A stretch of DNA of 64,000 nucleotides from Cliona cf. orientalis (Eukaryota > Porifera > Demospongiae > Clionaida > Clionaidae): NCBI GenBank assembly GCA_963930775.1, contig OZ005697.1:62001-126000 (forward strand). Direction: 5' to 3'. The translations under genes were made by a program, and so were the position numbers. Of this stretch, positions 1 through 64,000 are shown one piece after another. The notes under the pieces are model-generated. The model was not told the origin of the DNA. It saw only the letters and a program-made list of their open reading frames with translations, and made no database searches. Each line of letters opens with the position of its first letter. The stretch's first letter is position 1.

Positions 1-1747
1 CCCCTCTCGTGTGTCTGCTTGTGCAGGGAGTCGTTATCGGAGGAGTCTAGTGGCAGCAAAGGAGGGAAAGAGTGGGAGGGGTGAGAGAACGCAGCGGCAG
101 GGATGTCCTCCAGGCTACTGGCTCCGCCCACTCCTCCAGCATTTCCTGTCTTCAGTGGTTTGTGTCGCAGTTTGTGAATGTGATACTCACCAACGTTTGG
201 CCTCTGTATGCAAAACAATGACCCTAATATAATAAACACCAATAGAACACTGTACAGCTGTCCCTCTTATGCAATAGGTGCCTAAGAGAAAGCTGAGTGC
301 ATATACAATGAAATGTACATGTACCTGGTTGAGTAGCTCTCTCCCCAAGCCTAGGAACTGGTTGAGAGCAAGAAATGTTACCCTCTGAAGACGCAGCATG
401 ATGATCTGCCCAGAGACACAAGTAACCAAGTTATAATTATTGATAATGTGTTAACTCACTTGGACCATTCGCAGCATTGAGTCAGGATTGTCTTCAAAGA
501 ACTTGTCAAATGCCTTCCCACTGATTCTGTGAGAGAGAGAGAGAGGATAATACTCAGCTCATGATGACACTGAGCTGACTCACTGTAGCACATAGCTGTC
601 TCGCATGGCTCGAGCTGTGACCGTCTTGAATGGTTTGGGGTGACCAGTGATTGCATCGAGAATGCTGAGCATACTGTGAACACTTTCACCTGGCCCCACC
701 TCCTTCAGGGGGAGCTCAGTACCATCCTGGGGGGCAGGGGGGCAGGGAGGCAGGGGGGAGAATTGGAAAAAATACCCATACAATATCATGACTTATACAG
801 AGCATAAATTTTGTAATAGTACATTTGTGTGATATTATTTTTCCCCTCACCGACTCCATGATGTAGACCTTGAGCCTTCCATTTTTGACAACATAGATAC
901 TGTCGTCCAGCTGTCCGGGCCGAAACAGGATGGCCCCAGAAGGTACAAAGGTCGTCTCCACGTGCTTACACAGTTCCATAAACAGTGGTTTCTCAAAATG
1001 TCCAAATGCACGGACACTCTTTAGAAGATAAAGCACCTCAGATGGTATGTTACTGTCTCCCTGGGTGATTAGGTAATAAATTATTAATAAATTTAATGTT
1101 AACTAACTCTGGGGGAGTGTTTTTGTCTCACTTCTAGAGGGTCTGCTTCAAGAAAGGCTGCTGGCGGCTCTTTGTACAACTGACGCTCGGGAATATCAGG
1201 TCCCTGGAGAAATCTAAGCACAAAGATAATCATCAGAATGCATTGGAAATCTCATTGCAGGTTTTGATAACAGATAGCTCTGTGCTTGCAAAACACATCA
1301 ACGATGTTAGATGTATACCTTTTAGCAATATTGACTACTTTCTCCCTGGGCCGCCTCCTGAAGTGTCCCAGTTCCATTCCAGCCTTGCGGATCATCCGCT
1401 TCCCATAATAGCGAACAATGTCTCTCTTTCTAATCCTCCCTCCAGGTGCCTGACTCGATGCAACAGAGGACTCTAATAGAACATCAGATCAATTCTTAAA
1501 CGCCTGACTATCGTCTTGCATGAGCTAAATGGCTACATACACACGTGCACATACCTCCCTCTACTAGTTCACTCGGCGGCTTAGCTCGCCTCAGAAGGAT
1601 CCATAGCAGCACGGATAACAGAAACACCGCGAAGATCACGCCCATCAAAAGCTTGTGATCGACACAGAATAGCTGTATAGCGACTATGGTAGTCCGTATA
1701 GCCTCCCCAAGCCTCCAACCTCGCAGAAGTTCAAGCACAGACTCCAT
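1..1747 (-). CDS. PNPLA6: PNPLA6/7-like neuropathy target esterase, 5' part (partial)
   Basis: Encodes the N-terminal third of a patatin-like lysophospholipase of the NTE family, an ER-anchored enzyme that deacylates (lyso)phosphatidylcholine. Exons read on the minus strand: 1555-1747, 1319-1472, 1132-1213, 851-1060, about 584-726, 460-525, 328-413 and one running off the window below about 154. The first exon carries a single hydrophobic membrane anchor ([20 protein letters not shown]). The second has the basic stretch [18 protein letters not shown] typical of the family. Later exons form the first cyclic-nucleotide-binding-like domain ([58 protein letters not shown]). Start is the first Met, just before the anchor. 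The catalytic patatin domain lies outside the window, so activity cannot be judged. PNPLA6 and PNPLA7 are vertebrate paralogues; the gene here is probably pro-orthologous to both. Confidence 0.9.
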
Positions 1748-2029
1748 TTCTCACTCTTTCCGCATGCATGCAGCGCAGCTGGCTTCCTTCAATATTCCAC
1801 TCCAAATCGTAAATTCGGGTAATTAGAGAAGAGTGCGGAGCTGTGGAGATGTGTTTGGATGAAAGTAGACCGTGTTAGGAAACAAACTTGGCGGAGGAGA
1901 AGGAGGATCTCAGCTGGGTCAAGCAGCCAAATGGCGGCAAGGAAAGCCAGGTGCGTCCAATCACCTCGCAAAAATTATGATCATGTGTAGTTCACTGCAT
2001 TTGGTGGGCGTGGCGCCTGCCTGCACTCC

Positions 2030-5023
2030 ATGATCCACAGGTTGAGCGAATTTGAGAAGGTGCTGTCTGAAGATCGCATTGATATGAGAAAACTGAGGCA
2101 GCTTTGCTTCCAAGGTAAGCCTATTCACAAGCCGTGCAGCTTAATAAATATACTGAAGCCAAAGATCCTACTGCGCTTAACTGGCTTCATCCATTCAGTC
2201 ATCTCACTCTGTATACACAATCATCTAACACCTATGATCTGGTGTCTGCAGGTTGTCCAGAGGAGGAGGGAGTGCGGGCTACATGCTGGAAGGTAAGCCT
2301 CATCAAATCAACCCACATTTGCAGTCCTTTGCTGATGTTATTGCATTGTATGTGTTTTTTGTTTATTTAGCTGCTATTTGGGTATCTGCCTCCCTCCACG
2401 AAGGACTGGAGGAGTGTCCTCGACTCACAGAGGTCAGAGAGAGATAGTTTATGTATAGGAGGCCAGTGTGTACATATGTTATTGCATGCATGTTAACAGT
2501 TATGCATACTATGTGTAATATCGTTAATAATTTTGTGGTGTTCTGTATGCATGTTGGTATGATGTTGTAATTCCAGGAAGCTGTACCATCAGCTGATGGA
2601 GGAGATTCTTTACAACCCTCACACAATGGAGGACGCTGGGGACATGGTCGATCATGTGAGTCAACATTACGTCATACCATTATCTGCTGACGCTGTGATT
2701 ACAAATACCATGCGTGCAGCCGCTGAACCCTGACCCCACCAGCCCATGGAAACGATACTTTGAAGACAACGACATTCTTCATCAGATTGACAACGACACT
2801 AGGTAGTGCATGGCATCATGAGCTCAATCACTACATAAAACTATTAAATTTTTGCGATTCCTTTCAGGCGTCTCTATCCAGATATGTCGTTCTTTCAGCT
2901 GCCCACTCCTTACCCCAGAGCTAACTTCAGTGCAGGTCAGTCCTAGATTAGTGGGTGTGGTCACATTATGAAGTGTGAGCGATGCATTATTATGACCATG
3001 CTGCAGGTATTGAGGCACTGAAGGAGAGAGTGGAGAAAACATCGCTGCCATCACAGCAAGTAGCCACCTCTAGAATGGGAGCAAGAAATGTATACTCAAT
3101 TAATTGTTGGGGTGGAATTTTGACTTATTTTGTCGATGCTGTTTAGGTATCGAGAGGTGGGGTGGCGGCTGATATGGAGCCATACTACCCACTGAAGGAG
3201 GGGGAGGAGGCACACTGGGAGGTAGGTCACATGACATGCATGTGACAGAGTACGTACAGTGCTCCCACTTTCTCCAGGTCGTTGAGAGAATTCTATTTCT
3301 TTATGCCAAGATCAATAAGGGAATAGGCTATGTTCAGGTATATAAACCATGTGGTTGTATTGATTACGATTTCATAATTGTATTTCTTTGGGGAATTAAC
3401 TTGTATTGATGCTGTAGGGCATGAATGAAGTGCTCGGTCCAATCTACTATGTGTTCGCTCAGCATCCAGACCCCAAGTGGAAAGGTTCGCTGGAGAGAAC
3501 TATTAATTTTGATGCATTCATTATGCTGGTTGATGTTTGTGATCATGAATGTGTTTTATCAGAACATGCTGAGGCAGACAGCTTCTTCTGCTTCACCAAC
3601 CTAATGACAGAGGTGGGAGATAAGTTCACAAAGAAGCTGGATTTCTCACACACTGGAATCGGTGAGTCAAAAATAATAACAATATTATGACAAGTGATTA
3701 TTTTCTGACTTTAATAGGTGGAGCTATGGGTCAAATGATGAAGTTACTGAAGGAAAAAGACCCAACTCTCCACAAGCACCTGGTCAGTCTTCTCTACTCA
3801 CTCTAGCTACAAGATTTAGTGTGATGGTGATATTATTATATCCCGTTACTACATTGTTGCTATGTGCATTAAAATCCATATAGAATAGCTACAGGCAACC
3901 ACAGTGCAATATGAGTAGCTTTGGGCAACCACAGTGCAATATGAGTAGCTACAGGCAACCACAGTGCAATATGAAGTACTCTAGGCAAAACGGTCCCAAG
4001 ATCAGAGTCTCTCAGCGACTCAGTGCTCTGTAAACTGTTTCAAAGGAGCGTATGGCGGCAGGATATCGAAGTACTGAGTGGTTTGATGCGAAGGGCGGAG
4101 TCCAGCTCGAGGAGTCCGATGGCATCGATCGATTGCCAGGTACGCTTACTGCGTAGCCACTTTAAATAGCATGGAAATGCGTAGACTTGTTTCTAGGATA
4201 AGCAACAGTTCGAGCTTTGTTTCTTGGCTTCTAAAGTCGATAATGCTTGGACACACTTCGCGATTCGATAGTCGTGTCAATTTGACCACACCCCTCGGTC
4301 ACGAGACCATCAGAAGTTCAACTGACGTTCAAGAGCCTCAGCGGCTCGACTCGGAGAGCGGCTTTGTGTGTCCGTTTCGAGTAAGAGACGAGCCTATTTT
4401 TCTTTATTTTCTAGTGTTCTATGCGTATCCATGGTAGCTATGCCCACGGGATATAAAATAGTTATATCACGCGCACTCGGGATGCATGGCATTTATTGCC
4501 CTCAACCCTCGGGCACAAGGCCCTCGGGCTTCGGTGCAATAAATGCCATACATCCCTCGCGCCCATGATATAACTATTACTTATTATTCTTTTGCCTGCA
4601 GCAAAAGGTTGGCATGGACCCAACCTTCTTTGGATTTCGCTGGATCACTCTACTCCTCTCTCAGGAGTTTCTCCTCCCTGGTATAATATTATTATAAGAA
4701 AGAAATACTTTCTATTGTCAATGTTTCAGAAATATTTCCCTTTTCAGAGGTGATTAGAATCTGGGACTCACTTTTTGCAGATGAGAAAAGATTTGATTTT
4801 CTGATCTTCCTATGTGCAGCTATGATCATGTGAGCCCAGCCCTCTACCCTTTGATGTCACATGACATCATTAATATTGTGTGTGTATGTACAGGTCGATC
4901 CGTGGTCAGCTGCTCAAGGGAGACTTCAGTGACTGCATGAAACTTCTACAGAACTACCCTCTCTCCGATACACAACCACTCATACTCAAGGCTCAAGACT
5001 TGCACAAATTCCATAGATTATAG
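2030..5023 (+). CDS. TBC1D13: TBC1 domain family member 13 (Rab GTPase-activating protein)
   Basis: A Rab GAP in which nearly the whole protein is the TBC domain. Human TBC1D13 acts on Rab35 in endosomal/GLUT4 traffic. About fifteen exons can be joined: 2030-2114, 2252-2292, 2371-2432, 2577-2655, 2720-2802, 2868-2935, 3007-3059, 3147-3221, 3278-3337, 3418-3484, 3563-3661, 3719-3782, 4602-4680, 4748-4829, 4894-5023. The product follows the family closely: CPEEEGVRATCWK (arginine-finger region), AHWEVVERILFLYAKINKGI, YVQGMNEVLGPIYYVF, EHAEADSFFCFTNLM, FFGFRWITLLLSQEFLLPEV, RIWDSLFADEKRFDFL. The dual-finger YVQG glutamine is present. Start is the first in-frame ATG and gives an N-terminus slightly shorter than in vertebrates. 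Its upstream neighbour PNPLA6 starts 283 bp away on the other strand. The 0.8 kb intron 3783-4601 holds a tandem repeat and a hairpin element. Confidence 0.95.
3887..3980. repeat. 30-bp tandem repeat, three copies, in a TBC1D13 intron
   Basis: Three consecutive units of the form AGCTaCaGGCAACCACAGTG followed by CAATATGAGT, with a degenerate fourth start. The units are nearly identical, so the expansion is recent. No coding potential. Confidence 0.85.
4458..4577. mobile_element. MITE-like hairpin in a TBC1D13 intron
   Basis: A 120-bp inverted repeat. The left arm ATAGTTATATCACGCGC continues to ATGGCATTTATTGC. The right arm runs GCAATAAATGCCAT to ATGATATAACTAT. The loop contains CCCTCGGGC repeats. 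No ORF. The shape and intronic position fit a non-autonomous inverted-repeat element. Confidence 0.75.
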
Positions 5024-5183
5024 CACTAATTGGAATCTATTTTGCAGTATTTCATTCGTTGCCCCCTCGTAATATATTATGATTGTAGATATAAAGATCC
5101 TGTGTGTGTGTGCCACTGGCTATTATGACAAACATTAAGAATTATTTTTTGTCACAAAACTAAAAATTAAAAATAACACACTA

Positions 5184-7494
5184 TTAATCAGAATCAGATG
5201 TAGTGGCAGACTGCACAGAGTATACGAACCACATAGCAACGGCCAACAAGGCCACGCCCACTCCGGCTAACAGACTAACAAGTTTACTGTAACTCTTAAC
5301 AACTTCTCCATCATCTGTTTCTGTGCACGTGGCGACAGGAGTCGCAGTCTCAGAGGTCAAAGGACACTCAGGGGTCAAATCTGGTGCCGCCTCCTGCTGT
5401 TGCAGCTGTTCCAGCACATCAACCTTCACATCCGCTGTCTCGCAACCAATCAGATCACTCACACGCCCAACACATTCCTGCATCAACAAAAAATAACATC
5501 AGTGCTGCATAGTGGAAGCTATCATAATTATTATTATCATAAAGAGCAGTGTGCATGGTTTATCACAATGATTAGCACAGACATACCTCAATAGACTCAG
5601 AGGGTAGCAAGTATTCAGAGAGCTGGAAGTGAGTGTGAGGGAGAGAGACAGACACTCGGCAAGGAAGGGGCTCTCCATCACAGCCTAGACACACAGCAAC
5701 AAACATTGATGAGCTACATTGATCACCCATCTCGAGTAGGCACTCACTGAGTGTTTGATTTGCTGATGTGGAGTCATCAGTAGTTGCCTCTCTCAGGGCA
5801 GCTGCTCGAGCCAACACTGTTCGCTCGGCATCTTGCTTCATCGCCTAAAATATTGGATAAGTTTATAACAATTGGCTGTATGGATTGAAAGGTGGAAATG
5901 GATCCAACTCACTTTGATAGCATCATCAACAGTAGCCTTTGGAGGTAGGAATGCAATGAGTGAGAGAGATCCGTTGATGGCAATCCTCCTAGGCCGAGGG
6001 AGCAGCTCAGGCAGCGATGCATCAGACTGATACGGCTACACGGGCGATAAAGAAACACAAAAGTAACAATGAAAGTGGCTTGAGAATACAATTTATCTTT
6101 TGTGTACATACAGACCTGTAGTAGCCAAGCCATCTTGATGTTGTTCTTGGAGGGTGAGGACTGAGATGATGAAGAGCCTTTCTTTGACTTGATCAACTGC
6201 TCCGCTCCATCGGTGACCAGACGCCCTCTCACCGTCAGCACAGCGTCACTCAGCACACCCAACAGTGGCTGAAACAATTTTAACAATAAAATTAGTAACT
6301 AATACAGTCCCTCCTTATATAAAATTTTGCTGGACGTTATCCGGCAGAAATATTTTAAAATTTTGCTGGACATTGTCCGGCAGAAAATATTTCAAAATTC
6401 TGCTGGACATTGTCCGGCAGAAAATATTTTGCTGCAGAGAATATTTTATTGGATGTTGTCCGGCAGAGAATATTTTACTGGACGCTACATCAGTGGTAGT
6501 ACTATTGACTTAGGAGCATAATTTTTATGACATTATGGTTACCTTGAGCAACTCTCGAGTGGTGAGCTGTTTGTCACTGTCAGTTGATCTCAGAGAGGAG
6601 GTCCAGTTGAGCTGAAGGACAGACTCACACCGACTCCAACCACTCGAGTGACTCTGGTACTTCAAATCAGCCGGACGAAACCCAGCCTATAACAAGGGAT
6701 TAGTCATAATAGTCAGGTGATGAGAGAGAGAGAGAGAGGGAGAGAGAGAGATTACCCTAGAATCAGCGAGGTCAATTGTCTGACAGACAGATCTATAAAG
6801 GTAATGGATAAACTCTGTTAAGGAAGGAGGCAAAGGAGTTATTCTCTCACTTCTTTGAATTTGTAGGCAAATGGAGAATGATGTGGTTGATATGAGGTAG
6901 CCAGCGATCGTTGCGCTGGAGAGAGTTGATTCCACTCAACCACTGACGCACTCTAAGCTGGAGACCTTTGAACTGCTGGGTGGAGCAACAGACAGCCACG
7001 CCCACTATCGACAGCCCTCCGCAAAGCAGTGCATACACCTGAAGAAAAATTATGACAATCATCAGCACAATGATACTCGTTCAGCTAATTACATTAGTGC
7101 CTTACCTGCTTAGCATGTTCCAGAATCCACCAATCAGGTACTATCTCATCCGCCTCCCCAACAGCCACGCCCACATCATCCTCCGATTCTAATTAATAGA
7201 GATAATTTAGGGATAGATTATATTAAATTTTTTTCAAACGAGATATGTGAATTTACCACCGTCTTTGATATCCTTCAAAGCTGGTGTAAGCACAAACAGG
7301 GACACATAATCCTTACTGGAAGTCAACTGTAGGCAAATTAGGATAATTAAAGGGGTCACACAAATTAAAATCAGGGATAATATATTCGGTGCGTTTACCT
7401 GACCGATTAGCAGTCCCACGTGAGGTTGGCGAGTCCCAACTAGCTGCTCAAACTCAGCGCGTAGACGATCCTCAAGTACAACAGTTCGACCCAT
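5184..7494 (-). CDS. ODR4: ODR-4 homologue, ER membrane protein
   Basis: A type of single-pass membrane protein needed, in C. elegans, for trafficking odorant GPCRs to cilia; the human homologue interacts with UFSP2. The reading starts MGRTVVLEDRLRAEF, which matches the conserved MGRT start of the family. An in-frame upstream Met at 7530 would add 12 residues and is less likely. Further exons read HVGLLIGQ, SSKDYVSLFVLTP, DEIVPDWWILEHAKQ, YALLCGGLSIVGVAV, RPADLKYQSHSSGW and MAWLLQ. The C-terminus carries one hydrophobic segment (LVSLLAGVGVALLAVAMWFVYSV) and a short tail, as in the family. Introns are GT-AG. The gene is head to head with CFAP20, with start codons 177 bp apart. An intron around 6.3-6.5 kb is filled by palindromic tandem repeats. 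Confidence 0.9.
6321..6485. repeat. ~37-bp palindromic tandem repeat in an ODR4 intron
   Basis: Four to five units, each centred on the near-palindrome TGCTGGACATTGTCCGGCAG followed by an AT-rich AAAATATTTcAAAAT stretch. Units become more degenerate to the right (TTGGATGTTGTCCGGCAG). The intron remains spliceable, because exons on both sides join in frame. Confidence 0.85.
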
Positions 7495-7536
7495 CTTGAT
7501 CTCGAGCTCGAGGTTAGGTACAGGCGGCACACATTT

Positions 7537-7604
7537 GGTAAAGGGTCGACACGTGCACCTTTTACTATGATGTAATCCCTAAAGTTTGAGAGTTGCTTAG
7601 CAAC
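7537..7604. promoter_or_regulatory. Divergent ODR4/CFAP20 promoter with X-box
   Basis: Between the two start codons lie GGTAAAGGGTCGAC (7537-7550), a variant of a motif repeated at other head-to-head promoters in this window, and GTTGCT-T-AGCAAC (7592-7604). The latter fits the RFX X-box consensus RYYNYY-N1-3-RRNRAC on both half sites. It lies 67 bp upstream of the CFAP20 ATG. X-boxes are the known RFX sites of ciliary genes. Binding here is inferred. Confidence 0.7.
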
Positions 7605-7670
7605 CAGACAACAGGAATCAAAGCAACTTTGCAAGAGTGAGAATCGTTTCAAGATCTGCTGCAGTTGGAG

Positions 7671-9197
7671 ATGTTCAAGAATACTTTTCAGTCGGGGTTC
7701 CTCTCGATACTCTACAGCATCGGCAGCAAACCGCTGCAGATATGGGAGAAAAAGGTAAAGCTACTTCTAGTGGCAGTGCCAGTGAGGGAGTATTTGATAG
7801 AAACACATGATCACAAACATTTTGTAGAAATCGACCAAAGCTAAAGATTTATAATACTTTGATAGAGCTTATAATATGGGGGAGTCATAAAGTATCAAAA
7901 TTATTAAAGGATTTTCTGCTCAGAATCATTTTGATTTTGCTGGTATCCTTAATAAAGCCCACCATGACCTTTGCAGGTTAGAAATGGACACATCAAACGA
8001 ATCACAGACAATGACATTCAGTCGCTGGTGCTGGAGATTGTTGGAACCAACGTCAGGTGAGACAGTCAACATCTATCGTCATAATGAGCAATAATATTTT
8101 AATTCTCCCTCTCTCTATCTTTTGACCACTGCACATGCCCCCGTCCATGCAGCACTACCTTCATCTCTTGCCCTGCTGACCCCAAGAAGACTCTTGGGAT
8201 AAAGTTACCATTTCTTGTCATGATCATCAAAAATTTGAAGAAATACTTCACATTTGAAGTTCAGGTATATCATTGAAGTCTATGCTGTACCTATTAAACG
8301 GTGAACTAGACGCCTGCTATTATGCATTCTCAGGTGTTGGATGATAAGAATGTTCGCCGTCGATTCCGAGCATCGAACTATCAGTCGACGACGAGAGTGA
8401 AGCCATTCATCTGTACGATGCCTATGAGACTGGACGACGGGTGGAACCAAATCCAATTCAACCTCTCGGACTTCACTAGGAGGGCGTATGGAACAAACTA
8501 CATCGAGACACTTAGAGTGCAGGTGAGGGAGGGAGAGAGGGAGAGAGAGGCTGGCATATCAACTGTAACCACATTGTCCCAATAGTATTTTCAGTGGCGA
8601 GTGGGAGGGATGGCGGGTGGCTATACAGTAACTCTCATGATGAATTAGTGGAGGAATTCCCTCTGTGAAAACTCAGCCTTGAATGTGACAGCATGAATCA
8701 ATGTGGCCAGACATAGCAGAATACTCCACTGGAAATTGGGATGGAGAAAGTTGATCCTCATGCCCATTAGACTATAATATTATAGTACACACACCAGTGA
8801 CATTGTTATTGGTGTTGGGTAGCTATGGTATATAGAGCTCTGGAAGTGCTGCTGTTAGCACCAATTAATGTGTTAACACATTATTGAAGAAATGTTTTAT
8901 TTTGCTAGATCCATGCCAACTGTCGCATTCGTCGAGTCTACTTCTCCGACAGACTCTACTCTGAAGATGAACTACCAGCAGAGTTCAAGCTATACCTACC
9001 GGTACAAAACAAGGTGAGACAATAATCTTATGCATGGCTGTTTATATAGAATGTAAGCCCCTTCTCTTCCTGTGTCAAAAATGTCATCTGTACACACAAA
9101 CATACACACACACACACACTCACAGCAACAGTCGACTGGGGGTCAGCAACCGGCAGCCCCTGCAGGGGGCGGGGCTACGGCAGCCGCTCAGTCATAG
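7671..9197 (+). CDS. CFAP20: Cilia- and flagella-associated protein 20 (CFAP20/BUG22)
   Basis: A very conserved axonemal and centriolar protein, an inner-junction component that helps tubulin modification and ciliary beat. Six exons join in frame: 7671-7754, 7977-8056, 8153-8264, 8334-8522, 8909-9013, 9126-9197. The start [20 protein letters not shown] is the family signature. It is followed by [98 protein letters not shown] and [18 protein letters not shown]. The C-terminal tail ([16 protein letters not shown]) is longer and less conserved than in vertebrates. The upstream X-box fits RFX control. Confidence 0.97.
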
Positions 9198-9496
9198 AAC
9201 CAACAAACTCCACCCACCCATCCACTCATACACACCGTCACCATCCCCCCAAGTACAGTACACTCTCAGCTGCCTCTTGTGGTACAGCACCATAGCACTA
9301 CAGGACTGTCTATTGTCACTGTGTATTGTACTGTCAATGGTTTAAAAATGAAAGATCGCTTAATGAATGGTGAAGTGTACTGCATGAGATATACTGGTAC
9401 ATAAAAATTATTATGCACTAAAGACCTGCTGTTCTTCACAAAAGATGAAATTTGATTCCACGTGCATGCAGAGATGGAGCTTGAATAGAAAATGAG

Positions 9497-10441
9497 TTAA
9501 TTGAACTGTTCATTGTTTTCAGTGAAGTGGCCTGTAAGATGCCTGCTCTTGGCAAAGATGAGGTAGCCGACTCCAGCGCCGAAGCACACTGCCAGGAACA
9601 ACCAGCCGTTGAATGTCATGACTATGAGCATGAGAATGTAGCCATAGGCCACCTGAAACACGTGAAGAACACTCTGAAGAATGTGCACGCTCAGGCTCAA
9701 ACTGTAGTAGCGAAGTCTGCACAAGTATGCGTGTGTGAGTGTGTAGACCACAGGTGTGGAGGAGAGAGAGAGAGAGGGAGGGAGAGGTGACACAGACAGA
9801 CACAATAATCAATATTATTATGATCAGATGGTAATCTCGTGTCAAGCATCAGAGGTCAGAATCAGGGACTCGGGACAAGTCTAAAAAATGTTTGATCGCA
9901 AAACATCAGATCTGGGGACAAAGCTAGTTTTCTCCAATTACTACAGAGTACAGGAGTACATTGCGTTATTATTAATAACAGGGATTTACCCCTTATTTTG
10001 TTTGTGGGAGCTTTGTTCATTGCTGATGAGTGAGCTCTTATCAGTGTGGTGAGTGGTGAGCATGAGATTGGCTGGTGACTTCTGCCTTGAGTGTTTGCGC
10101 CAGTGAGTGTAGTCCCAGTAGATCAGATACTCACGAAGGGTCTTCAGACCTTCGTACAGCAACGCCAAAAGAAATGACGCTATTATCGCACCTACCAGCT
10201 CTGAAGGAAGGACACACAATCTCATGAATCACAAATTGGGCCAGATTTGTGATCACGCATAGTTATAGACTCACGTCCCACTGAGTTGACTGTCCAAGAG
10301 GCGAATAGTAATCCACCTGGCACAGTATGGCTAAAGTGAAACGTCATCTGACGCTAGAGGAATAGCAGTATACACATATTAAAGTTTATTCTGACAGCAC
10401 AGACAGTAGATTGTTACCATCCACGGCATAGTATCATTCAT
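9497..10441 (-). CDS. SLC31A1: CTR-type copper transporter, copy A (SLC31 family)
   Basis: High-affinity Cu(I) transporter family: a trimeric channel with three membrane helices per subunit. Four exons: 10418-10441 (MNDTMPWM), about 10275-10355 (RQMTFHFSHTVPGGLLFASWTV, first helix begins), 9990-10201 (ELVGAIIASFLLALLYEGLK-type helix then a hydrophilic loop), 9497 to about 9722. The last exon has helix 2 with the M-x3-M selectivity pair (YILMLIVMTFNGWLF) and helix 3 with the G-x3-G packing motif (CFGAGVGYLIF). The N-terminus is short and poor in Met clusters, which is closer to the SLC31A2 type. A second copy follows in tandem at 10671-11441. The C-terminal Cys/His tail typical of CTR1 is absent (ends TENNEQFN). 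Confidence 0.88.
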
Positions 10442-10670
10442 CTCGGTTGATTCTCAGACTAGCTTCGACCTAAGAAACGCCAAGGCTCGATCGATCGAGG
10501 TGCCCTTCCTCTCTCTCTCTCTCTCTCTGCTGCTGCACTAAGACACTATAACAGGAAGCGGAAGCCAATAGCCATGCTAATCACTTTCCTTATATAGAAT
10601 AACACACAAACATTGCATGCACACAATAGAATTATGCTATAAAACTGGTTTTGGATAAGTTTTTTTTTTG

Positions 10671-11441
10671 TTAGTGGCAGTGTTCATTGTCGTCTCTGCT
10701 GGTGATGCTGGCCCTCCCAAAGGCCTGCCTGCAGCGGCCAAAGATGAGGTAGCCAAGGCCAGCTCCAAAACACACGGCCAGGAACAACCACCCGTTGTAC
10801 GTCATGGCGATCAGCATGAGGAGGTAGGCCATACCAATCTGGACAACGTGAAGGGCTGACTGAAGCACATGGAGAGGATTGATGTACTGATGGAATACAT
10901 TCCTGCGAATCTCTCGCCAAGTGAAGTCATAGCTGAAAGGAGAAAATATACAAGAAATTATTAATTAAAAAAATTTTTAGAAAACTTCAATGAAGTATTG
11001 CATTCCTGAATCTAGGCCTATAAAGTGAATATTTTCCGCTCACAGTGATATATCAGTCTCCGTGTCGTTCATCATGAGATTCTCTCTGCTCTCGGAGCGT
11101 CTGTAGACGGGTAACTTGCGCTGGATTCGCTGGAGGTCATAGTACATGAGCAGTTCACGACCTGTCTTCAGTAGCTCGTAGAGGATAGCCAAGATTAGCA
11201 CCACAATGATCGCTCCAACCAGCTCTGAAATAAGAAATTATGCTAATGACACATAATATATGATTTCTGGCAGTAATTTTAATACCTCCAGCATTGTTCA
11301 AATTCCAGGTGGAGAAGAGCAGAGGTCGTTGTAAGCCAAAGAAAAACGACATGGCCATATGCATCTACGCATGTGCAAAAGTAGTAAATTATAGATTATG
11401 TGGATGGAGTATCAACTTACTGAGTTGTTCATAGGCATCAT
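10671..11441 (-). CDS. SLC31A1: CTR-type copper transporter, copy B (SLC31 family)
   Basis: Tandem paralogue of copy A, 230 bp upstream on the same strand. The first exon encodes MMPMNNS and joins an exon starting MHMAMSFFFGLQRPLLFSTW, giving a short Met-rich N-terminus (MMPM, MHMAM) that could capture Cu(I). The next exon carries ELVGAIIVVLILAILYELLK and a basic loop. The final exon has YLLMLIAMTYNGWLFLAVCF with the M-x3-M pair and GAGLGYLIFGRC with G-x3-G. The tail ends DDNEHCH, so Cys and His close the protein as in CTR1. That contrasts with copy A and suggests division of labour. Head to head with the S28 peptidase gene, 197 bp between start codons. Confidence 0.88.
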
Positions 11442-11637
11442 CTTGACAACAGATCCTGCTAAACGTCTTGAGCACTACTTTATAAAGCCCTACCTGTGTC
11501 TTGCAGTGCAGACTAGACTGAGAGGGCAGCTGTGTTTTGTCACATGACTAGCCAGCTCAGCATTTATAACATTGCATCATCTGAGGCCACGTGTACGTGT
11601 GTACATACCGATATGCGATATACATTAATATAGCAAG

Positions 11638-14093
11638 ATGGCCAGGTGGATGTTTCTGCTGTGTCTAGTGGCGCTCGTGGACGCCAGATCTCTGCTTCCT
11701 CGGTTGTATCTCCGCGCGCCGCCTCTCTCTCTCGACGCGAAGCCCCCCGGGGAGCAATGGTTCGACCAGAAGCTAGACCACATCGGCAACGCACCGGGCA
11801 CCTGGAAACAACGATACTTCGTCAATGACTCGTACTGGGCGGCGAGTGCGAGCGGTCCCGTGTTCCTAATGCTGGGAGGAGAGGGAGAGGCGAACCCAGC
11901 ATGGATTTACGCTGACACAGATATCATGAAGAATGCGCGCAAGTACAGCGCTATGGTGGTACTACTTGAGCACAGGTGGGTGGGCGGGGCTTGCATGAAT
12001 TAATGGCGCTAATTGGTCTTTTATGCATGTGTTAATTAATATTGGGCAAACATTGGAAGCTGGTACTAATAAACTTACTGCAAAAGCTTGTACACAAATT
12101 TATGACTAAGGCCAATCCAAACGATTTTACAGTATTGCATTGTATGTAGGTACTATGGAGCCAGTCACCCTACTCCAGATCTCTCCAACAAGAACTTGGT
12201 CTATCTGAGCAGTCGCCAGGCGCTCGCTGATGTTGCAACGCTAAAATCAGTCCTCACAGCACAGTACAACCTCACCGAGAAGAATAAGTGGATCTCATTT
12301 GGAGGGTCATATTCAGGGGCTCTCTCAGCTTGGCTCCGCCTCAAGTACCCTGACCTTGTTGATGGCGCCGTGGCAACCAGCGCTCCTGTACTCGCTAAAT
12401 TCAACTTCTATGAATATCTTGAAGTTGTCGAAAGATCGTTGAGAACTTCGGAAGCAGGTAGAGAGAGAGAGGAGTGTGTGCGTGTGTGTGTGTGTTAGCC
12501 TCGTCCCCAGGCGCCTCGATCTTTCTCGCGTTGAAAAGATCGGGGCGCCTGGGGACAAGGCTATGTGTGTGTGTGTGATGTACTATTTCTGTTGATTTAC
12601 CGATTGACATGGGAGAAACATGTTTGATGTTCAGGTGAAGCATGTGTCCATGCTGTGAAGGCCGCCACTACTCTTCTTGACACTCTGCTACAGAACAAGT
12701 CAAATTGGAACATCTTGGAGACACTCTTCAAGTGAGTGATGACTCCATTTTTGAGCGTGACAAGTCATGAGTTGATGTTATCTTTCAGTATCTCTCCTCC
12801 TCTCTCTGATGTTCTTGACATCTCACAAGTCACTAGCAACTTTGGTGGCAGCTTCATGGGAGTGGTGCAGTACAACATGGACAACACCGCCTTTGAGGTA
12901 TCCCAGCAACAATTTGCCTCCCTATAGCTCCGAGCCATGAGAATGTGCCAGATTTAGCTTAGTTGCTCTACATTACGGTCATTACCTATCAGTGTAGAAC
13001 ACCTTTTACGTATTTGAGTGTGTGTGTGTGCGTGTGTGAGCACCGAGGCATACCAATTCTTTTCCATGTAGGGTCGGCCTAACAACATCACGATTGATGA
13101 TCTGTGTTCGATCATGGCCAACGAGAGCCTTGGTCCCCCTCTCCATCGCTATGCCTCCGTCAACAAGTACATGCTGGGGGAAGACTCAACAAACTGCAGC
13201 TTTGCAGATATGGTTCGGGAGATGAGCAAAGTCGACTGGAACAGCTCAGCAGCCGAGGGAGGTCAGTGAGTGAGTGGGTGAGTGGGTAGGACCCTCTCGT
13301 TAATTAGTGATAATGAGGTATTAGTAATAACTGTGGTTGGTGGGTGTCCATTGGGAAAAGAGAGCCAGTGATAATATTATTATTATATAATATAGTAGAG
13401 AGGGAGAGAGAGGGGGAGATGCATTGGGCACGAAATTGGATATTGTTTGTAGTGAATTTTTGGCTGCTTGGTTAGTATCAATCACTGGTCTGCCGTAATG
13501 GCATACTTTCTACTGTTACCTTCAGCGCACACACACACAGTCTTACAAATCCTCACATATTTTGTACACAATGCTGATACCACCTGTGTACATGTATATT
13601 ACGGTATATATACATCTGTTTGCTTACATGCGATTATATACATGTACACACACATAATAGTATACATGCATACACACGCATAGGTCGTCAGTGGTACTAC
13701 CAAACTTGTACTGAATTTGGCTACTTTCAGACGACTGACTCCGCCCACCAGCCGTTTGGCGACCTCATCTCTCTCGCTTCGTTCACTGAGGTGTGTCGAC
13801 TGGCGTTCAACGTCACATCAGCTCAAGCGTTCCAAGCCGTCAAATCCACCAATGCCTACTATGGAGGTCGAGAGGTCACCACTACCAATATTGTATTTCC
13901 CAATGGTTCTATCGACCCTTGGCACGCTCTGGGCATCACCAAGGACATCGGCCCAACACTTCATGCTATTTTCATTGAAGGAACAGCTCACTGTGCCAAC
14001 ATGTACCCAGCCAGAGATGCGGACCTTCCTTCGCTGGCCAAGGCAAGGGAAGACATCACAAACAGCATTGGAACTTGGCTAAACGCTCTCTGA
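11638..14093 (+). CDS. S28 family serine carboxypeptidase, PRSS16-like
   Basis: Secreted or lysosomal prolyl-type peptidase of family S28 (PRSS16, PRCP, DPP7). Six exons: 11638-11975, 12150-12457, 12635-12732, 12789-12897, 13072-13261, 13684-14093. An N-terminal hydrophobic signal peptide ([16 protein letters not shown]) is followed by [20 protein letters not shown], typical of PRSS16. The nucleophile sits in [13 protein letters not shown]. The Asp is in [16 protein letters not shown] and the His in [10 protein letters not shown], so all three catalytic residues are present. Several NxS/T sites suggest glycosylation. Closest by feel to thymus-specific serine protease PRSS16. PRCP is less likely because of the start and the SIDPWH context. 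Confidence 0.92.
12496..12563. repeat. 68-bp hairpin inserted in a GT microsatellite, PRSS16-like intron
   Basis: TAGCCTcGTCCCCAGGCGCC is answered by GGCGCCTGGGGACaAGGCTA around an 11-base loop. Both sides are (GT)n, so the hairpin interrupts one microsatellite. Either a tiny transposable hairpin or a relic of one. Confidence 0.8.
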
Positions 14094-15105
14094 AAACACT
14101 TTGATGTTTCATGCTGCATAATTGCTCTCTAATTTATACATGCTGGATTTTGTACTGATACTTTTGTATGCACAATATGTAAATGTCTCTCTCCCTCTCC
14201 CTCTAAGTGAGTGTATGTGTGTGTGTGTGTGTGGGGCTGGTGTAGCTAGTAATGCGATACAGCTGTGGTATTTGATTGGGATGGTACATCTCCTCCTGCT
14301 CACTGGAGCTAGACTTAGCCTGGCAACTCCTACAGACTCCAGACATAAAAATCACTATGAAATGGAATCTTCCCTGGTATCCGTGGTTTAGATCATGTGT
14401 GTTGGTGTGTACGTGTGTGTGTGTGTGTGTCTGCTTGTGTGTCTTGTATACTCCCTTTTCGCCGTTGTAACTTGGCAACTGTTAAAAGGTCTTTACAACG
14501 TGCAAATGGGAGAACATATTGTTCAGCGTTTTCAACACTAGCAAAGCAAACAGCTCTGCAAATGGCTCCATCAATGGACGTGCTAGACACGTCCAACAAA
14601 ATCTCTTCTCGCTGAGACGCTATAACTTTTCCGTTAAGTTTTGAGTGAGCAATAATAAATGTTATCAAGTTATAAAATAGAGATTGCATTAGATGATCTG
14701 CAAAATGCACTTCATTACCGGCAAGAACTTGCCTTATAAATAATAATAAGAAGAGGAAAAATTCTGTTACCAAAAATAGAAATAATCTGTGCTAAAAACA
14801 TACAAAAATAAACCCAATTGTAAGAAAATGGTGAAAAAAATGAGAAAAATAATAACTCGAGTAAGTACAAATGCTGAGCTGGTACCCTGTGATTGTGGTG
14901 ACTTAACTGAGAGATGAGAGAGAAGGTAACGTGATGTGATTTGATGTGTCTGTTGTATGATTCGGGGGACAAGCGTTGAGCCAGAGAGGCTACTTCTGAG
15001 AGTGTGATGTTTATACAGTATGTTTGGGCGTTGAATAACTTACATAATAATAACATTAGGTACATTGATCCATGACGACTAGGCTAGCCCTGGAGCGGGC
15101 GCTCG
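14094..15105. other. Gene-free convergent spacer between PRSS16-like gene and FAM78
   Basis: Holds the 3' ends of two convergent genes, GT-rich microsatellites near 14214-14234 and 14400-14445, and a short hairpin GGACGTGctagaCACGTCC at 14576-14594. Open frames here (for example 14393-14773 on the minus strand) show no family resemblance and contain the microsatellite, so they are not called genes. Confidence 0.6.
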
Positions 15106-16029
15106 CTAGTATGGGGCATATCTTGTTGGGTACCGTGCTTCGCTGAGCCCCGAAGGTTGTAGACTAGCCACTGATGACGCCGGACTCATGGCTGGGGTAC
15201 AAGATACTTCAAATATCAGTTCAGAGTGAAGCGTTCTCCACACAAACTTCTGAGCCTCGTTTGCCCGTGGCGCTGACAGTGCAGTTTTGGGGAGGGGATA
15301 GTCTTCGAGTTCGATCGGTTGGTCCTGGTAGATGGGATCGAGAAGCTTCGCCCTCTCTCCAACTCTACGGCCACAGTCGACGGCAATGTTGATCACTGCT
15401 CGCCAACTGTATGCCTTTACGACCTGGATCACCCCACTGATCTCATTCTTGAGCACGAGCCACGCTACGAAAGACTGATCTCTTCGTACGCTCTGTAGAG
15501 TGTCCGGCTGGTCCCTCCCCACTGGTATAGCCCAGCTAACGGTAGGACTGAAGTTATCGTTCATCGTCACTTTGACCTTCTGATAGTTAGCAGAGGGTCC
15601 TTTCACTGTCACTCGCTCCGTGGTCACCCCGTACCAGGGATACTGTCGACCATCTGCGTCGCTGACGGCCGTAGATCGACCGCTGTTTAGTTCCTGTATC
15701 TCCCAGCTCGACGTACCGCTAGGGTACTCGTTGAAGAACTTCATATCAGTGACGGCCTGTACCCAGCCCACGGTGTAGATTTCTCCTTCTTTGAGCGGCG
15801 CTAGCTCGACCGTGGCCTCGGCTCTGAAGTGAGGCGTCACGTAGTTGAGCGTAGAGACATTTTCTTTGATACGGGTCTGTGTTCGATCCACGCTCGCCTG
15901 ACAGTTGACCACCTGGAGTACGCGGCTCCTTCTCTCAGCTTCTCCCTCGATCGTCATAGTAGTAGTTGAGGGCGGCTGCTTCGATCGTCTCGGCTTAGCG
16001 TGGTAGACACAGCCCAACAGTGGCAACAT
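15106..16029 (-). CDS. FAM78A: FAM78 family protein, single exon
   Basis: A 307-residue protein in one uninterrupted exon, unlike its intron-rich neighbours. It matches the FAM78A/B family, whose function is unknown. Signatures: LNYVTPHFRAEATVEL, VGWVQAVTDMKFFNEY, SSWEIQELNSGR, VSDADGRQYPWYGVTTE, VTMNDNFSPTVSWAIPVGRD, RRDQSFVAWLVLKNE and VGERAKLLDPIYQDQP. The N-terminus (MLPLLGCVYHAKPRRSKQ) keeps a Cys close to the start, as vertebrate FAM78 does. The C-terminal 40 residues (SSVASLQPSGLSEARYPTRY) are extra. GC content and codon use look higher than in flanking genes. Either an ancestral intron loss or a retrocopy that became the only gene would explain the single exon. Confidence 0.9.
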   Translation of the reverse strand: MLPLLGCVYHAKPRRSKQPPSTTTMTIEGEAERRSRVLQVVNCQASVDRTQTRIKENVSTLNYVTPHFRAEATVELAPLKEGEIYTVGWVQAVTDMKFFNEYPSGTSSWEIQELNSGRSTAVSDADGRQYPWYGVTTERVTVKGPSANYQKVKVTMNDNFSPTVSWAIPVGRDQPDTLQSVRRDQSFVAWLVLKNEISGVIQVVKAYSWRAVINIAVDCGRRVGERAKLLDPIYQDQPIELEDYPLPKTALSAPRANEAQKFVWRTLHSELIFEVSCTPAMSPASSVASLQPSGLSEARYPTRYAPY

Positions 16030-16532
16030 ACACTCCAGCCTCGCTCCGTTCGCGCCGCTAGGCGACAGACACCAGCTAACCTATTCCTGAGTACAGTAGC
16101 CACGATCGAGCAGCGTGTCCGAGGAGGGCTCAGTAGTTTCGAGTACGGCCCGCTCGATCAGCTGAGTGTGGAAAGATAGCCGACGATATTCCCTCGCTCA
16201 GATAGTGACATTCATCGATGAACGGCTAGAAGGGCTGTGAATTTGCGCTAATTCGGCTGATCCCGGCCACTGGGTGTTCTGGGAGATGGTTACAGGTGAA
16301 GCACCGCTCGCTATCAGGAAGCTGTGGTTACGCAGTTATGCATTCTGAAACACAAACCCTTTGTACAATTATCGCAAGTGCGTGGTACGTGAAGCCACGC
16401 CCAGTCATTATCGGCGGAACCGTTGTGGCAGCGTGTGTAATTTCCGCGCACTTAGTTGACATAGCACAAACATGTAATCACTGAACACAGTATTGACTAT
16501 AAAGCCATGCATGTATGTATGCATAACAGTTT
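16030..16532. other. Spacer upstream of FAM78
   Basis: About 0.5 kb between the FAM78 start and the EIF3G stop. It should hold the FAM78 promoter and the EIF3G 3' UTR. I see no repeats, ORFs or known motifs that I can support. Confidence 0.5.
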
Positions 16533-18132
16533 TTAGTGTGGCTTGGAAGGCCTGAAAGTGAGGTAGGAACATAAGAACATTATCAACAAAATTGTGATGG
16601 TCACTTACTTTGCCCACTCCACTTTGAGAATGAGATGATCGTAACCGTAGCCATCGAGCGTCTTGATAGCCTCAGCTGCATCCTCTCGACGACTGTAGCT
16701 CACAAACGCAAAACCCTAAAAGAAAAATATTGTACACATAATAATAATTTTCATTGTTGATTGTAGGGTCATAGTCAACCTTGGAGTGTTGAGTGATCTT
16801 GTCTTTGGCGAGAAAGATTCGTTTGATGTACCCAAAGTGCGAGAAGAGGTCGCGAATATCTCCCTCCTGCGCATCCTCCGACAAATTAGTCACTCGAACA
16901 GTGCACTGGTCATCTGGCAACAAAAAAATGAAAAATTAATGATAAAAAAATACTCGAAACTTCATCCTGGAACACACCATCTCTATTGTTGTATCTAGAT
17001 CCCATGGCATCCCCCCTCCTTCCTTCTGGCCCCCCTCGCTGATTTGGGGGGACATATTTCCCCCCAGCAGTGGCCCCTCCGCCGGGGGCCGGCCTCCCCG
17101 GGACACCAGAGGCTACAACTGCAGCTGCAGTGTCAGCAGGTTTTGGTTTTGCAGAGTCCTCGAGCTCCTTGATGGTGGTCGGCCCCAGCGTGTCCTTGTA
17201 GGGACACTTGGTCGTCCAATGGTCTCCCTTACAGATACGACACGTCACCATCCCCTTCTGCTGCTCCTTGAGCTTCTTCAGTGGATCATCATCTCTCTGC
17301 TCTAGCTCCTGCATGGTACACGCAGACATACATACATACATACACACACACTCACACCATAAGCATCTTAGTCACATTTTCTACCGTAGATCTGGAAATG
17401 TTCGTGTGAAGAAACTTTCGTATGATAAATTTTCGTGTAAAAAATTTTCATAGAAACGACCCCTTACCACATTAGCGTTAATAGTGCATGCTAATTTTCA
17501 TAGCCGCAATCGACTACGAAAATAATTTTTACAATGAAAATTTCCAGATTTATGGTATATAGAAATTTGACCAATTCCACCAACACTTAATAATTTTGAG
17601 TACAAAGTTAAAATGCTCTCTCTCTGTCTGTCCTCACCTCCCTGTTAGTTGTGAGCGTTAGGAAGACCTCATCAGCGATCTGTGTGTTAGCTCTGTTTGG
17701 CCCCTCCCCCTCTCCTTCCACGTCTCCAAACTTGGCCCACTTCTTCCGCTGCGCCACCACCTTAGGAACACGGTGCCTCTCAATGCGATACACACGCGTC
17801 ACCTTATATGGTAGCAGTCCGTAGTAAAGACCATAAATGGAATAATCGTAGTGGAACTCACTTTCTTGATTTTCCCCTCATCCACTTTGTAAGAGACTGT
17901 AGTTTTCTTATCACCCTCGATAGTAGTCACAGGATCCGGTAAATTATCTGCACAAACAACACAAAGTGAATATAAAATTACAAAAGAGATCGAGGATAAT
18001 ATGGCGTGTTTTCCCCTACGGACCTGCTGTGATCTTTGAAGCCTCTAGATCTTCCATTTGATCAGCCCAGCTGGTCGATTGCTGTTGCTGAGAGGAGGAG
18101 GAGTCCTCCGCCACGCTCTGGGGTACAGGCAT
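16533..18132 (-). CDS. EIF3G: Translation initiation factor eIF3 subunit G
   Basis: RNA-binding subunit of the eIF3 complex that promotes scanning and re-initiation. The N-terminal region reads [12 protein letters not shown], then [40 protein letters not shown] and [25 protein letters not shown] zinc knuckle follows ([15 protein letters not shown]), then a Gly/Pro linker ([16 protein letters not shown]) and one RRM ([23 protein letters not shown]1-like [12 protein letters not shown]). The reading appears to stop at 16605 just after VEWAK. A good donor there (AAAGTAAGT) and an acceptor at 16552 join a 19-nt exon that gives KPSKPH and a stop, which parallels the vertebrate PSTN ending. I therefore end the gene at 16533. 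Head to head with SPOUT1. Confidence 0.95.
17382..17557. mobile_element. MITE-like element in an EIF3G intron
   Basis: Termini TACCGTAGATCTGGAAATgT and, at the other end, AaTTTCCAGATTTATGGTA form an imperfect inverted repeat over a 176-bp AT-rich body without ORF. A single similar end (TTgATTTATGGTATAT) is seen near 29448-29463. The body contains ACGACCCCTTACC, also found in the repeats upstream of ODF2. Confidence 0.6.
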
Positions 18133-18236
18133 CGCTCTACCGCACGATCAAACACACCTAGAGAGAGAGAGAGAGAGACGATCGTCTTCAAGATCAAGGT
18201 GCGGGCGTCGGTGGGCACGTGTTTTTAATATGAATT

Positions 18237-18284
18237 GGTAAAGGTCGTCAAAAGGTGCTACCACGCTTTGTGACGACCTTTACC
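18237..18284. promoter_or_regulatory. Palindromic GGTAAAGGTCGTC pair in the EIF3G/SPOUT1 promoter
   Basis: GGTAAAGGTCGTC (18237-18249) and its exact complement GACGACCTTTACC (18272-18284) face each other across 22 bases, midway between the EIF3G start (18132) and the SPOUT1 start (18309). The same 13-mer or close variants occur at other head-to-head promoters. Role as a core promoter or factor site is inference. Confidence 0.65.
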
Positions 18285-18308
18285 TGTGTTATCTGGATGC
18301 ATGTGGAT

Positions 18309-19648
18309 ATGAAGAGGTGTCGACCCAAAAGCAAGCAGGTTCGACAAAATGGCATGAAACGACACTAGATCATTGATGATTTTCGTTTTTAGAGTGATGA
18401 TGGTAGCAGTGATGCGAAGAAGGTGAAGAAAAGACGTAAGCAGAGCGATGCCGATCAGCCACAGGTGGCGGAAGATAAGCCACGCCCATCTGGGCGGAGC
18501 TACACCATCTCCCTGGCACTACCGGGCTCTATAATTGATAATGCACAGTCAGCAGAATTACGGACCTATCTTGCAGGCCAGATAGCCAGAGCCGCTGCCG
18601 TTTTCAATATCGATGAAGTCATCGTTTTTAATGAGCAGGGGCCCTCTCCTAGGTAATTATTACAGTTTGATGACATAACAATTGCAGTCTCAGTGAATGC
18701 AATACCCTCTGCATACTTTCTGATATTAATAAATTAATGAAATCCACAACATGGCACATTATTGTTAATCCCTTTTTCAGGCCGGCATCCCATGTTGGAG
18801 GTGTCAGTGATGCTACCACATTCCTTGTTCGGATACTGCACTACCTAGAGACACCACAGTAAGTGAGTGAGTGAGTGAGTGTGTGTGCACGGCCGTGCAG
18901 AGCTGGTGTAAAATGTTAAAACGTCCATGTTACGGAATGTGTTAAAAATCAACGTTTGTTAATTGACAGATATCTTAGGAAGGCTCTCTTTCCAATGCAC
19001 CCTGACCTCAAGCTGGTTGGTGAGTCCATAGCTACTGCAACGCTAATAATATTATCTTGATGCTTACAATCATTAATAATAATTATGCCCAACTCAATTT
19101 TTGACGTCGATTTTGGTGATTTCTGCTTTTATCTTGTGCCGGTAATTTTTCCTCTAATGGTTGTTTAATTTTGACCGAGTTAAAAGGAGCCATGTCTTCT
19201 ATTCTCCAAGAGTCACCCGGCCTGCCGGTCATGCAATAAATCCAACTCCACCTTTTGATTTGGCTAACGAGCTTCCTCAAGAACACACCTTAATCAGATA
19301 AGACATCTGTCTCCACTGAAAATATAATATTATTATTATAATACAGAAGGCATGCCCCATGTTTCTGCTTCTGCATACCCTTTTAGAAATGCTTCTAGAC
19401 TCAATACTAGTTAAATAAAATTAATGTGTTTTGTTCTCATAATAATATTTCTCTATTGTTGTTGGGTGGCCTGCAGGGCTTTTGAATCCGCTGGACTGCC
19501 CTCACCACATGCGGCAGAGCGAAGACTCCGCCTACCGGGAGGGCGTGGTCTTAGACAGACCACTCAAGCAAAAATCCAAGTCTGGTTCCTATGTCGACTG
19601 CGGACTAAGAAAGGTGCCTCCCCCCATACACACACACACACACACACA

Positions 19649-19687
<39 letters not shown>

Positions 19688-21492
19688 TGCTGACCGGGCA
19701 AAAATTGCAATTAGCAATTAGATCCAGGTAGAATAATTAAATTGGAGTAGGTTTGATGGGCCATATTATTCCCAGGAGAGAAATTGTTAACAAGAATTGA
19801 TCAGTATCAGCTCCAATTCTAAAAATATTTCTCATTACAAGAGCGTTTGTAATTGATTAATCAAGTAACTCCCTCCCATAGCTGAGAGTAAAGCAAAATT
19901 AATATCTATTTGATTAGTTATAGAGTGTGGGTAAACCTCTTTCACTGTTGCTAGAGGAAATCACTCAACAAATATCTTCACACACGCCCACTTGGACAAG
20001 CATGTAATTGGCAGAGCTAGGCCAGCCATGGAGGTGCCTGGTTGGCTCGACTCCACGTTTCTATAATATAGTAGAGGCTCCTTTAAAAACTAGCCAGCAT
20101 ATATTATAATATCATAATATAAGTTGGTGTGCAATTAATGAGATTATTGACCACATTGTTCCAGTGGCTCTAATAATGATTATTATTAACATCCGGTCTT
20201 TAATGACTCACTAGACATCATGACACTTCAACAGACACACCTTGCCTTGTTTTTTTTTTTAATATTAAAGCAATTTTGCCTCCAAAACATCTCTCTCTCC
20301 CTCCCACCCCCTCTCTCCTTGCTTCCCTCTCTCCCTCCCCTCTTTCCCCTCTCTCCCTCCCACCCCCTCTCTTCCTGTCTTCCTTTCCCATGCACAGAGT
20401 GTTTGTATTGATAAGCGTCTTGCGCCTGGAGTCAGGGTGACTGTCCATCTAGACAACCCTTCACTATGTACGTCCCTTCCTCTGCTGCTATTGTGTGCAT
20501 GTGTAGCCATCAATGTACCATCTATTTAGTTGGCCAGACATGTACAATGTCATGTAGCCAGTCAAGGAACATACAATATTATTCCCTATACAGGGTTTCA
20601 TTGAACTTAATTAGCACAGGGGCCTCCCCTCGTTTTCGTACACACGCAGCATGTACACATGCATGTGGGTGTCAGCTATCAGCCTATCAGGTATAATGGG
20701 ATGAGTGTGACTTTGCGGTGCATTGGCATGTGCTCGTGTGTAATATTTGATTTCTATTGACCTATAAACTTTTTTTAGCATCGTCGAAGCACCTGATTGG
20801 CCGTGTTGTGTCTCCGAGTATGCCACGGGAGAGGGCAGGCGTCTATTGGGGTTACGGCGTGCGTGTGGCCAACAGCTTGGCGGAAGTGTTTACAGGATCT
20901 CCATTCAAAGTGGTTTTCAGAATTGACGCGTCACACACAACTGAGTCAAAATATTTAATTTTTGCAGGGAGGATATGACCTCGTTATGGGGACCAGTGAA
21001 AGGGGACAAAGCATCGATAAAATTAGCTCCCTTCCGACGTTCAGGTGAGACCACCCACCAAATTTTACATTTCCAAGATCACCAAATTTATCGACAAAAT
21101 TTTACCCATTTCGCTATGATTTTTTGTAGCCATGCTCTGGTGTTATTCGGTGGAGTTCAGGGGTTAGAGTACAGCTTGGAATGTGACGAGAACCTAAAAG
21201 CCGATAACGTAGCTGACCTCTGTGACCTCTACCTGAACCTTTGCCCTGGGCAAGGCAGTAGAACGATTCGAACTGAGGTACACCAATATAGTGTATCTAC
21301 ATCGACATGACAACTTAATAACTACCAATTACAAGTCATGTTTGAATGTTTCTTTTCATCTCCCTCCCTGTTTCTCTGTCTCTGTGTGTCTGTCTTTCTT
21401 TCTTTCGTCCACTGCAGGAGGCCATTTTGATTGGCCTGTCCTCCCTCAGACCTCTTCTCAGCCGAGCTGGTAGCTCAGTCACTCCAGCATGA
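18309..21492 (+). CDS. SPOUT1: SPOUT-domain methyltransferase (SPOUT1/C9orf114)
   Basis: Putative SPOUT-fold RNA methyltransferase; in human cells it is associated with spindles and kinetochores (CENP-32). Exons: 18309-18338, 18393-18652, 18781-18858, 18970-19020, 19477-19613, 20398-20467, 20779-20909, 20968-21044, 21130-21277, 21418-21492. A basic N-terminus (KKVKKRRK, likely nuclear) leads into SYTISLALPGSIIDNAQSAE and LRTYLAGQIARAAAVFNIDE. Conserved blocks follow: LHYLETPQYLRKALFPMHPD, LLNPLDCPHHMR, REGVVLDRPL, YVDCGLRK, HLIGRVVSPSMPRERAGVYW, GGYDLVMGTSERG and LVLFGGVQGLEYSLE, the last being the AdoMet-knot region. Two donors are weak by eye (CAG|GTTCGA, AAA|GTGGTT), so those joins are less certain. 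The intron 19614-20397 contains a long CA tract. Confidence 0.93.
19627..19686. repeat. (CA)n microsatellite in a SPOUT1 intron
   Basis: About 60 bases of CA with one CAGA interruption, directly after a splice donor. The same intron also holds a CT-rich tract at about 20281-20390 before the acceptor. Confidence 0.95.
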
Positions 21493-22467
21493 GTTTCCGT
21501 GTCGACAAAACGAACAATTTTCTGTCGCTAACATTCTCTGTACAATTCTCCACCTATTGTTCACGCTAGTATACAGTGCAGTACGTGCAGGCTATATCTC
21601 TCTATGTGTCATGTCCCTTCACCACAGAGCACCATCTGTGATCATTTTAAGAGAACACATGTTTTCCATTGATCGAGTCTGCCATGTGCCTTGTTCTGTC
21701 CTTGTTCCTAAGCGCTAGCTGTCCGTGTGCAGCCTTTGTTCCTCAAACACCTTCAGCCATAGTTTTACACTGCACCTCACAATAGGTACAATCGTAGGCT
21801 ATACTTCATTATATTATGATTATGCAGAAACAGAAGGAAAAGCTGCAATGCTTATTATAATATAATATTGTAAGTGCATGATATTGTATGCAGTGTGTGT
21901 GTGTGTGTTTGAGTGGGCAGTGTGATAGTTGTCTACCCCCCTCTCTCCCCCTCTCTCCATTGTGCTTTATTTATCTCTTTGCCCACTGAGCCTCACACAT
22001 TGCAACACCAGTTCACCACAGCCACCTGGCCCACTGCGCCTTTCACAGACTCAATAATAATTCTCTTAGTGCTCCATTATAATATTACAGTGACAGTGAT
22101 TGATTCAGAATTGAAATAACACTGCTTCTCTATGACTGTAGTTATGATTTACAAACACATTTCCAAGTGTGAGCTGTATGAGGTAATATAATTAAAGATC
22201 CAAGGAAGAGAAAAAAATGACATGAATTTTCACTGTGTACAAAAATATAAAGTTTGACTTTCCATTCACTGCTAATAATAATAATAATAATTACAATTTT
22301 ATCCACCACAATTTAATAATTAATTAGTGTATAACTGTTACATGATTGTTTATTACACTGCACACTGCAAAATGCACAAAATAATAACAACAGATTATAT
22401 AGCGATAATATGTGATTGAAGAATAAATGGATGATATACTATGGTACACCTGGCTATCCCATTCACC
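21493..22467. other. Convergent spacer between SPOUT1 and the PRDM gene
   Basis: Contains both 3' UTRs, AATAAA-like AT-rich sequence, a short GT run near 21896-21908 and an (ATA)n run near 22274-22292. No gene or element recognised. Confidence 0.5.
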
Positions 22468-25400
22468 CTATAGTGAGTCATATCTGTGAGTCTTGAGGTG
22501 AGATCGCAATCCTGCCGATTGTGTAAATGCTCGGCCACAGTGTTCACACTTGTATGGCTTTTCCCCTGTGTGGAGTCGCTCGTGACTTCGCAGAGTACTA
22601 GCCTGGCAGAAGGTCCGGGAGCAGTACTGGCACTGGTAGGGCCTCTCTCCTGTGTGGATCCGAGCGTGGGCCCTCAAGCTACCCTGAGAGCTAAACAGCT
22701 TCTTGCATTGTTCGCACTGCCATCTTGTTCCATCCTCGTAGCGAGAGAACATTCCATAAAGGAGCTGCTTTCTGTTGCCGAGAACTTCCGTAGAACTGCC
22801 AATGCTGATTGGCTGAGCAATTCCCACAGTCGGCGTCTTTAGCCAAACATCTCCAGTTGACAAATCCTTCCTCCCTCTTCCAGCCGCGGTGATCCAGTGT
22901 GGAGACGCTCCTCCTCCTCCTATGACCGCCACACCTGCAGAGGCTGGATGCTGAGAGAGAGCAGCACTCCCTGTAGCTGTAGCTGTGGCTGGGATGATGT
23001 GAAAACCGCTGTACAGCTCTCCAGTGTGATAAGCTGTCACTGGAACCTCTTGCATACCGTGTGGTGGTAGATGGTGAAATGGCTCAACACTGGCCGACTG
23101 CTTGTTAGAAGAACTCGTCGATGTCATATCTAAGTGTGTGCTGCTGCCACTGCAGTTGCTGGCTCGATCAAAGCTGCTTGAGGTGAGACCAGTGGCGATG
23201 GTTGTCGTCGCTGCAGCCCCAACTGCCCCCGGAGGTGTTGGCCCTCCTCCACTCTGCTCTAGACTCGCGCTCAGGCTGATTCCACTGTCGGCACTGTCGG
23301 AGAGATTACCTGCACTGGACGGTGCAGACGTATAATTGGGTATGTTGTTATAGAGTCTGTGCTCGGATGGATTCCTGGTCAGAATGACGTGATGAGCGAC
23401 AGTAGTTTGGCCTGGAGCGGCGTACGAGGCAGTGGTCGGTGTGGGAGCCGCTGCAGAGTGCTGCTGTGTGCTGGCCGCTGCTGCCGCCGCACCTGTAGTG
23501 GATCATTGGTTGTTGGAGGAAGGTGTTATTGCTCTGATTCAGGTGCTAACTCAATTAATCAACATGACAGTTTGCTATGCTTTGCGGTGGAATCCACCAA
23601 AATATAAGCTCCATCCCGTAAACAGTGAAAGTCTATAGCAAATAGCACCTGCGCCAAACTTACGCCTTAACCACAATATACACACACAAATGCTTCCCCA
23701 TAAGTACACAAACAGACACAGACAGACGGACATTAACTGGCGGCTGCATGTCGCTAGACTAGACTAGACTAGACGTACCTGGCTCCATTGCCGCTTTCTC
23801 AATGATTGGCTCCCTAGTCTCATTAAATCCCGTCGGCAGTCCCATGTAAACGCCATACTGTACCTCATCATACCAGACCAACAGCTCTTCCCCAACCCTG
23901 ATGTCCCTGGTCGCCATGAAGTAAAGATTATCATCAATCTGGGTCAGCTTGAGATTCTGCTCGTTGGAGTTGCGAGCACACTGAATGAAGTTCATCCAGT
24001 TGTGATTACTCAGCTTGGGATCGCTGGCGTCGACAAAGTACGCAAGGGAGCTGCTGCTTTCATAAACCTGTTAATTTTTGTGGATGAAGATGATCAAATT
24101 GTAAATGGGAAAATTCAAGGAAAATTAATTACAGCTCGGAAATGGAGTATCTAGTTAGGATCAGTTAGTAGGAAGTGAAGGCGCATGTATGCATGTGTGT
24201 GTGTGTGTGTGTGTGTGCATATGTGTAGGTGACATGAGGCGCATACTGAAACCAGTGGATGCACTAAAATGAAGGAATAGAAGAGTTGGACAATGGGAAC
24301 CTTTGCAAACAAAGCTGTCTTCATCTCATTATAGGACTGCAGCTATTGACACCCAGAAAGGATGTGGATTACACTAATCAGCCCAGTATTGACTTAATTC
24401 CGGTGGCCCCAGTCTGCACTGGCCTAGCCAGAAGGGGATAGCTGTCTCCTCTCGGTCTGGGAAAAATAGTAAAGTGAGGGGGCGGATGGTGCAAGCCACC
24501 CCCCCATGTGGGAAAGACTGGGGAACAGGGGACTTGTGGGCCGGACATGTGGAGCTAGCCTAATGATATTATATCATTGTTATTGGTGGAGGTATCCAGC
24601 GGTTGAGGTATTATTGTATTATGTGGAATGCAACTGGTAAAGCTAATTGAAGCATACAAGAAAAACCAAGCAAAGAAAACAGTCTAGGAGGCTGAGTGGC
24701 TGTGCTATGCTATCTCCTAGCAAAGAGCTCTGCCAGTGTTGATTTAGAATTAAGTATGTAGTGAGCCTACCCTTAATAGCTGCATGAATAGATACTTAGT
24801 CTTGAATAGGCTGCAGTTAGCTATAGCAGGCAGCAGCCCTGGCCATATACCAAAATCATCAGAGGCTATCAGCTTAGGTTTTTAGAAGTGGAACATTAGC
24901 AGGTATCAGTAAACACATTTGTTGGTATAACAACAAAGAACAGCTAGTTCGCTGTTGCCTCCAACAACACAAGACATTAGTCCACCAGCCCGGACCATTG
25001 CAATAAAACACTCACACAATGCAGTATAATAACTATTTTTATGTTATACTTGTAATGACATGTGCATTAATTTATTATTTAATTTATTGTTGGTATACGT
25101 ACCTCCCAGAGCCATTCGTTGTGCTCTGCTCCATCGATTTGCTCTCTCGATACGTGATGTCCGATGTAAGGCCCCAGCGATGCATCTGAAGTCCATGTAG
25201 CACATGCAGTTAATAATATCATTACACAAGATGCGATTGATTATCCAACTACAATTTTGTATACATAATAAAATACCCAAAGATCTGATTAAGCCGGCTT
25301 ATTTCATTGATAGTAATTGTCGTGCATGAGTTTAGCAATGAAATTATAGCTACAGTTGCATAATAATCCTTAACAATAGGCAAACGCTCTTTAGCTAGTC

Positions 25401-26204
25401 CTATGGACGATATTTTTTCCGAAAAAAATTAATTATTGTCCAAATAGAGCATATCAAACATCATATTATTATAGTAGTTAGTAATACCTTGCGGTAGAGG
25501 CTCTGCAGTGTACACTCCGATCCCCTCAAAGCTGACTGATGATGGAGAGAAATAAAGCTTCGGGGGAATATTCTTATAGCAATCCTGAACCTGAGCGATA
25601 CGAGCACTCAGAGACTCATTCCAAGGACGCTCTGCAGAGTAAAAAGATGGATGTGCAATCATAGTGCATATTGCAAGCTAGAACCACACAGGAGCATCTT
25701 CTATGTAATCATTAGATATGAGATGGATTATAGAGTTCACATGCACTTACTGCATTTTGGATGTATGCGTCCAAAGAGAGAGAAACTGATGACTTCCTTG
25801 CTGAAGGAGGTGTGCTCCTCAGCAGTGGCCGACATCTCAGATCCAAGGCTCTGCTCACTGGAGGCTGAGGGACTCGATGCAGCATCCACTATCACCCGAG
25901 AAGCCGATCCACTGCCATGATGGTGCCGCGGAGGGCTGCAGTGGCCGCCATGTCGAGTGAGGGACGGTAGAGCAGCCACACTCACTGATGCTGTGATGGT
26001 GCACTCCTCATTTGATTGATCGTGATGGCGTGGAAGACTTACAGCTGTGACCAGCTCAGCACAGTGTCCGGGGGACCTGCTGCTGCTTGCATGATGTTCA
26101 AGCAGAGGGCTGTGGCGCCGCGGACGTCCACCACGGAGCCTGTTCTCCTCCGATATGATGGTTAGAGGTCGTTCGCTCTCTCCCATGCTGCAACACTCCA
26201 TCAT
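22468..26204 (-). CDS. PRDM-family SET domain protein with three C2H2 zinc fingers
   Basis: Probable transcription regulator with a PR/SET domain, sometimes a histone methyltransferase. Exons: 25751-26204 (start MMECCSMGESERPLTI, Ser/His-rich, probably disordered), 25488-25631, about 25106-25189, 23779 to about 24068, 22468-23492. SET pieces read FSPSSVSFEGIGVYTAEPLP, LGPYIGHHVSREQIDG, NHNWMNFIQCARNSNEQNLK, FMATRDIRVGEELLVWYDEV. After a long low-complexity linker come three fingers: CEQCKKLFSSQGSLRAHARI, CQYCSRTFCQASTLRSHERL and CEHCGRAFTQSAGLRSHLKT, joined by TGERP/TGEKP linkers. Three fingers after one SET domain recalls PRDM12 or PRDM6/14, but I cannot place it in one subfamily. The NWMNFIQCARN and ELLVWY motifs make the PRDM assignment firm. 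Confidence 0.9.
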
Positions 26205-27090
26205 CTTGAACCTAGTGTGCTTTTAATAAATGCCTCTGCACGAGTGCTTTTCTCGGAAGCCGTGGCGCGATGATTGATGATATTTAGCCCGATCTTTGCG
26301 ATATCGATCTCTCTTTCGGCTGGTGAATTGCTGTTAATAAGCAAATTGCTGCTCGATTGCCTCTGCCCACTGCTTATTTTTGTTGCAAATGCGTTTTGAG
26401 TGTAGTTTTTCTTTGCAGTACACCGTCCACACGTTGGTATGGCGTGCAATGCGCTGAAATAACACAGCCACTTGCGCGGTATGCTAATATATCGTTTGTC
26501 GGTGGTCAGGGCCGAGTGCGGGGAAACAGTCGCTACTTTGTTGAATTTACACAAAACTGCTGTTGCTTGTTAATGTTTCCCCATTGAAACTAAATGCCTA
26601 CAGCTTGTGCCAACATTTTATCACAGCATTGTTCTTGTGCGCACACAATACAAAAAATACAGGCGCGCTATAATAAAATCGATTATGATAATCGATAGTA
26701 CTACGTACGTACGATCTACGATGATACATGCGCGCGCCGCGCATCTCCTTACATTACGTGGGCGTAGAGTATAGTACGCATAAATTTAATGCGAGTGGGT
26801 TTGTGTGTGTACGCAATCGCGCCGGCCGCATTATTGCACAGGTGTTAAAACTGAAATAAAGCTGTCACAGTAATAATAATAATAATAATTAATGGAAAAC
26901 AATATTATAGTCCATAATGATTCAATTAATCACCAAAAAGTAAACAACTACACGACCAATGTGCGACAATAGTACACTGCAATGCATACGGACTATTCAT
27001 AAAGCATGACAGTTGCCAATAATAATAAATTATTCTACAGTGGTGCTGAAGGAAGTATATACAGTAATAATATTATGCCATTAAGTGAGG
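26205..27090. other. PRDM upstream region and GTF2B 3' side
   Basis: About 0.9 kb. Includes the likely PRDM promoter, a short palindromic run ATCGATTATGATAATCGAT near 26679-26697, the alternating stretch ACTACGTACGTACGATCTACG, and GC-rich patches (GCGCGCGCCGCGC near 26730). No gene recognised. A minus-strand frame at 26201-26554 has no family features. Confidence 0.5.
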
Positions 27091-27804
27091 TCAGTGTTTT
27101 GGGAGCTGGTCCAGGGGAGTGACAAACTTGAAATCGGTTGGGAACAGCTCCTCCCTCGCTGGATAAAGGAGACGGTAGCTCTGGCGGATCGTAGAGTCGG
27201 CCACGCCCACCACGTCTCCAACCTCTGAAAAATATAACACAATAATTGTTAGGAGGTGAATAATTGAAGTATTAATACCACACAATTTAATTAATTTTCT
27301 GAAATTGGATACTACTCCATGCATGAATGCAGATAAAGTAATGATGTCCCTTTTAATCAGTGATATGCAACAAACTATATCTGAATCGGATACTCGTGTA
27401 ATCAGGACTGTAGCCACATAAAAAAGCCTAAAACTATCCAAAGAGTTCTAATCCAAACATGATGATATGCACGTTAGTATTCATTGTAAAGTGGTGGCCC
27501 TGGATTGGATTGGACTGGATTGAGGAGATGATTTGGTTTACTTTAAAAGGGTTCCCAAATGAATCTGCGACAGAGCTACTCAAAAGTGAGTGAAGCTAGC
27601 CAGACTAGCTCAGAGACAAAAGAGAGCAGATATATATCAATTATCTGGTTATTATGAGAAGGCATAATGGGCCAGCTACGCCTTATCTAACTCCCAACTC
27701 TCTTTTAGTTTTCAGATGCGAGCCAGAGGCAATTAATCCAACCACAAACTCTAACAAATCTTTGCACAATCACTCTATACCAAACCGTACACACATTAAG
27801 AACT

Positions 27805-27855
<51 letters not shown>

Positions 27856-30800
27856 ATGCACACGATAATATTCTAATAATATATTATAGTACACACCTTT
27901 CTGGGTCTTCTTGACCTCTGATGCCTGAGAAGCCATGTAGATAGCTGCTGCCGCCACGGACAGGTACACCCGACTATGGGGAGGGGGAGGGGGGGAGTGG
28001 AGTGGAGTGTGTGTGCGTGTGTGTGTATGCGTGGATGCAAGGTATAATGTTATTTATCGATGGGATGGTTTAGATTAGAACATTTCCTTCAGCACAGATT
28101 CAGTATAATAGTTATCATTAATCATTAATATTATCCACCTCCGTGACGCCCGCCATTGCCACCTGGCCGATTCGGCCGACGCCCACCCGCCAGTTCACTC
28201 ACCCAGGGGCTAGGTCCTTCTGCACGGCCTTCTCTGCAATATGACTGGCCGCCTTCTGAACATAACTAGGCAGCTGGAGGTTAGTACAGAACCGAGACTG
28301 CAGGGAGGGAGAAGGAGAGAGAGAGAGAGAGAGAGCGCATGAGCATGCATGCATGCGTAAATACTTAAATTGTTTGTATGTAAATATCATTGATCCCCTA
28401 TAGATCGAGGGGGTCCCCTTTGGGGGGTGGAGGGGGCATTTCATCAATAATCCAAATCTCCCCCCACTATACATGAGGTACTGCAAAATTGGAATAATTC
28501 CAAAGTCAGCACAAACATGGTCTAGGGTGATGTATGCACACGATAATTATGACTAGCACAACTAAAGAGTGCAAGGGAGAGAGATATTAGTCAACACGTT
28601 CAAACTGCACATGGAGACTGAGTATATCAGTGTAAGGAAGGCCAGCCATTATTGCAATCAGCTAGTCTAAGTTCTAGGAATGACAAATCCCATGAAGACC
28701 AATTAACTGCTTTCCTCCTCTCCAGAGTAATTCAAATACTAATATTATACCTACTCCAAAGCAAGGGGGTACCAGGGAAGATCCCCTCTCCTTCCCCCCA
28801 AACAATAAAAAAAATCCCACCTTAAGAGAGGGAAAAATTACTAGGTCATTATCACTATCTAATAATTACTTCCTGGTACTGTCTGCCATGATAGGAATCT
28901 TTAAAAGTCCCCACTCTCGCTTTCTCAGCTGACAGAGCATATCAGTGCTGCCACTGTAAATTCCCCCCAGTACAACTATTCAACATCTATTTCTACTGTA
29001 TAGGAAGTGTACTTTGACCTCACCATGAAGTCGGATGTTGAAGCCGCAGGGACAGCTGCCTGGTCTGTCACGAGGCGTATCAGTTTGTAGCAGCGACCAA
29101 TCTCCTTCTTGGAGTGCCTTGAAACGGCACAGATCTCCTTGAACGACCGCGGCACCTCTTCTTGTCGACAAGAGATGAAGAGACAGGCTGCGGCCACCGC
29201 GTCGTTAGCTCTACCCTTCAGCTGCTTCTGCTCATGGACCTCTTTGTATAGCATCTTACAGCGATCCTAAACGACACACAAACAGACAAACACACACACA
29301 CGGACTGATAGTTAGATAGACACACAGAAGCTCAGCATCAAGCACACACACACAAACACACATGTATGCATCAATATGCAATGTATCATACATGCAAATT
29401 TCATGCAGTTTGGATTATAAAAACATTTTAATAACCAAAAAAATTTCTTGATTTATGGTATATACAGACACACACACACAGAGAGAGAGAGCGCAGGCCT
29501 GGGTATCTAAGACTAATGGGAGATTAAGCAAGGGACACGATATGAGATACTTTAGTAGGGATGGTTTGGTCTCACCTCGATGCTCTTGGGCAGGTTCAGC
29601 TTGGAAACCATGTTGGAAATCTCCCGAGATGCAGTTGTTAGACTTCTGTCTGCCGCACTCATCTGTATTAAACCACACCCACAATGATGTCATAATTATT
29701 TTTAGAACAAATACATAGGGAAAAAACCTCGAGCTAATTTTCTTGTGCTCACCCCTCCTTTTTGCCACTTTGAGAATGAGTTGCTTGGTCCAGCTGTCCC
29801 TGGCTTCGTACTCACTGTACCAATGTAGGTGGTAAGGTCACGACCTTCCAGGAACGGATCCTATATAGGAGAATCATGATAGAATTTATAGAATCAGTGT
29901 ATTCATGATAAATTTATTGATTCCCATCAATAAAATGAATATCCCCAGAGGGCTCCCCCCTCCCTCCATAAGATTCCCAGGGCTCCCCCCTCCCTCCATA
30001 ATATTCCCAGGGTTCCCCCCTCTCTCCATACATAATATTCATAGTAAATCACTAATTTGGCAATTCTGTGAGTGTCAGCTATAGCCCAAGGCCAAATGCC
30101 AAATGGCAATGTTCACTTATGAGAATGCCAACCTCCTGAAGAGGAAGATTACCAGCAACATCAACTCTCTTGGCCATTTTAAGCTACGAAGGAAACATTA
30201 CCATAAGAATAATAATGATGATAATATTGTTATCATCATAATTATGTAATATGGCCAGATATCATACTATGGTGGGGAATTAACAAAGTCAGTGGTTTAG
30301 TGGTACACAACCACTATCTGCAAAATCTGTAATTTTAGATCAACAGCCCAAAATACAATAATACTAATTTTATGATAATCTTAATACAGTAGAGTTGCAT
30401 TGACCTCTGCCTGGCCGACTCTTGATCGATCAGTGGCCGACTTCTCGTTACTGAATGTCCTCCATTCGGAACCAACGTCGATCACACTGAAAAACAAACT
30501 AAATAAATAACAACATGTTCACTCCGCAGAACCAACCCACGATTGACGGCTCAACTGAATGCTAGCCCACGACCGACCCACCAACACTGCTCAATACAAC
30601 ACTATAGCTAGCCACAGCTAATCTTTCAATATCAATTATGAATGAATAAAATGATGCTGGAAAGTGTTTGGGAGTGAGCGGATATCTGACCACATCTGCC
30701 AACAACTCTACAGCTAGTTGGTAACTGAACACAATGATAACCTCAAAAATACCACACAAATCACAATGGAAACTATTTCCATCAAATTATGGGATGAAAC

Positions 30801-31070
30801 CACCATCCACAGAAATACTAAAAAAAATAATATTGGTGGCTAATTTCGACGTAACTAGGCTCAGGTCATCACTAGCATAGATGCTAGTAAAACAATAATA
30901 TTATGTGGAATTTCTAATTAGTGCCCATAGTATACAAGTGATATTTTGGCCCACCGATCTCCGACTACTAGTCCACACTGCGGGCAGATCATGTCCCCCG
31001 CGGCGTGGTCCTCGATCAGCGAGTCATCGGGGTGGTAGGGACAGCGCAGAACAGCGGTACCAGACGCCAT
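27091..31070 (-). CDS. GTF2B: General transcription factor IIB
   Basis: RNA polymerase II initiation factor that bridges TBP-DNA and polymerase. The exon at about 30987-31070 has the zinc ribbon C-x2-H...C-x2-C ([24 protein letters not shown]) and flows into the B-reader/linker exon [20 protein letters not shown]. Further exons: [38 protein letters not shown], then cyclin fold 1 ([55 protein letters not shown]) and cyclin fold 2 ([72 protein letters not shown]). Length and order are as in other animals. Introns are long for this window (up to about 0.7 kb) and carry microsatellites. The promoter side abuts the Tc1/mariner element at 31293. Confidence 0.96.
27809..27852. repeat. (CT)n microsatellite in the last GTF2B intron
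   Basis: 44 bases of uninterrupted CT on the plus strand. Confidence 0.95.
29943..30035. repeat. ~32-bp tandem repeat in a GTF2B intron
   Basis: Three units containing CCAGGGCTCCCCCCTCCCTC then CATAATATTC, the last more degenerate. C-rich on the plus strand. Confidence 0.8.
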
Positions 31071-31352
31071 CGCGATCGTCTTCAGAGAGAAAGTGTTAGA
31101 AGTAGGTCAGTGTAGCTCGATCATCGGGAGCACTGCTATTAAATATTCCTTTTTAGAAGATAGGATAAATTTTAATAATAAATGAGAGTTGTATTGGTGG
31201 TGATTGATCGAGAGCTCCGAGTTTAGCTGTCTCTGTCGATGCTGAGGCAAAAATAGCTGACCTCAGCTGATTTTACGGTTGCTTTAATAATACAGGAAGT
31301 TTGGGCAATCTTGCAAACGGGACTTGACGCGCGCAAGCCCCACACTCTGAGC

Positions 31353-32476
31353 ATGCGCATACTGGCGGTCAATGTGATGGCTGGGGAAACTCAGGGAGGC
31401 TCGCTCCGTCGTGGAGTTTTTGCCACTGTGATCAATAATCTCCGTGCCCCTGGAGGTTCGCAACCGATTCAGGTCGTCCAATCGGGTCCGGCTACCACTG
31501 TAAGTTGTTGGGAAAACTGTACCTTTTCATCATGAGTGTGCATTTATTAGACTCAGATTATTACAGTGGCCGTCACGGTTTACTCCAGTGCCTGCTCTCT
31601 CCCTTTTCCTTCCTCCCTTCCTCTCTTCCTCCCTTCCTCCCTCCCCCTCCCCCCCCCCTCTCTCTCTCCCACCTTCCTACTTTTGTGCAGCCCATTGTGA
31701 AAAAATATAGATACAAGATAACCATACTGAATAGTCCTAAGAGAGGGAAGAAAGCAATTACACGACAATTACATCATTTTGATGGCAAATTCCGTTCTGT
31801 TACGGATATAAAGGCCCATCTGATGGAAGAACTAGGAGAAGAGGTGCCTAACTCCATCCATTTTGATGTTGGATATTACGAAAAGCGTTCTATCAAAAGT
31901 TGGTTAGTCACTTCGGAAGATCTTGAACTTATGTATGCATCTCTGAAATCAGAGGAAATACCACTATGGTGTGATGCTGAGTCTCACGATGATAAGAAAT
32001 TGGATGGGAAAGGCAAGAAAAGGAGTGGTGGGACATCGTCAAAATTGGAGGAAGAAGATGTTGATGAGCTCTTCAAAACCCTTACTGACAAGCATGGTGA
32101 TAATTACAGTGTACCACAGCGAAGACTGTGGGCTCGAACTATCCACTGTGGGACCCACGATAGTTTCGATTCTCCACCTGCTCTTCCAATGTTTGGGCCA
32201 CCACCTAAACGCCAGAAGAAGGAATCCTTTACTGATGCAATGGCTAGTGTACTTGCAAAAGCTATCAATCCTTCCACATCTGGTGCTCAGGAGGATTCTG
32301 GCTCTCAAGCAAACCAGCCATCTATTGCAATATCCCCGGGAAAGAGTGTGGATTTGCGCATGAAGAATTTGCAACAACTACGTTTTATTCAGCAGTTGTT
32401 TGATGACAACATTTTGTCACAAGATGAATTTCTTGAGCAAAAGAAGAGTATTTTGGAGGCACTGCGTAAGCTTTAA
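31353..32476 (+). CDS. Second gene of the Tc1/mariner element, PB1-like and SHOCT-like protein
   Basis: Two exons, 31353-31499 and 31691-32476, join in frame across a GT-AG intron with a strong CT-rich tract, giving about 310 residues. The ATG at 31353 lies inside the inner TIR block. The product starts MRILAVNVMAGETQGGSLRR. The middle, about residues 50-145, looks like a PB1- or ubiquitin-like fold (KKYRYKITILNSPKRGKK, FRSVTDIKAHLMEELGEEVP, HFDVGYYEKRSIKSWLVTSE, EEIPLWCD). A basic acidic-mixed linker with a possible nuclear signal (PPKRQKK) follows. The end (LRFIQQLFDDNILSQDEFLE) resembles the SHOCT type of short oligomerisation domain. Domain calls are by eye. Function unknown: perhaps a transposition cofactor or a passenger. 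No DNA-binding or nuclease motif is visible. Confidence 0.75.
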
Positions 32477-32578
32477 TATTTTGGAGGCACTGCATAAGCT
32501 TGAAAATTAATTGAAACTGTGGACAAAACATTCAGCATTAATTGTGTAATAATAAAATTATGTTATTAGTGTTAATTA

Positions 32579-33565
32579 TTAATTATTGTACACTGTACTG
32601 TCAGATATCCATCCTTGGCAGTCGCTTGGTGTAATGCATGAGAATGCAGCTAAAATATCTGTTTCAAGGTCGTCTTGGTAGGTTGTTTCCATGCTCTTGA
32701 GTAATGATTTGACCTTTGAGAAGCATTCCTCAATGGGGTTTAAGTCAGGGGAATAAGGGGGCAAGAAATGGACAAGTGCACCGACCTCAGTGATCATGGA
32801 TGCAACTCCTGACACATGGTGAACCGAGCAGTTGTCTAATATGACAATGCTATTAGGGTTTGTACCATTGAAGGGCATGAGTGTCGGCAATAAATCTCTC
32901 TGGATGAAGTCCAGAAAGTCATCACCATTGACAGTACCCCGAACAACCTTCATCGCAAGAATGCCTTCCTCGTTCATGGCAGTAATTACAGATACTCTTT
33001 CTCCTCTTACTAAGAGCTTGCAAGATCTTGGGGGTTTCCCCCTCAGACCATATCCATACTTCCTCATAGCATCTCGGCAATCTGAACCAGTCTCATCCAC
33101 AAACACTAGCATGTGGGGCTGATACAAGGATACATCAATAGCAAATTGCTCACGTAGCTCTTTATCCTGCTGCTTAGCTACAATCTGCATTTTTTGACGA
33201 GTGAAGTTTGATTTCTGGAGGAAAGTGCACAGGGAAGAAACGCTGACACACACACCAGTAAGTATGAACACTTCTGTCTGAAGCTCGCGTAAATATATGC
33301 CTGGTCGTTGTAGAACTTCGTGAAGAATGGTGAGCTGCACAGTTTTAGTGAGCTTTTTATTTGGTCGGGCATCCTTGGGATAAGGTCGCTTCTGTACGCT
33401 TCCTGTAGATTTGAACAGGGAAACAATTCGGCTCACTGTGGAAGGATCGACCCCTAAGTTGCCAGCTACAGTTCTGAGGCCTAATCCCATCGCTTCCCTC
33501 TGCCATACTATTCTCCATCGTAGATCTTCGCTGTAGGCATTCGTTTTCCCGGGATTGATCGACAT
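32579..33565 (-). CDS. Tc1/mariner (IS630-type) DDE transposase, intact
   Basis: A 328-residue single-exon transposase. The N-terminal helix-turn-helix part reads YSEDLRWRIVWQREAMGLGL and VAGNLGVDPSTVSRIVSLFK, followed by a second paired-like helix region (LTKTVQLTILHEVLQRPGIY). The catalytic acidic triad is in MLVFVDETGSD, IVILDNCSVHH and PPYSPDLNPIEECFSKVK. There are 34 residues between the second Asp and the Glu, so it is DD34E. No stop or frameshift interrupts it. Its start is about 90 bp inside the right TIR. Its stop faces the stop of the second gene. Confidence 0.95.
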   Translation of the reverse strand: MSINPGKTNAYSEDLRWRIVWQREAMGLGLRTVAGNLGVDPSTVSRIVSLFKSTGSVQKRPYPKDARPNKKLTKTVQLTILHEVLQRPGIYLRELQTEVFILTGVCVSVSSLCTFLQKSNFTRQKMQIVAKQQDKELREQFAIDVSLYQPHMLVFVDETGSDCRDAMRKYGYGLRGKPPRSCKLLVRGERVSVITAMNEEGILAMKVVRGTVNGDDFLDFIQRDLLPTLMPFNGTNPNSIVILDNCSVHHVSGVASMITEVGALVHFLPPYSPDLNPIEECFSKVKSLLKSMETTYQDDLETDILAAFSCITPSDCQGWISDSTVYNN

Positions 33566-33806
33566 CGTCGTTTTGAAAAACGCGGTGATTCCCGGTTTAC
33601 ATTACGCATGCTCAGAACGTACGGATACGTGCGCATTTGCAAGATTCCATAAATCTGTAGTTGCCGCGGCGCCGCCCACTGTACTAATAATTAATGTGTA
33701 CGCGCACGCGTAATAAGAAATTAATGTTTTGGCGCGGGCGGGAAAGTCATTCAAAATTCAAAACTTAGATAATTTGCTGCAATATTATTATTGTGGTTGG
33801 TTGTGT

Positions 33807-35825
33807 TCAGAAGTCATCATCAGAGCCGGGCTGTAGGTGCTGGTCATCATGGAGGCCATCTCCTAGTGCCCCCTCTCCCTCATCTTCTCCTTCCTCCAGG
33901 TCAAGACCACTGCCAGTCGAGAGGGAGCCACCTGACTCATCCTGAAACATAGTGAGTAGTAATGTTATCAGTGCAGTGAGTGCTAATGCTCTTACATCAT
34001 CCGTGGCTATGTCATCCCCTCCAGTCATTGAGCCTATCACTCGAGCCTCATCTATAAAAGTGAAAGTATAGAATATCTGATGAGAGAGGGAGGGGGGGTA
34101 AGGTGTTAATTATTATGCACCCCGTTTTCCTCCTGGCATGGCTCTGGGGTAAGCCCCTACAATATCTGCCTCATCTCCAAACTCGTCCCCTCCCATCAGT
34201 AGCATCTTGTCGCTGATAAAGTCATCTTCTCTCATTCTCTTCTCAGCCTCAGCCATTCGAAGCTGAACCTTACGCAACGAACTTTCAGTCTCCTAAAAAT
34301 CAAGACTTCATTAGTCTGGCTACCAATTTATACTTAGAAATTTTTTTGCTCACTTCCATTCTGTCTCTCTCTGCCTTGTGGTACTCATCGAGCTGCTGCT
34401 CCAGGTACGACACGTTGCACTGTTTCTCCACGTAGCTCTGATATTGCCGACTCAGCTCTTCCTCGAGTCTCTCGTACTCGTCCATGAACGCTGGTCTGAC
34501 GTTGGCCAGGCTGCGGAGACGCTTCTGGTTCCTCTCCAACTCTTGCTTTTTCTTCTCTATCTTCATCTCAAGGTTGGCCTCATCGCTGGCCAAGTTATCC
34601 AAACGATGACTCACACGCTGAATCTCAGTCTATCAGCGAAAAAAGTAATAATATTACGTATAATTTATTATACCTATACATGTATATACGGCTCAAAATT
34701 ATGAACTATTTCTGCAGTAGCTAGCTAGTGGGCAAGAATATGGTAGAGTACATGTTAGAAGATTTACATTGACTGTATTGATGGACTGGTGGACTCCTTC
34801 CTCTAGCTTGTCCATCTCCACGGGACGAGAGATCGCCAGTTTACGAGCTTCCTGCAAAATAAATTCATTTAATATTTCTTTCTACCTCTAAATTATTTTG
34901 TACGGACAGACATACCCTGAGAGCCACTTCTTGCCTCAGTAGCTCATAAAGCTTAGCTCCTTTGGATGTGATCTGTGACGCTAGCTGACGACAAGCCTTC
35001 AGATCAGTTGCCTAAGGGAAAACACAATACAATGATATCAAATCAACCTAGATCATGGTAGTCAGTATGAACATACTTTGCTGGATATTTCCACAGCACT
35101 AGAGCCTAGCTCACCACTGCTGTCCTGAAATACATTGCATACTTCAATGAAGTTGTGGAGTTATGGAAAAAACCAATGTTGCCATGATGTTACCCTATCC
35201 AGTTGGTTCGTTTTCATTGCTGAGTAGAGGAGAGAGGCAATCTTGAGCAGCTCCTTCACTGCATAGCCATCCGCCATGTACAGCTTCTTAGTATTCAGTT
35301 TAATGTGTGCCTTGCTCGCCTAATGACAACAAAGAAGATAAATACAAAGTCCCAACAGACACCACTGTGCATGCAGGGATGATTCAATATTCACAGTTCA
35401 GAAATTATTACAATGTTACCATAAACTGTGCCAGGGATTGGATGAATATCACTCTGTCCTGCTCGGTATCTACATCACTAGGAAGATCGGCCATGGGGTC
35501 GTATCTGCAATAATAATATTATTCGTAGTAAATAATATCATAATAATTATTATTATGGTGCATATCCAAAGGATTTCTCTGGGATATCTGACCTATTGAC
35601 AAGCCAGATAAGTATTTCTGCCACCAGAGGAAAGTTGGGTGTTCTGAAGTTCTCCATCGATATGAGCCGTGGGTACCCAAGAGCACGCATCATCTCAGTG
35701 AAATCTGGAGAAGAAAGCATAAAGGTAGGGAGAAGTATTCTAAATGAAGCACATCTTCGTTCTGCTTCTCTCTCTAGATGCTAGTTGCTATGATCGCACT
35801 TACTTCTTAAATCTCTGTACGACAT
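33807..35825 (-). CDS. CLUAP1: Clusterin-associated protein 1 / IFT38
   Basis: Intraflagellar transport complex B subunit needed to build cilia. The first exon encodes MSYRDLR and joins the next, which reads [20 protein letters not shown]-like sequence with a calponin-homology-like fold. A later exon carries a [12 protein letters not shown]-like stretch. The coiled-coil exon 34300-34614 is diagnostic ([60 protein letters not shown]). The acidic C-terminus contains [11 protein letters not shown] and ends GSDDDF, matching the family tail. About nine short exons. Head to head with the TMEM249-like gene, sharing a 203-bp promoter that contains an X-box. Confidence 0.95.
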
Positions 35826-35913
35826 CTTTTCTTATGATTCTGACTCGAATCGGCCGGCCGAGGGATGACGCTCAACGCGGAGAAGACAATTGTACAAAGA
35901 TAATGATTGATCG

Positions 35914-35927
35914 GTTACCATAGCAAC
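35914..35927. promoter_or_regulatory. X-box (RFX site) in the CLUAP1/TMEM249-like promoter
   Basis: GTTACC-AT-AGCAAC, a full match to RYYNYY-N2-RRNRAC with two near-symmetric halves. It lies 89 bp upstream of the CLUAP1 ATG and 100 bp upstream of the plus-strand ATG. IFT genes are classic RFX targets. Function here is inferred. Confidence 0.75.
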
Positions 35928-36027
35928 TATTAGCGTAGTCATGACCGGGACTTCCCCCTTGCACAGCTGTAAATTTTTTTGCAATCAATGAATTTATTGC
36001 AGCTTGGATGTATTAAAGAGTTGAGTG

Positions 36028-37176
36028 ATGGGTATCTTTAGTGAGTGGCGTCTGTTGGCCGATCCTGAGGTGCTGCTGGAGGAATGCATCAATGCCAATC
36101 CATTCCATCCCTTCCAAGTGCCAGACACTGACAGCAATGGCTTGGCATCCCAGCAAGCACAAGGCAAGAACTTCTATGGAAATCTTTTCTTGACAATAAT
36201 AAATAATTTTTAATGCTATACATTAACATGCACCCTAGTGTATGTATACAGCTGTCGATTCAATCGCTTCTATGCTGCTCTTCTGATGATTGTGCTGAGT
36301 CTTCTCTTCATCATCATATGGCCAGCCGCAGGTGGAGACACGGTACATGGCATACTTACTACCTTCAGTTACTAAAATTGATTAAACCTTAAAATTATCA
36401 TGGTTCAGGATGGAAATATTACAACAAAAAATGCATATTTCCTTTGATTTTCTTACGATCCAAACTATGACCCCTCCTTCCTATACCCTCTGGTATTACA
36501 GGAATATTTGCTGTTTGGATTTGCTTCGCTGGTGCTGAGTGTGTATGTGTGTGTGGAGTACTTTAGTGTGAGGAGGCTGGTCCTTGACGCAGACACTCAC
36601 CACTACAGTGTCTACAAGGGACACACGCTCATAGCAACCGAGCACTGTCACAACATCTACATCAGGATGCTCACAAAATCATCCGGTACGCGCTATACTA
36701 AGTAGCTAGCAAATTCTTATTTAATTTGGAAAAAAAATCTCAGAGTGAATGTGGCATTTTTGAATGTTACTATTTAAGGCTCTCAGTCTATCAGTTACTA
36801 CCTGGTGCTGGATGGGGTTGGCCTGGAGGCTCCGATACATCTCACAAACGGAACCACTAACAAAAAGGTACCTCGGTCTTCACCCTTGCACTATTTAATA
36901 GTGACATCTTATTCCATTCCATAGAAGCTTCGTCACTTGGCCCACGTCCTAACCAGCAATCTCAGCCTCAACTATTTTGATGTGCACGATACATCCAAGC
37001 ATCGTATCCTCACAAAAATAACTTAAATTTCCATGCCAGCCAAGTAGATATTAGTAGATATTATTAACAATCTACTCACATTATTATTTCCTGAAAAGTT
37101 TTTTTTGTCTAGATATCGTACGTCATAGGAGGCCACAGTTGGCCACCACTGCTGCCATAGAGGGTCATGAGGAATA
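36028..37176 (+). CDS. TMEM249-like two-pass membrane protein
   Basis: Seven exons: 36028-36163, 36239-36342, 36502-36685, 36779-36867, 36925-37003, 37113-37176, with the first intron using a GC donor. The product starts MGIFSEWRLLADPEVLLEEC. It has two hydrophobic segments (ALLMIVLSLLFIIIWPAA and YLLFGFASLVLSVYVCVEYF), then a beta-rich cytoplasmic-like part (RRLVLDADTHHYSVYKGHTL, HNIYIRMLTKSSG, SYYLVLDGVGLEAP) and LRHLAHVLTSNLSLNYFD. This layout resembles TMEM249, described as a CatSper sperm-channel subunit, but I judge by overall pattern and am not sure. The shared X-box with CLUAP1 fits a ciliary or flagellar role. Its stop is 38 bp from the ZGPAT stop on the other strand. Confidence 0.6.
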
Positions 37177-37214
37177 GAAGATGGACAGACAGAGAGATAG
37201 TGACCTATTAGCTG

Positions 37215-40200
37215 CTAGAACACAGACAGTTTTCTCCGTTCACTTTTTGAAGTTATGCTTTTCTCGATCCTTTGTTCTTCTCTTTGTAGCTGACTCAGCT
37301 GTTTCTCCACAGCACTCAGTTTCTCCTTCACATGTCCCTCCATCTGCTTATCTCCATTCCTAAAAATCAATTATCATCAATAATAATTATTACTATTAAA
37401 TAGCATTTTCCGGTAGGGACTATCGGGGCTAGACGGTGTCAGGAGTACCCCCTCTGGCACATGCAGCTGAAAACTGCACATGGTCCTGGGCATATATGGC
37501 TTAGGGGTCGCCCAGGTTCCTCCCTCGAATACTCCCCCTCCTGGATAAAGCCTGGTAATCCACCATAGGCTGACTTCGGTCCCCTGTGACTGTGACACAA
37601 AAGCCTAACTGGCTGCAGTAATGTCTGCAGTGTACCCTGACCAACGTTCCAGCCTAGAGCTCGGAAGGTCGACGGGAGGATGGGGTTATTTTTTTTTTTT
37701 CATTTTATCAAAAAATGCATCCCTCATCGTAGCCTGCTATAATTATGCCATTTCTTGAAATTATAATGTCACAATCATGGGATAATGTGGCTAGTATGCA
37801 TGAATTCTTGCAATAGCGATTTTGGGCTCAACCGCCAAATTTAATTTCCGCAAATATTTCTGGCTATACGATATAATTATCTTACTTTCCCTGATGCCTC
37901 CTGAGTGTTTGTTGCAGTGACAGTCTTCTCTTCTTCACTGCTTTCATCTCCTCTTGCACTTTAAACAGCTAAAGGGAATGTGAAACATCAATTATGGGGG
38001 CATCCTCCAGACAAAAATTAATTACAATTTTGGACAGATACAATAATTATTACTAACATTCACCTACCCTAACGTTGAGATTATCTGATTTTGCTGCTTT
38101 GGGCTGTTTCTGCTGTGAACCAGAAGCCTCTCCACTAGACTTCACTAGACACCACAATAAAAGCAAATTTAGCGCCATGACATCATTATGATGTCACACA
38201 ATATCTTACTTTTCTTGAATATTTTTGTGTTTAGGAATTCAAACATGTCCATCTTTTTCTCTTCGGTGGCTGCCTTTATCTCGGCCGCCTTCTCCCTCTT
38301 TCTCCTTCTCTTCCTCTGTCTCTCTGTGTCCACTCCTCGAAGCTTCTTCCTCTCCCTCATCTCGGCACAAACATCCAGGGACTTACCCGCCGGAAGAATC
38401 ACTATCTCCACCGGCTCAACGCGACCCTGACTGCTCTTACCAAGACCTTGACTGAACCAGTTCACAAAATTAATTAGCATGACAAAATTGATAATATTAT
38501 ATTTTTAGAGAGTGATTCTAGAGGGATATGCATATAAAAATGAGCTGTGGATACTTACCCTGGAACATAGCCCATCTTAGCCAGCAGCTTGGAGCCAAAT
38601 CCCTGAGCACCACAAGATATATTGTCAAGAAGTTAAAAAATTAATTAATAATAATTTAGTGTCCCTCACAGTTGTGTGCTTCTCCCACTCTCCGAGAGGT
38701 CTGTGTGAGCCACGAGGCTCCCCTCCTAACACCCTCACACCCTCCACACCATCACCACCATCACCATCCTCAGCAGCATCACTGATATCAACATCACCAG
38801 AGTCACTACTCACAGAATCACTGTCATCCGACGATTCTAACGATCATTAATATTGTGCATTATAAATGGCCAAAAAACATGTAGATTTTGTTACCCATGG
38901 GGTAGACACAGTCTGGTGACAGATCAGCTTGCAAGTTGAGATCAGTATAGCGCACACTGAACTGCTCCCCCATAGACCTACATGTGGACATAGCAAGGCC
39001 AGAATAATAATTTGACTTAGCCCCCTGAATCTTGAAAACATGTTTAAAATATATTTCATGAGCTATAGAAAATTCAATTTTTTTGAAAATTTTGGCAACT
39101 TGGTAGAGTACAGTGTATAATTTTTAGTCCATTTTACACAATTCCCCACATTTAGTTCGGGGTTAGCCCACTTTGCTTCTGAGCCCTTCAATTATTCACA
39201 AGCATATCTACAAGATTAGTAGGGAGAGAGACACAGAACTGACTCACTGGATGATTGCTGGGTGCCAAAGGTCATCTGAATGCTTCGCCAAACACTTTCC
39301 ACCAATATGAGCTAAACTGAAAAAATGGACGATAAGAATTAAATTTTTCATCAAAATTCTATTTCAAAATTCTAGGTCTCTACCTGTAGTCATGGTCATG
39401 GTAGGCATGTAGCTGAGACACAGGCACCACCAGGCCATGAGAAAACTTGCAATCCTCGTCGGAGAATTTACAGCTTCCATCCATGAAGAAGGGACAGGGC
39501 CTCATGCCAGCGTAGAGAGGCTGGGTGAACAAAACACGAACCTAGGAGAAAGGGGGAGAGAGAGGGAGAGAGAGAGGGTAATGGTGGGATGTATAGTACC
39601 CTCACTCCACAACGTTACCTTTACTTCATCGCCTTCTTCATCTTGTAATTCAACGCAGAGCACCATGGCATTGTGGTAGTTGACCGAGCCCCACGACTGC
39701 ACATGACCCCATCATTGATCAAAATCCAATCATCAATGGAGAAGGTCATTTTTTCAAAATATCATCTAACCTCTTTCAGTGGAGCACGGCACTTCATTCC
39801 AGCCACCTCTGTCTCCTCATCCCCCTCATCTGCAGTGCTAGCCACGCCTACTTGCTCCTCCCCCTCCTCCGCCTCTGTCGGATGTAGCATGACTAGTAGC
39901 CGCTGTTTCTTCAGCTCCACAAGGCTCTCTGTACACGCAGATAGAATTGGTCGATAATATAATATTCGCAGATGGAATTGTTCGAGGTCTGTGGATTATC
40001 ATCACAGCAGCTTACCCTCAGTGAGTGCGATCAACTGGGAGAGATCATCATGGAGCTGCTGTATATCCTGGCCTCCATTCTCTAGCTGCGCCTCCACGCC
40101 ATGAAGCTGCCAGGAGAAATATATGCGATCGATCAAGCCAACTGATGGAGTTGGCTTAGTTACCTGAGTTTTGTATGTGTCAATTTGAAGCTCCAATTCT

Positions 40201-40226
40201 CTCTCCTGTTCCAACAAGCCCTCCAT
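37215..40226 (-). CDS. ZGPAT: Zinc finger CCCH-type and G-patch protein
   Basis: Nuclear protein; the human version represses transcription through NuRD and also touches splicing via its G-patch. Start at 40226 (MEGLLEQERELELQIDTYKT), a coiled coil. Then MVLCVELQDEEGDEVKVRVL and a tudor-like region, the CCCH finger CPFFMDGSCKFSDEDCKFSH, and LAHIGGKCLAKHSDDLWHPA with FSVRYTDLNLQADLSPDCVY. The acidic stretch (SSDDSDSVSSDSGDVD) precedes the G-patch GFGSKLLAKMGYVPGQGLGK. RVEPVEIVILPAGKSLDVCA follows, then a basic region RQRKRRRKREKAAEIKAATE and a C-terminal coiled coil ending RRKLSVF. The final exon is 37215 to about 37362. The intron before it contains a long interspersed repeat. Confidence 0.95.
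37397..37761 (-). repeat. Interspersed repeat R, copy 1 (uninterrupted), in a ZGPAT intron
   Basis: Read on the minus strand, this 365-bp segment matches the sequence at 53611-55192 piece by piece: ATTTCAAGAAATGGCATAAT at one end, an A-rich run, then ACCCCATCCTCCCGTCGAC, GAACGTTGGTCAGGGTACAC, GGGGACCGAAGTCAGCCTAT, CATATATGCCCAGGACCATG, and CTATTTA at the other end. Here the repeat is continuous, whereas the second copy is split by an insertion. No intact frame of known family. Confidence 0.85.
37811..37870. mobile_element. Solo end of a CCGTATAGCC-type MITE
   Basis: CAATAGCGATTTTGGGCTCA through GGCTATACG matches the right end of the element at 50821-51038 with a few changes. No left end is visible, so this is a fragment. 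Confidence 0.6.
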
Positions 40227-40294
40227 ATTAAATTTTACGAGCCTCCAATGATATTTTCGCGTTTTTAGAGAAAACATAACGCAGCATGTGGTAT

Positions 40295-40307
40295 GGTAAA
40301 GGTCGTT
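40295..40307 (+). promoter_or_regulatory. GGTAAAGGTCGTT motif, ZGPAT/SLF2-like promoter
   Basis: Variant of the motif found at the EIF3G/SPOUT1 and MRPS16/MKKS promoters. It lies between the ZGPAT start (40226) and the SLF2-like start. If it is a promoter element, the upstream in-frame ATG at 40286 is less likely to be used than the ATG at 40328. Confidence 0.5.
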
Positions 40308-40327
40308 TTGAGGAGAAATGTGCAGCC

Positions 40328-42352
40328 ATGTCTTCTGACTCTGACTCGAACCACAGCTTTCTCTCGGAGCACAGCGATGGAGGAGATTTGCCCATCTTCC
40401 CGACCTTCTCCTCTCCCACCAAGAAGGAGGAGCCGGCAGCAGCGCCCTCAGGCAGCTCAGTGACCTCTCCAGGCGGACTGATAACAGCTGCACTCTCAGG
40501 TGCCTCCATCAGCACCCCAGAGAAGAGGCCGCTCCCTCCATCAGGCTCTGATCTCGACCATTTCTCACCTCACCACACGCGTACCGACAAGAAGACGCTG
40601 GAGCACACTCGTAAGCTGGCCAGGAAGGCCGAGGAACTAGGAAAAAGGATCAAAATAAAGAGAGAGAGAGATGAAAAGGTCGATAATGGGCCAGTACAGT
40701 TAATAAGAATACACCCCTGTTGAGGAACACTTTTCCAGTTCCCCTGAAGACAAGTAATCGGATAAATTTCCCCCAGAAGACGTAATTAAAATGGAGGCAG
40801 TGACCCCCAAGACATCGTTAAAATGCACCATTTTACCCCCAGAACATCATTAAAATAGCCTCAACACCCCTCAAGACTTCATCAAGTCAAGCTACCCCCT
40901 CAGGATACAATTATCGTTCCTCAACAGGGGTGTATCTTTATTAACTGGAATAGCCCAATAATATTATTGCCAAAACTTTTTGTTGTCCATCACTGTTAAT
41001 TGTAGTTTTAATATTTGCAGGTTGACAAGTATATCCGTTGTGGAGGTGTACGTGCCCTCTCGGATGAGTGGGAGGAGACTAACAGGCGAGAGGCGTCCCT
41101 GTCTGATTGTGGGGATAACGAGGGGACAGTCGGTGGGTCAACGTCAGCGGCTGACAGAGATCTTCAGTCGTTCCTGCCCAAAAAACCTCCGGGACAGCCA
41201 TTCTTTGTCAAACCACCTGACTTCATCACAGAGCTCTACCCTCCAGGCTACGAGGATGACCCTGCTAATAATACCTCCATGTTTGCCAATGTCGAGGATA
41301 ATTTGCTGACTCAGCAAGATCCCGCCATACTCAAGACGGTGATATGTGGCGAGTGGTTGAAACTATGCTACCTCCACAAGCCCTGCCCCCCTCTCGTATG
41401 GCAGTGGCTCTTTCAGGTCATGTGCCGGTCACATGATAGCGAGCTGAGCAGTGGTGCCTTTCGATCTCTCACCTCTCTCATCCAAATCGCGAAGCAGCGC
41501 CAAGATGTGTCATCAATTCTCATCCCGCCTCTCTCTGATCTCACTGATATTCTCGTTCACCTAGGGGCTGCCCCATCGTCAGTCGCGGCTGGCTCTCTCT
41601 GCCAAGCAATGGAAGAAGATAGCGTATTCGATGTTGCCTCACCGATACAAAATCTCTCCCATCTTCTCCAGTATTTAACCATGTGTGTCAAATGCGGCCA
41701 CGAAGAGTGCTACAGCGTGCAAGAAGTCGAAACACTTATCGTTCTGTTCGTGCAAATGTCGCTAGACCATCGCATCTGTGGTGAGCCTATACAATACCAC
41801 GTGTCTCTGTGTATTGCTGCACTGGTGTCTTCAGTGAGCAGCGAGCAGTGGGCCGCCTTGCTAGTAAGATTGGTCGTCAGAATCACCTCCCTCTCGGAGC
41901 ACCACCACGACAAACTCTACATCACTTACCTGATGTCCGGTACTTCACAGTGCCTGCATCAACTCCAGAGAGAGCTGTGTCGTAAGAGTCTAGAGCAGCT
42001 CACGGAAGTGGAGGAATCGAAAGCCAATGACTGTGCTCTGATTCGCCACGTGGTTGAGTACTTCTTGGGTCGACAGCGCTCTGATTCGTTCGAAGAGTAT
42101 TACACAATGTTCTCTGTGTTCAGCCTTGTTGCCCTCTATATGCACCCCTCCGTGATAGAGTGGCCCTCGAGTCAGGAAAAGAAGGAGCTGTCCAAGCTGC
42201 TGGGCACTCTCCACACCTCTAGGATTCGTGATAACCCAGATCACCCAGAGAGAAGCGTTGTCAAGGACCTCGTGATAAGAATCATGCTGGAGGTAAACAC
42301 ACAGAAAGACAAGACTAGCAAACAAGAAAGCCTCTTTGCCTACATGCCATAA
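40328..42352 (+). CDS. SLF2/FAM178-like protein (SMC5/6 localisation factor)
   Basis: Two exons, 40328-40678 and 41021-42352, give a protein of about 560 residues. The N-terminus is Ser/Pro-rich and disordered (MSSDSDSNHSFLSEHSDGGD), followed by a basic helix (LARKAEELGKRIKIKRERDE). The second exon is a helical, HEAT-like domain: FVKPPDFITELYPPGYEDDP, ILKTVICGEWLKLCYLHKPC, VWQWLFQVMCRSHDSELSSG, LIQIAKQRQDVSSILIPPLS and VIEWPSSQEKKELSKLLGTL. The pattern recalls the conserved C-terminal domain of FAM178A/SLF2, which brings SMC5/6 to damaged DNA. That match is from memory of the family's shape and is moderate. An in-frame ATG at 40286 would add 14 residues. The single intron is filled by an inverted-repeat element. 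Confidence 0.6.
40687..40957. mobile_element. MITE family 1, copy in the SLF2-like intron
   Basis: Termini TGGGCCAGTACAGTTAATAA and TTAACTGGAATAGCCCA, then inner arms ATACACCCCTGTTGAGGAAC and GTTCCTCAACAGGGGTGTAT. Length 271 bp, no ORF. The inverted counterpart is at 51567-51835. It occupies most of the 342-bp intron. Confidence 0.9.
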
Positions 42353-42373
42353 ACATTGTTATCATTAACAGCT

Positions 42374-42385
42374 CCCCCCCCCCCC

Positions 42386-42416
<31 letters not shown>
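42374..42416. repeat. Poly-C tract followed by (CA)n
   Basis: About 29 C in a row and then CACACACACACACA, 20 bases after the SLF2-like stop codon. Poly-C runs this long are error-prone in assembly, so the length is uncertain. Confidence 0.9.
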
Positions 42417-42875
42417 AACAAACATTATCCCTTTGGCTGTCATGTAATTTTGGACCTGCGCATGCGCACTATGTGGCATACGGGTGCGCGCGCGCGGGTG
42501 CCGTGTGCAGGTGTCTGGCTCCATGTGGTCGTGTTTCCCATAAACATTGCAGCCATCAATCAAGTCTAGGCCCTCCTTCTTTACTATCAACACAACCACA
42601 CACGAGTCAATTTCACACGCACTGCACCGCGCGGGACTTGCAGGTGCTGTTTTTGAATTTTTTTTAGCAGATCAAGCGCAGTGGATTTGCAGAGAAGGAG
42701 ATTTGGAGGGCTATCTTTTCCCTCCCAAGGAAAGTGAGCCCGGCTGTGTATTCGAGCGGCTAGTGTTGCGCAGATTGGCTGGCCTGGACAGTGAGTGGTT
42801 CTCGTCGATTGAGCGGGTGGATGGTGTTTGATCGCGTGGAGCTATCATCAGGACGGACGGAGACGAGGAGATTGT

Positions 42876-44040
42876 GAAAGATAAGTTGCACTTTTTTGTT
42901 TTTTTGTTACATTATTGCTGCGCGCCACTGTATTTTTTATTACGTTTTGGTGTAAGACTAATACCAGGGGAGGCTAGGCCCGTGCTAGGCTCACTAAGGC
43001 ACCGCAGATTTCTTGAGGATATGGGGAAGTGTGTATTTTCTAATAGGTTGGGTTAACTGTAGCTAGCTAGATCCCCGTGCTGGGCTCACCATGGCACCGT
43101 ACTATCCGGATCATAATGCAATTAATGGCGAGTCTGGAGGACCCGGCATAGACACGTTAGACCATACTTTCTAAGGTATCTATGCCCCTAGTCGTGAAAA
43201 TTAATAGTCATCGCTTTTTTCTCGAGCTGTGCCATTTTGTCAAATTTCGATTTGGTTTTCTGGAGGAAGTTCATCTGTCATCCTGCGCTGAGCAGCTGGT
43301 GTGTCCTCGACAAGCATCCATCATCCACTGACTAGCCGTGGCCAACTGATTTGTCTTCCACTCATCCAGCCTCGGTTGGGATCACTGCCCCTGCATTAAC
43401 GGTATGTGGAGCCGTAGGATGTTGGTGGTGATCTTGGCTGTAGACTTCTTGGGTGTTGGACACTTTAGTTGCCCCATGGCCTGTCAATGGATTGGCATTG
43501 CTTGTTGAAGACATATTAGTTGATTAGTGCAGTGATGACAGATGAGCTTCCTCCAGGGAAATAGAATTTGTCTCAGAATACATATCGGGACCGCATGTCT
43601 TCTGTGACTTTAGGTGTGCACGGCTCGAGTGAGAAGGGAATTGATGGCTCACATTGTTCCGTTGAGTTCAGCTGTGGTATGTATTGAGGGTATACCAGCT
43701 TATGCTGGGGTGGCAGTCCGCGGCTATTATTCCTGGTGTATGTCTGGCTCTCTTGCAGGGCAGTTTCGGCTGTGGTATGCATTGAGTATCACCAGCTTAT
43801 GCTGGGGTGGTAGTCTGCGGCTGTCATTTCTAGTGTATGTCTGGCTCTCTTGCCGGACAGTTGTTCTCGCAACAAAACAAACAAATGGGGGATTCTTTGC
43901 AACTTGTAGCTAGCTCACTAATATTTGGCAAATTGAATTTTCACACTTATTTGTTAGTGTATATGATCTGTATTTACTCTCTCTCCTCCTCTCGTTTCTG
44001 CAGGTATTTCGATGCCTGCAGAAACGAGCCAACCTGACTG
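42876..44040. repeat. Duplicated block, copy 1
   Basis: Shares ordered segments with 45316-46290: GAAAGATAAGTT at the start, TGTAGCTAGCTAG, GTGCTGGGCTCACCATGGCA, CCGGATCATAATGCAATTAA, GGAGGACCCGGCATAGACAC, GAGAAGGGAATTGATGGCTC, CCAGCTTATGCTGGGGTGG, and a terminal inverted repeat CTCGTTTCTGCAGGTAT...GATGCCTGCAGAAACGAG. A ~105-bp part (CTGTGGTATGtATTGAG to GTCTGGCTCTCTTGC) is itself duplicated here but not in copy 2. Confidence 0.8.
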
Positions 44041-44229
44041 GACAACTATTTCTCTACCAACCAGATCTTCACTTGATGGCCAGTTACGTGTGTTTTTTTG
44101 TGTGTGTGTGCATGGGGGGGGGGGGGTATTTTATGAGTTGACGACCATAATTTGCCTATTGTGTTTAGCAGCTTGCTGATTGCTTGTTGGCCTTCGAATA
44201 GAGTATTAGATTAGCAGCTCCCAAGTTGA

Positions 44230-44740
44230 AGGCAAGTCCTCAGTGAAGCAAATCCCAGAGTGTCATTCATGGTGAAGTGGTGAAGAAGCCCCCAGTGAAG
44301 CAAATCCCAGAGTGTCGCTCTAGGTGAGGTGGTGAACAGGTCCTCAGTGAAGCTAATCCCCAGATTATTTGCATCCTGGGTGAGGCTATCTGAGGTGAAG
44401 ACAAGTCCTCAGTGAAGCAAATCCTAGAGTGTTCATATTCTAGGCGAAGATGCCTGAGGTGATAAGGCCACAACGGAAGCAAGTCCTAGAGCGAAGTTAT
44501 TCTGGGTGAAGATGTCTGGGGTGAAGACAAGTCCTCAGCGAAGCAAGCCCTAGAGTGTTCACATTCTAGGTGAAGATATATGACTGAGGTGATAAGGCCA
44601 CAACGGAAGCAAGTCCTGAGTGCAATTAGTCTGGGTGAAGATGTCTGAGGTGAAGACAAGTCCTCAGTGAAGCAAATCCTGGAGTGTAATCATTCTAGGT
44701 GAAGATGTCTGGGGTGAAGTTATCGAGTCCTTAGTGAATG
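44230..44740. repeat. Minisatellite with GTGAAGACAAGTCCTCAGTG units
   Basis: Alternating units AAGTCCTCAGTGAAGCAAAT, TCCTAGAGTGTTCATATTCT, AGGTGAAGATGTCTGAGGTG and GATAAGGCCACAACGGAAGC. The higher-order period is about 120 bp and the repeats are degenerate. No continuous frame. Confidence 0.85.
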
Positions 44741-45315
44741 CAAGCACTAGATGACAAACTTGAGCTGAACAGCGATTTTCGATCTTCGGTTAACGTAAGT
44801 CACCTACAACATGGCAAGAGTGAATGGACCTTCAATGGGCAACGGTCGTCAAGTCGTAACTATTCTATGGTGCTTGTTGGATTGTGCTGTTGGTACTATG
44901 AAGATGTATGTATGATAAGAGATTCATGCAGTCCAATTTGATTTTAAAATCGCATTTTTAATTGCAAAATTTAAGCACATTTTTTGTGAACAGGTCAACA
45001 GTTCATTTTTTATCTCAAGAGGGAGAGCCATTGAATCATTTTTGCCCCAGGAAAATGATTTGATTTTATTCTATTTTGAATTTGCAGGCAGAAAAAGCCA
45101 GTGCGGTATTCTCATCCCCTCAGCTCCAGGGACAGGAGTGATTTTTTTCCCCTCGTGTGTACTTTTACTTCATTTTATGTAGATGGAGTATTCCTGCCCC
45201 CCCCCCCCCCCCCGACTCTCTCTCCCTCTCTGGCTAGTATCGTGACTGTTGATGTCAAGGAGATGGATATGGACTTGTGTCGATGTCATCAGTGGCTCTT
45301 ATCTTTGTGGACTTA

Positions 45316-46290
45316 TGGAAAGATAAGTTATACTATCCTCTGTTGTAGCCATATGTGGCAGCGTGCATTTTCTAACAGATATTACTGTAGCTAGCTAGCT
45401 CTAGGCCCGTGCTGGGCTCACCATGGCACCGTACTATCCGGATCATAATGCAATTAATGGCGAGTCTGGAGGACCCGGCATAGACACATTGGACCATGCA
45501 GTCCAAGGTATCTATGCCCCTTTGTACATGTGAAAATAGGTTGTTATCAATTCCTTTCTCGCGAGCCGTGCCTCTTCCAATATTTTCACGTGTCGGATCA
45601 TTGCAAATGTGCCTGGCCCGCATACTTGCAATGAATTCCGTAGGTTAGGCCTATTCACCACTAATTTCGCCACAAAATACATGCCTGGCCAGTGTGTATT
45701 CTGCAGCTTTAGGTGGTACGACTCGAGTGAGAAGGGAATTGATGGCTCGCGTAGTTCCGTTGAGTTCAGCTGTGGTATGTATTGAGAGTACTACCAGCTT
45801 ATGCTGGGGTGGTAGTTTTCGGGCTGCCATTCCTGGTATATGTCTGGCTCTTGTGCAGGGCAGTTGTTCTCGCAAATTCATACGCTCTTGGTGGTGTGGG
45901 TATCATAGGTAGTGGTTACTGTTGTCACTTCGGGTGATTTTGGCTTAACCCCTTTGGGGCCCTTCGGGGTGTAGGTACAGGTGCTTTTGCATCGAGTCCT
46001 TCGGGGCGATGTCTGTGTCTGTGGTGGGGAATAGCCTTAATGTCAGTCTACTCCATCCATAGTGTTCTAATACTGCGGATGGAGGGGTCTAGCACCAAGG
46101 CTGTTTGGTCGCAGCAGGCAGACGCATGGCCTGTGACGGGTTGAAGTCATTCTGAGTGCAACAGCAACTAGAGTAAATATGTAATACTTGAATTTAGCCT
46201 ACTAATTTTAATTGTATGCTCCTTTATTTACTGTCTCTCTTCTCTCTCGTTTCTGCAGGTATTTTTGTGATACCTGTGGAAACGAGAACC
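45316..46290. repeat. Duplicated block, copy 2
   Basis: Same order of conserved segments as 42876-44040, with a different insert between 45876 and 46245 that includes the hairpin-like CCCCTTTGGGGCCCTTCGGG. It ends with CTCGTTTCTGCAGGTAT and a diverged return arm ACCTGTGGAAACGAG. Confidence 0.8.
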
Positions 46291-47369
46291 ATGGACGGAC
46301 GGACACGGATCATCCCTTCATCGCCCACCAGTTGTGAGCATGTGAGAAAGTTGGCTGGTGGTTCAAGCTAACTAGTTTGCCATGGTCTTCAACTGCAGTG
46401 CATGTGTCTCTACATGCACATGGCAGTCCATTGTCATTTCTGGTAAAAATGTGAAATTGCCAGTGTGTGTACAAAAAATATACTTAAACTACTGGTTGTC
46501 GATTTTTTTAATTTGTATAAAAAATGCAAATTAAAAATAATCACTATTAATTATTGTTTGTATTAATAATAACTACTGGTACAAGGGTGACAACTATGTA
46601 CATGTATATTATAATATTTTTTCATTTCACTGACTTTTAATCTTCTAATCAACAATCCAAGTAATTTTTTTTTGAGAACAGCAGCCAGTGCGTCTGTTTT
46701 CTCAGCTCCAGGAAAGTGATTTGATCTTCCACTCTGATGCATTTTTTATGACTTGTTCTTTTTTACTCTACCAACACCAGGCAAGAGAGAATTCCACAGA
46801 CAAGATTGAAACAGAATTCTTTACCTAAAGTATTGATTTTCTTGTGTGTGGTAAGTTGTCATGTTTTTCAGCCAGCTTTGCAAACGGGTACATTTCAGGT
46901 ACAGCCTGTACATTGACAAGATGGAAGTATTGTGGAAGGTGAAGGGGGGTTCCCCCTCAGGGAAGTTATTTGATCTATTTTTTACTCATTTGCACAATGT
47001 TAATCTATGTACTTTGCCAGTAGATTATTGACTTGTACTGGTTGAGGGGAGGACTGCATAGTGAATTCAATTGAGGATAGAGGTAAATATTTGTATTTTT
47101 TTGTAACAACCCTCTCTTCGTCATTGCAGCTCACTGATTGGTGGAGACTAGAGGGAGCTAGGAGCTGGACTGACTGACGGAGCTGGATATCGACTATTCT
47201 CTCCTGGCAATGGTCAAGTGGACCCCTCCCCCCCTTCCTGACCTGTTGATTCGATGCTGGATTCCAATGTAAGATGCTCAGTTGTATACAATTGGATTGT
47301 CTTGTGTTATATCAATGGGTTTTTCTCAATCTCCAGGTAATTGGTCCAGTAGTGAGCTGTGGTGTTCAG

Positions 47370-47590
47370 CTAGCAAAGCTACCCTTGGCTGTGTGAGGCT
47401 CCAGATCTCTGGGTTCTACCAACCAACTGCTATGGTGCAGTTAGCTACCCTTGGCTGTGTGAGGCTGGATCTATTGGCCCTATCAACCAACTGCTGTGGT
47501 GCGGCTCCTTGGCTGTGAGGCTGTATCTCTTCACTCTACCACCCTTGGCTGTGGATCTCTTGGCTCTACCAACCGACTGTGGCCATTCCA
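47370..47590. repeat. Degenerate ~75-bp minisatellite
   Basis: Three to four units built on GCTACCCTTGGCTGTGTGAG, then GATCTcTtGGcTCTACCAAC, CAACTGCTaTGGTGC. Later units lose internal parts. A short frame at 47282-47518 is only this repeat translated. Confidence 0.8.
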
Positions 47591-47920
47591 TGTGTGGGCA
47601 GGGCATCTAGTCTGACTAGAAGGTGATCATAGCTGCCGTTTTACGAAGTATTTATTGTCTTTGACCATTCACGCTTGCTGTAGGTGGTGGGAGGTGACGT
47701 GGAATGTGCAGTTGGATTGTGCATTGATTGTGGATCATCATGTGCTGACTTTGCTGCAACATTCTCTCATTGTTATATATCCCTGTGTCAGTTCTCCATA
47801 TTATGTTTGTGAACTCAAATTTTGCAGTTGTACTTTTGTGGACAAATTTTGTGTTAACAAGGTTATTTTTTTTTTATTCATGAAAATGTTCTAGAAATTG
47901 AAAAAGTATAATGCTTTCAT

Positions 47921-48571
47921 GAAGGTGCTCCAATTTTTGTAAAAATCATTTTGCAGTTCATACTTCAATGAACAAGTAACTAGTTATTCGTGAAGATCGG
48001 AGAGTATAAGGTAACGTACGCTTCAAACGACCTATACCTATGATCATCGCTTGACGACCTTTACCGAATTATACTGAGCACTAACCTAGCGAGATCAAAT
48101 TTTACTGAATCGAATTAATTTCTACATCTGGATCTGTACCAGATTTCACGATTCGACGCCTTTTACTGGACAAAAAATGAATAATAACTTGGTTTTCTGA
48201 CGACCCCTTACATTGAAGTATTAAATACAGGTCTTTCATAAGCAAATATTTTAACAAAATGAAGCTGTTCCTATTTTTGTAAAATATTTTGCAGTTCGTA
48301 CTTCAATGAACAAGTAATTTTAATTACATTATTCATTAAGATTGTATGAGGTTGTAACGATGTACAATTCAAAATGACGACCTATACCTATGATTATCGC
48401 TTGACGACCTTTACCGAATTGTTCTGAGCACTAACCTAGCGAGACGAAAATAGTCGAAATCTGGTACAGATCTAGATGTAGAAATAAATTCGATTCAGTA
48501 AATTTAAGATTCGACGCCTTTTACTGGACAAAAAAAGAATAATAACTTGGTTTTCTGACGACCCCTTACAT
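47921..48571. repeat. Direct duplication of ~300 bp with inverted core
   Basis: Unit 1 (47921-48218) and unit 2 (48261-48571) share GCAGTTCxTACTTCAATGAA, CGACCTATACCTATGATxAT, CGCTTGACGACCTTTACCGA, CTGAGCACTAACCTAGCGAG, GATTCGACGCCTTTTACTGG and TTGGTTTTCTGACGACCCCT in the same order. The ~48-bp core differs in orientation: 48100-48147 in unit 1 is the reverse complement of 48456-48503 in unit 2. Confidence 0.9.
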
Positions 48572-48622
48572 AATAGTGCTAGTGGCATTCAACGCATGCG
48601 CACTAAAAGGTGGGCGTATCTC

Positions 48623-48636
48623 GTCTCCATGGCAAC
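48623..48636. promoter_or_regulatory. X-box (RFX site) upstream of ODF2
   Basis: GTCTCC-AT-GGCAAC, a full X-box consensus match, 133 bp upstream of the ODF2 ATG. Consistent with RFX control of a centriole/cilium gene; inferred. Confidence 0.75.
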
Positions 48637-48768
48637 GAAATGCCATCGAGGTGCGATCTAATTAGAGTACTTGATAAATTCCAAGAATCTGGCTAGTTTC
48701 ACACTTTAGCCGTGATCTGAGTTCTTTTTCTCGTGGCTAGGTCCGCGTGGACGCTGCAAAAGAAAGAA

Positions 48769-49239
48769 ATGGAGCGATCCATATCTCCTCTCCACGTACA
48801 CGTCGGGAAAAAGACGCCGGTCCACGTACACCTCAGCTCTGGCGGACGATCGAGAAAGGTGCCAATAGCTGTTTACTAATAGCGCGATAGATCTTTGTTA
48901 ACACACGCACTCTCGTTACATGTACTTATTTGATCCGTTTAGAGCTCCACCCTTCGACTCAGCGAGGCCAAACTTCAGAAATATTCATCTGCCGAAATGT
49001 CAGCTGGAAGACCTGTGAGATCATAAAAATTATTTATTTGCTGCTATTAAAAATTCAACCAGTAGCTTTTTCTTTGTCATTTTGTTGTGAATAGAGTCTT
49101 CGTGCGAGTGCTAGTGTGTCTCCGACTCGCAGTAGCCGTCTTCGAGCCAGCCACTGGGTGAACGCATCCTCCAGCAAGGGACCATGGGTTCCTCCGCCAG
49201 GGAAGGCAACTAAGACGAGGATGAGCTGGGAGGTAGGGC

Positions 49240-49278
<39 letters not shown>

Positions 49279-52200
49279 CACTAACAAAAATTAATATTAT
49301 TATTATTTGTATATCTTTCCACTGCATTTATTTAATGATTAGGGTCCTACCCATCGTCTTGAGATCAACCCAGTTGGCGTTGACCCCAGTGGCAGCACTG
49401 TTCTTCGGATGAGTGACCTTAATAGTGAGGAGGGGTCAACTGATGTCATCGTCGCGCAGGAGAGCTCCGCCTATGACAAGAAGCTGACCTCCCTGCAGGC
49501 TGAGGTGGAGCACCTAAAGACTGAGGTACGGGGACTTATTAATTCATAATAATTTATAACAATAATTTATAATAATATTATTACCACTAATTATAAAATT
49601 TAATGGTAGTTATTGATAGCTGCGAGCTAGATCGTGTTATACCAATCTGGCATTATTTCTCTGGCATTATTTTCTCTCAATGAAAAATAATTCATCATAA
49701 TGCCAGATTGGTGTAACACGATCTAGCTCGCAGCTATCAACGAACACCCAATCATGAAGTTCACTGAAACGTTTAATGATATTTGTTAATAACATAATAT
49801 TATTATTAATTTTGTTAACGCAGGCTGACTTGAACCGCTCCCTGCGATCGCTGGAGGGGAAGGAGTTGGAGCTGCAGGAGTCTCGGCTGTCGCTGAGGGA
49901 TAAGGAGGTGGAGCTTAGCTCGTATCGAGAGGACCTGCTCGAGAAAGAGCTGGAGAATGCTAAACTGAGGACATCTATCGCCAGACTCAGCCCTCCCAGG
50001 CCAAGGCCAAGGTAGGATGCAACAACAAAGTCGTAATTTTTCAGTGATTGAGTTCTTGGTTGGGGATCCATACTAGAACTAGCAATTTAGATCGTGCTAC
50101 ACCAACCAGCCTGGACATTATCTTTCAATTATGATGCCTTATAGTTCAAATCATAATTATATGGAATTTCTGCTAAATAATATTATGATTCTTGCACTGT
50201 CATTATTATCTTAAGTTATTTGCACTATAATTATTATCAAGTTAAAAAAAAATACCAACCTCCCCCCAGCCCCCTGGTCCCCCAATAAAGAAAGACGCGC
50301 ACCTTGCTGACTATTTTTTCTCTCCATGCAGGCCGAGTGCTGATGATCTAGAGGTGCAGCAGAGAGACAGGCTGCTCAAGAAGCTGGTGGAGATGGAGAT
50401 GGACAGCACGGAGGTGAGCAGGCAGGCCAACAGCCTCAGGGACGCCATCAGGAAGCTACAGAGAGAGAGAAGATTCTCGTCCGTCTACGCTGCTGATGTA
50501 GCTGAGCAGAAAGATATCCTCCTCGAGAGGCTAGCGCAGTTTGAGAGCAGCAATAAGACGTTGAGAAAGATGATTCGAACGCAGCAGTCGGTCGAGTCAA
50601 GCAAATCGAATCTGCAGATGAAACTCGGTGAGGCCGAGAGCACCAATCAGCTACTCAGGGTCAAGTTGGATGAACAGGAGAAGCTGGCTCTACACTCACA
50701 AAGCCTCCATGATGAGATTGGGATGAAGGAGGGCGAAGTACAAAGCCTCAGCATCAGGCTACAGGTAGAGAGAGGGCGGGGCAGGGGCGGGGGGGGGAGA
50801 GCGAGAGAATTTCCCTCATACCGTATAGCCGAAAAATATGGCAGGGAATTAAATTTGGCGGTCTATATAACAACTGCTAAATTAAAATCTGCCAAAATTT
50901 CCTACTCATATATAATAATATATTATGTATGCCAATCCGGTACTGAATCACCAAATTTAAATCCGCTAATATTCTTTCAATAGTGATTTTGGGCTCAACT
51001 GCCAAATTTAATTCCCGCCAATATTTCCGGCTATACGGTAATTATGAAACTGTTATGATCTTCAAGCTTATTGGCTGTGTGTAGAAATTATAACGGTATC
51101 TTCCACATTCAGTCGATGGAGGAGCAGCTTCGTCACAGAGAGGAGAAGATAGCCGGGCTGGAGGCTGAGCTAGCCGAGGTGAGGAGGAAGGGACAGAGGG
51201 AGAAGGAGATGCTGAAGAGAGCTACCAAGCAGCACAGGAGCCAGGCGGCTCAGTCGGAGCACACTGTGGAAGCACTCGCTGCTCAGATCGAAGACATGGT
51301 CAGTGCTAGTGTAGAAATACTTCTTCCCTGAATAAATGGAATGTATTGATACAAAATTCTGCTAAGTATCATGGAGGGGAGGGGAGGGGAGGAGGGGTAG
51401 ATTAATTATAGCATCCCTTCACCAATAATGATAGTGTGATCACTGAATGTTCTATTTTCAGACTGGAGAGCTGGACCATGCCAGGGAGAAGCTGAGTAAG
51501 TCAACCAGGGAGCAGATCTCACAGCAGGCAGAGATAAGGACACTCACTGTGTAAGAAATTTGATAATGGGCTATTCCAGTTAATAAAGATACACCCCTGT
51601 TGAGGAACGATAATTGTATCCTGAGGGGGTAGCTTGACTTGATGAAGTCTTGGGGGGTGTGAGGCTATCTTAATGATATTCTGGGGGTAAAATGGTGCAT
51701 TTTAACGATGTCTTGGGGGTCACTGCCTCCATTTTAATTAAATCTTCTGGGGGGAATTTATCCGATTACTTGTCTTCAGGGGAACTGGAAAAGTGTTCCT
51801 CAACAGGGGTGTATTCTTATTAACTGTACTGGCCTAATGTAATAAACAGACATAACTGTATAACCAGAAAATATCGGTGGGAATGGAATTTGCAGTTTGG
51901 CCCAAATTGCAAAAAATTAAATTTTAATGTTGAATTATTTGGTGGTTCGGTAAGGGGTCGCCATAATTATAACATATCTGAGTGAAAAATATTGGATATT
52001 TTGATTGCCAAACTGCAAAATTTAAAAACTACTTTTCTTCCACCACAGGAAACTGGCTGATTTGGAGGAGGCATTGGCCCAGAGCAAACAGGCACACAGG
52101 ACCTCACTCGACACAATCAGCGCTAAGCTCAGCGACAAAACACACGAACTGAACAGCAGTCAGCTGGAGGGGGACCAGCTCCGAGCCATGGTTGCCTCGC

Positions 52201-55200
52201 TCGAGGGAAGGGCAAAGGTGACCGAGACAACGGCTCAGAGCAAGATGTCGGCCCTCGAGGCTGAGGTTGGACAGATGAAGGTAGCTCTGCACCAGCAGGA
52301 GGCACTCACAGCAGACTACAAGGCCAGGGTCAGTCACATATTACTTAAGGACACTTTTGTTTGCGGGTACTAAATGCAAAATTATTAGCGATTTGCCTAA
52401 TTTTGCTAAAAATTGTACCCACGATGTTAATTAAAAAAAAATTGCTAAAATTAGTGCCTGCTAAATGTGCTATTTCTGAAATCTGCTAAACTTTGTACCC
52501 GCAAATAATTGTAGCCCTAAGGTACCTTAAAATGATTAATAATAATATTTACATAAGCATGCTATGGTGTACCAAAGGTGATTGAAAGTGATCGTTTAGA
52601 AGTTTTAATTTTACTCTATTCTGGCTGTTTTATGAATAGTAGCTGCAAAATAATAATTATTATGTTTGAAAGCAACTTCTGTTCATGGTGTACTATGGTA
52701 GCTAATTATTACTGATAATATAATATTGATTTATTTTTAGGTTGATCAGAGCCACAGGGAGTGTGAGGAGCTGGGCCGAGAGGTGAGGAAGAGAGAGCAG
52801 GAGATAGAGAGAGCTCACCAGGACAAGATCATTGAACTGGAGAAGGCAAGTACACTGCTAAAAACACCTAATCAGTATGTGATAGTCCCCCCTCCCCCTC
52901 TCTCTCCCCTTCATCCAAAACATGTAGTGTCATCTGAAGTATCAGCAGCAAATCTCTCAACTGGAGCCAGTACATGAACAACTAAAGGTCAGAAAGTAGC
53001 TCCATTGCATAAAAAATACTCCATTTAAAATTATTTCTGTCTCCATCTCGTAGGCTACCGAGATTCGTCTCAAAGATGCCCAGGAGCGTTTGATAGCCTC
53101 AGACCAGCGCAGCTCCGAACAGACACGGCTGATTGCCGAGCTGACGGCAAAGACAGAGCACCATGGGGAAGCCATGGAAAGTCTGAGGGAGAAGTGGCAC
53201 AGTTCCTCCGCTGATAACCGATCTCTCTCCTCTCGCCTGGAGAGCAGTGAGAGGCGACTGAGGGAGGTGGAGGAACAGAACAGGGAGCTGATGTCGGTGG
53301 CTAGCAGGAAGGAGGAGAGTGCGGAGAGGCTGCAGAGCAGAGTGGAGGAGTTGATACAAGAGGCGTCCTCACTCACTGCCCAGCTGGAGGGGACAAGGAG
53401 CGACGCAAAGAGAACTCAGGAACACATCAAAGACAGGGCAGCCAGCAAGGTCAGCCATGAATGGAGCAGTTTCTTAGGGCGGGGTGGGGGGGGGGGTCCC
53501 TTAATTGCTAGTTATACAACGAAAAATATATTTCAGATAATCATTAATTTTTCTTATAATAATTATTATAGTTCATGTCATACATAGTCTTCTGCTTTCT
53601 GAAGAAAAACATTTCAAGAAATGGCATAATAATAATAATGTTATAGCAGGCTACAATGAGATCGCATACATTTTCCTGAAATGAAAAAAAAATATATAAT
53701 ACGGTGGCCCACGAGTGCAACAACTTCGATTCAAAACTCCACCCTTCAAACTCGATTCGTTTTGACTTCAGACCTTCAAACTCGTTCCGTTTTGACTTCG
53801 GACTTCCAAACTTGATTCGATCTGACTTCAGACTTCGAAACTCGATTCAATTCTATAGATGTGCGACTTGAGTTTCGATTTTCAAACTCGATTTGTAACT
53901 TGTGCCTTCCGATCTTCAAAGATTTGTAACCCTTCGCCTTCAGATTCTCAGATTTTATTTGCAAGCCTTCGCTCCAACATTTCAAACTCGATTCCTGACT
54001 CAGGTTCTTCACGTGTCTATAGGTATTCCTAAATTATGGGCTATTCCATTTGATATTAAGCATACACCCCCTATGGATGACCGTTAGCGACTATCCAGGG
54101 GGGTATTTTGAGCCTTGTCCAGGGGGTCAAACTTTGATTTTAATGTAGAATAGGGGGGATATTTTAGGTAATTTTGATTGTGTCTAGGGGTAAAAGTATC
54201 GCTAATCATGGCGTCTAGGGGGCCTATTAGGTGATTTCCCTAGCTTCTGTGTAAATTAATGCATCAATTTGTGTCCGTGGGGAATATAACTTCATTTAAT
54301 TAAGTATTCAAGGGGTTAAATGATGCTCCTAATTACGTCTTGGGGGGATGATTGCCTTTTAATTGTGTCTAGGGGTCAAATCTTCCTTCTTGCTCATCCA
54401 TAGGGGGTATACAGCTATTAAATGGAATAGCCCAATAAATGAATACTGATTCTGAGTGGTAGCTACCGAGCTGCAGTATCTTGAAGCCAGCCATTACTGA
54501 TTTTTCAGGCTTCCTGGCTCCTAATAGCTAGCTACTCCCAACAGACCGTCACTGTTGAGTAAGTAGCTACAAAATACGCATGCGCAATAGTAATAGTATC
54601 TCGCGTAGGTCCTATGGTAGGGCCAAATTGAATTTGAAAGTCTGAGGTTTGGCAATCGAGTTTGAAGGTCTAAACTCCACGAATAGAATGTGAATGTCAA
54701 GATGTGAAGTCAGAGATGCAAATCGACTTTAGAAGTCTGAATTACAGGGCTTGCGAATCGATCACGAAGGTCAACGCCACGAATCGAGTTTGGAAGTCTG
54801 AAGTCAAATCGAATCGAGTTTGGAAGTCTGAAGTCGAAACGAATCGAGTTTGAAGGGCGGAGTTTTGAATCGAAGTCATTGCACTTGTGGGCCACCGTAA
54901 TACAACCCCATCCTCCCGTCGACTTTCCGAGCTCTAGGCTGGAACGTTGGTCAGGGTACACTGCAGACTACTGCAGCCAGTTAGGCTTCTGTGTCACAGC
55001 CACAGGGGACCGAAGTCAGCCTATGGTGGATTACCAGGCTTTGTCCAGGATGGTGGGTATTCAAGGGAGGAACCTGGGCGACCCCTAAGCCATATATGCC
55101 CAGGACCATGTGCAGTTTTCAGCTGCAGATGCCAGAGGTGATACCGCTGACATCGTCTAGCCCCGATAGTCCCTCCCGGAAATCGCTATTTATTGAGCTG

Positions 55201-55825
55201 GGACATGACAGGGGGTAGCAAAACGCGTATGGTTTTCACGTTGGAATGTACGGACCGTGACGTAATTAATTAAAAGCTATGAATATCATTAACTTCACAC
55301 CGCGGCGCGCGCCAAAGTGTATCTCGGTAACGGAAAGAGCTATGGAGCTGGAACGAAAACCAGAACGTAGCTCATAACCAGATGAAAGCAGCTATCATGG
55401 TCCTGAATATGCTAGATATCTAGACTATACCATAGCACACATAAAATTATATTTACAATAATTACATGTATAACTTCATAGGCATGCATACAATGCCATG
55501 TCAAATCATAATAATGTAAAAAAGAAAAAAAATGATTTGTAATAAATTTTTCTAACTGCAGGACCGTGCCAACCTTGCTCGTATCTCTGACCTGGAGTCT
55601 CAGTTGAGTCGCGCCAACACACTGGCCACCCAGTTCCGCAAGGCGAAGGAGGATACAGACCGACGCTACCACTCCCGGGTCCATGAGCTGCAGGAGAGGC
55701 TAGACCAGGCCAACGCGACAAAGAGGAGCATGGAAAACTATGTCAACTTCCTCAAGTCATCCTATGCCAGTGTCTTCAACGACTCGGGAACGCCAGGGTC
55801 ACCCCTTCCAACCTTTAAACTCTAA
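48769..55825 (+). CDS. ODF2: Outer dense fiber protein 2 / cenexin
   Basis: Scaffold of mother-centriole distal and subdistal appendages and, in sperm, outer dense fibres. The start MERSISPLHVHVGKKTPVHV lies in an exon at 48769 to about 48858. Next come SSTLRLSEAKLQKYSSAEMS, then VNASSSKGPWVPPPGKATKT joined to THRLEINPVGVDPSGSTVLR, matching the ODF2 signature (WMPPGK then LEITPP). From about residue 170 on the product is almost continuous coiled coil (RLLKKLVEMEMDSTEVSRQA, QKDILLERLAQFESSNKTLR, LKRATKQHRSQAAQSEHTVE, NRELMSVASRKEESAERLQS). The end is the most conserved part: LARISDLESQLSRANTLATQ, DDxDRRYHSR-like EDTDRRYHSRVHELQERLDQ and SMENYVNFLKSSYASVFNDS. Around 13 exons. Several introns carry inverted-repeat elements, and the last intron (53452-55560) is 2.1 kb with nested insertions. 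Confidence 0.94.
49613..49740. mobile_element. Near-perfect hairpin element in an ODF2 intron
   Basis: TTGATAGCTGCGAGCTAGAT through CCAATCTGGCATTAT is answered by ATAATGCCAGATTGG through ATCTAGCTCGCAGCTATCAA. 128 bp, short loop, only a couple of mismatches, so a young insertion. A related piece (AGATCGTGCTACACCAAC) is at 50089-50106. Confidence 0.9.
50821..51038. mobile_element. MITE with CCGTATAGCCG termini in an ODF2 intron
   Basis: Left end CCGTATAGCCGAAAAATATG, GGAATTAAATTTGGC; right end GCCAAATTTAATTCCCGCCA, ATATTTCCGGCTATACGG. 218 bp, no ORF. A solo right end of the same family is at 37811-37870. Confidence 0.85.
51567..51835. mobile_element. MITE family 1, second copy (opposite orientation), ODF2 intron
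   Basis: Same element as 40687-40957 but reversed: TGGGCTATTCCAGTTAATAA, ATACACCCCTGTTGAGGAAC, then GTTCCTCAACAGGGGTGTAT and TTAACTGTACTGGCCTA. The internal CTTGGGGG-type blocks also match. Confidence 0.9.
52345..52532. mobile_element. Possible MITE in an ODF2 intron
   Basis: TTAAGGACACTTTTGTTTGCGGGTAC at the left and GTACCCGCAAATAATTGTAG then CCTAAGGTACCTTAA at the right form a loose inverted repeat around AT-rich sequence with repeated ATTTTGCTAAA. Weaker than the other elements. Confidence 0.5.
53702..54897. mobile_element. Palindromic element P, inserted in repeat R, ODF2 intron
   Basis: Ends CGGTGGCCCACGAGTGCAAC and TTGCACTTGTGGGCCACCG, with TAATA on both sides as a candidate target duplication. 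Each arm is built from ~30-bp subrepeats (CTTCAAACTCGATTCGTTTT, GACTTCAGAC; reversed in the right arm as GAATCGAGTTTGGAAGTCTG). No ORF. Interrupted by a smaller MITE at 54037-54434. Confidence 0.85.
54037..54434. mobile_element. MITE family 2, nested in element P
   Basis: Termini TGGGCTATTCCATTTGATAT and AAATGGAATAGCCCA, inner arms ATACACCCCCTATGGATGA and TCCATAGGGGGTATAC. The outer bases resemble family 1 (TGGGCTATTCCA), but the interior differs, with repeated GTCTAGGGGxxxAAA blocks. Confidence 0.85.
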
Positions 55826-56188
55826 CCTTGGAGTCAGGTGACATTGTATAGCAACTTGAATCACTTGTGCATGTTTAGATGTTAGCTCACTGTGTTATTA
55901 TTTTTGTGGTATTATATTATCATTGTCATCTTTTTAATAGTCTTGTGTGTATGTGTGTGGTAGCTAGCTAGTCCATGGCTAAGCTTTTTAACCCAAGTTC
56001 TGTATGTAATAATTATTATTATTATGATTGTAACTATAGTGGAGAAAGGAAACAAGCTTTAATTAATTTTGTTTCACAATTATTTTCAATAACAACAGTA
56101 ACAAAATTAATTATATAGCATGTATATTGGATTATATCAGACATATAGGCCACAAAACCAACACTAATTAATTAAATTGTGTCAGGGA
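55826..56188. other. Convergent spacer between ODF2 and the NLR gene
   Basis: 363 bp of AT-rich 3' sequence of both genes, with short (ATT)n runs. No gene or repeat element recognised. Confidence 0.5.
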
Positions 56189-59100
56189 TTAGCTAGACCA
56201 CTTGACTCTGGTGTCCATAGAAAAAATCTCTGATGGTGTGAAAAATTGCTGGGGCAGCTTCAGCAGTTTCATAATTTGATTCAGTTTGAGTGCTGCAACG
56301 AGAGCCTCGGCCCCGGGCCGGCTCATGGAACGATCAAAAAGAATTTCCAAGTTTTCCAGCTTTGAATTTGTGAGTATCATGTCTGCTATAGCTTCTGCCC
56401 CACCTCGACCTAGCTGCCCAGTTAGAGGGACATCGAACATACTCAACACGAGGGTAGTTAGAGATGAGTTGGCAGCCAGGCCTTTTGAGAGAATCTTACA
56501 GCTGTCCTCACCAATTTTACAGCCGTGGAGCTCTAGCTTGCCGAGTCGGCATTCCTTGGAGGAGAGGAGCTGGCTCATGGAGGAGGTGTGGGGTCGGAGG
56601 TCAACTAGCCATAGGTGAAGGGTATCCAGACTGCAGCAAGTGATGGTGGTTTGAATGAGGACAGAGAGACAATCGTCTGGCAGTCCTTCGTCACCGATGC
56701 TCAGGCAGCGAAGACTGCCACTTTCAGAGAGTAGAGGAGAGAGGGCAGAAATGTCGGAGGAGCCTAGACCCACGTTGATGAGATTCAGGGTATCCAAGCT
56801 GAGAGGTCTCAAGGAATGAAGAAGTTTCACCAATCCTCCAGATCCAATTGGATTTCCGCGGATATCGAGACATCGCAGGCTCTTAAGCTTTGGAAGGACA
56901 GCTGCTAAACAATCGGCCATTTCTCTATCCAGCTCACAGTGGCTGAGATCCAGCCCCCTCAGGAATTGGTGAGGTATATCATCAAGCATGGCTACGAGAG
57001 GCTGGGTGATGGGTGGGCGAAGAAAGAGAGTTTGAATTATTGAGCTTGATCTCGTATTTGATGATCGCAGTCCAAGAGAGAGATGGTGAAGCATATCTGA
57101 GTTGAGACGAAGCTGAAGGGAGACGTTGCAGGAGCTATGAGCCAGACAGCGGCCGAGGCGATAGCAGTCGAGGGCAGTCACCTCTTCACCATACTGTGTG
57201 TGGGGAAACTTGAGGCTGGACGTCTGAAGAAGCTGCTGACAGGGAATGTAGAGATGAGCTTCGTAGAGACACTGGAGCACAGCTGGACTTAGCACGCCAT
57301 CTTCAACCACCTCTCCAAGCACCTCCTTACACACTGGAGCCTTCAGTTGAGTCATACCAGACAGAAAACGCCATACCCCATTGAAACTTGGCAATAAAAA
57401 GTGTTTGTGGAACACTTCAAGCTGCTCGGATAACTGCAGTCGACTGATGTGAAAAGCAGCAAGGTACTCCTGCAAGTGCAGGTGTAGAAAGCTATGAAAT
57501 GTGGCCGTTCTTTTCCTTGAGGCGTAGAGCTCCGGTAGACCGACCAAGAATCCCATGTGATAGCAGCCTTTGGGTAGCTTGCAGTGCAGCAGCTCATCGC
57601 AGCTCAGATGGACGAAGGCAAGCTTGGCTAGGGTGCAGAGCTGGCTGTAAACCTTGGTGGGAAGATCTTCAAACTTATCGACTTTGAATCCTTCCTCTGC
57701 TGAGCCCTGGAGGAGAAGCTGTAGCTGGAGAAGATGCTGAGAGAGAATGGTATACATCTCTGTGAGTGTCACGGGAGGCGCTGTGCCACTGAGCTTAGCT
57801 TGCTTGAAGGCCTCGACGACAATTGCCGTGTGGAAGGGAACATGCATGGTGCTCCTCATAATCGGATTATTTGAGAGGTAGTGGTGAAATTCTCTCAATA
57901 CTTCGGAGTCGTAGCCGAGGCAAGCCTCTGCGTGCTGCTCAATCTCGTCATCTGTGAATCCAATCAGCTCCACTCTCCTGTCGACTGGACGATCACACAG
58001 GGATATGACATCATTGGTCAGCGATTTCCAACAGAATAGCATCACCGTGCATTTGGTGAGGAGAGAGCCCCTTAGGATCTTGAGTAAGACGGAATTCTCA
58101 TTGGTCAGTGAGAGTAGGCGGTCGGCACTGTCGATAATCAGCAGGAGCCCCTCTCCATCATTAGCCGTGACCTCTCTTGCTACATCGTGCTGGAGATTGG
58201 CATTATGGTGGACGAATATATCAGCCACTGCCTTGGCCTCCTGTACTCCTTTCTCCTCCGCTCTCAGCAGAACCACCAAAGAGTAGCTCCTCAATGCAGC
58301 CACCTCATCCCATCGCCTGCACAGCTCAACCGCTAGGCTGGTCTTCCCCACCCCCCAGTCTCCTTCCACCACGACACAGCTCAGCTTGGGCTGCGGGCCT
58401 TCTGGTGCTCGGAGTAGATACTGCATACTGATGGATTTCCTCTCACTACCATCTTTGTTATCATCAGAGGGGAGACAGATTAATTGGAGGTTGAAAGATT
58501 TTCTGCTGGGAACCATCGGCCATTTGAACTTGGGCAGCTGCAGTAGTGATCTGTAGTAGGCCTTGAGGAAGTCTGCGTATCTCACGGAGGCTGGCTCGGT
58601 CATGGCCTTCAGGTGGATGGCGTAGATATCACTGTACTCCTCTGCAGGGAGGGAGGGGAGAATTATAGTATTAGTGTATAGGACAAGAATCTTCCTAGAA
58701 ATATTCTATTCAAACCAATAGCGTATAATATTTAATATTAGTCTATATACTTTGATATTGCTTTAGCTCTTCTGCAAACTTCTTCATGATGGGGTCATCT
58801 TGCAGCAGCCCAACAATGTTATCGAAGAGGTTTGGATCCATCATCACCCTGGCTTCAATGGCGTCCATGAATGCAACCGTCTTCTCAGCTCGAGACAGCC
58901 CAGAGAAAAGCACCCTAGTCTTCGTAGCGTCAGGAATGACATCTTTACTTAGGAGATACTTTGCCACCTTGAAGGCAGTCTCTCCACCATCTGCAAAGGT
59001 TTGCCTGGCTCTCTTGAAGGCCTGCGTGGCCACTAGAACATTCAGCTGAGCATTAACACTCATCAAACAATCCGTTGAGTAACTTTTACCAAGAACACTC

Positions 59101-59442
59101 AGACTACGACATCTAGTAATAAAATATAAGATTTGAGTAAAATTTTATATTTTAATATTATTGAGTGTATATAACAGCGGATGGATGACATTGTACATAA
59201 TATAGGAAGATAATATTGTGTAATTGGATTCTGAATAAAAAAACTCATTTTGATATTTTGCTATACCTTGGCATATCCAAGCTGCTCTCAATCCAGTATC
59301 TCTCGAGTTGCAGTTTCTGCTCCCTTGCTTTGCTGCTGGCGGCAGCTGTGGTATAGACATAGCAGCTGCTGGAGAGGAGACTGGCTGAACGCCTCATCGA
59401 GGCTTTGCGGTACGACCTAGGTTCACCAAAACTATTCCCCAT
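56189..59442 (-). CDS. NLR-type receptor: CARD-like, NACHT and leucine-rich repeats
   Basis: Probable cytosolic innate immune sensor of the NLR type. Three exons: 59267-59442 (start MGNSFGEPRSYRKASMRRSA), about 58753-59112, and 56189-58640, with phases that join without stops. The second exon encodes a helical CARD-like domain (ETAFKVAKYLLSKDVIPDAT, GLSRAEKTVAFMDAIEARVM, LFDNIVGLLQDDPIMKKFAE). The large exon has a NACHT ATPase: Walker A GDWGVGKTSLAVELCRRW, Walker B LLLIIDSADRLL, and a sensor-like CTVMLFCWKSL. Ribonuclease-inhibitor-type LRRs follow (LRGLDLSHCELDREMADCLA, LRCLDIRGNPIGSGGL, LDTLNLINVGLGSSD, LGKLELHGCKIGEDSCKIL). The N-terminal MGNS could be N-myristoylated. CARD versus death-like fold is judged by eye. 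Confidence 0.85.
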
Positions 59443-60311
59443 CTCTCTCAAACCTAGTTCTACTTCTTTCTCTGATCTGCTAAACTGAGCTAAGAATGGA
59501 TTATTAGGATTCTATACTTTTGATCAGTTGGCTCATGACTGGATATGGCTGGTATAAGTTATCAATACAAACAAGCTGCTATGTATAGAGTTTGACTAAT
59601 TAAATAGCACTCTCTCTCTATGTATGGCTTGAGGATAGAAATTGACACCAAGTGACCTATTAGCGAATACTGCGACACTGACATCTGATACAGTACCACT
59701 GTGATGCAACTACCAAACATACACCAATCCAATTTGCCACCTTTGCCCATACAAGAACACAGAGACCATTTGGCTTCACTGTAGGATGGTATGCATATGG
59801 TGCTAGCAACACTCCCTCGCGCATGCCAAGCCACACAAAACTCTCCATGACAAAGAAATATTATTTGTATACACCAGTATCTAGCTATATTATTACATCT
59901 ATGACACGGTCCTAGCCAAATGAGGAGACGCCCCACTTAGAACTGTTTAGCGCTAATCAATAAAGTTGGCTACATGGCAAATTGTTGCAATTTTATCCCA
60001 CGATAAAACCCTTGCACAATCAACTGCCTGACAACTTCAAATTGCTCTTTTACTTCACAGTTGTCAGTTCTAAGGGATGTAATTGTACATCGCCCATGGC
60101 AATACAGTACTAGGCTATATAGCTGTAAATACATGCATGTGTAAAATATGGAAATATTGGCAGAGAACCTAGCAGAATAAGAGTATTACAGCCTTCGGAG
60201 ACTATACAAAACATTTCACAGAGAAGACATGAATGAGGAGTGACAAATTGACCATTATTGAATAAGGGAAATTTTTAGCTTGGGGCAGTTGACATCGCAC
60301 TAATGAGTGAT
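59443..60311. other. Spacer upstream of the NLR gene
   Basis: About 0.87 kb with no recognised gene. Frames at 59562-59936 lack any domain features. It should contain the NLR promoter and the MRPS16 3' UTR. Confidence 0.5.
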
Positions 60312-60982
60312 TTAGGTAGGAGTACTCTCATTTTTGTCTTGTGAGGAAGTATCTTCATTGTCAACAGAACTCTCGCTGTGCTCCTCCTTTTCTGCTGACT
60401 CAGCAGCCGCTGCTGCTTCTGCTTCTCTCGCTGCTGCTGACTTGGCACGTGCCCGGGACGCTTCGAGGTAGAGACGAGGGTGGACAGGTAGCATACCAGA
60501 CTGCGGAGGCAAACAATGATCACATGATTATCATGTGACAGTTTTTAACTATGCTAGCTCACCAGGCCTAGTAGCTTATATACACTGACAGTGGGTGTGG
60601 CACCGACTGACAACCAGTACCTAAATCAATCGAGTGATCAAATAATATTATTATGAACAATCAAATTTGATTTATGTGGCGACTGTCTCACTTTATTCTC
60701 TCAACATTGAGTCCAACCACAATCTCCCCGTTGGAGTTGGGCATTGGATCGTAGCAGCCAACCTGAAAGGATCACGTGATCAATTACCCACCATTAATAT
60801 TGCATTGTTCTCGACAGCATGCACATGTGTATTTAGGAATACAATAACTTATTAAAATTAGGAGCATTGATCACCTGCTCAAAATGCTTTCCATCTCTCT
60901 TTCTCTTGCTGTTGGCCACCACGATGTGATAGAACGGCCTGTTGAGGCAGCCCCGCAGCGACAGGCGAATCCGCACCGCCAT
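60312..60982 (-). CDS. MRPS16: Mitochondrial small ribosomal subunit protein bS16m
   Basis: Structural protein of the mitoribosome small subunit. Four exons read [36 protein letters not shown], then [39 protein letters not shown] and [20 protein letters not shown], all S16 signatures. The C-terminus has a charged Ala/Glu-rich extension ([20 protein letters not shown]) ending ESTPT. Start is the ATG before AVRIRL. Head to head with MKKS, 121 bp between start codons. Confidence 0.93.
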
Positions 60983-61000
60983 CTGTAAGATCCCCTAGTT

Positions 61001-61095
61001 GGTAAAGGTCGTCACAACATTACTACAACAACACAATGGGTATAGGTCGTCAAAGCAGCACCACCAGAAGAGCGCGCCAAATTATAAAGGTCGAA
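61001..61095 (+). promoter_or_regulatory. GGTAAAGGTCGTC cluster in the MRPS16/MKKS promoter
   Basis: GGTAAAGGTCGTC (61001-61013), GGTATAGGTCGTC (61039-61051) and a weaker TAAAGGTCGAAG (61084-61095) lie between the two start codons. The pair AAA-type plus TAT-type occurs, in the opposite orientation, in both units of the duplication at 47921-48571. Confidence 0.6.
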
Positions 61096-61103
61096 GTTTA
61101 CCA

Positions 61104-64000
61104 ATGGAGCTCCAGTTGAGAGGTGCTAGTGCAGTTCAGTCTGAACTTGAGTGGCTGAGGGACGCGGTGAGGGAGAGCTACGGACCTCTAGGGAGGTATG
61201 AAATCTTCAGTAGAGCTCTGTTCCTGGCCACTGACTCCTTCACTGCTGCCACTATTATATTATCATGATCTAGGTTGTCTCTTCTGCACCCATTCCCAGG
61301 AGCTGAACTCACTTGCACAAATAGGTGGGGCTATACAAATAATTTCTACATGCATATTTAATTATTAATGATATCAATGGTACCCCCTTCCCCTCTCTCT
61401 CTGACTGTGTAGGTCGTTGCAGTTGCTTGAGCTGCTGAAGCCAGCCAGCCCAGTCTCAAAGCTTCTCCTTTCCTCCCTTCAGCTGCACTCTCAGCACTTT
61501 AAAGACGCCACTCTCTATGCTGCTCTCTTGACTATCAAGTATGAACAAAAATATATTATTCCTGTGATGCTAAGCACATTATAAATTTTCATGGTAGTCT
61601 GACAATTTTTTTTTCTCCTCTAGTTTAATACTGAAAGGTTTGGAGCTACCCTATCCCCAATACAAGGTTGCCATGGTGACGGGGTATGTAGTGTCGGAGG
61701 TATGTGATTGGTTGGAGTCGGGGTGTTGTCCGGCTAGGTGGCCCCTCAGCCTGTCGTCCACCGGGGAGCTGATGGGTTTGGTCAAGACTCACCTCTCATC
61801 AAAAATGGCTGTCTATGGGGTCACTAACACACAGCTAGAGCACATCTCATCGATACTGCTCCAGGTGATTCATTCAGCCTCATGTGTAGTTACCCCGTGC
61901 GCATGCGCAAGGGGTAAAGTGATCGGTTGTGTCTGTTGTTAGCACAAAAATCGCCGGATCTGGAGATCTAGGCATCTGAGCGACTCATAAGTACAGTATA
62001 TCCGTCGATATCGTCGAAAAACTGGCTTCATTATGCTTCGAATCGTTTGGTAAGGTCCGCAAGCATAGCAAATACTGCATTTTGTTGGCCACGCCTATGG
62101 ATACTACCCACCATGTGCTTTCTGCTCATGCGCACAACCTGGCACAATATGTAGGTAAAGGTCGTTGACACTGCAGCGCGCGGGGTATGTGCTCTACAGA
62201 GCTCTAGTTTTAGGCAGTAAGTATAATAAATGTAATAATGTTTCTGAGAGGGGCCGGGGGGGGGGGGGGTGGTGGTGGGGTGGGCTAGAGGAATGTTGTT
62301 ATAATAATAATACAGGGGGGCCAGCCCCTGGAGCCCCTCATTTTCTATGCCACTGCTCTACATTACCTACTTTACCTTAGATTACTCTACATTACTTTAC
62401 ATTACCTGGATTACTCTACATCATTCACTTTACCCTACATTACCTGCTTTACTTTGTTTATTGTTCAGGGGTTTTTGCGAGTTGCTCCAAGCCGTTCGGA
62501 GGACAATTTCTCATTTGCTGATCATCTCCACTTTCTGTCGTGCCCGGGACATGCGGCACATGAGTCTGTCCTGCTGGGGGGTGTGGTCTTCCCGAGGACC
62601 ACCAGCGAGCCCCTTCCCAACCCTGTGAGGAGATGCAGGGATGATGGGTGCATACTGGTTGCTCTATTTGATATATCTCTGGCTGGGGACCTTGAAGGTG
62701 GGGTTAAAACTACTTTATTGTGATTTTCTAAATTTCTGCTCGTAATAATGTAATTCATGGGGGGGGGGATAATTTTTACATGGGCAACGCAGAATGGGTC
62801 GAAATTAGAGATTTGACGTGAAATAATTTTGATTCATGAAAGTTACAACACTTCGAAGTTTTTCCATAATATTATTATTGTTTCAGAGTTTCCTGTGGGT
62901 GTGTCCTTGGAGGCGGAGCCAAACAGCAGGCTACCTGCCACTGCATTCGATGATGTAATTGTTGATAAGCTGATGGGCGTGGCTTCTCACCTGGTGGAAT
63001 TGGGGGCGGGGCTGGTGGGCTGTCAGAAGTGTATTCACCCTCAAGTCAAGGACTACCTCAGGCAAAACGTCAGTGAGAAAATACCTTATCTTTGACACAT
63101 GTATAACATTGCTTTTTCTTGGTCCATTTATGTACATATATGCTTAACTTATTAGTAATTGAAGGGTCGTACTCATTCCTGTAGGGTGTTTGTGTATTGG
63201 AGCGTCTCTCCTCTCTCCTCATTGGTCCAGTGCGGTCGCTGACTGGAGCTCAGCCCCTGAACAGTCTCTCTGCCGGGCTGACCACGCCTCCCTCTAGCCT
63301 TGGGAAGCTGAAGAAGGTGAGTGAGCTCACTGTGCTGGGAGAAACTTACCTCCAGCTGGAGGGAGCTAGCGATGAACACTGCTCCATCATACTGACCTCT
63401 CACCTCAAGACAGCAGTGGAAGAGATGACCGCTCTCTGCCGGGATACAGGTAAGACATTATGGCTCAATTACAGACCATCGTTAATAATGTTCTTTTTTG
63501 ATAAGATTATTATTTTTTTCTTGTGTGCAGTGTCCATCTTGGAGCAGACGCTGAGGTCCCCATATGTGTTATATGGCGGTGGCTGTATGGAGGCCATCAC
63601 CGCTCATCACCTCAGGAAGAAGGTGAGTGTTCGTCTCCTCGGGCAAGAACCATGTGACACTGTCATTAATTTTGTAGGCAAATGAAATTGCAAGTGACGA
63701 TGTTTTACTGGACCTTCAGTGTAACCAAAGTAAGACTCTACTGTTATAATAAAATAATATTATATTTGTGGAGAGAACTTTTATAAGGTTGTACAAAATT
63801 AATATTATGTTGTGTAGAAACTCTGAGTGCCGTGACGCTGAGTGTTGCTGAGAGCTTCATCGCGACCGCACAGTGCTTGGAACATGATAGAGGGACCATC
63901 GCTGTTGACTCCACCTACTATCACTACTGGTCACGCCCACCAATCTCTGAAGCCACGCCTACTTCATCGAGGGCCCCGTCATGCCGATGTGGTGCAGTGA
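61104..64000 (+). CDS. MKKS: MKKS/BBS6 chaperonin-like protein (3' end outside window)
   Basis: Group II chaperonin-like subunit of the BBS chaperonin complex that assembles the BBSome at the basal body. Exons include 61104-61195 (start MELQLRGASAVQSELEWLRD), 61413 to about 61540, 61623-61865, about 62470-62690, 62887-63069, 63185-63450 and 63531 on. Chaperonin-type features: ESYGPLGR near the start, HVSS-like LHSQHFKDATLYAALLTIN, VGCQKCIHPQVKDYLRQN, GVCVLERLSSLLIGPVRSLT, GAQPLNSLSAGL, ILEQTLRSPYVLYGGGCMEA and VTLSVAESFIATAQCLEHDR. These match vertebrate MKKS (TGTQPIGSL, LLGGGCTE). Not closed: no stop by 64000. The 0.6-kb intron after 61865 contains another GGTAAAGGTCGTT (62154-62166). Confidence 0.88.

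Follow-up and report, generated by a model that had tools for sequence, protein, structure and literature searches.

The Locus and the Boundaries of the Element

The window analyzed here, a stretch of 64,000 nucleotides of the Cliona cf. orientalis genome (G000:C9:62001-126000), carries a mobile element between a TFIIB zinc-ribbon exon on its left (30918-31070, minus strand; Pfam E 1.7e-10, PDB TFIIB 2.7e-13) and CLUAP1 on its right (34303-34614, minus strand; Pfam E 2.9e-31, PDB 7.4e-21). By these matches both flanking genes are eukaryotic. The first exon of TFIIB lies 222 bp to the left of the element, which is placed in the presumed upstream region of TFIIB, since it stands between this exon and CLUAP1.

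Sequence comparison with the other close copies in the genome placed the element at 31293-33657 (2,365 bp; 2,340-2,371 bp in the other four), between TA target-site copies at 31291-31292 and 33658-33659. The left terminal inverted repeat, CAGGAAGTTTGGGCAATCTTGCAAA (31293-31317, plus strand), and the right one (33636-33657, minus strand) were delimited by comparing the ends among copies and by counting exact matches; next to the right tip, the window copy misses 3 bp that are present in the other four. Two blocks are shared by both ends: AATCTTGCAAA, at 31307-31317 and reversed at 33636-33646, and TCTGAGCATGCG, at 31346-31357 on the plus strand and reversed at 33605-33616 on the minus strand. 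Between the ends lie two genes, a spliced one on the plus strand (here called the passenger) and a transposase on the minus strand (32579-33565), which are convergent and separated by a gap of 102 bp. An earlier note on this DNA had described a two-gene Tc1/mariner element at exactly this position, and this description was confirmed by the TA on both sides, the shared end blocks and the presence of a transposase with a second gene. The passenger gene ends in a 28-bp segment, including the stop codon, that is tandemly duplicated once (32449-32504, 93% identity), and an AATAAA at 32551-32556 (plus strand) is a possible polyadenylation signal of this gene.

The Transposase

The transposase gene has an uninterrupted frame of 328 codons, whose product matched Pfam DDE_3 with an E of 4.1e-31 and, in its helix-turn-helix (HTH) region, HTH_23 above the cut-off (E 2.2e-7) and HTH_SB below its own cut-off (4.2e-6). 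The family profile matched the PAI subdomain of Sleeping Beauty (8.7e-4), and the five solved relatives recovered by profile were chains of Sleeping Beauty, SETMAR and Mos1 mariner. Residues D157, D244 and E279 were invariant in 21 of 21 aligned transposases, with 34 residues between D244 and E279; the intact DD34E transposase claimed previously is thus borne out by the open frame, the DDE_3 match and the invariant triad. A full-length Tc1-like transposase of about 30% identity was also present on an IMG/VR contig (L070, 139-1161), with no adjoining passenger match.

The Passenger Gene and Its Predicted Product

The passenger gene consists of exon 1 (31377-31499, 41 codons from the ATG at 31377, or 49 if read from 31353), a probable phase 0 intron of 191 bp (31500-31690, GTAAGT...TGCAG; donor ACT|GTAAGT, acceptor TTTTGTGCAG|CCC) and exon 2 (31691-32476, 261 codons and a stop), all on the plus strand. 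The intron, also proposed in the earlier note, is supported by two kinds of comparison. In two diverged copies, substitutions were denser in the intron than in the exons (18/183 vs. 20/933, P 5.5e-6, and 12/161 vs. 21/925, P 0.0016), and two copies of a sister subfamily had a GTAAGA donor and a CT-rich acceptor which preserve the frame, with a first exon that is likewise 123 nt long. Among the five close copies the donor was GTAAGT in three, GTATGT in one and GTAGCT in one, and exon 1 was 96-100% identical in the other four. We take the intron to predate the split between the window subfamily and its sister. Several other subfamilies showed one uninterrupted passenger frame with a different N-terminal stretch, and no intron was seen in these ahead of the PB1 part.

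The start of translation had been placed at the ATG at 31353, inside the second repeat block. Both sister copies examined start with MAESTVPRGVFATVINN (MAEST..), which aligns with window MAGETQGGSLRRGVFATVINN from the ATG at 31377. In neither copy does the ATG of the repeat block share the reading frame of this start. The ATG at 31377 was for this reason taken as the start, so that the start codon within the terminal repeat is probably wrong, the link between mobilization and expression that was built on it probably falls as well, and the product has 302 rather than 310 residues. We take GCATGC in the repeat block to be a DNA site.

Exon 2 encodes, in order, a predicted PB1 fold, basic linkers, middle helices and a SHOCT-like end. 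Structure prediction gave a beta-grasp of the order bb-a-bb-a-b for exon 2 residues 5-97 (31703-31981, plus strand), and the nearest solved folds included p62, NBR1, Par6 and PKC-iota, in agreement with the PB1-like middle noticed earlier. The Pfam PB1 model was matched by one of 24 members (E 0.016), with no match in the window member. The SHOCT-like C-terminal segment covers exon 2 residues 234-255 (32390-32455, plus strand); at E up to 1, Pfam SHOCT was matched by 22 of the 24 members (best 1e-6), which upholds the suggestion of a SHOCT-like end, with the window member at E 0.0047 and 17.1 bits, below the cut-off of 27. PB1 domains are interaction modules of signaling and autophagy adaptors and form filaments, and an acidic OPCA-type motif is a feature of PB1. 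In the column counts of the passenger alignment this acidic motif was not intact, while basic clusters resembling nuclear localization signals (NLS) were conserved. The 25 Pfam families matched by the 24 members at E up to 1 comprised no Myb/SANT family, of which a diverged form could escape, and the Pfam matches of these members comprised no recombinase and no nuclease family.

Close Copies and Joint Movement of the Two Genes

Searches of the genome with the passenger and the transposase revealed four other near-identical copies of the element (C2:13.07M, C1:12.35M, C9:7.16M and C1:27.2M). All five copies have the same ends, unrelated flanks and a TA duplicated on both sides, and all five carry both genes between these ends; the several copies with both genes between the same repeats that had been proposed as support were thus found within the host genome, and the transposase-only copies that would have spoken against the two-gene element did not occur among them. 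Since their flanks differ, these five copies do not represent alleles duplicated in the assembly. Searched as an exact string of 26 bases (the left repeat with TA, minus its last A), the left end had exactly five matches in the genome, all at these five elements, and the reversed pattern had none. The right end had exactly four matches, the window copy escaping the search through its missing 3 bp, and again none for the reversed pattern. The boundaries are therefore beyond chance, given the same ends in five unrelated flanks and the exact counts against a control of zero.

Between the window copy and C2:13.07M there were only three differences: a substitution and a 1-bp gap, both within the intron, and the 3 bp missing from the right end of the window copy. 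The transposase frame was broken in C9:7.16M, C1:27.2M and C1:12.35M, and in C1:27.2M the passenger frame was broken as well. The presence of both genes in five of five copies and their near-identity indicate that the two genes moved together, as a unit, and recently.

At two or three mismatches, the left end had 17 further matches in the genome. Eight of these lie in the sister subfamily, at four of its two-gene elements. For the remaining nine, neither gene was listed within 11 kb, indicating that the sister type also has relatives that are decayed or consist of ends only. At G000:C10:3643948-3645695, two facing ends of the sister type are separated by 1.75 kb, and neither gene is listed within 600 kb of them, so that this may be a non-autonomous copy with an internal deletion; the other seven ends, elsewhere in the genome, likewise had no listed genes within 11 kb.

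Pairing, Ends and Common Descent in the Wider Family

The genome searched comprised 216.8 Mb in 149 contigs, in which 242 merged loci were recovered with passenger queries and 166 with transposase or DDE_3 queries. A convergent passenger lay within 2.5 kb of 159 of these 166 transposase loci, where about 1.3 pairs would be expected by chance, and after extension to 179 listed transposase loci, mainly through a more distant transposase query, of 168. Among neighbors less than 1 kb apart, 163 were convergent, one was divergent and one was in tandem, and when the surroundings of the 30 best passenger and 30 best transposase matches were merged into 36 stretches, all 36 contained both genes. These pairing counts are lower bounds and favor the best-scoring loci, because only part of the candidates was scored, and some family copies may be alleles represented twice in the assembly. 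Four of 42 transposases that appeared to lack a passenger were fetched, and three had a convergent one; in the fourth (L062), a 526-codon open frame including a transposase C-terminal stretch (1-1578, plus strand) adjoins a decayed transposase without passenger match. Among the 81 passengers for which no transposase was listed, eight were inspected, and each of these stood beside a convergent transposase or its remains, which does not support the captured host gene suggested previously. Within the paired family, identity to the window passenger falls to 24%. At G000:C13:3713586-3718369 (L011, L014, L040, L047), two different members of the family adjoin in head-to-tail order, apparently with a single TA in common, as if one had inserted directly beside the end of the other.

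Inverted ends were also sought in 40 elements, as pairs starting with TACAG and lying outside both genes, with 20 shuffles per element. Such a pair, with a score of 18-29 (maximum 30) above the best of the element's own shuffles, was found in 26 of the 40; the TA and CAG at these 26 are not independent proof, because the search demanded them. Element lengths ranged from 2,147 to 3,051 bp, and the common form of the end was close to CAGCGGTTTGCA..TTCTTGCAAC. The other 14 elements had no convincing inverted pair in the fetched stretches, in some cases probably because the stretch stops short of the left tip.

Distances and trees of the two proteins were compared over a sample of 22 intact passenger-transposase pairs. 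The passenger and transposase distances were correlated over 18 representatives (r 0.892), a value reached in none of 10,000 permutations. The two trees had 12 of 19 splits in common, 4 of the 12 merely joining near-identical copies, and label shuffles gave at most 4 common splits in 2,000. All passenger splits with support of at least 0.9 were present in the transposase tree, and four well-supported transposase splits were absent from the passenger tree. The two genes are of common descent and their association is old. Both are under purifying selection: against the sister subfamily, the window passenger showed a pN of 0.155 and a pS of 0.827, and the window transposase a dN of 0.135 and a dS of 1.86. 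No dN/dS ratio is given for the passenger because its synonymous sites are saturated, but it is much smaller than 1. The passenger evolves somewhat faster, with a median pN of 0.45 vs. 0.37 in the transposase (50/231 pairs).

Proposed Role of the Passenger

We consider it fairly probable that the window copy is a recent member of a large, old two-gene lineage in which the passenger serves as a self-associating cofactor of the transposase. The convergent gene pair is the mobile unit of this Tc1/mariner lineage, in which the DD34E transposase, with its HTH region, would bind the inverted ends and then cut and paste at TA. The passenger, with its predicted PB1 fold and a putative helical hairpin at the C-terminus, is probably nuclear, as suggested by its basic clusters, and may associate with itself through its PB1 and SHOCT-like parts. 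It would contact the transposase and be needed in transposition, raising the local transposase concentration or acting as a bridge between the ends or to a host chromatin factor, and with such a role both genes would have to travel together. The interpretation in the earlier note stands for the two-gene element and for the PB1/SHOCT-like parts, is not supported for host capture, and is probably wrong on the start codon in the repeat.

The main rival is that the passenger faces the host, outside the transposition reaction, by counteracting silencing or degradation or by docking on a host PB1 protein. PB1 domains are adaptor modules in signaling and autophagy, with p62, NBR1, Par6 and PKC-iota as the nearest folds, the passenger diverges faster than the transposase, and the transposase already has a DNA-binding region, all of which would suit such a role. 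The conserved NLS-like clusters, however, point to the nucleus, and the OPCA-type motif is not intact, which blurs the class of partner. We regard this explanation as the less likely one, if a serious competitor. It is improbable that the passenger is a self-limiting regulator, inhibiting the transposase by mixed oligomers and retained because the host then suffers less damage. Its predicted association parts would allow this, and the convergent genes with their 102-bp gap would permit antisense or read-through control, but copies would be expected to shed a cis-encoded inhibitor and thereupon spread faster, and yet the passenger is retained at 168 of 179 listed transposase loci.

A recently captured host cargo gene, or a host gene adjoining the transposase by chance, would fit the rule of one ORF in Tc1/mariner, as given in PMC8533490 and PMC10379824, and the splicing of the passenger, which resembles that of host genes; moreover, the inspection covered 8 of the 81 unpaired passengers and left out the other 73. 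Against this, pairing persists down to 24% passenger identity with common descent of both genes, none of the eight inspected was free-standing, and several subfamilies have no intron before the PB1 part, so that this reading is contradicted within the Cliona genome analyzed and appears very improbable. Just as hard to credit is a cargo beneficial to the host, with the element kept through host selection, for which the one point is the purifying selection on the passenger, as the many divergent copies, some of them decayed, track the transposase tree and fit selection at the level of the element.

Comparison With Known Systems

Tc1/mariner elements generally serve as the example of a transposon that works with one protein. 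The Cliona element resembles its DD34E members in its TA target, its inverted ends starting with CAG and its transposase with HTH and DDE_3 regions. It breaks the single-ORF habit, which is usual but not defining, by a second gene at 168 of 179 listed transposase loci, whereas members of the superfamily usually have a single transposase ORF, as a rule intronless (PMC8533490, PMC10379824).

A parallel is offered by PIF/Harbinger, which has two element genes, both required in Harbinger, with a nuclear second protein (PMC2836001, PMC9179366) and congruent trees of the two genes (PMC9179366). That second protein binds the ends and, in the zebrafish element, is needed for nuclear entry of the transposase, while in yeast neither protein of the rice pair altered the location of the other (PMC2836001). 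Two genes with congruent trees, and a second protein that is nuclear (probably so for the passenger), are common to both systems. The systems differ in that the transposase of PIF/Harbinger is from another superfamily, its target copies are 3 bp long and its second protein is a Myb-like one that binds DNA, whereas the Cliona element has 2-bp TA copies (five of five), a DDE_3 transposase and a PB1 plus SHOCT-like protein with no recognized DNA-binding domain. Because the transposase keeps its own DNA-binding region, the help given by the passenger would be of another kind than in Harbinger, such as assembly, synapsis or host contact.

Ciliate TBE/Tec elements, which form an exception to the one-ORF rule, likewise join a Tc1/mariner-type transposase to further ORFs in one element, three in all, with a site-specific recombinase in Tec, according to PMC7325037. 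The Cliona element has two genes, not three, and no recombinase among the Pfam matches of the passenger. In KolobokP, a DDE transposon of the Kolobok superfamily, the second gene encodes a His-Me homing endonuclease (PMC9587614), in contrast to the passenger, which has no nuclease family among its Pfam matches. The plant MUGB genes, as described in PMC8616336, join a PB1 domain to a DNA-transposon product; they are domesticated and their PB1 lies in an extra exon of the same gene, whereas in Cliona the mobile element encodes it in a gene of its own. Among the titles and abstract openings listed from the open-licence literature, which in one search were 12 of 289, there was no description of a two-gene mariner with a protein of this kind, and a consensus may exist in repeat databases such as Repbase. 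MUSTANG, the family to which the MUGB genes belong, is of the Mutator type. Within the literature searched, a PB1 module as a separate gene within a mobile element would be new for Tc1/mariner, and the chances seem about even that this is the first known animal Tc1/mariner machine of two components, with a whole lineage of transposases dependent on an element-encoded, polymerizing PB1/SHOCT-like cofactor that arose independently of the Myb cofactor in PIF/Harbinger. A lineage that keeps its second gene over deep divergence is an exception to the one-ORF rule and would allow a direct test of what a cofactor contributes.
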